From Telopea speciosissima (taxonomy: Eukaryota > Streptophyta > Magnoliopsida > Proteales > Proteaceae), in NCBI RefSeq assembly GCF_018873765.1, contig NC_057918.1:9370862-9434861 (forward strand): 64,000 bases of DNA, in the 5' to 3' direction. The notes under the pieces were generated by a model. The model was not told the origin of the DNA. It made no database searches and worked only from the letters and a program-made list of their open reading frames with translations. The translations under genes were made by a program, and so were the position numbers. Shown in pieces: positions 1 through 64,000 of the stretch (position 1 is its first letter; each line of letters starts with the position of its first letter).

Positions 1-656
1 TCCCATAGTGGCCAACCATAGTCATCAGATAGACACCCAATCAAAATTTGGCAATCTGAATGGATGGTAACCCTCTGCAGGCCAACAAGTAGGGCAGATT
101 GAGTCAAGGGTGTAAATTTGGTACCGAAATCGTTTATTGAACCGATATTATATCGTATTACATGTATTGTATCATATTGAATACAATTTGGTATGATACC
201 AGTATGGAAAGGTGGTTCCTGTTCAATAACAGAGGCTACATAGGCAAGTGAAAGCCAATGAGGGCCCCTTATCGCTTCAATCAATAGGTGGTAGAAAAGT
301 CATTTCATGGAGAGAGAGAGAGAGTGAAACATTCTCCCTTTTTTCAATTATTCTTCAAAAGTATTGAAGGAAATTGGAAGAGTTTCTATTAAACGTAGAA
401 AACAAATAGCATAACACAATTTGTTTATCTTAAATTAACAAATCTTGATTTCAATTTATTTGCTCCCAAAATACCAATTTTTTTTCCTAAACATGAGATA
501 TTGCTGATGAATAATCTAATATCTACTTATTTAAGATAAAGAGGGGAAAAGGGGAGGAGGAAGATGAAATGAATAAATTATACGTGGGTCTGTAGTTCAA
601 GAGGAAAAATAAATAAGAAATTAGAAGAGAGAAGAAAAAAAGAAGACAAGTAGCTG
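1..656. other. AT-rich intergenic DNA, no gene seen
   Basis: No coding signal is visible. Around 112-215 there is a stretch rich in 'accgaaa / ccgatat / tatcgta' words, of the kind found inside degenerate hAT-like repeats elsewhere in this window, but I could not find its ends. A short GA run lies at 310-324. Confidence 0.5.
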
Positions 657-780
657 AAAATTATCCTCTTCAATTCCTTAAAATGTGGTAGGGCTAGGTG
701 GAGATGTCAACACCTAGTAGCTGCTGCATCCAACGGTCCATAATTTAGAGATTGGAGAGGATAAAAAATTAATAATCCAT
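657..780. mobile_element. Mutator-like MITE, family with TCCTCTCCAATTCC ends
   Basis: A short non-coding element with ends reading ATTATCCTCTTCAATTCC on the left and GGAGAGGATAA on the right. It is flanked by a 9-bp near-perfect target duplication, AAGTAGCTG at 648-656 and AAGTAGTTG at 781-789. The body (GTGG..GCTAGGTGGAGATGTC..CATCCAACGG) recurs at 43000-43183 and 61563-61680, so this is one copy of a family. A 9-bp duplication is typical of Mutator-like elements. It has no coding capacity. Confidence 0.75.
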
Positions 781-1014
781 AAGTAGTTGGCGTTTATGGT
801 GCTACATGTCCACTTCTGGATGTATTTCTAGAGTAATTATTTCGACGCCAAAGTACAATTTTTCACCAATGAGAAGGTGAGAAATCGAATCATCCAATAA
901 GTGGAATTTTATGAGAAGAGAAAATATGGTCCACGAGTGAGATGTGAGAAAGACGTGTAGGAATATGCACACTATGGCGACAATCTTATTCGTATAAAAA
1001 TCCTTTTTCGTACT

Positions 1015-1601
1015 TAAGGATGTCAAAACCTAGCCCAAACCGGCTGAAAACCCAGACCGAACCAATCCGATCCTTATTGGATTGGTTTTGGACTGGGGTA
1101 TGACGGGACCAGTTGAAAATCGGACCGCATCGGATCAACCGAAAATTGAACTGAATGAAACCGATAAAAAAATCAATAAGTATAAGGTTATGAATAATTG
1201 AATTGATTTCAATATTAGTGAACAAATTTATGGTTGTAAGGGGAATTGTTATAAATCAATGAGTATGAGGTTATGAAAATAGGGAAATTGATTTGTAACA
1301 ATGCTTCTTCCATTGATCTCCTTGTTAAGTGTGGGCCTAATGAAATATTTTATGTAGTTGAAAAGAGAAAGAGAAATAGGCACAAACCGAACCGAACTCG
1401 ATTAAAAATACCTAGTACCGAACCAAATCTAAACTGCTATCAACCTGTTATCATAAACCGAAGTGACATGAAACCAAATCGCACTGAAACTGAGCCGAAA
1501 TCGAAAATTCCTTTTGGTTTGGTCTCGATTTCCCTTAAAGTCACACCGAAACCATAAAAACTGGCCCGAACCCAAACCAAACTGATTGATTGACACCCCT
1601 G
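1015..1601. mobile_element. Non-autonomous hAT-like element
   Basis: The left end reads TAAGGATGTCAA and the right end TTGACACCCCTG, a degenerate form of the TAGGGGTG...CACCCCTA inverted ends common in plant hAT elements. The flanks carry a diverged 8-bp duplication, TTCGTACT at 1007-1014 and GCCGTACT at 1602-1609 (6 of 8). The interior is rich in 'accgaacc' and 'ccggtt' words. Open frames across it have no recognisable protein and are treated as chance. Confidence 0.6.
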
Positions 1602-1863
1602 GCCGTACTGCAGGAATATGCACCTCATGCGGCACAGTAGAGGTCATGTGTGTCACATGGCCTCTATTGTACCGTAGGATGTACACCACACACCAATACA
1701 CCATGCAGTCCGGCAGATGATCTGGATTCATCTTATTCCCTTTTCTAGTCATTTATCGCTAACCAAATTAAACAAACACAGCCTTAATTATCACAAAAAA
1801 AAAAAAGAAAGAGAAAAAGGAAAACAATTAGCCTTGATTCTTTACCCTTATCGATTATATCAA

Positions 1864-1880
1864 CCAAAAAAAAAAAAAAA
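1864..1880 (+). mobile_element. Tail-only LINE insertion (poly-A with 11-bp TSD)
   Basis: A tract of CC followed by 15 A is flanked by a perfect 11-bp direct repeat, GATTATATCAA, at 1853-1863 and 1881-1891. The arrangement (target duplication, poly(A), target duplication) is what target-primed reverse transcription leaves when it stops almost immediately. Slippage at a poly(A) tract would not duplicate the flank. Three similar sites occur in the window. Confidence 0.6.
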
Positions 1881-2328
1881 GATTATATCAATCACGTGTT
1901 GCTTCATTAGCATGACTTGAAGGTTGAAAGGTGAGTCATGACTCGTGAGTTCGTAACTCGGTGGATGTGGACCATGTGTTTGTTGGAGGGAAAAGCCAGA
2001 TTCCCTCGTGGGATTCAACACTGTTTTGAAATTTAATGGTTATAAATTCCAACTGTTTTAGTAGTTTTGTAAGAAGGACATATCTCCACACCCCAAAAAA
2101 AAACAAAAAATCCTCAACGGATGGAAGAGTAAGATTACAAGAAACCCCTTTACAAGCATAAACAAAAGAACATGTCAAGAAGGTTATTATAGGAATTTCA
2201 AACTACAGCGCGCCTCTCAACGTCGCAATTTGAATTCTCGCGGCCTGTTTAAAATAGAAACCCTCCTCAGTCCTCCCTCCCTCCCAAGTTAAAAGGCTAC
2301 GGCGCAGAATCTCTATTCGAAATTCCAA

Positions 2329-2337
2329 ACCCGCCAA
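2329..2337 (-). promoter_or_regulatory. Possible E2F-like site in the DEL gene 5' region
   Basis: The plus strand reads ACCCGCCAA, so the minus strand reads TTGGCGGGT, close to but not matching the E2F consensus TTTSSCGS. A GC-rich patch with 'gcgcgcc' and 'tctcgcgg' lies just upstream (2210-2245). Plant DEL/E2Fe genes are known targets of activating E2Fs, so a site here would make sense, but this is an inference from a near match. Confidence 0.25.
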
Positions 2338-2620
2338 GCAAGCTTAGATCTCCAAACCCTCTTTTTTTAATTTAATTAACGGTCGTCACCTTTTTCCCTC
2401 TCAAACTTCCAGATCTCTCTTTCTCTCTGAGTCTCGTTCTTTCCCTCCTTTTATCTTCTCTTCATCGAAGGATAGATTGCTCTCTTCTGTGGTGGATCTC
2501 CGTGACCAGGAGATCACAACTCGATGCTTATTTGTGTATGATCTGTTGTTTAACTTGAAGATTAACTGCGCAGCAGCGGCGGCGGCGGAAGAAGCAGAAG
2601 AACAAGAAAGAGATCAGTAA

Positions 2621-5455
2621 ATGACGTCGTTCGTTGAGTTTCAAGATCCTGAAACAAAGCAAAATTCCTATAGCAGGAAACAGAAATCTTTGGGGCTGTT
2701 GTGCTCTAAGTAATAGTTCGCTTTTGTTTTTTTTCTTCCTTCTTCAGATCTTGCCCCCCCTTCCTTTTTTTTTTTTTTTTTTTTTGACTCTTTTCGTTTT
2801 TTCCTTTCTCACATATTAATATTGCTTTCTAATCTTCGGAATCTTTGCACAGGTTTTTGAGCTTGTACAACCGTGATGGTATTGAATCGATTGGATTGGA
2901 TGACGCTGCGAATCGATTAGGTTAAATTCCGATCTGCTTTCCTTGCCTTCTCTCGTTCAATAAATAGCCTCTACTAAATAATCTGTTGATTGTGTTTATC
3001 TTAACATCTTTTGGCTTCAGGAGTTGAGCGGAGGCGGATCTATGATATAGTCAATGTCTTGGAAAGCATTGGGGTATGATATTTTATCTTTTCTTCTCCC
3101 ATCCCTTCCCACCTCTCTCCTAATTATTTTAGTTTTGACTTTGCAAATTTTTGAAATTCTATGTATTTAATCCGTTTAGATTCTAGCGAGGAAGGCAAAG
3201 AATCGATACACATGGAAAGGATTTGAAGGAATTCCGCAGACTTTCGAGGCGCTTAAGGTAATCTTATTGTTTCTAACGATCACAGATTTCAAGTGATTTA
3301 AGGGTGGAAGTTCTGCCAATCGCGCTAAGTTGTATACTGATACTTGTTCAGGAGGAGGCTTTTAAAGAGAACTTTTCCAACACCTTCGATGCTAGTAACT
3401 GTGACAAAGTAGGTTACTTAGCATTGATCCGTTTATTTCTCCCTTTCTTTATATTGTATGGCTTTTATAGCTTAATTTTCAAATGACAAGGTTATCCTAT
3501 CACCCAAGGTTTCAGATGACGAAGAAGATGAAAAGTCTGTTGATCCAAACATTCCAAGCAGGGAAGACAAATCAAGCTCCAGTTCTATTATTTCTAGAAT
3601 TTCTGCATCCTCCAAACCTGGTGGTATCATTCGATTCCTCACTTTTGCTAATTCACATCCTTTCAATTTTTCACTCCCATTATTTGTGGCCAAGCGTGCA
3701 CAATTCCTTAATTCCTAAATATGATCGTCTCATAGTACCCTTGTAGAATTTGGCCAGTATTGATTTGTTAATTTAATTCCTTTGGATGTTTTACTCTACA
3801 GACAACAGAAGAGAGAAATCATTGGGAATTCTTACACAGAACTTTGTCAAGCTTTTTCTCTGCTCTAATGTAAGTGGATGCTTACCGTCTTTGTTCAAGT
3901 TTTGTTTTGTAAATTATTGCTTTGTTCAACTCCTCCAATTCCTCATTTCTTCAGCTAGACTTGATTTCCCTTGAAGATGCTGCAAGGATATTGCTTGGTG
4001 ATGCCAGCAATTCATCTCAGATGAGAAGTAATTAACCTTCTCTTGTCTCTCTTTATTCTGAATTACTTTCTGATGCAAGAAATAGCAAGTAAAAAATAAA
4101 AAATAAAAAATAAAAAAAATCAATAGCTCCCTGACTAATACTTTCTTCATAAGATAATTCTGCAGCAAAAGTTAGACGATTATATGATATTGCGAATGTT
4201 TTGTCTTCCATGAATTTTATTGAAAAGGTAAATATCCCAAAGCCAGCCGTAATCCTTATCTCTTAATATATGTTTCATCACAGTTTTGACATTCTTTTTG
4301 ATTTTGCAGATCCATCATCCAGAGAGCAGGAAGCCTGCATTTAGGTGGCTGGGATTTGGGGGGCAACCTGGCAATGGATCAGCGGGTTCTTTTGATTTGA
4401 AGGACTCCAGAAAAAGAGTGTTTGGGACTGAGATTACAAACGATAATTTTAAGAGAAACAAAGTAAATTCCTTGATGGATGAAAAGGCTAACCGGAACCC
4501 TAACCTCCAAATGCAAATGCAATTGAACCATGATAATATGAAAAATGATATGGGCAGAAACCAGATCGAGCAACAACCAAAGCAAAGCTCCAAGGGTTTT
4601 GTGTTTGGACCTTTCAGTCCAATTGTTATGCCTAAAGTAGGTGAAGCCAGCGAGAATAATGTCAAAAGAGTTCAGGACTGGGAGAGCCTTGCCACTTCTT
4701 ATCGTCCTCAGTATCACAATCAAGGTACCCACTTTTGAAAATTACCAGTTAAGTTTACATGCCATTGTATTTCAGTACTATTTGACTGATCCATCTGTGG
4801 TTGGGATCAAGCTAAGTGCCCTACATCAGCAATACACTAGTTTTGTATTATGCTTTTTTCTACTTATATCCCATGTTATTGATGATCCAACAATTGACAG
4901 CTCTCCAATCAAGATCGCACAGCTGTGAAAAAGTGTCGACGATCTTTGGTTCGGGAGGTTCACAATCAGACAGGGAAAGAGAAAAACAGAAGGTGCTTTT
5001 TAGGCCATCTTCAAACTCTAAAAGATGTGCTTTTTCCGGCACTCTTGGGGAGAATTCAAATTTTCTCCTTAGCACCTTATATTACGTGGATCTGGACATT
5101 CATTTGATGGTCCACCACCCCAGTTGGTATTGCAGTTGCCATTCCTAGTTACCCAATTTATGAACCTTTCTTGGCCATGAGTCTTTTGGCTCAAGATTAG
5201 GTTGTTAAGGGATCCTTGACTATGAAATTTTATGGGCTATGCCATCTTGTAGGATGTGGGCAACCTCTAGAATGCCCTGGCTGAAGTATATATATAAGCA
5301 TTTGTAACGAGGGAAACTATTTCACCAAACTGACATTAGAATGGAATTTTGTGATTTTTGCAGCTTTGAACGACCTCTTTGCTCATTATTTAGAAGCATG
5401 GAAGTCGTGGTATGTCGAAATTGCCGGAAAGCAACCGATAGAACAGTTTTCTTGA
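2621..5455 (+). CDS. Atypical E2F transcription factor, DEL/E2Fe type
   Basis: Encodes a 394-aa atypical E2F of the plant DEL group. These monomeric nuclear repressors compete for E2F sites and restrain the endocycle. Exons: 2621-2709, 2853-2920, 3021-3073, 3180-3257, 3352-3408, 3491-3620, 3802-3869, 3955-4027, 4166-4227, 4310-4724, 5364-5455; all introns are GT-AG and the frame is closed by TGA. There are two winged-helix DNA-binding domains, about residues 19-85 (SRKQKSLGLL, VERRRIYDIVNVLES) and about 159-240 (RREKSLGILTQNF, KVRRLYDIANVLSSMNFIEK). The duplicated RRxYDI motif and the lack of dimerisation and transactivation regions separate DELs from E2F/DP. The C-terminus keeps the family's YRPQYHNQ..LNDLFAHYLEAWKSW segment. 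The start is the first ATG before the conserved region. Length is close to Arabidopsis DEL proteins. Which DEL paralogue it is cannot be told here. Confidence 0.95.
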
Positions 5456-6269
5456 TGCACTTTAAACTTTTTAATAGCAGTGTACATCAATGAAATACCA
5501 ATTTTTTTAAGTACTTTCATTTTTGCATTTTCTTGGGGGGTAAAGATGGGCCTTGTTGGGTACTTGGGTGCATGTTTTCAATGCTCCAACTGTGATGCCT
5601 ACACCATTTCACCCCCTTTTTTTAAATCTTTGAATTGAATAAATAATTGTTTCCGGGTTGGTGACCCATTATAAAGATTTGTTTACCTTGCTACTGTCTT
5701 GTTTCTCTCTTGAATCTTATGTTGTATGGTTTCAAAGTTTCCAAGGGAATGCCTTTCAATTTGAATGGCTGTGCCCCCTATTTTAATTTCCTTGGATGTG
5801 TGGACAAGGATACCAAGTCATAGCTCAGGGATTTAAGGGCAGAGGTGATGTTTTTTCCTCTTTTGGGGCTTTTGAAAGTTTGAAAGAACTGGATCTGTCC
5901 AGGCATTGGTGCTTCATTTTGATCAGGTGCCAAGAGTTGTGGACACTATTTACAGTGTGGGCATGCTCAATTAAACAATGTGGCCTCAAATTTTTATGTA
6001 ATCCTGACTTTAGTACTCTTATCCTTGCAATGGGGTTGATTTTCTCCCTCTTAGGGCTCAAATTCATTACCAGTGGGAGTGTACAATCCACGAACTTAGA
6101 TACTTGAGAAGGAAGTTTGAGGTCAAGCAAGTAGTTGGAGGTAATTGGTTTGATACGGTTGGCTATTGTCAAGCAGATGCCTGAGAAGGTATTTTGAGGT
6201 CAAGCATGTACTTGGTGCTAAATTGATTTGTTTATAGATGGGTCCATATCAAAGTATATACAGTATATA
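5456..6269. other. DEL gene 3' flank, no further gene
   Basis: This stretch holds the 3' untranslated region of the DEL gene and AT-rich sequence. At 6103-6140 and 6182-6220 a phrase like GAGAAGG..TTTGAGGTCAAGCA is repeated about 80 bp apart, a small imperfect local duplication. Open frames here match nothing I recognise. Confidence 0.5.
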
Positions 6270-6274
6270 CATGC

Positions 6275-7091
6275 TGTTGAGTGTGGAAACCTCCAGTGCC
6301 CGGTTCGCCCACGGATGAGCCTGCAAAAAACCGAGTGAGCGCAAGAGAGCCGATGTGGCTTCGGCCTAGGAATCTCCGACGCTCAAGTTAGGTCTCCAAT
6401 ACGATAGCGTAACAGCTAGTGAAAGTAAAGTGTGGAATTGTGTTCCATACCTGGGTATTTATAAGGGGAGATGAGGCGGTTGGGAGAGTCCTAGTATGGT
6501 AGGAGTTCTTCTTTTGGAAAGCTCTCTCGCATAGGGCGGAGTGGAGAGTCATTTTCGGGGTCAGACTCTTGTTAAGGTAAGAGTTCTAATGGGAGCGTGA
6601 TTCGATATTGTGTAGGGATCGTGGCTCGATCCTTATTCCGGGATCTCGGGCGGTGCTGACGTGGTTCTGCGATTCCTGGCAAGCCGTTGTGATGACCTTG
6701 GTGGAGGGCTCAGCCTAGGAGCTTGGCCATGGAGGTCGGCCAGGGGAGGTCGATCTCGGCAGTCACCTCGGCCTTGACCGTCCTGTGTATGTTCAACCAG
6801 GGAGGTCGAGCTCGTCAGTTACCTCGACTTAGGCTGTCCTGTGTATGCTCGACCTCAAAGGTCGAGCTCGTCAGTTACCTCGGCCTAGGCCGTCCTGTGT
6901 ATGCTCGGCCAAGGAGGTCGGCATGGATGATGTGTCGCGAGCTCAGTAGAGTGCTCAGCCCAGCCATGCGATGTGTCGAAGATCAGGTCGGCCCGGTTTC
7001 TGATTCAGCTCGGTTCGGTTCGGTTCTTGGGATGACCCCGACTCTGCCACGTGGCGACTTCTGATTGGTGAGGTGATTTTATGTTGTATCA
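6275..7091. mobile_element. Solo LTR (817 bp) of an LTR retrotransposon
   Basis: The element begins TGTTGAGTG and ends TTGTATCA, the TG...CA ends of a long terminal repeat. It is flanked by a perfect 5-bp target duplication, CATGC, at 6270-6274 and 7092-7096. It is GC-rich compared with its surroundings and has no coding region. With only one LTR between matching duplications, it is most simply a solo LTR left by recombination between the two LTRs of a full element. The family is undetermined; the size and composition would suit Gypsy. Confidence 0.8.
6725..6930. repeat. 56-bp tandem repeat inside the solo LTR
   Basis: About 3.5 units of a 56-bp repeat. The landmark GGTCG recurs at 6748, 6804, 6860 and 6916, and units share GAGCTCGTCAGTTACCTCG and CCGTCCTGTGTATGCTCG. 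It lies wholly within the LTR, which suggests it belongs to the LTR's own regulatory region. Confidence 0.8.
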
Positions 7092-7104
7092 CATGCGTCC
7101 CTAT

Positions 7105-7400
7105 CAAAGTATGACGTTTCATTATTTGTGACTTTTTTATTTTTTTGGTAGAAAATTATTTGCGACTTGATAGCATATAAATGCTTCCATATGATAGAGG
7201 ACCTGGAAAGCATCTCATTGGTACAATTTCAACTTATAATGAGTGTATGAAATAAGTAAAATTACAAAAGATGCTATTTTATATTTTATATTCATCTCCA
7301 TTTGATGATATTTTGATAATTTTATTAAAATTTTAGGACAGATTTTGGGTTACTTTATCTACTTACATTGGATTAAAATTTGGCCATTTAGATATATGTG
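7105..7400. repeat. Dispersed repeat, partner at 36935-37152
   Basis: The phrases ATTTTATATTCATCTCC, TGATGATATTTTGATAATTTTA and ATTGAGATATATGTG-like words occur here and, in the same order, at 36935-37152. No terminal repeats are clear. The solo LTR sits immediately before it. Confidence 0.5.
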
Positions 7401-7771
7401 ATATGGACCGAGTTTCCCTCCATCCACAGTGAATGGGATCCTATTATCCGTGGGGCGGGGGAGGACGAGAAAGGATATTAGGAGAGTATTTTGGAACATA
7501 CTAAAACCCTAGGAAGAATTTGTGAACCCTAGGAAAGTGGGTGGATAGAAACTTAGTCTTATGTGATATTCTTTTTCACATGGACGAACTCACGTACTGT
7601 GAAATACCAAGAAAGACCTTTTTTTCCAAGCAAACGGACCCTTGCTATAGGAAAAATGAAAAGAGAAGATCGCACACATACACACAGCTTGCAGAGTCGC
7701 AAGCTAGCAAGTAGCAACTGACGTGATCGAAGAACCTGAGTTCAGAGTCGGAGAGGGAATATAGGGAAACG

Positions 7772-10700
7772 ATGGAGTGCGCGGCGAAGGGACGCGGAAC
7801 GCGTTGTATCGGGCCTCCTACTCGACGATGTGGTCGCTGCGGTGTGGTTGCTTACTGCTCCGTCGCTCACCAGGTCTTCTATCTCTCCTCTGTTCTTTTG
7901 TTTAATCAACAACTCCTGTAAGCTTTCAATTCAATATGGATATACAGTTAGTTCTGGTTTGATGCATTCCCATGCCCTTCTCACCTTGCTTCTTTCAAGT
8001 CAGCCTCTGTAACTTCTACTTAGAAACCGGATAGCAGAACTGAGTCCAATTGAATTGAAAAACCTTTTGCTTTCTGTAGAATCCAATTCTATTCATCTGC
8101 CAAATCTGATGTTTCTGGTGAAAGAACGAAACTCTACTTCTTGTTTTGTTAATTTTTTCTTTGTTACTGCACATGGTAAGATTACCTACGCAACGGGTGA
8201 GGATGCTAAGCTTAATATAAATAGCTAAATATGGACGAAAGCGAGCTGGTAGGCTGTCGTTGGGTCCGCCGTGAGTATTCTGTGCACATAAAGGATCTCA
8301 TATCTTACAAGTGGAATTTCTTAGCTTGGTTCTTTCTCACAACGATCGATTAGAGTTGCTAACCATCGGATCTTTTAATGGCTTAGTTTTACTTCGAAAA
8401 AAAGTTACCAAAGCACTAATTGTACATTATAACTCAAGTAAAAAGCTCTGTTAAATTTGTCAAAGATTTTTCACCAGCTTTCACACTGGAGTGACCACAA
8501 GGAAGAATGTGCCAGATTTGAACAGCAAATGAGATCTGCAGATGTTTTGCATGATTTTCCTTTTACATTCTCTTCGGAAGCTTTGGTTCAGGTATCTGGC
8601 ACGTTGGATAATTTAAACTTTGTGCATGTGACCTTTTATTTTGGATTGCTTAGATTAGTATGTCTCTTCTATGCTTTTTATAGGTTCATGAAAAGCCGGA
8701 GACTAGGTGTTCCTTCTTTATGAGACAAGGCCTTCATCAGGTAGGAATGTGGAGATACGAATGTCATTGCGGGGCATCAGTTGCTGCTTCTGATTGTCCG
8801 AGGTTCTTCTCTCTTTTCAAGTAACATGGAGTAATGGACATTGTGTACTTGTATATGATCTTCACTGTGCGCTTTAATTAGAATGAGTGGAACAATAGTT
8901 TCAACATGAAAAATGGACTATATCAGTATAATCTACTGTTTAGGAATTAAAAAAAAAGAGTAGGGTTTAGGACAGCAGGATGGGGGAGAAAAAGAAAAGG
9001 AAAAATTGAACATCATGGACTGAAACCACAATCATTTCTATTAACTCATTGAATTGTCAGTTAAGATCCTCTCAACTCATATGAAAGGACACTGGTTTAT
9101 GCTGCCGGTAATCTGGCTAAACATTCATTAATCTCCCTTCAAGCAGGAGCATATGATACTTTGAATACTACTAAGCTACTATACCAAACCTTCTCACCAT
9201 GTCATTGGATATTGGTGCTGGAGTTAATCAGTGAAGCTTTGCCCGTGATTGTACTTTCCATGATTGTACCTTGATTTTGGAATTTATGCAACCTAATGAT
9301 TATGCACTAGGTTGATGAACTTATGTTGCATCTCCCGAGGGTAAGAAAATGCCTATCACCAAATACGATATGACTAATCAACAGGGTGAGAACACCATTC
9401 TATGTGAATCTTGAAGTTTGAAGACATTTGATGCAGCTCATATCTCTCTTTTAGCTCAACCATCCAGAAGGGGCCATAAAATACTTGTCTGTCTCCCAAT
9501 GGCATCATATATCACAAACCACAATCTGGATCAGGTGGCTAGGCTCAATTTTAACCGTGTTTCGAGTTATTTCTCTGTGGCCATGTGCATGTCATCCACT
9601 CATTAATGCATATTGCTGACCCACTCATTAATGCATATTGCTGACCAACTGTGTCATTTGTGAATGTGATAGTTACCATAACCGGAAAGTACCTTGAGAC
9701 ATGCTATATGAAAGATGTAAGCATATGGTGTAAGAAACATTTATAGTGCACGTAGTTACAATGACATCATTAGACTTTGTAAGTACAACTCTTCATTTTC
9801 TGAAGATTGGCTGTGTGAGACACCATTCCATAGTCTTGTGTCAAACAAATGGCCATGCTTTTATTTAGACGTAAATTTATTTATCAGATGTCTCTTCATT
9901 TTAACTACAAGTTCTATTTTTGGGTAGAGCATGCAAGTTCATTTTTTATTTTGTATTTGCTTGGTCTAATAATGGTGAATAACCTCTTCACTTGCTATGG
10001 ACATGTTACTTTTTGGACCACTATAATGACATTCTACTGTTTTAGTAACAATTTGTTAGCTTTCCAAATCAGTGCTACTAATAATTTATTGTAAAAAAAT
10101 GAAAAATTTTAAAAAGCAAGCTTTATTATTGAAACAGTTCAATTGTAATAATAGTGATTGATTTCGCGATCCATCAATTTTTACCCTCTCTTTATTTTGG
10201 GAATTTAGACGGAGGTGTTAAATAACTAAATTTATCAATGTAGGGTTTTATCATCATCGTCATCTTGTTGTTATTATTACTATTTTATCATTACAATTGT
10301 TATTATTATATCTTAATGCATATTATACATTAAGATAGCTGTATGGCTTCAATGGTTAAGTGTAGCCATAATATACATGATATAACATTTATTGGTCCTG
10401 ACTGTTATGGCTGCTATATTAGTAAAATAAACTTTTATTTCTTTGTTATGGCCTGACTATATAGCAGTAATAGTAAGAGTGAGATAATTTTTTGTTTCTT
10501 TCTTAGTCAATGATATTTAGACCCTGACCTTTTGTTTATGTTAACTTATTTTACTGTGTGGCAGGATGATTTATGATTGGAATCTTCCAACCATATTATG
10601 CCCATGCCGTGGTACTGTAATTTCCTTACTGCTACGGTGCTACTATTTATTGCTAGAAACAACTGACTTATGACCTGTTATTTTACATGATACGCAGAGC

Positions 10701-13700
10701 CAAAAACTCCAACATCAATGCGTTTGAGTAATTGGAAAGACTACTATGAATGGAGATGCCTCCCACTCCATTCACCTGTTGCTTTGCTTCTTCAGTGGGT
10801 ATGATATGCTTTTTATTTTAATAGTTGAACTTTGGGTTACTACTGTCAACACCAGCTCTTGAAATGAGTTTGACCTATGTCAATGAACCCTGTCTGTATA
10901 AAAATTGATAAAGGGAAATAAAGAAAGAAAAAATGTTCACAATGATTTTGTTTTTATTTATTTCTCTTTATTTGTTATGTTGACTTATTCTTAAACCTTT
11001 TGCGCTGTTTGTAACTACTTATTGTGCTTTTTATTTCAGACAGTTACTATATATCATGCCATACAACTTGCTGCTGTAAGAAACTCAACTAATGAAAATA
11101 GCAACAAACTGTACATACACTATCTAGGTATATCTCAGTTCCTGTGCCCTTCTGTTCCCTAGAAAATCATAATATAGAAATTGAATTTCTCTTCCCAACC
11201 TTTGCCTTATTTGTGCCATGTTTCGTTGTTTTTGAGTACCATATGTGGAACTGGAATAATTACCTTGTTGCGGTTGCCTTCTTAATTCCATGTGTTTAAT
11301 GAAGAAAGTTATATACATGTCAGCTTTTGACTTAACTGGCAAGTCATCTGTCTTTAACCATAAAAAAATTAAAGGATTTTTTAACTAAAGAATTGAGATT
11401 TATCCCAACCCTTCTGGAACTGGTATGCCATCAAAGAAGCAAAGATGCTCATTAAATGATGATTTAATTAAGTTCCATTGATGAGATATGTTTCTTGGTT
11501 TTGTAGTCAGTCGTTAACCTAGCATGTGACAAATGACACTTACCAATGGGATTATTCATGGAAGTGAAATGAATATACGCGAATGTAAGACAAAAAAGGA
11601 GTCTTGAAATAGGATCTGCAGCACAGCATATGATTAATCTGGCTTGGGCCAGATGAATTCCGAGTTGATTGCGGGACTAATTGAGCTTAATGGGCATTCC
11701 TGGCCCACCATGTGAGAGCAGTGTTTCTTGCCATTCTTGGTCATGACCAGTTAAAGCCTTCTCATTTATTGTAACCGTCAATTTTGGTTGATGGTTGTTG
11801 AAATTATTTCTTGTAACCGTCTTTTATTTGATACTTGTGTGGCATACGTAAATTATCGAATGCTAGCTTTGTATGATATTCTTCTGCATATCGGGTATTA
11901 ATTAAACACTATTAAATAGGTGTTCTGTTTCTTTTTTACATTGAAGTCCAAAAATGCTAGTCATGCATAGAATAAATTTCAGTACTGTAGCAAAGAATTG
12001 AATCAAACTAAAATCTTATTTTCAACTTTATAGCATTTATGTTATCTAAATTAAACCCAAGAATTTTCGTGTATGGTATTTATTTTCTCTCTGTTTCTTT
12101 GGATGAATTAAAACACAAATACGTTTCATCTTACATAGCTTTAAAAACAGGCTACCTGTTACTCGTAGATTATTCTTGATATTCTCACACTTTTTTGTAG
12201 CATTTGTCAATGGTCTAATGGGTTTTGGTAATGAAGACTTAAGACTTTTTTTTACACACTGATATAAAACCTAAGTTCATTACTATATTTACTTTGAAGG
12301 ATAATTTTGTTTAAGTTTTGCTAATCTATAAAATTTTCTTTCTGAACAATGTTTTAAGGGCCTGATAAAGAACTGCTTCAACTTGCTGTCTTTGGGGAGT
12401 TGAGAGCTCTTCTTCCCGGTATTCAGGTTCATATAGACCTTATTGGTCCAGCAGTTCCACAATTTAGGTTGGTTGGAGGCACTTCCTTTACAGTGTTCAG
12501 CTATTGTCTCCCTTGTCTCTCCCCGCCCCCACCCCCCCACCCCCGCGGGTAAAATGAATGTAGCATGTTAGAAAGTAGATTACTAATCATGGTTCATATT
12601 TTGAGATCAATGATGAGACCAGATTACTCTTCTTAAGAATTCAGTAGTTATTTCTTTCATCCTCTCAAAGTTATATCAGGATATTATTCTGCAGGTGTGT
12701 GTGCAAAGAGTTGGATATTTTGTATTTATAATTTGCTTGCTTTTTACCCATCTTGATAGTATTATTCCCCTCAAGCAAAAAAATGCTTCCCCCAAAATTG
12801 GGCAAGTTCAGAGTAAAATCATGCCTGTCCTCAAAGGTTCCTATCCTGGTTAGAGACACCCCCTTATGGTGCATGAATGACCTTTCTGCCTTTCTGTCAA
12901 ATACTGTTCCTCCATCCCTTTGATGAAAGGCTCAATCTCCCATTGAGGTGTCTTGGAGCCTATTCTCACTATACTGTCAACAGTTCCTTCAATGTGCAAT
13001 CCTCTTCAGTCTTCACCAGTGCTATCAGTGTTAATTGTTGAACATGCCAAAATCATGTTAGTGGTTTCTTACTTAATCACCTGGTGTCCTATGAAACTGT
13101 AGCTTTTAAGTTCCATTAGGTATTGGGAAGACCTTGCCAAGATGGAAAATTTTGTTTAAAGATGAAATGCTGCTACTTCAGTTGTCTAAACTGTAAACCT
13201 AGACCAAAAAAGGAGAAGAGTCGAAAATGAAGACAACCGAAAGGAGGGAGGTTGGGAGGAAGGGAAGATCCTTTAATCTTTATAGTATCAATGTTGTATC
13301 TCTCACATTTTTGTCTCATCATTTCAATTTGCAAGGGTCTTTCCCCTCATATCTCTAACCTACTTTGAAACACAGTTTCTTGATAACCCATTCCATTTAT
13401 AGGTGATCCTATAACTCTGTAGATGCATTTTGCATGTTTCTCCCTTGCTCTTTAAAACCTGCTGATGAATAGGATTTTATTATTCTTTTGAGAGAAGAGG
13501 GTTTTCACCATACCAATACTTGATCCTTGGTTTCCAAGGTACCACACAAAGGTTTTGACCATTGGAGCAACCAAAGGATTTTATTATTCTTTTGGCTGTC
13601 TGATGGCTATTTACTGGCTCATGCCATTTATTCTTGTGTTTTCTGTGTTTTGAAAGTAGGGATGGAGAAAGGATTGATCTCTGCAGGTATGCTCGTTGTA

Positions 13701-14647
13701 CGGAGATAGATTGTGCTTGTAAATCTTCAACTGAGAATGCTAGCTTGGGAGTATCAAATGGCATAAATTCACCTGTGACTCTGCAACTCCATAAAGGTTT
13801 TTATCATGAACGGCATAGAGAAATAGTGAAGGTTCTCTCTCTCTCTCTCTCACTCACAGTGTGTGTTTTGCATGCAGGGACAGTGTGTGTGTGTGAACAC
13901 AAGCATGCATGAATGGGTGTGTGTTATGTTGTCTTAGTGTTGTTCATTGTGGGCCATCTTTCCTAATATAGAGTGCATATTGGAGTAAAAATTATGTGGA
14001 TAAGTGGATTCTTCATCAGCAGCATGCTCATTATTTCTTGTTTCATGTGCAGGATTCCTTTCCTCACTTGGTTGTTGCTTCAAATGCTGGTATTGCTGCC
14101 TATTCTAGCTGGTTACCAACTTTAGTATGTCTTCTTCTTTCTCTTCTTTTGGAAATGAAAGATTATAGTATTCTGTATTTGCTCTGGAAGATTTTCGGTT
14201 AAAGTTCTTTCCTGTTTGGGTTCAACTAAGTGCTTTTCTATTGCGTTCTTGTTAATTAAACACTGAAATGGTTTCAATCTAAGGGGTTAGCTGTAAAATC
14301 TTTATTTCCTTTGTTATGATTTGTAAAAAAAATTTATGCAGGAGCTTATAAAGGAGATGAATGTACCAGCAATTTTTTCTGATTACTGTGAAGAAGCTGC
14401 AAATCTGGCTGCTTGTTGCATAAGCTCTGTAACTGGCCGTCCTCTTGGGATTCCTGTGCGTGCAATTTATAAACCCCTGGTTTGATGATTTGGAAGAAGT
14501 TAATGTTTACTGAATTAATTGATTAGATCTAATGGTTGGTCCTCATTTGGGCAGATTCAAATAAACCCATTCAGGCAACCAATGGTGGTGGAAGATAGTT
14601 CTTTGTTCCTCCCTTGCTATTCAAATTGCTTCATCTTTGGGATGTGA
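7772..14647 (+). CDS. Plant MYND zinc-finger protein, MYND-15-like
   Basis: Encodes a 376-aa protein resembling the plant family annotated as 'zinc finger MYND domain-containing protein 15-like' (Arabidopsis At1g70160 and At4g27020 type, by recall). Exons: 7772-7873, 8478-8591, 8684-8802, 10565-10611, 10698-10798, 11040-11127, 12359-12467, 13660-13831, 14053-14124, 14342-14455, 14555-14647. The N-terminal MYND zinc finger (residues ~12-50) is split by intron 1: CIGPPTRRCGRCGVVAYCS, then HWSDHKEEC supplies the last His and Cys. MYND fingers usually bind proline-rich peptides. The rest carries the family's conserved segments (GMWRYECHCGAS, LPGIQVHIDLIGP, VASNAGIAAYSSWLPT, FSDYCEEAANLAACCIS) and the C-terminus PCYSNCFIFGM. 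Molecular role is unknown as far as I can say. The start is the only ATG upstream of the finger. Introns are long (up to 1.8 kb). Confidence 0.92.
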
Positions 14648-15949
14648 AGAGGGTGTTTGAAGCTTTAATGACCATTTGAAGATATAGTTTTCACTGCATT
14701 GGTCTAGTATTTCCACCCAAAGAAAGCAATGGGAACAGAGATATAAGCACCTTGAGAATGTCCTTCAATTTATCTTCTGATGTATTTAATGCAGGATGGT
14801 AGCGAAGTGGAGCATTATGACTGGAAGGCTACTAAGCTAAGTTGCGAATAGGAAAAATGGATACATCTAGTTATATAGTATTTGATTTTTGCTCAATGAA
14901 GCTTTAACATTATGAGAATATTCATTTAGCCTTTGGCTATGAAGGCTGACAAGTAAGAAAGATGGATACATGTCCTACATTTAGATGGGGATATGGAGCT
15001 ATACATTATTTTCTTATTTCCTCTTATTATTTTTTATTGGGTTGGGGGGGGGGGGGGGTGTTGGTATCCCCCAGCAATGCATCATGTAATGTGTACAAGA
15101 TATGAGCATAGTTTCTTTAATGAGAATGCAGTTACTATCTTGAAAGGCTTTATCATGCCGCATCCTTACGGTGTTTCCCAATAGTCATTTTACATTGTCG
15201 CCTTTTAATTAGTTGATTTTGTTTTCGGTTCAAATTATCACTGCATAAGTGTGTATTTGTTTCTTTGTCCCTTTCAGATATCTTGTTTATTCTTCCCTCA
15301 TGAATGCGTGGAAGATGATAAAACATAATATTAGCACCGCAATGAAGCCGATGTGTATCTGGTATTTATTCAGTGTCTGGTGTTTCATTGAAGGTAATCT
15401 TTCAAATTATAAGCTTCTTCCTGAACTTTTACAACTTTTTTGACTGATAAAAATATAGTATAGTTGGTTTGACATTGGTCACCTTGTTTGTTCCAATGAT
15501 CTAAATTCGTTTCTGTCAGAGCATATATTCAATAGTTAATGCAAACCCTTATGTACTTAAATTTAAGTAGAATTCTTGTTACTCCAAAAGAATCAAAACA
15601 TTCTTGACTGAAATTTTCTAATACCTCTGAATCATCTTCTTCTAGAAGTTGAGTTGTGAGTTTCTGGCTTATGAACTAAAGTAAACAAGAACCCAAGTTC
15701 CCTATATTTTAAAGGGAAAAGCTCATTGTCACTTAGGTTAGGTAGGTTACCCCAGGCCACAACCGTTATCACTACAGTGACAAGAGTGAGAGATTCCATT
15801 ACCCGCCCCGATTTCTGTGCTCACTCTCTCCCTCTTGTCTTGAACAGTGGAAGTGATACTTTGTGCGCTGATCAAAGGATTAATGCATGTTTACTTCCAT
15901 GAACTGAACAATCCTGCCACCCAAGGGTGGATAGATTTTTCATCTCCTC

Positions 15950-16081
15950 CACGGTGGTAAACAAATTGAAGTGATCGTGGGTTCAAGTCAGGAAATAGGC
16001 TTTTTGCAAAGCAGAGGCTATATACATTATGACCCTCCCCTAACCTCGTAGTAGTGGGAGTCTAATGTGCTGGGTACGTGC
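15950..16081 (+). mobile_element. Worn Au-type SINE, 3' part
   Basis: The segment follows the Au SINE body in order: GTGATCGTGGGTTCAAGTC (B-box-like), then TTTGCAAAGCAGAGGCTATA, then ACATTATGACCCTCCCC, then GTAGTGGGAG and TGCTGGGTACG. The 5' tRNA-like head is too diverged to place. It matches the better-kept minus-strand copy at 45206-45371. No target duplication is clear, so it is older than that copy. Confidence 0.7.
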
Positions 16082-16712
16082 TCCCGAAAAGAATTGAAAT
16101 GAAGATTTTGAAAAGGAGATGAATAATACAATGGATTTCCATTTGTAGTGCTTTTGGAAGTCAATGTTATTTTACAAATGGAGAGGGCTTTCATGCTTGA
16201 TTCTTCCCACGCCACGCCAATGGCAATGCTTATTTCGTGAATAAGGGTCCACAATTGTTATTTGTTAAGAGGAGAGAAAATTAAAATTTGAATAAAACAA
16301 TCCTGTGAGAGAGAAGGATTACGTTAAGGGACAGCATGGGAATCTTCCTCAATTTACGCAGGAGATAGAAGCTCGATCTTCGTAAGGGATTTGGATTTTG
16401 GGATCTCACGAGACCTATTTCAGTTGTGGGGCGGGTCATTTAACAAATCGGATTGTAAAATGGGTTTCTCCATTTGAAATTATGTGCAACAATCGTCAAC
16501 CGCAGGATCTCTAGAGGCCATGTGGCATTTTATGGAGGCCGCACTGCCACTGCACTGTAGAGGATTTTTATTGTTTCCTAACTATATTGGATCTCATGTG
16601 GAGAATCAGAAGTTATGACGAAATGAATTTTTTGACCTCCACTTGTGACAACACTTCGAGGAGAGCAATGAAAATGAGTTCCAACTCATTTTGTCATTGT
16701 CACTAGGTAGGT

Positions 16713-16738
16713 TTTCATCAAAAAAAAAAAAAAAAAAA
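16713..16738 (+). mobile_element. Tail-only LINE insertion (15-bp TSD)
   Basis: TTTCATC plus about 19 A lies between two perfect copies of TGTCACTAGGTAGGT (16698-16712 and 16739-16753). A 15-bp duplication flanking a poly(A) tail is characteristic of L1-type insertion. Only the last few bases of the donor 3' end were copied. Confidence 0.7.
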
Positions 16739-17843
16739 TGTCACTAGGTAGGTGAAATTCAAGTCAAACTACTTCAAAATTTAAAAAGATACTAATGTGA
16801 AGATGGTGATTCATGCTCCATTGGGAGTCTTAGACTCGGTTTAGTTGTATGGAAAATTATAGGGAAGAGAAGTGAAAATTTCAAATGTAAAAATGAGATT
16901 TTTGTAATAATTACTTTACATGATTATGACACTAATTCAAAGTCATTCCATATTTAGTTATTGAATTCTATTTTATTTTGCATCTAAATTCCTTGGATTT
17001 GAAAAGTAAAATAAAAAATATATTCATAATCAAATATGATAAATATTTAAATAATTTATACAATCATATTGAATAATAATTATAAATTTCTCCTTTTTAA
17101 GTATAAAAAAGTTTACTTCCCCTTCCTTTTAGTTTCCCTTGCAACTAAATGGACTGAGTTCCAAACAACTGGAAAATATACTTTATTTTTTGGGGGGGGA
17201 GCACTTTGGTAAAGGGTTTGTGAGAGTTTCATTGAATATGTCATGGATTCGGGACTGAACCTAGACACAAGACAATACAATCAAACTCGGGTACGTGGTT
17301 TGAGAAATCAGAGTTGGATCACCGATTTCGGTCGAATTGGATAAGAATCGGCCTATCCTGATTTCAATTCTAGTAGATATTCATATTGAATTTTAGGGTT
17401 CAGGTCAATTCCGGTCGATCCTCAATCGATTCCAACTAAACTGGAATTTTAATCAACGGATACTGAACCCTTTGAACCATGCTGTGATGTATCTATAGCA
17501 GTATTACCTTTAGCTCATAATGAAACCATCCCCAGCTCGCACCAACCTGACAACCTGGCCCGGCCCAAATGGAAATAAACCAACGAGAGAGAGAGAGAGA
17601 GTAAATGCCTAAATGGCAACAAATAATTAAGAAAGAAAGAAAGAACCAAATTGGGTGGCTGTGGCCATCATGGAATCGTGGAGCAACGGGGACATGTGGC
17701 CATGTGGGTGTGGGGCTGGGATTGAGATTTTGTTGTAAAAGAAAGAAAAGAAGGCGAAGATAGAGAGAGGCAGATTGAAGGCAACCCAAAAAAAAAAGAA
17801 AAAAAAGTGGCGTTAGCAGAGGCGTCGATTTGGCCCGGGCTTT

Positions 17844-20800
17844 ATGGCGGCCACTGCTAAAGCTTACCTGCTGTCTCGCTTCAGTTCCAACGACCTCTCA
17901 CTCCTCAGACCTTTCCAATCCCCTCCACCAATACCTCTCTTCTCCTGTCATCTCCTCCTCATCCGCCCTTTACTTCCCTCCATCACCCTCACCACCACCA
18001 ATTCCTCGAACTGTAAGAATCGCTCCTCCTCTCCTCCGATTCTCAATTGTCTTGTATCGGGTGTCGACGGTGGTGGCGTTGCGGACGACTTTGTATCCAT
18101 CAGAAAGTCTGGATTCGATCGAGAGTTTTCTGTAATCGCCACTATGCTTAAACGCATCGAACCCCTCGATACCTCCGTTATCTCCAAGGGCGTCTCTGCA
18201 GCCGCAAGGGATTCCATGAAGCGGACAATCTCCACGATGCTCGGATTGCTTCCTTCTGATCAATTCTCCGTCACCATCAGTGTTTCTAGGCGTCCCCTCG
18301 ATCGCCTCCTTGTATCCGCCATCATTACCGGGTATTTACTATTGCTGCACTATTGGGTGGCGGCACTACTACTGCTGCTGGGTTCAACCATTAATTTGGA
18401 AAATTGGGTTTGAGTGTGAATTGGTTCTTTTTATTGGTAATCTGTCAGGTATACTCTTTGGAATGCGGAATATAGGGTTTCTTTGATGAGGAACTTCGAC
18501 ATCTCTCCCGGGAGTTCTGGAGATTCGGTTCATTCTCATGGCTGTGGGGTTTCAGACATGGAGTATCAGAACAGGGAAGGTACGGGTGTTGAGGTTGATG
18601 TGGATACCTGCAGTGAATTTGCAATGGACAGAAGCGTTCCCCCGGGTTTGGGGGACTTGTCGCCCGAGGCTTTGAATTACATTGCAGAGCTAAAATCCGA
18701 GCTGGCTACAATTGAGAAGGTTGAAATTCCCTTTTTCTCTGGCACACACATATTTGCATCTTTGCTATGTGCAGCCGTGTTGGCTAACGTTTTTATGAAA
18801 ACAGGATATACTAACTCCAACAGGAAGTAGTAGCTGTTTATACCAAAAAGTTGCTTTCAATAATTCCAGAGGATTTTCTGGAAGATAAACTATTGATGGG
18901 CATTGCATTAGCATGATGTGTATTAAAACCTTTTATTTTATTGATTAACTGTGATATACTGCTTTAGTAAACTTGGGTTCAACTTGAACATCCCATTGTA
19001 ATTCAATACCCTTGGCATCAATGGTAGAAGTAGCCTTAATCTGTCATAACTATCTCATTCCTCATGTACATTAAGTATGGGCTTTCTTATTTCACCTGAT
19101 ATTTGTGCGTATTAATGCAGAAACTGATTCTCTTACCCACGAGAATGATATTGAAACACACAAAGGATATGAACTTATTGTTCTGTCTGTTGCTTAATTA
19201 CCTGAAAATACAATCAAGTTTCTCGATAAGATTATATGGAAAGAGATAAAAAGAATATTGTACATGTAGTATGTGTGATGCAAGCCCTAAAGATAAGACA
19301 GGTGGAAGTTTAGGAGAAGAATTGAAAGAGTGATCTTTTGTACCGATTTTCAGCTATCTTGGAGTCTTTTCTGCTTGCATGATCCACAAGTGTGTGTGTG
19401 TGTTGGGGGTGGTGGTGGTGGTGGTTCGGTGGATCTGGATTTTGTGTGCAGTGACTGCAGTCATAGTGCTTGGTTTGTTAAAGAGGATCACTGAAATAGT
19501 TTGCTAAATATTCAATAGTAGGGTGCAAGTTCGGCTGAATTCAGGTTTGACTTTGAATCAAATTGATGGACCAGGTTGGGTTCAGGCTCAATTTGGTTCA
19601 AAATTTATCGATTCCCAATCCAGGCCTGCCTGACTTGTACCCATAGTCAGTCAGTGTTGTATTCTATTTCTCTCGAGTCCTGTGGTTGCAGCAATATTTT
19701 TGTGTACATGCAGAAGAGCCTGGTGATAAATTCTTTTTAGTGTGGGGGTTCTACTTGGATATTCTCTAATTAATTGTAAGCTGGCTGTGGGAGTTATTAA
19801 TTTGAGTCATATATTGATTAGGAGTTTGCCCAAGTAGGAGTTGGTTTATTAACTATCCATATGAACAGCTATAAGGTGTTGCAAATCATGAATGAGATGA
19901 TTACACCTAAATTGCTTTGAATGATTACACCTAAGTAGGAGTTTCTTCTCTTACTCCTTTATTTTAGAAGACTTGCTATTATCGAGCTGCACGGCCAGCC
20001 TCCATAATGAAAGCCCATCCATTTTCATCAGCCGCCACTGGCTTCAAAACATTCATCAAGCTCTAACTTTTCTTCCTAACAAGAAATAATGTACCATACA
20101 ATCCTAGCCAAGATGATATTTTTCTTCCGAATGCCTGTTTTTGCCATGAAACAACCAATTTCACCTAACAAGTATGATGTAGGAGCGCTTCTATGGATCG
20201 GGCCGAACCTGTTTGGGAACCCAGATGTGGATGAACCTGGTCCAATTTGCCTCTGTGCACTAGTAGGATATTTTACGATTTTTATTTATTTCTATTTTGG
20301 GATTAACATGTAATCTTTTATTTTGATAGGTTACATAGGAGATACCTACTAGGATTTAGTTTCCTAATTAATTTGAGTATCCAAATTAGAATAGGTTTCC
20401 TTTTATACATGTATGCATGCTAATAGATTCAGATTGGAATAGAATAATTGAGTTATTATGGTTAAAGCCTGCGTGGCTGTAGTTTGTGTGAACCCCCCCT
20501 CTCTCTCCCAGCTATTCTTCTTCTTCCCCTTCCCTGCGAGACCCTTCCGTCCCTTCTCTTTTTCATTCTTCTTCTTCTCCTCCTTGTATCTCTGGTTTTA
20601 TTTTCCCCAATCCCTTGTTCTGTCGCACAAACAGCCCTCATGTTTGTGGGTTGTTGTCTCTCATATCCTCCTATTTCTTCCTCATATGTTAGGCATGGAT
20701 TGTCTATCCATAGGTGACCTTAACCTCTGAATCTCAGATCCGAAATCTTTCCCTGTGGTGGAATATCAAACTGACAACAAATCTGATCTCTGTTCCATCG

Positions 20801-23800
20801 CCTGGCTTAGTTTCAGCAGTTCTTTATCTCTTTCATAGTTGCTGTTTGAGTTGTTGGTGGTGTGCATTCAAGACCTCGTCAGTACCGACTTCCCCTTGAG
20901 TCAGCAGGCTCGACTGAAGCATATAGAAGGAGTTCTCTCCTTTGCGAGGTGCTGGATTTCCGCCATTTCAGTTCATTCCCAAGGTAGAAGACGATACTTC
21001 TTTTTCCCCTTTTAATTAAACCCTTTTACAGCTCAAGTTCCAAAAATACCCGTCCTTTGTTCTTATTCAAGATTTCAAGCCCCTACCCTTTAATTTATTT
21101 TCTTCAAAGTTAGTCCTAAATCTATAAATCAATACCTTTTGTTCCTACCCAATAGCCTTTTAAATTCTGTTTAATTACATCCCTGCCACTCCCTCTTGAT
21201 AATTTCAGTTTATTACAAAATTGACCATCGTTTCCTTGTAATTTAGGTAGTTGGTAACTGAGTGGGCCCATAGCGAACCCAATTGGGTTTTGTATCCCGG
21301 GTTCCGCATCACACTCCAGGAAAATGATTTGTCTTAGTCTCATAGTCTAGTTATCCAATCCAATCATTCCAATTATTTGTTTATTTTAAGCAAAGAGGAA
21401 GAGTTGGGGGAAATAAAATTGGAGGGGTTGAGCTGCCCCTGGCTCCGAATGGATTGTTACTGTAACCTGTATTGGGCCCTTTTTAGATTCTGGTCTGTCA
21501 TATGGAGCCCCGGAAATATTTTTAAGCAAGGGTCCAAAAGAACAAACCCTTTCCAGTAACTTAATCATGAAGAAGAGGCTGTAGCTCTGGTGCTCAAAAA
21601 GTATTTTGTTTGTCCATTCTGCACATGTCATTCTATGGCAAGAGGGATCAGTTGTCAATGAATATTCCCCTCATGCCCAAAGTTAATCTCTCTCTTATAA
21701 ATTCAAGATTCATAGTGAACCCATTTAGTATCAACCTTACATGAGAACAGTAACGTGGACATCCTATATCATCAATATGTGTAGTTGGTTTAAGTTACTT
21801 ACATCTTTCTAGTACTACCATCATAGTTGGATCTGTTCTCCAACACAAAAAACTTGTTGGTTGCAAGATATATTGTGATATTGAAGGACTTTGTTCTTAT
21901 CTTCCATTTTTATTTGTTGTTCTTGTCGCATGAATAATCATTGATTACAGAAATCCGTTTGCTTGATGTTAACTATGATGAGTTAACATCATGATGAGTT
22001 ATTCATCCAAAAAAAAACTATGATGAGTGTACATAGTATATGCTCCTGTTCCAACCTCACATCTGGATGGTATGATACCTCATTGAATATTTAGATGACA
22101 AGGTTTGTGTTCTCTCAGGAATTCAATGCTCAAAAGCAGGAAAATTTGCACTTGGAATATGATGGGGAAGGAAATAACGATTTGTTAGAGTACCTTCGAA
22201 CTTTGGAACCAAATATGGTATTGACTTAGATTGATTTACATTACCACTTTTTTAAAACAGTTTGTGTACTTCAAACCAATAGTGCATCTCTCATACTTTC
22301 TAACATCTCTTTTTACTCTAATGATTTGAACAGGTGACTGAACTATCTCGTCCATCATCTTCAGAGGTTGGGGAAGTTATTCATGAACTTGTTCAAAACG
22401 TACTGCCAAAGTTGTTTAAAGATGATACCTCCTCCAGTTTCCTGGAAGATTCAGCTAGAGAGAAAACAGAGAACCTACCAGATGGTGATATTGAGCTTTG
22501 CGATACTATAGGAACTTCTCGGGATTACCTTGCGAAACTGCTATTCTGGTTTGCTCCACATACTTTGGCAGTCATCTTGTATTATTGTCAATAATGCATA
22601 TAATTACACTTATTTTCCAAGTTGGACTCTATGATTTTACTGTATTCATAATCTGCAGGCCCACGATACATGTGATTATAACTTAAATGTTGGTCTGAAT
22701 GAACTAGTGAAAGATGCCACTGTTCTACAATGGAAACTTCATATGAACCATTCCTGCTCCACCCCAACAGAAAAAAAGGAGAGGGGGGAGGTGTCCTTTA
22801 CGGTGTAGGAAATAAACTAGCAATTAGAAGGGAGTATGAGAGCCTGAGTTCCAAGAAAGAAATTGAGCAAGAAGGAGATCAAACCTAATCAGAAGGAGCT
22901 TGAACCTTGGATCTGTAATTATAACCCCGCAACTTATATTACAATATTCCAGTTATTTGAACCTTAAAACTAGAGCAATGACTATTGTTTCATGGAAACA
23001 TGGTGACAATTCTTCCAAGTAGATGCTTTATGCCAGTGATTATGAGGCAAATACATGGTTTTATAACCATGCAAATTCACTCAAAAGGTGTTTCTTAAGT
23101 TACACATCTAGCTTCTTTAGTATGTGTTAAGAGATATGTAACACGATAGGGGGAGTCCCCCTATCGTGGATTCCTTTATTAGTTTATGTCTTAATTGTTA
23201 GTTTCCTAGTCTAAGTAAGTTTCTTGTTTTAGGCTTTAGGTTTAATTAGGTAAGACTTAAGAGTTATATTCCTTTTGTAATTCTGATTTGGTTTAATATA
23301 AATATATGTTGGCTAGTACGGTAGAATATAGATTCTATCGCACAACCCTTTTCTCCCACTGTTCTCTCTTCTTCTCCATCTCGTTCTCTCTTCTCTCTTC
23401 TCTTTTCTAGGCACTGGTTACAGGTTTTGGGATTATTTACATGGTATCAGAGCAACAACCAGTTGCCGGTTTGAGAGTCGTTTTTAGATTCGTTTGGTTT
23501 CAATGAAGATTCTTGTATGATGAAGCATGTGCCTATCGATTTGCTGCTGCTACTGCTATTGAGAGTGATCAAGTATTTCTACTGTTCCTGAACAAGGGTT
23601 TCGTATATTGAGACGATTGAAAATATACTACTATCGTTTGTAGACTGAAGGTTGTTCTGCTGCTAGGTTCTGCTAAGTGTTTCTTCGATCTGATTCGATA
23701 GCAACACCACTATTCTTGTTGCTAAGTGTTTCAATATGTGCTATGGTTGAATTGATTTGCTGATCTTGAATCGATTTTGCTGCCATACTTTTGCAGCTTC

Positions 23801-26800
23801 GTGCTTGGATGGAGAATTTGTGGTTACCGTCTAGGGGTTTTTGGAATCGAGCTTGCATCTGGAAAGGTATTGGTTCTCGATAGTGAGGCTGTCGGTTGTG
23901 GTTGAAGATAGTTATTTCCCTGCTTGCGTCTCTTGAAGGATAAAGATGTGGTTGCTTCTAAATCCCTTTTCGATTTGCTTCTGGTCTTGCTGGAATTGCG
24001 ATTGGGATTGGTTGTTGTGTGCTTCGATTGGTTGTTGTTTGCTTGGATTCTTGGTTCGATTTGACCTACCAGAGCCTTCTGAAGTGATATTGGTATGATC
24101 AATTCCCAGGTTCCGCCTCTGGTTCAAGCTGAAGATGGGAGACCACTGCTATTCTTCGATTTTCAGGTTTTCTATTACGAATGGGTTTCTTTCTTTGAGT
24201 TTGTTTTCTTGCCATTTGTTTGCTTTGGTGGTTGCGTGACTGTCAAGGAGAAGAAGACAGTCACGTTACCTTCTTGTCTCCTGTCCATATCTTTTTTTTA
24301 AGTAAGTTTTCCTCTTTTGCCCCTCACTTCTTTACTTATCTCCTTATGTCCATATTTTACCATGCCTTCCAAGTATGTCCCCCATCTATAAATACTAATT
24401 CCTTCATTTGACACTCCACTATTTGGTTAATTACAGCTATGAGATTCCTTTTCTTTTTGTTTTTGTTTTTGTTTTTGTTTTTCTTTCAACTTTGAGTTAT
24501 TGACCATTTTGCCATTTCCCTATTTATCTACCCAAGAGCCACTTGAAAATTCTGGTTAATTACCAGATTGCCACTACTTCCTTGTATTTGTGTTTTACCT
24601 ATCTTGGGTGGATCAATAGTTGGATTTTAAGATTGGGATTATATTGGGATTGATAGATTAATTACAAATTTGCCATTATCTTGCTTGGGTGGACAGATCG
24701 CATTGGTTTGAGATTTTAGTTATTATCGTGAGGGGTGTTTCTGTTATTGGCAATTATATGTAGCTGCTCTTGATTGAAGATTAATTTATTGGGATCTTAT
24801 TTGCTGGTGGTCTTGCTTATAAGATTTGTTGAGATGTTATTGGTCGTTCTCTGTTCACGTGTAATGCTACACGTAAGGGGGAGATTGAAGATGTCTACTA
24901 TAAGCAATTTTATCTGAGATTTTTTTTTAGTTCGGGACTCAAGAGTGAGTCTGATTGTTGTTGGAGTGCCTTCCTCGAGAATCGAGATGGACTTTTGTGT
25001 AGCCATTGGAGCTGCATTTTTGTGGACTTTTGTGTAGCCACTGGAACTGCACTTTTACGGGATTTTGTGTCACCATTGGAGTTGCACTTTTGTTTGTCTT
25101 TGTTGGAGCAGGTCACTACTTGCATTTTATTGCCTTCATTGGGAAGGACGTTGGGTGTAGCTGTTGAGTGCTGCATTTTGTTGACTTCCTTGGGAAGAGC
25201 TTTTGGTGTTGGCGTGTTGCTGTTGTTGATTGGATTTGGACTGCTATTGTTGATGGATTTATTGATTGGAGTGCTACTTTGAGCTCGCTGGCATCTATGG
25301 CTACATGTGTTCAAGCCTGGTGCTGCCTTTCATTTTTGATCTTGTTGGTCCAAGCTGGAGCTTTCTTCTGATATGTGTATACTCCAGCTTGAGGGGGAGT
25401 GTTAAGAGATATGTAACACGATAGGGGGAGTCCCCCTATCGTGGTTTCCTTTATTAGTTTATGTCTTAATTGTTAGTTTCCTAGTCTAAGTAAGTTTCTT
25501 GTTTTAGGCTTTAGGCTTAATTAGGTAAGAGTTATATTCCTTTTGTAATTCTGATTTGGTTTAATATAAATATATGTTGGCTAGTACGGTAGAATACAGA
25601 TTCTATCGCACAACCCTTTTCTCCCATTGTTCTCTCTTCTTCCCCATCTCATTCTCTCTTCTCTCTTCTCTTTTCTAGGCACTGGTTACAGGTTCTAGGA
25701 TTATTTACAGTATGTATTTGAGTTTTCAATTTCTGTCAACTTATTTGTATTACTATGAATTTCAGGATGCAGTTTAGAAGTAGGAGGGGTTCACTTCTAT
25801 GTTTTAATCTGTATTATGCAATGCGCTTTTCTTTTTTCATTCCCATTCCTGTATATTTTCTTTTTGTTTTTATAGAGAACTATTTCTTCTTTTGTAAAGA
25901 AAATCTTACTACGGTAGCGGCATGCTACATTAGGCTAATCCAAGTGTTAGTAAATGAATCCTTCTTATGGCGGGCATCCATCAATGACATCTTTTAGGAG
26001 GAAGTAGAATCTTCCTTACCATTGCTTTTTTTTTTTTAATAGATGTATAACTTTAGTTATGCTTACATATATTTTCTTTCACGAATCCCGGGTCCCACTT
26101 GCTCCATACCACTCTCCTATTGGTCGCTTGTGTGCTTCCATGGTATTAGTCCATAGCACCTGGGGTATGATGCTGTAGTTAGTCCTTATTATTGCATCCA
26201 TTCATCTTTCTGATGGAAGTAGTTCCTGCTTAATCATCTAAATTTTCTTTTTATTTTCTTAGTTAATCCAGAGGCTCAACCTCTTCATGCCATTCTTCCA
26301 TTCAATTGTAATCCTCCTATCCCTAAACCCATTTTAATGGCACTGTTTTACTTACCTGCTGATCCCCATTTTCTTGTTCCTGTACTGCATGTAAAAGGCA
26401 TGAGCTTTGCTCAAGCTTCTTTTTGGTACTTGTCATTTCCTTAATGAGTGTTAGTACCTTGTTTCCATCTTCTTCTATCCACCCATTGTATAATAATAAT
26501 ATTTTTCTGTGGACAAGTGGATTAACGGCCAAGGAGACCAGTTAAAGATCGGTTTTTATGGTTCAAACTTTGAAAATTTTCTGTTGCACAACCTTAAATA
26601 TTCCTGAGTTCACTATTTCTTCCCCTATGCTATGTTGCTGCTATATTTCACATACAGTTATTCCTCATTGGATGTTATTTTCCCATCTGTAGTTCCATAA
26701 CAAAGGGATCTTGTTTTGTGATGGCAGGTGCATGCTATTAGGTCATCACTTAAGAGGCTTGGAGAACAGATTGCATTTGAGCTGTGCTGTCGGACTGTTG

Positions 26801-26803
26801 TAA
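17844..26803 (+). CDS. Chloroplast DUF760 protein, At3g17800-like
   Basis: Encodes a 382-aa protein of the DUF760 family, to which the Arabidopsis 'UV-B-induced protein At3g17800, chloroplastic' belongs. Exons: 17844-18331, 18449-18719, 22119-22217, 22334-22548, 26728-26803, giving an exact open frame. The N-terminus (about 60 residues, rich in Ser/Pro/Leu and poor in acidic residues) looks like a plastid transit peptide. Conserved segments follow: IEPLDTSVISKGVSAAARDSM, LGLLPSDQFSVTI, TLWNAEYRVSLMRNFDI, PPGLGDLSPEALNYIAELKSE, NDLLEYLRTLEPNMVTELSR, then GTSRDYLAKLLFWCMLLGHH across the last intron, and the end LHLSCAVGLL. No catalytic motif is known. Intron 2 (3.4 kb) and intron 4 (4.2 kb) are swollen by repeats; intron 4 contains a whole LTR element in the same orientation as the gene. 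UV-B regulation is family knowledge, not read from this sequence. Confidence 0.93.
20176..20760 (+). mobile_element. Probable LTR-derived remnant in DUF760 intron 2
   Basis: The stretch TTTCCTAATTAATTTGAG, TTTCCTTTTATACATGTATGCATGC, ATAGAATAATTGAGTTATTATGG and then a CT-rich tract (20497-20580) resembles the transcribed end of plant LTRs. I found no second copy, no clear ends and no target duplication, so this is a fossil fragment of uncertain family and extent. Confidence 0.3.
21984..22015 (+). mobile_element. Possible tail-only LINE insertion (13-bp TSD)
   Basis: TAACATCATGATGAGTTATTCATCC plus a short A run lies between perfect copies of AACTATGATGAGT (21971-21983 and 22016-22028). The inserted TTCATCC(A)n end is like that of the sites at 16713 and 31714. 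The first half of the insert partly repeats the flank in inverted form, so a local rearrangement is an alternative. Confidence 0.45.
23125..23441 (+). repeat. 5' LTR (317 bp)
   Basis: Begins TGTTAAGAGATATG and ends GATTATTTACA. Near its start is a perfect hairpin with 11-bp arms, ACGATAGGGGG and CCCCCTATCGT, at 23143-23167. A TATA-like run TATAAATATATG and a CT-rich tract follow, as in an LTR promoter and leader. Confidence 0.9.
24985..25100 (+). repeat. Short degenerate tandem repeat in the LTR element interior
   Basis: The phrase TTTTGTGTAGCCATTGGAGCTGCA recurs three times with small changes at about 24992, 25027 and 25063, a unit of about 36 bp. It lies in the non-coding interior. Open frames on either strand here are repeat-driven and match no gag or pol. 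Confidence 0.55.
25400..25709 (+). repeat. 3' LTR (310 bp)
   Basis: Second copy of the LTR, about 97% identical to the first, with the same hairpin at 25418-25442. It ends TTATTTACA directly before the GTATG target duplication. Confidence 0.9.
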
Positions 26804-29774
26804 AGATGAAAAAAGTAAAAGTAGAAGAGGCATGTATATTCTTCTGCTCTATAGACTTCCTGTGAAACCATAATTATGGTCATCACTTGTAATTCTTGTA
26901 CCAATTAGTTCATAACAAAATTTCTAAAGAATTTTGTCCTGCAACTTAAATCTTTGTCATCTCATTGCATGCTCAGGGCATAACTGAAGATCATTCATGG
27001 TAAACCATTTGTTCAATACCTGGGGCACCACCACTGCTAAAGTTGTATGCTGTTCTCATGCCTTAATCCCCATGGTTATGGTTTGGTATATACATTTTTT
27101 CTCTATAGGATTTACATTGGATCAGGTGTGGGTCAATCAGGCATCACATGAGTTGCCTTGCTTTTAAGTTTTTATTATGGTATCCTTTCGGTTTGATAGT
27201 TTTCCTATCTGGTTGAGCATGTTGTAGGCTTTTCATGGGTGTTTTGGATGAGGTGGTGTTTCTTACCATCTCAAATGATTCTGGTTAACCAGTCCTAACA
27301 GGTGCCTAATTGATCCCAAGACCAAATAGGGTCTACAAGTGATCGATTTTGAGCCCATAGATAAGGCCCATACTCAAATCTATGATAAAATGGGGCAATT
27401 TTCTATAAAACTTAAGGCCCATGGGGTGCAATGGCCCATTATAACATGAGTATGATTGGCCCAATCAGTCATAGTAGGTTATTTGGTTTTAGACTTAATT
27501 ACTCCTAACTGATTATTCAGTTCAGTTCAGGTTCTAAAATACACATCTTATTAATAGCTATGGCCAAAATCGGACCAAGTAACATTTGGTCTGATCTGTC
27601 CCAGTCCGGTTTAATGGTTTTGGTCCTTAATCGATACCCCTAAGTGGTACTGGGATCTATCTATGCCTGGGTTGCAGCTATGTTCCTGCTGCCCCAAAGG
27701 CGCCGATTTGGAATCTAGAAGGGTATTATGGAACAAAGAGGGTATTTGTGAATCCAGGGATTATTCCAAATTTGGGTGCTAAACAACAGCTGAGAGAGAG
27801 AGAGAGAGGGGGGGAAGTGTGGGGGTGCCTTATGACACAAGGAGAATACAGAAGAGTCGGAACTCTTGACCTCATGATGGCCCCTGCGTTCTACAAGAAA
27901 GGCCAACCCAAATGCGCTATCAGTTTGTCTTCAAGTAGTCCATAATTTATAATCCTACTAATATTACCTTGAAAATTTATAAATGAACTGTTGGCCATGC
28001 TTAGCGGTATACGGTATTATCGTATGCCGTGATCCATATAAAATTCACAGAATCAGAGCAGGAGAGAGAAAATAAAAATAATATATAAAAAAAAAACATA
28101 GTGAGAAAAATGATACTAGAATGACCCCAAAACTTAATGGAGAAGGAAAAAGAAACTTACAAAGCAGAAACATTTGATCATAGACCACCACCGAAAAGGG
28201 CCCTCAAGGCTAGAAACAAAATTAGCACTTTTAATTAATTGGATACTTTATTTTATTTATTTGTGACATATGACAATTGAAATTTCCAGGTAAAGAGATT
28301 CAGTTTACGTGTTTCACTGGTCTACATGTTCTGTTTAAACAAAGAATTTAATGGTCCATATGCACTTCTGTCAATGACACATGTCTGTCTTTCTTAATTT
28401 ATTGACCTTTTTTTAACTCTTTTGTTATTATTATTATTATTAGCTCATTGGATGTTAACCCACGGCGATAGCTTCAAAGTTGTGAGATCAGTTTCATACA
28501 TTCATTCATATAGGGTCTAAGATTTCATGTCATTCTTAATTTTATAGACGTTAACCCACGATGGTAGCTTTCAAGTGTGACATCAGTTTAATAGGTCCAA
28601 GGTCTCCAAGCTTCGAACTTTCCATCCATAACTCCTTACACATACAAATTGTTTCTTAAATTACTGTGTATACCATGAAATATCATTTGGGAGTCAAACC
28701 CCAAAAAATTTAAAGCAGATGGCTAGTTTTTCAAGAATTAGAATCAGATCAGTCGATTCATATAGGAATCTGCTGTGAGTCTGTGACCAATCCCAATTCC
28801 TGGATGTTCTAATCTAAGCATTTCTAGGGTTTTCCTCTTAGGATCATTTTGTTTTCAGACCTAAGGTCATGTAAATGGATATTCGAAAATCTGAATTTGC
28901 TTCATATTGGTATTCGTTTTGAGATATCCATATATTCCATTAGAGGTATCCAGATTAGATAATCCGATCCAAGTATATATCCAACTAACAATCTTGAAGG
29001 TTTTTGAAGATTCAAAATGTTCTAAAGAATGAGAGAATGAGAGAATGAGAAAATGAAAATCATACGCCTAATACAACTGAGAGACCATCTCGTATCCGAG
29101 TCCATCGTTCCGGCTCATCCAATCCTTTTACAGGAAAAAAACCCAAAAGGGCACTAAAACACCAATTCCATGGCCACCCATCCAGGCCAATGAATTGATC
29201 CGATCCCGATTCTGTGTGACTATCTCTCTCCTTTTGCCACTTGTTAGAGGAGCAGCAAAGTAATGCAGGCTGTAGTTGTGAAAATTAAATTGAGCAACCG
29301 CGTGGAAATGGAACGGAAAGAAAAAAAGATAAGCCCACTTACTCGTGTTAAGACAGAAAACAGAGTCTGACAGAACATAACTCCGATTCTTTTGCAGAGT
29401 CGGTCAAGTAGATCAAGACAAAAATTTTATCAGCTAAAATGCAAGCAATGCAGAGAGAATGAATCAGTAAATCTTGAGAATCATAATCCAATCTACCCCT
29501 TTTGTATTACTCTTTCTCACCAAAATTCCAAAATTTGACAGTTTGAACAGATGCTATAACCATCTCCTACAGAGCAAGAGAAAGCCTCAAATGGAGATGG
29601 AAACTGGAGTATCAAATTTACCTTAACAAAATGAATATACAGATACAAAAAGAAATACCCATTTTCAATACCGTGATGGGTCTTGTTTCTAATCTCTTCT
29701 CTATCTATACAAATATGTGAAAGAATCTCCCTGAACTTCAAAAAGAATCAAAGAAAAATGAATAAAAGGTCTGA
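26804..29774. other. Intergenic DNA between DUF760 and GATL genes
   Basis: About 3 kb without a recognisable gene. It contains a degenerate 'gacccaatcgg / ggcccat' repeat patch (27280-27650), a GA run (27790-27810), and an imperfect duplication of GTTAACCCACGRYGRTAGCTT (28455 and 28550). The segment 28250-28400 recurs at 39545-39690 (GATAATTGAAATTT, TGTTTCACT..TCTACAT, AATGGTCCATATGCA). The DUF760 3' end and the GATL 3' end both point into this space. Confidence 0.55.
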
Positions 29775-30971
29775 TTACAATGAATAATGCGAAGGAAACG
29801 AAATCTGTAAAGAAACCACCAATTCTACATCTTCTTGTTGTTGTTGCTGCTGAGGTTTGTAAAGATCATAAGGTTCCCACAGAAAATCAACAGGACAAGA
29901 TTTCCTCGCATCAAGTCTCGCCCATGGTTTCCCCTTGCCACTCCAATGCAGCAAACTAACGCCGCCTGGATGTAAATTTCTGCAGCTGCCCACCACATTA
30001 TCACCGCCGAGACCATGTTGGTTCCATTGGTGATTAATAGGCTCCACATCTCCAGCAAAAACCAGCAAGAATGGAGGAAGCGAACCCAACTCGTAAATCC
30101 TCCTCTGTTTCTGCAACTGCATCCAACCTTCGATCTTCTTCAAATAGTTTCCCTCTCTCCATCTGTCGAGATCCATCACCATCACACCTGTATTGAAATA
30201 GCAGGGATTTCTCCCACCGAAAACCCTCGACAAAGCCCGATCAGCCCAGAACCCATCAGAGAAATACTTGGTGAAATTAACGTGACAGTATTCGGGTGCT
30301 CCAATGACACGCGACCCAGTAAGCGAGGTATCCCAAAGCTTCCTAATATCATCGACGACGATGACATCGGAGTCGAGATAGATCACACGTTGAACACAGG
30401 GCTCGAGTATGTCGGCCAGGTAGTTCCTCGCGTAGTTGAGTGGGTTCTCGAGCGCTTCACGGATTGATGCAGAGATGAGATTCTTGACGATATCGACTCT
30501 GAATGGATAGACCTTGAAGTTGAGGGAGGGGAACGTGGACCGAACGAGTCGGGAGAGGGCCATAGGATCGGCCGAGGCGGACTCGGCGGCGGCGACTAAG
30601 TGAAAGAACACGTCTTCGGGACAAGACGAGTGCTTGAGAACAGAGTGAACCGCAGCCATGGAACCCCTGAGATACTCTGTATCGAGAGTCATGGCGATGT
30701 GAACATGGCCTGGATAGCACTGCATCGGTACGTTATCATTTCGTAACAAAACTGGACAATCGGCGCCATTTCGGTATTCAGGCGCTTCGTCAAAGGTCGG
30801 CAATCCGCCGGTAAATCCTCCGGAAAGAAGAAGAAGGTCTTCGTGGTCGTCCTTGCCCAATAAATTTGCAGTGGGGAGATGCCTAATCGCAAAAGAAGAA
30901 CGTGAGAGGAAGAAAAGAAAAGAAAGAATGGTGAAGAAAGATAGAGATGATCGGGGATGTAAAAGAGACAT
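29775..30971 (-). CDS. Galacturonosyltransferase-like (GATL) protein, GT8 family
   Basis: An intronless gene for a 398-aa GATL protein of glycosyltransferase family 8. GATLs act in the Golgi lumen and are tied to pectin and xylan synthesis (PARVUS/GATL1 is the best known). An N-terminal hydrophobic stretch (residues ~10-28, [18 protein letters not shown]) looks like a signal peptide or anchor. The GT8 features are present: [14 protein letters not shown] (91-104), the metal-binding DxD in [11 protein letters not shown] (198-208), [14 protein letters not shown] (258-271), [13 protein letters not shown] (313-325) and [14 protein letters not shown] (341-354). The start ATG fits the signal peptide. 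A run of six Gln and a tail of about 20 residues make the C-terminus longer than in usual GATLs (340-390 aa). The exact GATL number cannot be assigned. It is the only intact coding copy in a region with decayed duplicates. Confidence 0.95.
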
Positions 30972-31276
30972 AGTTCAAACGGGAAACTGATCAGGAGAAA
31001 GATTTCTATTGGGATTAAATCGACATTGCCAAAAGAAAGAGAAAGAAGGGGAAAAGATTTAAAGAGACGTGTTTACTATGAAGAGGAAAAACCCAGAAAG
31101 TGGGGAGGATGAAGAAAAGAAGAAAGAAACGAGAGAGCTTAAGAACCTTGGAAGCGGTCGCTTTTACTCGCTTTCTTCTCCTTCTCTGCAAGGAAAAAAA
31201 AAAACGCGGTTTTGGATTCTCCGTGTTAAGGGTTGCTACTTTGAAATTGAAACGAAAAGGAAGAAGCGAGCAAGGG

Positions 31277-31285
31277 TTTTTATAA
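31277..31285 (-). promoter_or_regulatory. Probable TATA box of the GATL gene
   Basis: The minus strand reads ATTATAAAA followed by ACCCTTGC, about 305 bp upstream of the ATG. If used, transcription would start near 31250 and give a leader of roughly 280 bases. A 35-bp GA tract lies 115 bp further upstream. Confidence 0.45.
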
Positions 31286-31395
31286 TCTGAAGGGAAGTTG
31301 GATTGAGAGAAATTACAGTTACCGAGTTGGGTTTTAAAATTTCCTTTTAAAACTCGCCGCAGACGAGGTGGTCGTCCTCGACTGCAACTGCAGAA

Positions 31396-31399
<4 letters not shown>

Positions 31400-31434
<35 letters not shown>
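31400..31434. repeat. (GA)n microsatellite upstream of GATL
   Basis: An uninterrupted run of GA dinucleotides of about 35 bp in the GATL promoter. GA/CT tracts near plant promoters can bind BBR/BPC proteins; any role here is speculation. Confidence 0.85.
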
Positions 31435-31436
<2 letters not shown>

Positions 31437-31713
31437 CCAGAGAGTCCTTACAGGATTTGTACTTCTGGATGAAAATTATTATTTTATTGGTGAATTATTC
31501 GAGAGGATATAATAATAATTTCCTTAATACAGAAAGAAACTATTTTATTTTTTCTGGGAAAGGAAAGGAGAAGAAAAGAAAACTAAAAATTATGAATAGA
31601 CAGAACAGCATCGAAGAGCGCCAGCTGTGAGTGATGTTGACGGCTACCACTCTGGCTTTTTCAATCTTTTGAACAGTGGACACTTCTGTACAGAGTGAAC
31701 TAAAAGCGAAGGT

Positions 31714-31740
31714 TTTATCCAAAAAAAAAAAAAAGAACAG
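31714..31740 (+). mobile_element. Tail-only LINE insertion (14-bp TSD)
   Basis: TTTATCC, 14 A and GAACAG lie between perfect copies of CTAAAAGCGAAGGT (31700-31713 and 31741-31754). The TTTATCC(A)n end is like the TTTCATC(A)n site at 16713. Interpreted as an L1-type insertion that copied only the last bases of its template. Confidence 0.65.
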
Positions 31741-31997
31741 CTAAAAGCGAAGGTAGGTGGATGAGAAAATGGGAATGGGGAAGCCCTTTATCGGGTCGGA
31801 GCCCCATACCACACTTGTACCAATGTAATCACGTGCTCCCTCTCCATTGATTCCTATTTTGGGTGTGAGAATGAATCAGTCTCTCTGTTTCTGGTAAATG
31901 AGAATGAATGAGTCCAAAACCAATACAATAAGGTTGCACCAATTTCGATTTTGGTCTAATTTTGATTTGGTTTAGTTTAATTTGGATTTGGTTTAGC

Positions 31998-32000
<3 letters not shown>

Positions 32001-32031
<31 letters not shown>
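32001..32031. repeat. (TA)n microsatellite
   Basis: About 31 bp of uninterrupted TA repeats just upstream of the LINE-like insertion. Confidence 0.9.
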
Positions 32032-32036
<5 letters not shown>

Positions 32037-32096
32037 TGAGTATGGAGAAAATGTTTTTCTTTTATTTTATGAATTTTAAGTTACCATCAGTTTCTT

Positions 32097-32911
32097 TGAG
32101 GGGTTACAAGAGAATGAGCTGGCAGTTGAAGACGGTGGAGACATTCACGTTTCTGGGTTCTTGAATGCTCAAGTTGGGTCAGGGTCTGATTTGAATCATG
32201 GATCCGAATCCGATCTAGAAGATCATATTGAAGGTTGTGTTGAGGAAATCATAGATCATCAATTGTTTGAAAGTGTGGAGGTGCATAATTCCCGCTTTTA
32301 AGATGGGACTATCGTTTTAAATATGCCTAATGAGGTGGAATCAGTTCAAATTGGATTCTTGTGAGTCAGGTTATGACCAATCTGATCAAGAGGAGGTGCA
32401 AGACAGGTGGACTCAGGTGTTGGGCCAAAAAAATCGTGATGGACGTAGGAGTGCTTTTCGAGGTGGTCGTGTGGGTTCTCATATGGTAACTCAAGTTATT
32501 GGCAGAATTCGAAGTCAAAGGAATGCAAATCTTGGTGTTAAAATAGTAGACGCGACGGGAGAAAAACATCAGGTTGAGAAGGAGTTAGGAATGGGGTTGC
32601 ATAAAATTCCATTTCTCTTTTCGCCAGAGGAGGAGGCACTTTTGACATGTGTTGTAGCTTTTGATCGGCCTGGTGTATATGTTGAGATCCCCGATGATCG
32701 AATAAGATAAGGATCCCTCGGTGTGCCTCATTGATATCTCGTAGCCTTATTTGTTTATTTCTCTTGGGTGAGCGAATGGCTTGTTGCTCTCGCCAATACG
32801 TTTTAGGACTCAGTCCCATTTTCTTAGCTTTAACTTTCTTTGCCTTTAGTTTGTCTTTAGGCTTGTTTACCTCCTTTTTAATCCTCAATAAATTATTTTT
32901 TTTGAAAAAAA
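32097..32911 (+). mobile_element. LINE (L1-type) remnant with poly(A) end and TSD
   Basis: An insertion of about 815 bp ends in a short A-rich tail after AATAAATT and is flanked by a 15-bp near-perfect duplication, TACCATCAGTTTCTT at 32082-32096 and TATCATCAATTTCTT at 32912-32926 (13 of 15). Inside, one frame encodes an acidic segment (32110-32300) and another a basic, Gly/Arg-rich segment followed by a 126-codon frame ending at 32710 (KNRDGRRSAFRGGRVGS). This suggests fused or rearranged pieces of a plant LINE. No endonuclease or reverse-transcriptase motif is visible, so the copy is 5'-truncated and probably internally deleted. Confidence 0.55.
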
Positions 32912-33129
32912 TATCATCAATTTCTTATCCAATTATATTGGTTTGGATTCGATTTCGATTCGATTTTCTAAGGTTTGTTCGATGTCTTGTAGGTTTTAGT
33001 GCAGTTTGGTTTGGTTTCGATTTCACAAAATCCCAATTCAAAGCCAAACTAATCAGCTTCATTTCGGGTCATCTCGATCCAATTTCCTTGATTCGAGTTA
33101 GATTGGGGGTAAATTGTTAGGGTGAGTAC

Positions 33130-35560
33130 ACACAGTCTATGGAATCTTGATCCAATTATTCTTGCCATGTTTAGACTCTTTTTTTTCTTCCATTAACTAT
33201 TATTTCAAGCATACATAATTAATTTTATTGAATAATGATAATTTTAAAAAACTGCTAAAACCAAAAATAAAAAAGAGAGAATATGATACAGATAGAAGGT
33301 AAAATAGTTAAAAAAATGGTATCGTTGTGGGAACTGGCCAATACCCTGTTTGATACTGTGAAATAAAACACTGATGCCACTACTAGGCCTGTGATTGGTG
33401 GCCAGACTTGAGAGAAAGCTTCTGATTGTTTTGAAGCTGACATTCCTTCTAGATTGATGACTAACAAAGGGGGGCGATATTACCGTAGGAAAGCGAAGTC
33501 AACTCCAATCTTTTCTTCCCAAACAAACATAGTCTTAAAGAAGTTACTAGAAGAGCCTTGGAGACGAAATCATTGAACATTTCCGAGTTGGAGTTGCCGT
33601 TCAGGAGTTCGTTCTCTTGAGACTTGATTAAGAGAGAGAGAGAGAGAGAGAGTTGAGAAAAAACGTGTTTTAATTGACGACTCAGTCTTTGAAGACTTAT
33701 AAGTGCTTACATAACAAACCAATTCAAATGCTGTTTCTATAATATATGAATATCTGAGTCGAGTCGGTCTTGGTTGAGTACTTGAGTTTCGAATTGACTT
33801 CCCCACACGTTCTAATATTTGGTGACGGCACGGCAGTTATTACCTACTTATTTGTCACTAATTTATAAACTGCCAAGTGTCAACGACCTAACTTCCCAGA
33901 TGAGTTGGTTTTGGTGGGCCACACATAGTAGTAGTGGTAGGGGACCGGAGGTGGCCCATCATTCCTTGGCTCAGACTTGATCTTTTGGACCGTGTTTTGA
34001 AACGCGTGCAAGCCATTAGATTAGATCACTTGGTCGGACCATAGTTAACAAAAAGGGGAATGATGATAAAACGGAGTTTTATGGTATAAATTTTAAACGA
34101 TAAAAAATTATAAATGGACGGTCAAATAAAACGGTCAAAAAAATAGAGAACAGTAAAAAACGAAAAACGAACGGTATGGATTTTAAACGTTTATATTTCA
34201 AAAAAACAGAACAAAAAAAACTCCACTTTTCTCATATAAATTGAAGAATTTTTATTTGAAATACATGTTTCTATTTCTGGTATCCATGCATTGACTTTGA
34301 GTTGAATGTGATATCATGAAAAAAGGTAGCCCTTCGAGTCATCTTTACATCGGTGAAAGAATCAAGTCGATTAGAATTCGGGAGAAAGAAATATGGTCAG
34401 TTAAGTCCAAGGTCTTAAAAAACGCCAAAAAAGATGGAACGTGTTTTAAACCTGTTTAAAACGGGATTGTTTGTCGTTTGTCATTTTTTACCGTATGCTT
34501 GGGAAGCATACGGCAAAACGTGTTTAAAACAGTAAAAAAAGGGAACATGTTTAAAACGAAATCTTACACGCGTTTTTGATAATAGTGGGTCAGACCACCA
34601 TTTGATTCTCAATCATATTTCTTACTACAAGGCAAAAACTGATATGGTAATTTAACTGTTGGATAGATGGTTTAGCCTTAAATTCATTCATTTATTGAAT
34701 TAGAATAGAAACCAAAATCGAAACAGAAACCGGACTAAATAAGTCAATCCAAACCAAATTTATTTGATTTTGAAATAAGATATCTTAATTTGATTCGATT
34801 TTGATTCTAGCATAGGAACCGTCGGTTCGAATATATATATATATGGGGAAGAAACAACACCCATAGGGGTTAGGGGACTAAGCAAGCTGGATACCCAATT
34901 TCTCTGTAATATACAAATTCCTTATTAGGGATTTATGGCATTTAGTGGATCTCCATAGCATTTCATCTCTATTAGAAAATATATTATAGCATATTAATAA
35001 ATTACAATGCTAATAAAAGATATACAACTAATATTAGTATTAGATTTTATAATACTACTATATTATAGTATAGTATATTATATTTAAAGTATTATTATAT
35101 TATAGTATATGAACTCAGTATAAGAACTGAATTGTGTAAGAGTTGAATAAGAACCAGATATTAATAAATTACAATACTAATATTAGTATTAGATTATATA
35201 ATGTTACTATATTATAGCATAATATATTATACTATAAATAAAATATTAATATTTTATAATATTATTATATTATAGTATATGAACTATGTATAGGGACCGA
35301 ACTGTATAAGAGTTGAATACGAACTGAATGTTAGCAAAACTAAATAAGAATTGAAATCGAACCAAACCGAACATGTCCGAGCAAGTTTGATTTGAGCATC
35401 AATTTTTTAAACCAATTCAGTTCTTGGTTTAGTTTCAGTTCACACCAACATACTCTTGGACCGAATCAATTCACACCCCTTACTATCGTGCACCCTCCAA
35501 TACTACTGGATTTTCAAAACACTATTTTACCACTTGAAATTTTCTGTTTGAACTGAAGCT
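33130..35560. other. Repeat-rich AT DNA, no gene
   Basis: About 2.4 kb with no recognisable gene. It includes a GA run (33630-33650), sequence with repeated GTTTTAAAC/GTTTAAAACG words (34080-34580) that looks like a worn fold-back repeat, and an AT-only tandem duplication at about 34985-35340 (units of roughly 150-170 bp sharing ATATTAGTATTAGATT and AGAGTTGAATA.GAAC). The stretch near 35480 ends CACACCCCTTA, like an hAT end. Confidence 0.45.
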
Positions 35561-35699
35561 TAAAATGTGACCAAGGCACATATGGGGTATACCCTTCCAC
35601 CAAATTTGGTTCCCATCATACGTGTCACATAGCAGATTTTGGAGCCGATCAGACAAAATGCACCTCTATTTTTGCCATTTCAACAATTTGCAAGAAATA

Positions 35700-36180
35700 A
35701 GGACACCATGTATTGGCAAGTGTCAAGTTTAAGGACCCAATTCAATTGGTATGGCCTATATTGTATTGCATATTTTTTTTCTTATATTTTTAAAAATTTA
35801 AGGGATAAGAGATCTCTACTTGATCGCATGATCTCTACACAAGTGTTTGAACCAATGCGTAAACATGCCTGAGTACGTATCAACCCAGGGGAGGAATGGG
35901 TTACACTTACATGCCAACAAAATGTTGCTCACCAACTAAGCTGGCACATGGCAACTTTTATATCCACCCCCTTTAAACGACCCACTTAATGAATTAATTA
36001 GATGGAGGATTATTTTAACGTTCAGTGCTAACAAACAAGTGATATCAGATTAGAAATGCAATAATTGTTCCAAATATAATAGTCATCAATTGTTTAGCTT
36101 GTTATGTAATGTTACTTACTGATAACTAGAAAGATTAATCTACTAAAGTTTTAATTATTAATCTCTTTGTTCAATTGCGA
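35700..36180. repeat. Segment shared with 40750-41040 and 43290-43330
   Basis: AAGGACCCAATTCAATTG.ATGGCC (35730) matches 43315. TTACACTTACATGCCAACAAA through GCAATAATTGTTCCAAAT and GCTTGTTATGTAATG (35890-36110) matches 40770-40960 over nearly 300 bp. These are pieces of the proposed decayed block duplication around the GATL gene. Confidence 0.65.
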
Positions 36181-36734
36181 TCCTTTTCCTACGAAGATGG
36201 AATATGCATATTGCATTTGATTCTAATTTCAAAAAAGCACAAGTAAAAGACATGCAAGTATGCCAAACACTGTTTAGGTGAGTAGGTATCCACAGTGGAA
36301 TGTTAGATGAGATGTTTTTCAATTATCATCTTTACAATTTGGAAAAAGTTTCTCCGAGCAGTCTCTCTTTCTCATATGGAATCACGTCATTGTCCTCCAA
36401 TGTATGATATTATTTTGTCGCATTTTATTGGTGCATTTTTCTATGCCCCCGCCTGCCAAGAGAATCCTCTCCTTTACAATTTATAGTTAGAGAAAAACTT
36501 TCCTACCACGCCAGAATGTAATTTTCCTCTCAATTGGTATTTTATTATTTTCTCTCTCCTATTCTGAATATGTGGACGCATGTGGATGATACCAGATACC
36601 TTTTTCAGGACAACAATTGGTGTGGTGCACAGATTCTTTCCCCCACTAGCATCGTGGAAAACCCTCTCCCTTATAGTTATTATTGTTGATTTATCCATCT
36701 AAAAATTCATTGCATCAATGAAATATAGGTTTTT

Positions 36735-36895
36735 GGGAAAATGTTCTCTGTGGGGAGGGGGGGAAGTGAAATGACCACTACGCTCCCCATGAAAGGCAAA
36801 AATTCCACTCTCCGAGATGCCAACACGAACGCATCTCATTGGCTACCGCATGTGGGTGGCCCTTGCGCTCCCCCACAGAGAACGCTCTCCAAGGG
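36735..36895. mobile_element. MITE with GTTCTCTGTGGGGGAG inverted ends
   Basis: The left end GGGAAAATGTTCTCTGTGGGG is inverted at the right as CCCCCACAGAGAACGCTCTCC. A relative with the same AATGTTCTCTG ends lies at 59071-59250. No clean target duplication was found. It has no coding capacity. Confidence 0.55.
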
Positions 36896-36934
36896 ATTTT
36901 TTATGGGTTTTCTTCCCCGTCATTATACTTGGTA

Positions 36935-37152
36935 AAGTATAACGCCTCACTATTTGCCACATGGTACTACTTGGGTTATAGTCCATGTGATAGAGGAGTA
37001 GGAAGTACCTAAATTTTCAAAAGATGACATTTTGTATTTTATATTCATCTTCTTTTGATGGTATTTTGATAATTTTACTAAAACTATGAAGTAGAGTTTG
37101 AACAACTTTCCTTAGACTAAATTTTGGCTATTGAGATATATGTGGAATTTTC
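36935..37152. repeat. Dispersed repeat, partner at 7105-7400
   Basis: Shares ATTTTATATTCATCTTC, TGATGGTATTTTGATAATTTTACTAAAA and TGAGATATATGTGG with the copy beside the solo LTR at 7 kb. Confidence 0.5.
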
Positions 37153-37206
37153 TGTCACATTGACTAATCCTTGTACGGTCAAATAGTACAGAATGAAGCA
37201 TTATGC

Positions 37207-37579
37207 AATACATCTAAACAAGTGTCATTTAAACAATCCCTTAAATATAATACATGTTTAAATGAAAAGAAAAAAATGCATTTTTAAAAAAAGAAAAGAG
37301 AAAAGATTCCTGATTCATTGAACAAAGCATCAAATTGATGACCATATTTTTCTTGAAGGTTTGTTTGTGTTGGTTAAAAGGTCCCTTCTCTTATTGGTCT
37401 TGTGACAAATTCTAAATACATCTAAACAAGTGTCATTTAAACAATCCCTTAAATATAATACATGTTTAAATGAAAAGAAAAAAATGCATTTTTAAAAAAA
37501 GAAAAGAGAAAAGATTCCTGATTCATTGAACAAAGCATCAAATTGATGACCATATTTTTCTTGAAGGTTTGTTTGTGTT
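37207..37579. repeat. Perfect 165-bp direct duplication, 43-bp spacer
   Basis: 37207-37371 and 37415-37579 appear identical by eye over 165 bp (from AATACATCTAAACAAGTG to GTTTGTTTGTGTT). The offset is 208 bp and the spacer is 43 bp. Identity including A runs implies a recent event or gene conversion. A diverged relative of this segment lies at 43450-43530. Confidence 0.9.
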
Positions 37580-38053
37580 TTTTTAAAGAACTGTGGGTTT
37601 GGAGGAAGCTTCAAGGGAAGTGACATTTTTATATATTAAAATAGTTTTGAATTCTTTGTCATTGTTACAATGTTACCACGAAACACCGTTTCCCACATAA
37701 ATAAATATAAATAACAAACGCACACCAAAAATACATTTTTTTAAAAAAATTATTTAAGATCCCTTTTAGAGAAACGTCAGCTATTTTAATATTTTCATTG
37801 ATCGCAAACAAAAGTTAATTATGAGAGATTAGTATATGAGTTGTTCGTACTTCTTAATGTGGTTTCATATTGAACGGATATGCTCTCTTTGCCGTATCAT
37901 ATGGGACACCACAACAACCCAATTGGTGCTAGTTGGTAGCAGCACGGGTCCAACGAGGTCATGAGATTTTATTTATTTATTTATTCTTTTGATGAAGAAG
38001 AGAGTAATATATTACTTAAAAAGATGAAATGTGACAAGTACATCGATCACATA

Positions 38054-38329
38054 TAGGGATGTAAATGAATAGGCAAAATCCATTTCCGTATCCGTGTCCA
38101 TATCGGACACCCGTTTAGCACTATTTGAATCCGTCCAAAAGCTAAATGGATGCGGATACGAATAGGCTATAGCTATCCGAAAAGCTATATTTACATGTAA
38201 ACGGATAAAATATCCGATTCGTATCCGTGTCCATATCCGTTTAGCACTATCTGAATCCGTTCGAAAGCTAATTGGATGTGGATGCGCATATAGCACTATT
38301 CAAGCCGAATTGATCCGTTTATATCCTTA
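38054..38329. mobile_element. Non-autonomous hAT-like element, perfect 8-bp TSD
   Basis: Starts TAGGGATGTAAATG and ends TATATCCTTA, flanked by a perfect 8-bp duplication ATCACATA at 38046-38053 and 38330-38337. The interior is built from 'atccgt / acggata' words. hAT elements make 8-bp duplications. It carries no protein. Confidence 0.8.
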
Positions 38330-38999
38330 ATCACATACGGCCTTGAGAGTTAAATTTTGTGTCCCTATTATAAACAAGTTCATCCCTACACCAATTGATT
38401 CTAACGTCAGTAGAGTTGTCAATTGCATCATCTAATTGAAAAAAAGACTTTAACTAAGTTTCATGGTACACATTTCTAGTCAGTTGGATGAAGAATAGAT
38501 TGAAGTTTCCTATGTTGGTACAAATAAAACTTCAAGATTGATTTTAACTTTCTCAACATGTTTTCACTCCTGTAAAAGTCCATATAACTCAGCTTCTAGT
38601 TCATCGTGGGTTGGTAGACAACTTGCAGATGTTAAAACACCTTGTCCAGGTAGCAAAATGCAAAATCCCCAATCGGGTAATCTTAGTTGAGGTTCATATA
38701 TGTCTATGCAAATTATAACAGGAAGGTGTAAATGAGTCCGGATCTGCTCCCCACTTGGGGACGGTGGGGACAGATCTAAACCCTCCATAGGGTGTGGGTC
38801 CCACAACCCATAGAGGGTTGGGATCTGTCTCCACTGCTCCCCATGTGGGTAGTTGATCCCAATTCAGTGTAAATCTGGGTTAGAAACCTAGTGCACTATA
38901 GAGGTGGAGTGTGAGTTGTGGAGATTGATTATTCTACTTCATGGGTAGAGGATAAAAATAAAAGGACAAGTGGTCAACCAAAGGGAGCCCGCATAGAAG

Positions 39000-39176
39000 T
39001 GGAAAATTATCTCCTCCAGATCCCTGCCCGGTCCAATTCTCTAGTTCCTCTAATAGGGGGTGGTGGACCCCACCCGGGAAGAGTGTTTGGGCAAGGGTAG
39101 GGTGGTCATTTCAGTCCCCCCTGTTAGAGAAACTGGAGAACTGGGTCGAGCAAGGAACTGGAGGAGATAAAGATCC
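39000..39176. mobile_element. Mutator-like palindromic MITE
   Basis: The left arm GGAAAATTATCTCCTCCAG and the right arm CTGGAGGAGATAAAGATCC form inverted repeats of about 65 bp. The flanks GCATAGAAG (38991-38999) and GCATAAAGG (39177-39185) match at 7 of 9. It resembles the elements at 41571 and 44069. Confidence 0.65.
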
Positions 39177-39410
39177 GCATAAAGGCATTCAATGGGGGAT
39201 TTCTCATTTCCTATATGTCTACCGAAGACTGGAATGAGTCTTCATCATCATCGATCCATGGAATCATCCACGACAACCAGATAAGGATGGGATGAGGGTG
39301 GGGTACTGTTTTGGTTATTGTTGTAATACCCAAAATCAATCTGGTTAGTTTTGTTAAGGTAAACATTGGGTGGTTAATTTTGTAAACTAAAACCCAATGT
39401 TAGCTAATCT

Positions 39411-39412
<2 letters not shown>

Positions 39413-39444
<32 letters not shown>

Positions 39445-39451
39445 GGGGGGG
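39413..39451. repeat. Poly(T)-poly(G) tract
   Basis: About 31 T followed directly by 8 G. A similar T-then-G tract occurs at 46808-46848. Homopolymer lengths in assemblies are uncertain. Confidence 0.7.
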
Positions 39452-40749
39452 CGGGATGCAAGTTATACACATTTTTTTGGTACGAAAAGATAAATATACA
39501 ATATTTTTTTTTATGAGAAGATAAATATACAAATTGTTCTTTAATGATTGGTGACAGTGTGACACATGATAATTGAAATTTTCCTAATATGAGATCCAGT
39601 TATGTGTTTCACTACTCTACATCTTTTCTTAAAACCAAAGAATGGTCCATATGCAGTTTTCTGTCAATTGCAGATGTATATCTTATGCTATCTCTGGTGT
39701 CATTTTATTTTTTTAACACAACCATTTTTGCAGGTGTTTGATATCATTTTTTGTTCAATCATAATAATAGAAAAATCATAATAGGATCAAGACCCATTGT
39801 ATCTATTATGGTCAAAAGTCGTTTTTAACCATTTATGTGAACGCTTTAATGAGTACATGCTCGTAAGTCCCAAAATGAGGGATAAAATAATCATTTACTT
39901 CTCTTATTCGAAAGCCAAGCCCCTGCCCCTTCTTCTTCTTCCTCCCCTCCTCCACCACCCTATCCTACAACCTCGCCCAACCTGTCCATGCAACCCTGTT
40001 TTACCCTCCCCACACCACCCCACCGCCCTTGCAACGCACTAGTCGTTGGAAACCATCATGCATGCTCCCGCACATCCTTGTTGGGTTCTCAGCGTCCTGA
40101 TCATCACCGGATCCACCCTCCTTGTTATCGCTACCAGACTTGCTCTCATACCTGTCTTCCATATTAAACCTGCCCACTGTTGCGACATAATCCAAAGTTT
40201 CTCCAATCCTTTGTATCTTTTTCAAGAAGGACTTACTCGTGCACAAGGACTATATTACCCTCACAAATTTAGGGCTTTTCAACTGTAGTTTTTAAAATCA
40301 ATCAGAGTAGTGGCCGATCAGTAACAAAGTCAGTGTGGTTTGGCATTGGATTTCTGTGAAGGTGATCCAATAGCAGGACCAAAATGACAAAAGTGAGAAA
40401 TTATGGTTCTCTCTGATTTGAGGGAAGCAGTTTTCTGTACAGACTCCCATTTGTCTATCTCTTCTCCTTAAAACAAGGGGGAAAAGGTGTCTTTTCACAT
40501 GAGGAGGAGAGAGATAGACTCATGGGAGTGCTGGCATAGGCCACACTCCCAAAAAAAGATCAGACAAAGATCTTTTTCCCATTCAACTATTAGACTCGTC
40601 TAGTTTTTTAAATTATGTTCTCAACTATTCTCTATAGTTCTTTTCTAACTCAACTCAACTCAACTCAACTTAATTTTATCCCAACTAACCGAGGCTGGCC
40701 TCTATAGTTGTTTTCTAAAACTTATTTGAACATTTTTTGAGCTGAAACC

Positions 40750-41090
40750 TACCAAATGGGTATGGGGAGAATGTGTTACACCTACATGCCAACAAATGTT
40801 GGTAACCAAATAACCAAACTTAGAGAAAATTAATAATATCATTAGATGAAGGATTATTTTTAAGTTCAGTACTAACTTACAAGTCATATCAGATTAGTTA
40901 TGCAATAATTGTTCCAAATGCCATAATCATTAATCATCTATTGTTTAACTTGTTATGTAATGCTACTAAGTATTACTAATTGATGACTAGAAAAGATTAA
41001 TCTATATCAAAAGTTTTAATAATCTCTTAGTTACTTCATACACCTATACAAGAGTTTTGTTCCTACTTCTTAATGTGTCTTGGTAAAAGT
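40750..41090. repeat. Second copy of the 35.9-36.2 kb segment
   Basis: TTACACCTACATGCCAACAAATGTTG, ATGCAATAATTGTTCCAAATG, CTTGTTATGTAATGCTACT and GACTAGAAAAGATTAATCTA follow the same order as 35890-36160. It continues into CAAGAGTTTTGTTCCTACTTCTTAATGTG, which matches 37830-37860 and 44330-44350. Confidence 0.7.
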
Positions 41091-41570
41091 AATTTCATTG
41101 AATTAACCCTATGGAAATGCGCATCCGGCTCCTCTCCAAAGACCCCATCGCTCAGGGAGTGCCCAGCAAGGTGTGTTGGATAGCCCAGTGTCATTGGATG
41201 TCTCACTGCGCACTCTAGTCTTCGGACTAAAGAGATCGCACAAAATAGGGATTGGGCCTGTTCTTGGAAGACGGAGGGAAGTGTACTCCTACCAGCCCCG
41301 GTAGGAAGTGCAAGGGTCCTAGGATGTCAATTGGTCATGGCCTCATGGGATTGATGATTCTTCTACTTCACAAGTGGCCAAGTTGGGGGTAGATACAAAA
41401 TGGTAAAAAGAGAGCTGGGAGGCTGCATGGCACCTGTGCTAGATAAAGGAAGGGTGAATTGACTATCCTATCCATGATGAAATATAAAATCTTATCCAGT
41501 TAGATGCCCCCACGCATGTTCTCATTGACTCTCACGTGTGTAGAACCACTCAACTTGACAATGATTTCCT

Positions 41571-41749
41571 GAATTTTTATCATCTGCAGATCCCTGACCG
41601 GTGCGGTTCCTTAGTGCCTCTCACAAGAGGAAAGTGGATCCCACCCGGGCAAAGTGTTCGGTCAGGTGCCCCGGGTGGGTCCCACCCCCCTCTTGTTAGA
41701 GGCACTAGCGAACCGCACTAGTCAAGGAACCGTAGACAATAACGATTCG
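41571..41749. mobile_element. Palindromic Mutator-like MITE
   Basis: Arms TTTTTATCATCTGCAGATCC...GTGCGGTTCCTTAGTGCCTCT and AGAGGCACTAGCGAACCGCAC pair across most of the element, with CACCCGGG near the centre. The flanks TGATTTCCT (41562-41570) and TGATTCCCC (41750-41758) match at 7 of 9. Related to the copy at 39000. Confidence 0.6.
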
Positions 41750-42289
41750 TGATTCCCCCCCCCCCCTAAATTAAACGGTGAAAGAATGCTACCTGATTGC
41801 GTGGCTGGTGCACTACCCAATCCGATCCAATCCAACCGATACCGAGATCACAAACCATGATATTCGGAAGATGAATAAGCCCAAGACCATCACTCAACGT
41901 GTTAAAGACCACTCCTTATTCGATTAGGCCTCTCCCCATCTCACCCCATCTTCATTTGCGATTACGCTTCTTCTCCCCGAGGAGATTCTTAATCTCAAAA
42001 GAAAGAAGGGGAGGGAGAGGAAGAGAAGAAGAGAAAAGTTCTTGAAGAAAAGAGGCATCTATTATGATCCGATTGAAGGGTAAAAATATCATAAAAACTT
42101 TTTATCCGACCCGATTTTTCAAGAAGTAAAACCATGATACCGATACCTCAAACCAAGAGATGAAATTGAATCTGTGTAAGCGACACCTGTGGGAAATCCT
42201 CCGATTCAGAGAAGAGTTTCTTCATATTCGTCCTCAGTTCCCATAAATTTCCAGTTGGTAAAGCCTAATAGCAAAAAACAAAAAAAAAA

Positions 42290-42420
42290 AAACGAAGAGA
42301 GGATGGATGATGGAGAAAGATCTATAGAGATGATGGGGGGGATGATCAGGAGAAAGATTCTGTTAGGATTAAATCGACATTGCAAAAAAGAAAGGGAAAG
42401 AAAGGGATAACGATTTCAAA
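42290..42420 (-). pseudogene. Remnant of a duplicated GATL 5' region
   Basis: 42340-42420 (GATCAGGAGAAAGATT, GATTAAATCGACATTGC, then an AAAGAAAG..GAAAG tract) matches the DNA just upstream of the GATL ATG at 30988-31060. The preceding GGAGAAAGATCTATAGAGATGATGG resembles the first codons of GATL (30925-30958), but the bases corresponding to the start codon are missing and no further coding sequence follows. It is read as the edge of a lost GATL copy. Confidence 0.6.
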
Positions 42421-42474
42421 GATCTCTTTAAACCAGTTTTTTGGATTAGACTTCCCCCGACTGGAAATTTACGG

Positions 42475-43270
42475 AATAAGGACGGCACCGATTATGTCTT
42501 CCCTGAAATTTAAAAAAAAAAAAAGTCTCCATAGGGATGAAGCTTAAGCCCCATTAGTACATTACTATTTATTGATGAATTATTCCTGGTGATCGCGTGG
42601 TTACTACGCCAAGACACAGGATCCAGCTGTGAATAATATGAGTTTTTTTCAAATGCACCCTCAAATTGCCCAAACGTAAAAATGCATCCCTGAAACTTTA
42701 TTAATTCTAAATGCACCCCTACTTTCTAAACCTTATAACAATCTAGTCCAGTCCGTTAGTTTGGGATGTTAGACGTTAGTTTCAGGGAATCTAATGACCA
42801 AAATGCCCTTTTGATAAAAACCCACCACAATTAATGAGTGAAGTGATCAAATTGCCCTCATCTTCCCCAAATTGTTTTGGGTTTATGGAATAAGAATGAC
42901 ACCAATTATGTCTTCCTTCCTTCCTATTCTCACAATTTCTCATCCAAAACAAAAGACAATATTACAGTGTCTACGTGTAGATGAAGCCCATTGGTACTAG
43001 GATTATTATCATCTCTACTTCTTAAAGTGTGGCAGTGCTAGGTGGAGAAGTTGACACCTGACCAACTGTCGCATTCAACGGTCCAAGCTCATTGATATGA
43101 ACGGTTGGATGCAGCAGCTACCAGGTGTCGACATCTCCACCTAGCACGGCCACACTTTAAGGAATTGGAGAGGATAATTTTCCTTGGTACTATTTATTGG
43201 TGAATTATTCCTAGTGCTTGCGTGGTTCCTACTCCAAAATACAAAAGCCAACTGTGAATGATATTGACGG
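42475..43270. repeat. Local duplication with a MITE in one copy
   Basis: TACGGAATAAGGACGGCACC..TTATGTCTTCC at 42472-42505 recurs at 42885-42920. GATGAAGC..AGCCC.ATTAGTACATTACTATTTATTGATGAATTATTCC at 42536-42590 recurs at 42980-43210, where the copy is split by the MITE at 43000-43183. The offset is about 415 bp without the MITE. The first copy is the empty site. Confidence 0.7.
43000..43183. mobile_element. Mutator-like palindromic MITE, perfect 9-bp TSD
   Basis: Flanked by a perfect 9-bp duplication TTGGTACTA (42991-42999 and 43184-43192). The ends GGATTATTATC and GATAATTTTCC are inverted, and the element is nearly a full palindrome: CTTAAAGTGTGGC..GCTAGGTGGAGA near the left, inverted as CTCCACCTAGC..CACACTTTAAGG near the right. 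Same family as 657-780 and 61563-61680. Its empty target is preserved in the local duplicate at 42550-42580. Confidence 0.9.
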
Positions 43271-43439
43271 CTAGGATCGCCATACATCATGTAGTAGTCA
43301 AGGTCCAAGCTTGAGGACCTAATTCAATTGCATGGCCAAGGTATCTCTCACCCAGCCCTGTTCGGGGTCAAGGTGGGTGAGAGACGGGTTCAGGCCAACG
43401 GGACCAAACTTGCACCCCTTAATAACACTCCAATCACCT

Positions 43440-43860
43440 TGCATTTTTTTTTAAATAAAGGATCCTGGCTCACTGAACAAAGCATCCACTTGATGAATTT
43501 GTTTCTCTTCATTAATTCAATAAATCAAAGGATGAACAGTACAGTATGGTATGGTTTTCATCTTTTTAATTTATGGTCTGTTTGTGTTCCCTATAAATTT
43601 ATTTTAAAAGACTGTTCTGCAATTTTTTATTTTTTTTTTGAGGAACCTAATTGGGCTAGTCTGAAGATTCAGGGGAAGTGGTGTTCTATATATATAAGTA
43701 GTTTTGAAATCCTTGTCATTGGTTAAAAATCCTTGTCATTGTTACCTTGAAACCCCGTTTCCCACACTAATATAAAGAACACACCGCACACCAAAATAGA
43801 TTTTTGATTTATTAAAAGGAGCTTCCTTTTAGAGAAACGTCAGCTATTTTGTTCTTTGCT
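43440..43860. repeat. Diverged copy of the 37.3-37.8 kb segment
   Basis: GGATCCTGGCTCACTGAACAAAGCATCCACTTGATG matches 37310-37340. AGGGGAAGTGG, AGTAGTTTTGAAATCCTTGTCATTG, CCCCGTTTCCCACA and CTTTTAGAGAAACGTCAGCTATTTT match 37610-37800 in order. Part of the proposed block duplication. Confidence 0.7.
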
Positions 43861-44068
43861 ATCATATGTATACGTACGACTTTCTGTTACTAAAAAAAAA
43901 ATATATAAGAATAAAAGGGTAGCAGCGCTACCCTTAAACTCACTCCAAATTCCAAAACGGACCTCTCCAATCTAAACCGTTGATTTCTTATATCAAATTT
44001 TAATCGTTCAAAAATTTTACCTTCACCGGTAAATTCAATAGAATAGCATAAGTTAATTACGAGAGATG

Positions 44069-44322
44069 TATCTCCTCCAATTCTCTGCTCTGCCTAGTTC
44101 CCCATTTCCTCTAATAGGGGGTGGTGGACCCTGGATCTTTATCTTCTCAATTACATTGTCCATACTTAACGTCAAATATATCTAACAGAGGAGGTAGAAA
44201 TGACAATCCTAACCCTGCCCGAACATATTGCCTGAGGTGGGATCCATATGAGGTCCACCACCCAGTGTAATTGAGAGGATAAAAATTCGGTAGACCCCAC
44301 CCTGGGGAGGTGATAAAGATTC
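44069..44322. mobile_element. MITE with a second MITE nested in it
   Basis: The outer element starts TATCTCCTCCAATTCTCTGC and ends GGGGAGGTGATAAAGATT. It interrupts a segment that is continuous at 37815-37860 (TTAATTATGAGAGAT then TTCGTACTTCTTA). The inner element spans 44132-44288, with ends TGGATCTTTATC and GATAAAAATTC, and is flanked by GGTGGACCC (44123-44131) and GGTAGACCC (44289-44297), a 9-bp duplication at 8 of 9. The nesting gives the order of insertion. Confidence 0.65.
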
Positions 44323-44831
44323 TTACATACAAGAGTTTGGTTTCTACTTCTTAGACTCAAATGTATCATTTGGTAAAAGTGGTTTCATGGTTCACAACAA
44401 AAAACCATCTACTATTTATTAATGGTTCTCTAGAAGTCATCTGTCCTCACAAATTTAAATAATTAGACAATCATCCGATCTACTAATGCTCGGGCATTTC
44501 AAAATTCTCACATTAATAATGAAAGAGTTGCACACGTGTCTGTGCAGAGTGGACTGAACAAGATAGTACAAAAAATAAACCAACCCAACATGTCACAAGA
44601 AAAAAAAATTTGAAGAGGCATTCAAGGCATGAATCTAATGAGATGTTTCACCCAGGAGAAGACTGATCTAATTTAACAAGGCCGTGACTGAAACTTTTAG
44701 TTCTCAACAGCAGTTCGAAAAGAATCAATTTTCCTATACAGCAAAAAGGGCAGGTTACGAGGAAAGGCAACAGCAGCCTATGTATTATTTCTTCAGACTT
44801 GGGAGTTGAAATCTTCCATCTCAGTTCCAAC

Positions 44832-47800
44832 TTAGGGGAGCACTGCTCTCATTTCTTTGGGGTCAGGTCCAAATGCCTGCAATAACCAATCCATGTCAAT
44901 CGTCAGAAATGATGAGGCCTAGGATGTTTTTTGAGGAATCCATTATTATGTGAAGTTGCAACCAGTGTTAATTGGTCTGTACAAGTTTGTGGGTTGCTCC
45001 CTTCAGTGAGGATTGTGTTTCTATCACTTGTATCATTAAGTCCCTCTATGTACTTTTCAGATCTATCATCAATAAATTTGTTATTTATTTTATTTTATTT
45101 ATTTTTAAGTCTTTTTCCATGTCTTCCATAAAAAAATCTAACATACAATGGTTCCTAAAATCAAGATCATGAACATTAAATGTAACATGTAACCTACCCC
45201 ACCCAAAAAAAAGCCATATCAAGTGCACAAGGCTCCTGCCACTGCAGGCTCTGGGGAGGGTCATAATGTACACAGCCTTCCCCCGCTTTGCAAACAGGCT
45301 CTTTCCCGACTCGAAACCACGACCACTAGGTCGACATGGAGCAACCTTTACCGTTGCGCCAAGGCCCGCCCTTGATGTAACCAACCCAAAGTGGCCTCTA
45401 TATCTAGTTGATGGTCTGTCAGCTTGGCCACGCCATTCTGCCACATATAGCTCATATCAAGCCACCAAGGAGTGCTACTCCTGTAAGAAAGGTAAGTAGC
45501 TAATCTCTAAAACCTTGTTATGTGTAGAACTGCCAAGCCCTCCAGCAAGGCAGTTGGTGTATATATGAAAATGACCAGTCCCTAGGCTCCTTTTCCAATT
45601 CCAATTTCCCAACTGATAGGATACACCCATGAGATGATTGGTGTCTTAAATACTTAACAAACCATCAAATTAATGATGTCAGATCAGAATTTCTACCAGA
45701 ATTCAGAGCACATTCAATCCTGTGTGTAGTCCAAACTCTAATTTATCAATTTCCAAAGAATTCAAAAGGTGGTTTTAGGCAGGGGCCTATGCCTTAGGCC
45801 ATGACTGGGTCATCTCCATCATGACCTAATAAATCTGACTCATACTGGTTTTCATATTAGCATTCCCCTCTCATGTGGGGTTTGAGCACAGATAAGCTTG
45901 TGTCAATCGACTCAATCCCAAGCACTATCATGACCTGTTAAACCCTCAACAAAAACTTTATTATATGGCTCAACACAGTTGGAAGGATTAAGGATATCTG
46001 TGGGGCAAAAATGTCAAACTTGAACCATAGGCCAAGTTAATGGACTATCATATGTTGGTTAAAGACAATTAAATAGTCAACAGACCACCAAATTCTGACA
46101 ATTGATACCATGTAACACCACCAATCAACTAAAACAGTTCCCGGTTTAAAACAAGCCTTGATAAAAGGGGGAAGAATGAATGGTTTAAAAGCATGTCAAG
46201 TTCTTTAAATAAGAGATATACCAAGCAACATGCCTTCCTGGTACATGCAATCACATTTAGTAGCACTTGTCTATTTTTTTTTCCCTTCATGACTGTAATT
46301 TCCAGAAAGTTTAAACTAGATGGTCATACCATCAGACCAGTGACCCACAATTCCAGTGCAGTCCAATTTCCAGTATGTTTTAAGAACAACGTAGTCAAGT
46401 TTACGAAAACCTTTAAAGAAGACCTCCATTTAAAGTGAAATGAGCACAAGAAGGTATGCCTAAAGGATCAGAAATAAGTACATTTCTAGAGAACAAAAAA
46501 GATGGACAAAGCAATGAAAGCATAAATTAGAGGAAACTAAAATTACCTCGACTCCAAAACCTTTAACATAGACATTAGTGAACAATTCAGAAGCATCAGG
46601 CATTGGACTTTCCTGGTAACACAAAGATTAGAGTAAGGAACAGTGAGGACTCAAAGTTCAGCCACTAAGAAATGGCATCCAACATTTAGTGTTTCTCACC
46701 TTGGCTTTTGCAATAGTGTCATCTACCTCTTTTCTGACGTTCTTTTCAATATCCTGCAGAACAATTCATTGCACATTTCATCAACTCGGAGCACAATATA
46801 ATTTTAAGGATTCTTTTTTTTTTTTTTTTTTGGGTGGGGGGGGGGGGATATATATGACAGGATGGCAGCTGCAACCTAGATGCAGAAAACAACGAAGTGA
46901 GCCCTCAATAGGCAATTGAGAGAATAGGAGAGGAGCAGGGGGAGTCATGAAACTTCCTTCAATCACATAAATTCAGTTTTGAAAACCTTCAGTGAGATAA
47001 ATACCTTTAACTCTTTCTCTGTGGCAATCTCATGGGATAAAATCAACTTTCTTACTCTTTCAATAGGATCACGCTCCTGGAAATCACAACCACCAAGAAA
47101 GGTATAAACCTGAATCTATAAAACAAAGGACTGGCCAAATTCTCAAATTGAAAACTGAAGTATCAATAGATTACCAACCTGCCTGACACCACTAATCTCA
47201 TCACGTGTCCTGTAGGTGCTCCCCGGATCTGACATGGAGTGTCCATGGTACCTGTAAGTATCCATTTCAAGTATCTGAACACCAACATAAAAGGCAATAG
47301 TGTCAGGCCAATTTGTTCATATAACATCCCAAAACAAACCATTAACTGCAAATAATGACTACGGGTAGGAACTCTTGGTGATTCTTAAAGATCACATAAA
47401 GTATTAACAAATCAAATATTCACAATTTCTTAAATAAAAAAGCACAAGAAACAAGGTGAATTTTAGTATGTAAGTAACACGTGTTATTCTAGACAAATAT
47501 GAAAGCTCAGAAGATGCAAATGTGGGAACATGGATGATACCTAGTTGATCCAGCCCTCCTGGTAGCAAGTTCGAGTATTCCCCACAACCCCACCATCACC
47601 AAATCACATACCTATGCTTATCAGGAACTTTCACCTCTTCAACAGTGCAATCAATACGGCTAGATGATTTCAAGGCATTTTGGCCTCCGTAAGGGACTAA
47701 AATATTAGGGGCTAATCAAGCATTTCTGAGGAAACTAAAAAGTCTAGATAATACTGTCTAAAAATTTTTTGGATAGAATACTCTCAAATTTTATTTTATT

Positions 47801-49412
47801 TTTAAATCCTAAAAGGAAAAAAAGGTGGCAGAAACGGGTGTTGTGCTAGGCCTGACACAACAGCCCACTCAATTTGTGCCACATCACACATGATTCAGAA
47901 AGTTCCTGCCATATGGATGGGTAAGGTCCACCATGGATTAGCCATGTACCAAATTTGATGGTATAACTCCTTCGTATGGCCCACTTGTATTGGTTATTCA
48001 TTGCGTATTGTGAAAGCCTAAACTATTTTTTTGTAATCTTTTATTTTTATCTAAATTTTGACCCTTGACTTCTCCACATGTAAAACTAGGATTGGGCTGA
48101 AATTTTATAGATAGACAAAGAAGTGTGGGACCTACTGTGTGCCAAATTTGAGTTTCAGGAAACCACATGGCAGATAAGTGGGCCGTTGTGCTACTTCTCA
48201 CTCTTTATAATATTTCAATATATCTATATCAGGATGCTAATACAATTTTACACGTATGTGAGGGATTAGTTGCTAGAAAAAAATAAACCAAACCGCCCTC
48301 CCCAATCAAAGGGAGACCAATCAAGTTGTTCTAAAATGCAATTTAAAAGAATCAAAGTTTCAGATAAGGTTACTAGCAAACTAAGAACAAAAGAATTACT
48401 CTACTTTCAAGCAATAGGAGATGCTGAATCAAATCGAAGATTTCTTAAATCTGAATTATATTGAAGGATTATAATCCAGTCAAACCTCATTTGGTTTGCG
48501 TGAATGCGGTTAAAATCAACTCTAAATGAAAAAATATTTTTAGAAATCAAAACAAATGATTATTTTGCCACTTTTTGGTTTTTAGTGATGTTCTATCATG
48601 ACAAAAATTATGGGATTTTTAGATTTGGGAAAAACTCTAGTATTTGAAAGTTAAATTTCACCTACCGCTGAAAATCCAGTTTTTATTCTTGAACTGGGGG
48701 GTTGACTTTTTATCCTTTTGGAATTTGGTTTTCTAACTATTTTTATTGGATTCAAATGGGGGTATTTGCTTATTTATGAATAGTATCTTATGTAAATGAA
48801 AAACATTTACTTAAATGATATTTGGCATAAATAAGGGATTATTCTGGTTCAATACCGATTCCAAAAACAATATACATTATCAAACTTGGGTCAAAACCAC
48901 AATTATCATTTTGAGTGTTCTTTATGCGAAACTAATACATTTGGGTTCAAAATGTCAAAAATAGGCAGCACAACAAAAATCAGGGCAAAATTTAACTTCT
49001 GGGCCTCAAAACCAAGGTTTTGAATTGACCTGGAGAAAGAACCAGGTTTTGACCGAGATATGAGCGAAACCTGGCATATCTCGGTTTCAGGGCTGGCCGA
49101 AACTGGCCTCAAAACCGAGAGTTAGACCCTTGATTCAAACTACGGCAAGCAAGAATGACTGACATAGTGACAAAAACCAACAGGCCCTTGTGAACATTAG
49201 ATTTACCTTAATATAAGTATAATTAGAAATATACTATGGGGAAAGGTTTTGTACACGGTCGTGTAAACTATGTACGAAACTTCCCCCCCCCCCTTATTTT
49301 TTTTTTATGAAAACCCCCCCTTCTCTTTCCTCTCCGTTTCCTTCTACCATTCTTCTCCGTCACCGGCTCCCATCCCCCTCCTCCTCCTCCGGCTCCAACT
49401 CCCTCTTCCCTT

Positions 49413-49444
<32 letters not shown>

Positions 49445-50395
49445 TCCACATATGGCTCCTACCCTCCCGCCCCCTCATCTTCCACAACCCTCCATGCCAG
49501 CATCCCCCATCACCTCCTGCCCTCCTGCTCCCTCTTTTCCCCTGCAACTTACAGTTTTGAAATTTTAAAGCTTCTTCTCCTCCTCCTTGTCAATCGTCCT
49601 ACCCTCCCAAATGTCAAAACTCAAAATTACTCGAGAGAGAGAGAGGGTTTTCTTTTTCTCTTTAGACGAAAGGCGAACCTCAAAAACCAGAAATCAAAGA
49701 TGATGCTTGGCCGTGAGGAATGAACGAAGGAGGATCGAAGCCAAAATTTTCTCTTCTCTGGTTTTCTCGTCCTCCGTTCTCTCAATCCCCAACCCTAACC
49801 CTAACATCAATCTATCGCCGATTGCTGCTGCCAATGCCATGGAATTGATCCGCAGTCTCTCGGTAGGTAGATTTCGATCTACGGTCGCGTTTCCGGTTGG
49901 ATTTGGGTGTCATGGTTTTTCTGATCGATTTGCATTGCAGATCATGAGGGGAAAGAAAGGATGCCATCGCACGCGGATCTTGACTGGCAGATCAAGCATT
50001 TGATGGAATGTAAGCCTTTGCCCGAGGCCGAGGTGAAGTTTCTGCGAGCAGGCTCGAGTGATTCTCGTCGAGGAATGGAACGTACAACCAATGAAGTGGC
50101 CCGTTGCCTCTTCATGGGCGACTACGTAGGTTAGTCAGTTAAATTATCATTCTCCCATCTCTTAGCTTTCATCTTTATTCTTATCATCTCTTTTAGTTGT
50201 CGTATTGTAATTGAAGAGGTTTTGGGTCTGTTTGCTGTATGGATGACTGAATTTATGTGTTTTGTGTAATTCTTATGTTAAATTTTCAAAACTCAAATTG
50301 CAGGGGAAAAGAGGGAGCAGGAGGGCAGGAGGTGATGGGGGATGCTGGCATGGAGGGGTGTGGAAGATGAGGGGCGGGAGGGTAGGAGCCGTATG

Positions 50396-50441
<46 letters not shown>

Positions 50442-53400
50442 AGGGAAGGGAGGAAGGGAAGAGGGAGCTGGAGCCGGAGGAGGAGGAGGGGGATGGGAGC
50501 CGTGTGACGGAGAAGAATGGTAGAAGGAAACGGAGAGGAAAGAGGAGGGGGTTTTCATAAAAAAAAGTAAAGGGGGGGGGGGAGTTTCGTACAATTAGAA
50601 TTTTATGCAGATACTTATAGATAAAATTTTACTCACAGTTGTCATGGCGCCAAAGTGAGCCCACGCAGATGCAGGGGCCTTGACACTTTGGCACCTAGGT
50701 GATCAACAACAACATAATCTTATCCCAACTAAATGGTGTCAGCCACATGGATCCTTGCTCTCCAATCACCTCTACTCGAAGTCATACATGATACAAGGCC
50801 TAAGCTAAGCATGTATTTCCTCACCACTTCTATGGTTATTTTAGGTCTGCCCCTCGCTCTTTTTGTCCCGTCAATCTAAATCAAATCACTCCTCCGTAGT
50901 GGGGCATCCCAAGGCCTCCATTGAACATGGCCATTCCACCTCAAACGACTCTCTCTAAGCTTATCATGAATCGAAGCTACTCCCAACCCAGCTCTAATAT
51001 GGTCATTCCTTACTTTATCCTTCCTAGTTTTCCCTCACATCCATCTCAACATCCTCATCTCCACTACACAGTTTATTTATATGACAATTCTTAACTGTCC
51101 AACATCCCTTTTGTATATGTACAATTTGATAACCTAGTGACAGTCCTAGGTGATCAAAGCGTACATATAAAAAGAGAGGGGTTTAGATGTATATTATAGA
51201 ACTTTGATCTTTTAAGATAGTAAATTTTTTTGGGAGGGGGATTACATGTAAAATTGAAATCCCACTTCTTTTATTTATGAATAGAAGGGGAGTAATGTAT
51301 AAAATCAAAAACCCATTTTGATTACTGTGCTCTTCTTCCTCTTCAGAAGACAGATAAGCAGTAGTCAGTCATCACAGCGATGTTTGCAGTGGGACAGGTT
51401 GTAGCAGTGGCAGCTTCTACTGCTGCTTCTCCTCTTTTTTCCATTTTCCCCCCAATTTTCTCTTTTTCTCCCCATTTTTCTGATGGATTTTGGGACACAC
51501 CTAGGCGGCCGGTCACCTAGGTCCTCGAGCACCGCTATAGCGCTGCCTTGACAACTATGCTTTTACTTACCAGAAATTTCACCAAACCTTTTGAAATATA
51601 GAAACTTCATTTTTGGAGAGAGCTGAAAGATGATCATTTAAAATGAAATTTAACATTTTGGAATAGGGTAGGCACCATAGATGTCACAGCATGTAGGCAA
51701 CCCAAGGCGTTGGAGAGAGGGTCCAAAATCAAACCGACACCAACTAGGCGACCAAGGCATCCAAGGCGCCGGGACGCCTTGACAACTATGGACTAGGCAC
51801 ACAATTGGCTCCAAACCAGTGCATATGTGTACGACACGATTAAAATAAACCCTTTCCATCTCAAACATCACAGGAATGCTAGAAAATAGTTTCAACTACA
51901 TCCACTTCTGCAGTAGGCACAGTACAAAATGTCAAAAATTTTGTGCACCACATCCCATCCCAGTGCAACCTTCTTTTTTTAATTCAAATAAATAACAAAT
52001 ATATTAGCTAATCAAGAGTGCAGTAGTGGAATGCTCATAAGACAGAGATGGCCCATTGCTCTCTCCACCCCCCACCCCTCCCCAACCAAAAAAAAAAAGA
52101 CATCATCCAAATATTAAAGAAGAAAGAAAAGTAAACAACAATTTCATCATAGGGGCAGACTGCCCCAAAACAGATTCAATGAACACCCACTGTTTTGCTA
52201 GATTATCCACTCTCATTGGCATTTCTCAGCTTCCAATAGAATGAGCAGTTCAATCAGGAAGCAAGATAAGACAAACAGACTAATAAAATGTGCAGATCAA
52301 CCTATTCTTCATCTGCAAAATAATATTAGCTGCATCTCCTTCCATAACAACCTGATGTATCATCAACAAGAATAAACCCCAGTTCCACCTTCAAGGCTAA
52401 CAGTCCGCTCAATTAAACATCTTTACCAACTGGTCCTCAATACACACCATCCAATCCTATCGAACAACCAAATTATTCCTCTGATTCCAGATGGCCCTGA
52501 GTTTCCAAGGAAAATCCAGGAGCCCCTTTAACAACGGAGAGAAACCATACAGACAGATTAGTGACGTTAAACTGTGTGTGTGTTTGTGTGGTGGAAGAAA
52601 TGTAACTTAAGGTAAATTAGACTTATCAAAGGGACTCAGAGTGAAGACTACTTTTTCTTTGATACAGATTGTTACAACCGCTTATCCCAAACGCTCGAGC
52701 TTTTAAATAAGGGCCACAACAATATATATCAACACACAACACCCCCCCCCCCACACACACACACATGCAAGCACACACACGCACACGTGGGGCTCTGCAC
52801 GTGACACCATCAAGTGGCATGAAGGAGGCACAATGCATAGGGGCACAACAATGTATATCAACACAATAACACGGATAACTTCTTCCCAAATTTTACCGCC
52901 AGTCACAAATTTCATCTACCTAGAGTTTCCTCCAGAAGGAAACCCAGAGTGTCAAAAGTCACCTCTCAACTCTGGAATTCTATCCCAAGATGCTAACGGA
53001 GAAGCCCATGGTTCAAGAGAAATCTAATTTCACCCTACCAGGCTTCCATAGAAATAACTATGGACCTCTCAGAATAAACATTCCATCATGAATCTGTATG
53101 GTGGGAGCAATATAGCTGCAAAAACAAGAATGAAAAACAAGTACAATATCCCACATTCACTAGAACATCCAACCTTGGATTCCTAGCATGACTTAAATAA
53201 CTGAGATTACAGTCTATTAGAAGGTATGACCTCACCAACCTATCAAATCGACTGACGTACACTCATAACAGCCAACTCTAAACTGATTATGATACCAGCA
53301 CTACAATGCAGCAGCTTTTTTTTATATATACAAACAAAATCCTTCAACACACTAAACCAAGATCAATCTCCCTCAGCTCCACTCTCTATGTTAAAATACA

Positions 53401-56400
53401 TAATGACTCCCAAAATAAAATTAACAGAAAAATAAGACTGTCGTAGTAGCCTCCAAACCTGATCAACCTATTCTTCCAGGTAAGCCAGCCTCTATTACTA
53501 AAACATTTCAGTTTTCACCCTTACTTGTGTTATAGCCCCATTCACCAAGCCTGCTGCCATGATTGTACAACCACAATACCAGGACATCACCCAGTATGAT
53601 AGCATGCCTTTTTATTGGGTTCCACAATCACTATACCTCCTCCCCTATTCACACAACCAAAAACCAGCATGAGCTGCATCCTAAGCAAGTATAATACATG
53701 AGCAACACAATCTTTGCCTGTTCTTACATCATGCACTTGACCAAATACTTGTGATCACTCCCTAATGATGGTCCCGACTGATGTGAATATGGACCCTTTC
53801 CTCAGCCCAAGAAGTAAACAAAGAAGCACGGGGAACCCAAAATTAGAAGGAATATGCTTGACATATATATTATTATAGCCCATTGTTGACGGCACCACCA
53901 ACCACCATGCAGGAACATGTGAAACCACATGTCTTTTATTAATCATGTTTCACCTTTTCCTTTTTTCACTTTATAAAAGTATCACGATTCAAGAGTATCC
54001 TAGGTAATGTTTGCTCATTAACCTAAAATGCAAAAATCGCCAAATTTACTTGATCATAAATGTAAATTTAGCATGATCTACCAATTGCAAAGAGCAACTA
54101 GCATGAATAAGAGAAAAAGTAGCATACTGTGAGAATCCCATCTGACTTTATAACATGGTAAACCATAACCAAGGTCTCTTAGAACAGCCTTATAAGGATT
54201 AATATCTTTGACCAGTAACAGCCAACTGTGTTGCATTTCAGTTCCACAACATGAACAATCATTCCTCCAAGTGCAATACTTTCATAGTTTCAATGATTAG
54301 TAAAATGTCTATCAATGATTTCAACTAGGACAGATTCAAGGTATGCCTTTTGCACTCTGTTAGTCTCTACGTAAAACAATTAAAAATCTTCTGTTAAATC
54401 ACCAATAAATAACACTTGGATAAATTCAATCAACTTAATAAAATACATTAAATACTATATTGGATCCTATTTAAACAACTAATTTCAAAGTTTCCAGGAA
54501 GATAATAATAATAAAATGCATCTAGCTGTTACTACAAACTAATTTCATGAAAAATATTTCCAATATCTTACATGAACCAAATGGATCGTTAGTTTGAATA
54601 CTTCTTAGCAGTATAGATTTGGCCCACCACATTTTAAATGTAACTGGACAAAATATCAATGAGAAAGTAAATAAGAAAAAAATATACACTAACACCTTCC
54701 TCTGACTAAACTATCTCTGGGCAATATCATGTTCAAATAACTGAAGAAAAAATAACACTCAAATGAATATTCAATATTGAGGTAACCAGATGGAGGGTTT
54801 CCACAAAGCAATTTTAAGGAATAAAATCATTTCAGCACAAGATCCTAAAAAATGTACTCACAAGAGGCCCATTTTTAAGAGCATACTCCTTAGCAAATTT
54901 GCAAGCCTGCTTGACAGCAAGAACATCCATACCATCAACCTGTTAAGTGATATAAAATGCTTGAGAAGTTATGGCAAACAAGAAATAACATAAAAATAAT
55001 AACTGATAAATTTAGGAATTCTTAATCATGGATGACTACATCATTTCAAAGCAACCAACCATAACCAAAAGACTATAAAATCATAAAATCTAAAAATATA
55101 CAATGCTACGATCAAATGGCTACCAAGAATGTTAAGAAGATGATTTCTAAGAAAGAGCCAACAAACGTATAGACGATTGATCCACCTGCATACAAAAAGA
55201 TAAGAACTGTAGTTCACATATATGCAGGTCATCGATGCGTACATTCATTTGCTTTGCACTATTCATTTTTTTTATAGATACAGAAATCCCTTTCCAACAT
55301 ATATTAAATACAAAGACCAGAGTTCCACTCTTAGTTCTGATCAGTGAAGGGCCTCTACCCTAGGCCAGCATTCACTTCTTTTTTCCCAAAGAGCATGCAT
55401 AAAAATGTTTTTAGTAACTGTTAACATAGGCCACCTATCCCTTTCATATCTGCTAAACTTTTTTCCTCATTGCCACTATTCTATCTCCACCACCCCCTTA
55501 CTTCACTTTAACCACACATATATGTACGCTACCCATTAGCGCAATCAGCTAACATTAACCACTGAGCAACTGTCAGTACAGGTTCACATTCATTGGCAAT
55601 GACAAATATAAAACGCTAGGAAGGTAAGGGAAGTAGTAGTAGATAGAGTCAGTAAGTTGATTGGTTCTGGATACCAGGCAACTTACGAATGTAGCAATCT
55701 CTGATTCACAGTATACATAAGGACATACATGAGAAAACCAGGGGTCTTTTACTCTAATATTAGAAACCCTAAGAATCATATGACTGCAACCTGATGGAAA
55801 CCTAGATACCCACTAAACCCAAAAATAACTAGGGAATGATGTAGAACAAACACAAGAAATAAAACACTGATGAAGAAGCATATTTGTGGCTAAATCGTCA
55901 AAATATAAATACATCCAGGAAGGAAATCAAATATAAACATTATACTACATTTTGACCAAAAGATACCTTAACCAGCTTCTCATGGTAATATTTCATTACT
56001 GATCACGAAATAGAAAAAGGAATGATTTTAGAAAGAAAAGTATAACAAACAAATTAGACAACCTACAGCAATTAAACATAAAAAATCTTTAAGTTGGCAA
56101 CTAGAACCAGTAACAATATTGTTAAGCCAAACTTTGAACAATGCATAGCAGTAAATTACAGCGACATTCTACCCCACCCCCTTCACAAACTGGGGGAAAA
56201 AAAAAAAGGGGGAACTTAAACAGATTCAATTCCAAAAATGATATCCATGTGAGAGCCAGAAAATTAAAAAGGGGACAGTCATGAGAACATAAAAATAAAT
56301 AAATAGAGCAATTCAATCGACTGCTCAAGAAAAGGGGGAGTCAAATTTACCTTTAAACCAGGAACATAATCCCCACGCTTGAAATAAGCAGGACTTTTGG

Positions 56401-57249
56401 CAGCTCTCCATTCTGCCGTACCCATCCCATCTACAGAGTACAGAATCAGAAAATCAAATCAGAGGAAATCTAACAACATAAAAACAAACGAGAAAAATAA
56501 GAAATTATGCATAAACACAATTCAATCCATTCTCAAATCATTTTGGACTTACAATGATTATTCTCACAGACTAAAATGGCAGGCAGATCCCAAAGCGCCG
56601 ATATATTGAGCGCTTCAAACAGCTGCCCTTGATTAGCAGCACCGTCACCGTATAAAGCGAACGTGACGGTTTCCTCCTTAAGGTACTTTTGCGCAAACGC
56701 TAGACCACAGCCGAGAGGAACCTGAGCACCAACAATTCCGTGCCCACCAAAGAACCCTTTGTCTTTCTTGTAAAAATGCATCGATCCACCCTTCCCTTTA
56801 GAGCAACCAGCTGTACGACCCATCAATTCAGAGAAGACCTCGTGTAGGGAGCCGCCACGGGAGAGGAAAATACAGTGATCACGGTAAGCAGTAATGATAG
56901 CATCCTTCTTGGTGATGGCAACTTCCATCCCGACGGCGACGGCTTCTTGACCATCGTAGAGATGACAGAACCCACGGATGAGCTTGGACTTGTAAAGAGA
57001 ATCGGCAGCAATTTCCATACGGCGCATTAGGGCCATGTCACTGAAAAATCCCATGAGCTCTTTAGGTGTAGTTTCGACAGTGCGAGAAGGAGGATCGATC
57101 TTGTGAGCTGTGTAGGGGATGCTAGTCTCGATGGAAAGGACCTGGTCATCGGTGGCTGAGGAGAAAGGACGGCGGAGGGCTGAGATAGATGAGATGGAGT
57201 AGGGAAGAGGTCTGAGGAGATTAGAACAGGCTGCACGATTCAGAGCCAT
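44832..57249 (-). CDS. Pyruvate dehydrogenase E1 alpha subunit, mitochondrial
   Basis: Encodes a 395-aa E1 alpha subunit of the mitochondrial pyruvate dehydrogenase complex, which with E1 beta decarboxylates pyruvate using thiamine diphosphate. Exons on the minus strand, in order: 57249-56553, 56430-56351, 54939-54862, 47274-47179, 47076-47005, 46753-46700, 46612-46547, 44876-44832; all junctions are GT-AG and the frame is exact. The first ~35 residues ([18 protein letters not shown]..., basic and Ser-rich) are a likely mitochondrial presequence. Key motifs: [34 protein letters not shown], the ThDP/Mg site [15 protein letters not shown]...[20 protein letters not shown], and the phosphorylation loop [19 protein letters not shown]. 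The frame is open upstream of the chosen ATG, but homologues start at MAL. Intron 3 is about 7.6 kb and is packed with transposons. Mitochondrial rather than plastid type by sequence. Confidence 0.96.
45206..45371 (-). mobile_element. Au SINE with 13-bp TSD, in the last PDH E1 alpha intron
   Basis: On the minus strand it reads GGGCGGGCCTTGGCGCAACGG, then GGTTGCTCCATG, GGTTTCGAGTC (B box), GCAAAGCGGGGGAAGGCTG, TACATTATGACCCTCCCCAG and a T-rich 3' end, which is the Au SINE layout. The flanks ATGTAACCTACCC (45187-45199) and ATGTAACCAACCC (45375-45387) form a 13-bp duplication with one mismatch. It is tRNA-derived, transcribed by RNA polymerase III, and mobilised by LINE enzymes. Same orientation as the host gene. 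Confidence 0.9.
47275..49230. other. PDH E1 alpha intron 3, proximal part
   Basis: Intronic DNA with no coding signal. A patch at 48985-49125 repeats AAACC..GGT / TCGGTTT..CCGAAAC words typical of degenerate hAT-like interiors, but I could not place its ends. Confidence 0.45.
49271..50592. mobile_element. Long-TIR Pack-MULE-like element in PDH E1 alpha intron 3
   Basis: Two inverted arms of about 300 bp, 49271-49569 and 50279-50592, pair over nearly their whole length (TGTACGAAACT outer end; CTCCCTCTTTTCCCCTGCAA inner end; a CT/GA microsatellite in each). Between them lies about 710 bp of non-arm DNA carrying part of a PP2A catalytic-subunit gene. Long TIRs plus a host-gene passenger define Pack-MULEs. 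AATTAGAAAT at 49221-49230 and AATTAGAATT at 50593-50602 could be the target duplication, in which case the left end runs on through 49231-49270 (GGGGAAAGGTTTTGTACACGG) and the right end has lost its outermost bases. No transposase is present. Confidence 0.75.
49725..50279 (+). pseudogene. Captured PP2A catalytic-subunit 5' genomic fragment
   Basis: From 49961 the DNA reads [20 protein letters not shown], then PEAEVK, then (in a shifted frame) [16 protein letters not shown], and near 50105 LFMGDYV. These are the N-terminus and the metal-site region of a plant PP2A catalytic subunit (subfamily I), with the roughly 40 residues between (including GDIHGQ) deleted and one frameshift near 50040. Ahead of it lie a leader and an apparent leader intron (GTAGGTAG...TTGCATTGCAG, about 49863-49940). 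After GTAG at 50129 a splice donor GTTAGT and intron-like DNA follow, where PP2A genes have an intron. Because introns are retained, the fragment was taken as DNA, not from mRNA. It cannot encode a phosphatase. It runs opposite to the host gene. Confidence 0.8.
50636..51560. mobile_element. Mutator-like MITE split by an RTE LINE
   Basis: Left end CAGTTGTCATGGCGCC, right end GCCTTGACAACTATGC, inverted. The flanks TTTTACTCA (50627-50635) and TTTTACTTA (51561-51569) are a 9-bp duplication with one mismatch. An RTE LINE (50707-51144) lies inside, so the element itself is about 475 bp. Similar GTTGTCAAGGC ends occur at 51675-51791. Confidence 0.7.
50707..51144 (-). mobile_element. 5'-truncated RTE-type LINE with perfect 13-bp TSD
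   Basis: Flanked by a perfect 13-bp duplication CCTAGGTGATCAA (50694-50706 and 51145-51157). On the minus strand it encodes the tail of an RTE reverse transcriptase: [20 protein letters not shown], then [52 protein letters not shown], ending in a GTTGTTGTTG tail typical of plant RTEs. Only the last ~145 codons are present; stops and a frameshift show it is dead. It landed inside the Mutator-like element. Confidence 0.9.
51675..51791. mobile_element. Short Mutator-like MITE, related to 50636-51560
   Basis: Left CCATAGATGTCACAGC, right GCCTTGACAACTATGG, imperfectly inverted. The flanks GGTAGGCA and ACTAGGCA share TAGGCA. The interior carries AGGCGACC and AAGGCGCC words like its neighbour. Confidence 0.4.
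51800..54860. other. PDH E1 alpha intron 3, distal part
   Basis: About 3 kb of intronic DNA with no recognisable gene. It contains a C-run followed by an AC microsatellite (52741-52795) and two copies of ACAACAATRTATATCAACACA (52716-52738 and 52846-52866) about 130 bp apart. No element ends were found. Confidence 0.5.
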
Positions 57250-58386
57250 CTTCGATCTTCTCTTCCACTCTCTGATTTCTGGAGCGGAGCAGACTGGCGA
57301 TGGGGGTTGGAGAATGGAGATCTCTCTAATTAAAATGGACAAACTCTGAACTTCCGAAGAGAAGGCGACACCCAAATAAATAAATAAAAAGTAATAAAGA
57401 AAATTGCAAAGGAATTTTTTTCTTTTGCAGCACCGCATAGTAACCTAGCCGGTTTAAGGACCAAATGATCAGCATTTACTGTTAAAATGCAACACGTGGC
57501 TCGTAAGTACCTTCATTCATAAACTCTCTTAAACTGGAGAGATTGACAGTGGGTCCCATCCGGATTCCTGCATTCTAAGACAAGTGTCCAATTTTGACGC
57601 AATTGAAATGGTTGACCAAACGCTACCCGGTCGTGTAATGCCTATACCAGCGCGGGACGGACAATATAGTACACTAGAGGTTGAGCGGTAATTTTACGTG
57701 GTTCTATGTGGCCTATTTTGGTCCGATCGGATTGGATCGGTATCGATTGAGATGGATCTTGATACCGATCCAATCCAACTATACGGATAGGATAAAAATG
57801 ATTAAAAAAACTAAGACAAAAATATCATATTTGCCCGAGTTTGGGTGATCCCGATTCATATCGACCAATCCAATCCAGATCCGTCCAGCCGATACCCAAA
57901 TCACGAACCATGGTGCGGTACTGTATATCTAGGCGCAGAAACCACATGCCTTTTTTTCTGATAAACAAATGAAACGGTTCAGTTGACCTCAACTTCTTCT
58001 TACACGAAATGTCTATTTGAGCGGCGCGTGAGTGCATGAGTGTGCTCCATTTGGCCATTTTGGACCAAGAGTGTCCAATTTCAACCCAAACCATGCGGAT
58101 CAACTAGCTGAACTGAATGGAATTCGTGGAAATCAAAACCAAACTGGTCCAAACAAATGCACCGATCTAATCTCATAAAAGACCGAACCAGACAGATGCA
58201 ACTCAATAAGAAAACGAAAACCAAAAAAGTCTTGAATTTTCTTATTGATTTCCTTGTCCGTATATTGTAGCTGAAAACAGATTTTTTTATTTGACTCACC
58301 CTTTGCAAAACCCGGTGAGTCGGGGTGAGTCTTTTTTTTTTTTTCTTTCTCTTACCTTCCTTCTGTACTTCTTTGAGGGTGCTTGG
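57250..58386. other. PDH E1 alpha promoter side and degenerate repeats
   Basis: The first ~200 bp should hold the promoter and leader of the PDH E1 alpha gene on the minus strand; no clear TATA box was picked out. At 57715-57915 there are 'gatcggattggatcgg' and 'gataccgatccaatcc' words found in worn repeats elsewhere (41815-41870, 62360-62570). No gene is seen. Confidence 0.45.
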
Positions 58387-58394
58387 ATGGAACC

Positions 58395-58904
58395 TAGGGG
58401 TGTAAGTTTGGCCCTGTTGGTCCAAGCCTGCCCTAAGCCCCAATAGGGCATGTGCTGGATTTTTCAATCCTAAAAGGGGTTATAGTTGAAATTTTCAGAC
58501 TTTGGGTCAGGGTCAGGAATAGGCCAGGGTTGAAACCTTGGGCTAAGCCTAACCCGGCCCGACCCTATGTTAGGTTATGCTTTACAATTTATTCTAAGCT
58601 TTTTAATCCAAAGAAAAGTTTAATAGTCAATTGAGTATGAAACAAACCAATACACAATCACATGTGTCTCATTTTAATGTATAAGAAAACGTAAATGCAA
58701 AAAAAGTGGGGCAAGTTAGGGCCAACTAGGCCCTAACAAAAATCAGGGTTAATCAGGGTTGAGCTGGGTTAGGCTGAGCTCGACAGGGTTGGGCTTGGGC
58801 TGAGATATCTCAGCCCGACCTAGGGCCGGGTTGGGCTTGGGTTGAGCTAAGAAGACTCAGGGTTGGGCTAGGGTTTTAAAAAACCCGACCCTATTTCACC
58901 CCTA
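58395..58904. mobile_element. Non-autonomous hAT-like element, 510 bp
   Basis: Inverted ends TAGGGGTG and CACCCCTA, with an 8-bp target duplication ATGGAACC (58387-58394) and ATGCAACC (58905-58912), 7 of 8. The interior is a degenerate array of 'cagggttgggct / aggcccgacc' words. No transposase. Confidence 0.8.
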
Positions 58905-59070
58905 ATGCAACCCCAAGGGCATTTTCGATTCTATACTATAAGCGAAGAGAGTAATAATAAGACCTAATATGGTGGTTGAAACCCCTATTGATGGAGTAAA
59001 TTTTCCCCATTTATTAACCCTCCAAGAGGATGGTCCATTGTTTGTTTCAATTTTGTTTTTTGTTTTTTTA

Positions 59071-59250
59071 GGAAAAATGTTCTCTGCATTGGGGGCACAG
59101 ACACATCCAAACACATTGGGGGATGGCAAAATGATCGGCCCATCTCCTTTAATGACCGAAATGACACATCCGTCCCTCCCCATGTGTTTGGGCCCAGCCT
59201 TCCCCCCACCCCCACCCCCACCATGCGCTCGTGGGCAGAGAACATTGCCC
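59071..59250. mobile_element. MITE with AATGTTCTCTG inverted ends
   Basis: Left GGAAAAATGTTCTCTGC, right GCAGAGAACATTGCCC, inverted. Related to 36735-36895. The flanks GTTTTTTTA and TATCTTTTA match only 6 of 9. Confidence 0.5.
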
Positions 59251-59269
59251 TATCTTTTAATATGGTATT

Positions 59270-59510
59270 GCATTCTTAACTGTGTAATGATGGCTTCCCA
59301 TTTTGAGAGTTTAATCGTCTCCCGTATGCTTCGTGAAGGCAATCGTGTAGTTGATGCATTAGCTAACCATGGAGTCAACTTCCCCACACTGTCTATGTAG
59401 ATTCACTACCCACCCTGTTTCTTGTTCCTTTGTTATTTTCTGTGTTGCTTGTACTTTCCTCCCTAGAGGTTGTAATAGTTAAATTTTTATTTCACCAAAA
59501 ATAACAAAAA
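59270..59510 (+). mobile_element. L1-type LINE 3' end (RNase H tail)
   Basis: One frame ends SHFESLIVSRMLREGNRVVD, ALANHGVNFPTLSM, stop at 59398-59400. REGNRVVDALANHG is the C-terminal RNase H signature carried by plant L1 elements. It is followed by about 100 bp of 3' UTR ending TTATTTCACCAAAAATAACA and an A tail. The 5' part is missing. The TTTCACC(A)n end is close to the tails of the tail-only insertions in this window. Confidence 0.7.
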
Positions 59511-61562
59511 AAATATACGATATAGTATGCGAAAATCATAATGAAATTAAATAAGAACTTATTTTTCAACTCATAATCGAATCGACTCAATTCGGTTCAA
59601 TTTTCATTCAGGTCTTTATTCGGTTTTGACCCGCGTTGTATTCAGTTTGAACTCTATTTTATGTGTTTGGACCAACTTTTTACATCTTCAATAACAAAAA
59701 AAACACTTATTTGTTATGACCATTGCCCATCAAAATCTTCTCAAACCTTTAAAAAAAAAATTTATTTGAAAATGGATAATTCGGTTCAATTTGAACTTAA
59801 ATCAAATTAAACCCAAAAAAGATTCTACATAATTAAAAAAAAATTTCAAAAACAAAACAATTTGTTTTGATTCGGTTTGGTTCGATTTTCAACTATCATT
59901 TTCAGTTTTTGGTTTCGTTTAAATTGACAACCTACCTTGTGACTTCCCACTACCTACCTCGTAATGTTACCAAAGAAAAACCAACTTGCATACTTCAGAG
60001 GAAGGACATGTTAGGGTTGACTAAGATATGTTTGATTTACAATTTAAAACACACACACAAAAAAATCAAATAATCGATTGCTGTCCCATATTAGAAAATC
60101 CAACCAATTGACATTCTTACCTTTTTTTTTTTAATTTAGTGAAATTGACGTCTTATTTTTAATTGATTGTCTTTCACAGAACATCCTACTTCAACATTTG
60201 ATATGATTATCAAACTAATGTTAATCACAAAGAAGACAATAATAACAATAATTTATGGATTGAGTTTTCCTTAAGCCACAATGAAAAGGAATCCCTTGAT
60301 TGTGGCAATCAAATGGGTGGGAGAATGTATCGTGCAATAGTGTGGGGTTATGTTCGACTATTCGTAAATAAAAAGATGCTTAAGGACTCCAGTGGTGGCT
60401 GAACTCTTTTCACGCAGTGAAGAAAAATTTTCTCCATAATTTACGTATAGTTGTGACAATTTACTTGAAGAGTAGAAGAAACTAAGCGGCAAGGAACACG
60501 GAACAAAAAAATGGTAGGGGTAAAGAAAAGATGAGGCAAAAATTAAGGATTAAGTTTTTCTACACCCGTAGAGTATAAAAATTTATTTCTTTGGTGATGT
60601 AACCATGTTATTGGATTCTTGGGTCATCGCTACACTCCCATCCCTATTAACAAAGTAAAAAATACTCTTCCCCAATGCAATGCAATGACACCGATAGCTA
60701 TCAAAATGTAAATAAACTCAATACAAAAAGGAAGAAGAAAACATACCTGGTTTCAAGGAACTCCATCGTTGCAAGTTCGAACCTCCATCGTAGGCGGATA
60801 GATAGACTCTCATTCAAAGTGGAACTCATGCCCCATGTCTTCTATCATTTTTGCGCACTACTTCTCTGGTTCAAGTAAAGAGTCTAAATCCCAAACGGTA
60901 ACACCCTCAAGAGATGGGTGTTTTCCTTTTTTTATCGGGCAACACTTTTTCAATTGGTACAAAAAAAATACTTGTTTCTACAAATTTGTTACACTTTACA
61001 TAAATGACCATAAATTTTAAATTTATGGTATCAAAAACACATGAAACAAAACAGGTTTATCAAACGATTTTTTGGGTGTTTTATGTGTTGGGAACACAAA
61101 TTACATAGAAACACCAAAAACGTAAGGTTATCAAACGGACCCTTAGCTTATTCATGCAACCATTTTTCTTTTCCACAAAATTTTCAATGACAAACTCACA
61201 AGTGATTTTACATTAAAAAAAAAAAAAAATTAGCCTTTTGAAATTCTTATAACTTCATTTTTATCAAAAAGTACGCTAAAGATTGCATGTAGTGCTAGAT
61301 TTTGTTTCATTTCTATTATGCAAAACAAAAAAAAAATTACTATTACATTTCATATATAACATGCAAAGGCAAACTATTATTGTTACAAAGATCTATTATT
61401 TTTCTAAATATTGCAAGGCATTTATTTGCCACCTAAACAAATGAAATGTCTATTTTTTACCATTGGATAGATAGAACATGGTCAAGATTAACCAGAGTCA
61501 AATTTTGGAGTCTAATTTAATCAAATACCTCCTTTTGTACTAACACACATCCGGTGTATGTC
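59511..61562. other. AT-rich intergenic DNA, no gene
   Basis: About 2 kb with 'ttcggttcaattt' words (59580-59680, 59775-59930), A and T runs, and no supported coding sequence. Confidence 0.5.
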
Positions 61563-61680
61563 TAGAAAATAATCCTCTCCAATTCCCTAAAGTGTGGTAG
61601 TGCGACAATGTTAGGTGGAGATGTTGACACCTGGCAGCTGCCGCATCCAACGGTATTGGAATTGGAAAGGATTAAAATCT
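61563..61680. mobile_element. Mutator-like MITE, third copy of the TCCTCTCCAATTCC family
   Basis: Left AAAATAATCCTCTCCAATTCC, right GGAATTGGAAAGGATTAAAATCT. The body GTGTGGTAGTGCG..TTAGGTGGAGATGTTGACACC matches 657-780 and 43000-43183. The flanks GTGTATGTC (61554-61562) and TTGTATGTC (61681-61689) match at 8 of 9. Confidence 0.75.
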
Positions 61681-62667
61681 TTGTATGTCCATACATGTGT
61701 ACTAATACTCATGACATTACTGTGCACTCTTCCAATTATGAGTGAGAACAGATAGCTTAGATTAAAAGAAACATACAACTTGTGATTTTTCTAAAACATT
61801 ACCTTACATTGTTACATGGATAATTACCTATAATAAAAATAATAATAATAAATGGAAGAAGAACGTTGTCTAGTAGTGTGGCTCCTGCACTAGTATAGGG
61901 GCCAATGAAGGGATGCTCAATGCATCGATCAAGCGGGGATTTTTCATTTTGTAGAGGACGGGGCAGTCATTTCAAGGGAAGTTGTATCAAACTGCACGCG
62001 ACCATGCAGCGGCCCAACCCAAGTTCTCCACCCACGGTAAATGGGATCCTAAACCCACAATGGGCAGGGAGAAGAGCCCAGCCTAGTTCTAGCCCACGAT
62101 TGACATCGGATGTTGGCACCATTAAAGTCAGCAGACCCAAGAGACAGCATACGTCACAACTCACAGTGACCCTGCGTCATTGGAATGTCTACGACGTATC
62201 ACATGAATGGAATAGGCATCTAAGGACATTTATGACACTACATCATTATTAGAAGATGCCTAGCATTCTCTGCTCATGTTAGGCACAGGTGATACTTTTG
62301 CGACAAAAAGGATATACCTTAAAAGTCACGAAGTGGGTCCATGGTTTTAGACTTTTAGTGCACGTTATCCGATCCGGTATCGTATCAGTCACAGTATTGA
62401 CATGGTTCGGTCATATCGACAAATTTATCATTTCAATGATACAATATCGAGTATCCACATGGTATTGGTATCCGTTACCTTCAAAACCATGCAATATCGA
62501 TGAATCCGATGATCCGATACTGATACTGATACCAACACTGATATCTCAAACCGGGTCCAATTTGATTCCCATTAAGTGAGCTCATGTAGAATATAGATCC
62601 AGAACTAGAGCACATCATGGGCAAGCGTTTACCTAGAGTCAATGGAAACCTTTTTTCTCTTTTCTAA
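61681..62667. other. Intergenic DNA with degenerate repeats
   Basis: No gene is seen. 62360-62570 holds GGTATCG / ATATCGA / TGATACCAAC words typical of worn plant repeats. 61900-62000 (CAATGAAGGGATGC, GGGGATTTTTCATTTT) faintly resembles 39180-39215. Confidence 0.4.
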
Positions 62668-63427
62668 GGGGATAATTACTATCACTACTCTATATTTAGC
62701 CTATATTTATTAAAAGTACCCTATATTAAACTTTTTTTTTGAAACTACCCTGCTTTTAAGTTTTGCATCTCCTTCTACCCTCATATTTTTAAATACCCAG
62801 ATTACCCTTCCTTTGCACCTACTAATCTATTTAACCTATCATTCTTCTTCTATTTTTTATTATTTTTGTGATTAAAATAGTAAAAAATAAAAACACTCAC
62901 TTGTTTCTTCTCTCTCCCCTTTTTTATTTCATTCGTTTTTTTTTTCCTTCAATTTTCTATTAAATTAAATTTATATTCAACATTTCATCCTTGTTCGTAT
63001 CGTGTTACCGATATGATATCAGTACGATATCGGTATCGGTGACTAGCAAAACCGATTTGGGCGATACGATACCAATACTTAGAACTATGATCTGTTCGAA
63101 GAAGAACGATGAAGATGAAATGTTGAATAAAAAATTTAAAAAAAAAAAAAACGAATGAAGTAAAAAATAGGAGAGAGAAGAAATCGGTGGGTGCTTTGTT
63201 TTTTGTTATTTTAATAACAAAAATAATAAAAAATAGAAAAAGAATGGTAGGTTAAATAGATTAGCAGGTTACTAGGTGAAAAGAAAGAGCAATATGGGTA
63301 TTTAAAAATATGAGGGTAGAATGAGATGTAAAAGTTTAAAAACGGGATAGTTTCATAAAAGAAGTGTAAAGTATGATAATTTTAGTAAATATAGGTTAAG
63401 TGTAGGACAGTGATAATAATTACCTCC
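62668..63427. mobile_element. Fold-back element, ~330-bp arms, upstream of EDS1-like gene
   Basis: The left arm 62668-63005 (GATAATTACTATCACTACTC, CCTATATTTATTAAAA, ACCCTCATATTTTTAAATACCCA, TTCAACATTTCATC) is inverted in the right arm 63092-63427 (GATGAAATGTTGAAT, GGGTATTTAAAAATATGAGGGT, TTTTAGTAAATATAGG, GTGATAATAATTACC). The loop of about 85 bp carries CCGATATGATATCAGTACG words. No clean target duplication was found and there is no protein. A transcript through it would form a long hairpin. Confidence 0.75.
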
Positions 63428-63515
63428 TCTACTACTACTGGACACTTTCAGAACACTTGCAATGAAACTTGCGGGAAGGCGCGAGGTGTTAAATCCGAAT
63501 ACGCGTTCAATCTCT

Positions 63516-63526
63516 GTATATAATAA
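63516..63526 (+). promoter_or_regulatory. Probable TATA box of the EDS1-like gene
   Basis: GTATATAATAA lies 85-95 bp upstream of the ATG at 63611, a usual spacing for a plant promoter with a leader of about 60 bases. It lies about 90 bp downstream of the fold-back element. Confidence 0.5.
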
Positions 63527-63610
63527 GAGTATTCGTTCAATGCTCTCTCACGAACGTTGAGAGAGAGAAAAAAGATTTCTGCGTGAAGAAACCTCGGTGA
63601 GTCAGTGGGG

Positions 63611-64000
63611 ATGGAAGGTGATCTAGTTAAGAAAGCCTTATCGCTAGCCATGGCAGCTCAATCCAAGCATGATCGACCTTACCAATCCGAGAAGTACTCG
63701 GATTACACTATCATCGCCTTCCATGGGTCGGGTACTACTGTCGAAGACTGGTTCTCTGGCAAACCTTTTGGAGAGACATCCGTTGGTCTGAAAAAGCTCT
63801 TCCCTTGTCTGAAAAGTATTGGAAACGATGAAATTGCCCTTGTTAATGGCAAATTCTTACAGCAATTCCAGAATCTTTTAAAACCAGAAGCTCTAAAACA
63901 AGAATTTCGACTAAGCGACGCGCCACCACTGGAACATCTTTTAAAAGACTCGAGACTCAGTGACGAGGTAAAGTTCACTCTGTTCTTTCATTTTTATTAT
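63611..64000 (+). CDS. EDS1-like lipase-like immune regulator, first exon (partial)
   Basis: The first 119 codons of a gene that runs off the window. The protein begins MEGDLVKKALSLAMAAQSKH and continues with YTIIAFHGSG, DWFSGKPFGETSVGL, LFPCLKSIGNDEIALVNGKF and LQQFQNLL. This follows the N-terminal lipase-like domain of plant EDS1 (FGE, FPC/FPS, IG-D--A-VN-AFL). EDS1 is a nucleo-cytoplasmic partner of PAD4 and SAG101 in TIR-NLR immunity and basal resistance. A splice donor GTAAAG at 63968 suits an intron, although the frame stays open to the window end. The Ser-Asp-His residues and the EP domain would lie beyond the window. SAG101 or PAD4 are less likely from this N-terminus. Confidence 0.8.
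   Translation, partial: MEGDLVKKALSLAMAAQSKHDRPYQSEKYSDYTIIAFHGSGTTVEDWFSGKPFGETSVGLKKLFPCLKSIGNDEIALVNGKFLQQFQNLLKPEALKQEFRLSDAPPLEHLLKDSRLSDEVKFTLFFHFYY

Follow-up and report, generated by a model that had tools for sequence, protein, structure and literature searches.

The window, a 64,000-nucleotide stretch of Telopea speciosissima DNA, contains at 49238..50593 what we interpret, with a probability of roughly 0.93, as a Pack-MULE that captured the 5' end of a gene for the catalytic subunit of protein phosphatase 2A (PP2A-C), spread in the genome and landed in an intron of the PDH E1-alpha gene. A Pack-MULE-like identity had been proposed in a preliminary description of this DNA. It is supported by a family of elements with the same terminal inverted repeats (TIRs), by the target-site duplications (TSDs) found in that family, by the varied interiors of its members and by the existence of a separate parental gene.

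Limits and structure of the element

The preliminary description had placed the element at 49221..50602. An element is indeed present there, but its ends had to be corrected. Comparison with other genomic copies (20 loci) set the left end at 49238 and revealed that the right TIR, which ends at 50593, is short by about 33 terminal bases, so that 49221-49237 and 50594-50602 belong to the host flank. The left TIR (49238..49572, plus strand), which starts with the terminus GGGGAAAGGTTTTGTACACGG, is common to elements with different interiors up to about position 49572. The right TIR (50280..50593, minus strand), whose outermost bases are gone, was delimited by arm comparison and by the other copies. 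The inverted arms of approximately 300 bp noticed previously were borne out by five ungapped complementary blocks of 95 nt (92%), 79 nt (85%), 62 nt (92%), 51 nt (82%) and 29 nt (97%), covering 49271-49565 against 50280-50593. At the right edge of the window copy, no repeat of the left flank, ATATACTAT, is seen. Because the right TIR has lost its terminus and stops at 50593, this copy displays no TSD, and the duplication may have been lost together with the terminus.

Between the arms lies the fragment taken from a PP2A catalytic-subunit gene (49604..50282, plus strand). It is separated from the family-shared left TIR by a 31-base stretch (49573..49603, plus strand) that falls outside the donor alignment, which begins at 49604, and that occurs in all three PP2A-bearing elements in our alignment. 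By this accounting, there is no transposase gene inside the element: 49604-50282 is PP2A, and the rest, except for the 31 bases, is TIR. The element itself, to which no strand is assigned, is non-autonomous. A search of 49000-51000 against Rfam yielded no match at gathering thresholds.

The PP2A passenger and its donor

A PP2A-C protein, used as query, matched 49961-50044 and 50037-50105 in two frames. A genome search with the passenger, in which all five candidates were scored, retrieved the passenger itself, two copies on contig C1 (95 and 91%), the donor on C8 and a paralogue on C3 (81%). The donor aligns in two blocks (92 and 91% identity to L035 2890-3405 and 3483-3657), and the alignment is collinear over the whole of 49604-50282. 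The captured piece consists of an upstream/5'UTR part (49604..49862, as given by the donor alignment), a leader intron of 78 bases with GT...AG borders whose position corresponds to that of the donor intron (49863..49940), the first coding exon with its ATG at 49961 (49941..50129), and the opening part of the donor's next intron (50130..50282), all on the plus strand. The exon has suffered a 2-base and an 82-base deletion relative to the donor. The latter, which is bounded in the donor by TTACC repeats, takes out the GDIHG motif, which has a metal-binding role.

These results agree with the earlier view of the interior. The leader, the leader intron, the N-terminal PP2A exon and the partial next intron that had been recognized there are present and collinear with the parental gene, and the reported loss of catalytic-core codons is supported. 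The proposed capture at the DNA level is likewise supported: alignment of parent and passenger across both introns found them retained, contrary to what a retroposed copy would show. All coding parts of the donor are present on C8, from 9251255 to 9265034; those missing from the passenger lie beyond a long intron, and the matches to the PP2A query protein extend to its final residue, at C8 9265034. Stop codons were counted near the donor exons, and this count was checked for the last exon only; there, the stop sits at the edge of the intron, ahead of the match. These alignments show that the passenger was copied at the DNA level, in collinear order, from the 5' end of a PP2A-C gene that is complete and lies on another chromosome.

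Single capture and spread

The 2-base and 82-base deletions are identical in all three PP2A passengers, namely those of the window copy and of the two C1 copies, L009 and L010. Since three elements share both the passenger and the two deletions, the fragment was captured once and then spread. Jukes-Cantor distances are 0.040-0.055 between copy and donor and 0.037-0.053 between copies, which places capture first, with the spread following not long after on this distance scale. The three copies form one clade with 80% bootstrap support (200 replicates), and their branching order received 44%. It is the shared deletions, rather than the clade support, that carry the argument for a single capture.

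The TIR family and its target-site duplications

The possibility, raised in the preliminary description, that the arms have no second copy was dismissed by a genome search with 49271-49569, which found at least 42 matches with 40 of the 50 candidates scored, many of them in opposite orientation 1-2 kb apart. A 43-base terminus pattern, allowing up to three mismatches, gave 91 genomic matches (44 forward and 47 reverse), and the reversed control gave none. These termini form 32 convergent pairs: 30 of 844-1704 bp, accounting for 60 of the 91 termini, one of 262 bp, located on C8, and one of 13,160 bp. The 27 termini that are unpaired at this stringency include the left end of the window copy, and the partner of one of them, on C9, was later located by similarity. 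The 13.2-kb pair (L025/L026, C4 16.48-16.49 Mb) has the appearance of a single element interrupted by an insertion whose ends are repeats.

The 9-bp flanks agree at 8 or 9 positions in 28 of the 33 elements tested (12 of the first 13 and 16 of the 20 later ones). Left and right flanks taken from different elements among the first 13 reached such agreement 10 times out of 156 (mean 4.6 positions); the 20 later elements have no mismatched-pair control of their own. The right offset was free by one base, set by whether a C came next in the first 13 elements and by the better of two in the later 20, which slightly favours the match. The elements falling short are L009 (5), L045 (4), L049 (7), L051 (7) and L053 (6). 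Of the PP2A sister copies, L010 is flanked by a perfect 9-bp repeat, and L009 by one matching at 5/9. The test did not include L011, L012, L014, L025-L028, the window copy, the 262-bp C8 pair, the 13.2-kb C4 pair and those unpaired ends, among the 27, that lie outside the tested elements. MULE TSDs are about 9 bp in length. Other TIR superfamilies were rejected, as the 9-bp TSDs of this family differ from those given for them in PMC8903248 (8 nt for hAT, 5 nt for CACTA, TA for Mariner and TTA/TAA for PIF).

Interiors of the other family members

Comparison of 35 elements, excluding L011, L012 and L025-L028, yielded 21 interior clusters. Seventeen interior ORFs, picked by eye from longer ORF lists, were searched against Pfam. 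Five passed a curated cut-off, matching a Kunitz inhibitor (L019), an inositol-phosphate synthase (L014), LEA_2 (L047) and P450 (L042 and L055), and the other 12 had no family over the cut-off, including L023, whose heavy-metal domain falls below it. Because L042 and L055 carry the same gene family in different clusters, the number of donors cannot be read from the figure of 21. For the inositol-phosphate-synthase passenger, there is a match on C1 with 93% identity over 714 query bases, and this locus is likely to be its donor. Relatives of the Kunitz passenger, with up to 88% identity, are clustered on C1. The elements L019 (C1 64.7 Mb) and L022 (C1 3.27 Mb), which belong to the same TIR family, have a common interior, and that of L019 holds a long Kunitz-inhibitor reading frame with Pfam matches over 189 residues. 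L055 (C11 3.45 Mb) seems to carry pieces of two genes: the start of a P450, recognized by Pfam, and a stretch without Pfam match that we take to be receptor-kinase-like. The interior of L018 recurs in six more copies with 94-96% identity and in one with 78%; its suggested identity as an EDR1-like kinase found no confirmation in Pfam or among PDB sequences.

A search for an autonomous MULE bearing these TIRs, in which 150 scored transposase matches (of 827 candidates) were crossed with the matched termini and a minority of the unpaired termini were inspected, found none. Only one of the 150 has a matched terminus closer than 40 kb, at a distance of 12.8 kb. This C9 terminus belongs to another element of about 0.9 kb and was discarded as a mark of the partner, and none of the left ends of the 35 elements has a match in the 4-kb stretch around the transposase match. 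The 13.2-kb C4 pair was also discarded, in view of its resemblance to a single element split by an insertion.

The host intron and the PDH E1-alpha paralogue

Using a plant PDH E1-alpha protein as query, we obtained minus-strand matches at 57192-56554, 56428-56345, 54942-54859, 47283-47005 and 46759-46547, the last two of which span short introns; one extra match, of 11 residues, is at chance level. The element sits between the third and fourth of these matches, which are 7.6 kb apart, that is, in an intron with approximate limits 47284..54858 (minus strand) taken from the matches at 54942-54859 and from 47283 downward. As PDH E1-alpha is encoded on the minus strand, the PP2A passenger is antisense to it, and the location in a PDH E1 alpha intron claimed at the outset holds.

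A PDH E1-alpha paralogue is located on C8 (L059, 87% identity). No match to the element was found in 6.5 kb taken from the start of this paralogue, a region that covers the matching intron in part; an insertion younger than the PDH duplication would lead one to expect this. Other parts of the intron (47284-54858) match the L059 region at 77-87% in three blocks, one of them in both orientations, which indicates further repeats in both PDH introns. PDH E1-alpha and PP2A-C are no more than about 0.35 Mb apart on C3 (the PDH gene of the window at 9.43 Mb and L036 at 9.77 Mb) as well as on C8 (L059 at 9.51 Mb and L035 at 9.25 Mb). It is probably a coincidence that PP2A was captured from one member of this apparent duplicated block and that one copy landed in the other.

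Decay of the passenger and alternative readings

Among the 18 unique changes of the window copy, 10 are C-to-T or G-to-A changes at CpG (85 CpG positions), compared with deamination-type changes at 2 of 224 other C/G positions (Fisher p = 6.5e-5, for a comparison chosen after the data had been seen). Deamination-type changes number five at CHG and two at CpG in L009, one at CpG, one at CHG and three at CHH in L010, and one, two and three, respectively, in the donor. Only the window copy shows a clear CpG decay signature, which is not distinct in L009 and L010 and which suggests that the window copy has been methylated. In the donor's frame, nonsynonymous changes account for 7 of the 8 changed codons in the window copy, 4 of 7 in L009 and 3 of 4 in L010, two of the nonsynonymous changes being common to all three copies.

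One alternative is that the element is a regulatory locus: the passenger would be read on both strands, or the PDH pre-mRNA would provide its antisense strand, and the resulting RNA, or small RNAs made from it, would lower PP2A-C expression. Exact matches between the element and the assumed mRNA part of the donor amount to 89 non-simple 21-mers and 66 non-simple 24-mers (12 non-simple 21-mers for the paralogous PP2A locus), transcription of PDH puts the antisense strand of PP2A in its intron, and the minus-strand RNA is predicted to fold into a long hairpin (-783 kcal/mol, computed without a shuffle control). However, the stem of this hairpin, which forms because the TIRs are complementary, is TIR rather than PP2A, and the passenger is in the loop. 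The 21-mers that the arms share with the donor locus (5 and 12) are simple-repeat sequences only, so that arm-derived small RNAs are not expected to target PP2A, which weakens one part of the small-RNA proposal that the preliminary description had offered as an inference; PP2A-directed small RNAs would need double-stranded RNA from the loop passenger itself, which is possible and of a kind reported from maize. The nonsynonymous changes show no evident coding constraint, and the window copy shows CpG decay. Furthermore, PP2A-C is probably essential, and strong silencing should therefore be selected against. Taken together, these points make a regulatory role unlikely. Even less likely is the more specific idea that the PDH intron RNA, antisense to the leader and first exon of PP2A-C, might couple PDH expression to lower PP2A-C expression. 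If true, each round of PDH transcription would deliver several hundred antisense bases in the loop of a hairpin of approximately 300 bp, acting as a trans-antisense RNA or via small RNAs derived from it.

That the element yields a small PP2A-like peptide is very improbable. The deleted bases add up to 84 (2 + 82), which restores the reading frame at the exon end, and in both the window copy and L010 an open frame of 57 codons (window 49961-50134) persists. However, the start codon is lost in L009 (ATA), nonsynonymous codon changes outnumber synonymous ones in every copy, and the central part of the peptide does not follow the PP2A reading frame. A processed PP2A pseudogene in or beside an unrelated inverted repeat, which would also account for a broken gene fragment, can be rejected with near certainty, because the passenger keeps the leader intron and the beginning of the following one in collinear order and is flanked by TIRs at three places.

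We therefore return to the Pack-MULE reading, under which the history of the element may be outlined as follows. A non-autonomous Mutator-like element, presumably moved by a transposase from elsewhere, took up the 5' end of PP2A-C at the DNA level, as the kept introns and the donor on another chromosome show. Template switching during gap repair, the usual model of gene acquisition by Pack-MULEs, may have been the mechanism of uptake. The loaded element then reached at least three places, as the two deletions common to three copies show. One copy entered the intron of PDH E1-alpha, where its right end is now shorter by about 33 bases and its decay has fallen mainly on CpG sites, a pattern to be expected if the DNA is methylated. 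Most likely it has no present host function, presumably being removed with the intron and kept silent.

Comparison with known elements

Pack-MULEs were reportedly described in rice by Jiang et al. in 2004. In the literature searched on Pack-MULEs and protein phosphatase 2A, and on Mutator-like gene fragments in Proteaceae, we found no report of the present element. The hallmarks of Pack-MULEs, as listed in PMC8903248 and PMC8277862, are MULE TIRs, TSDs and captured gene fragments, and about a third of rice Pack-MULEs are multicopy according to the latter. The Telopea element resembles the rice elements outlined in these sources in being non-autonomous and in its long TIRs, family TSDs and a gene fragment from an unlinked donor, as is often the case in rice; it differs in its TIR sequence, in its host plant and in that an autonomous partner has not been identified. 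Sacred lotus is reported in PMC4053705 to have 1,447 Pack-Mutator-like elements with genes or gene fragments, and the likeness concerns this carriage of gene fragments. The long exact matches to the donor recall the captured-gene siRNA reservoirs of maize, for which siRNA effects have been reported (cited in PMC13317346); those effects are maize's. The location of a transposon inside a long gene intron is similar to that in the heterochromatic introns of rice treated in PMC7145194, whereas methylation in the present case is suggested by CpG decay alone.

The element is a new member of the Pack-MULEs, a kind already well known in plants, and, taken by itself, it is ordinary. As a case it is unusually complete: the donor is known, three sister copies share their deletions, the introns are collinear and the landing site is an intron in which the passenger runs antisense to a housekeeping gene. 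Its TIR family, with 21 kinds of interior in 35 elements, would provide a good set for studying gene acquisition by Mutator-like elements.
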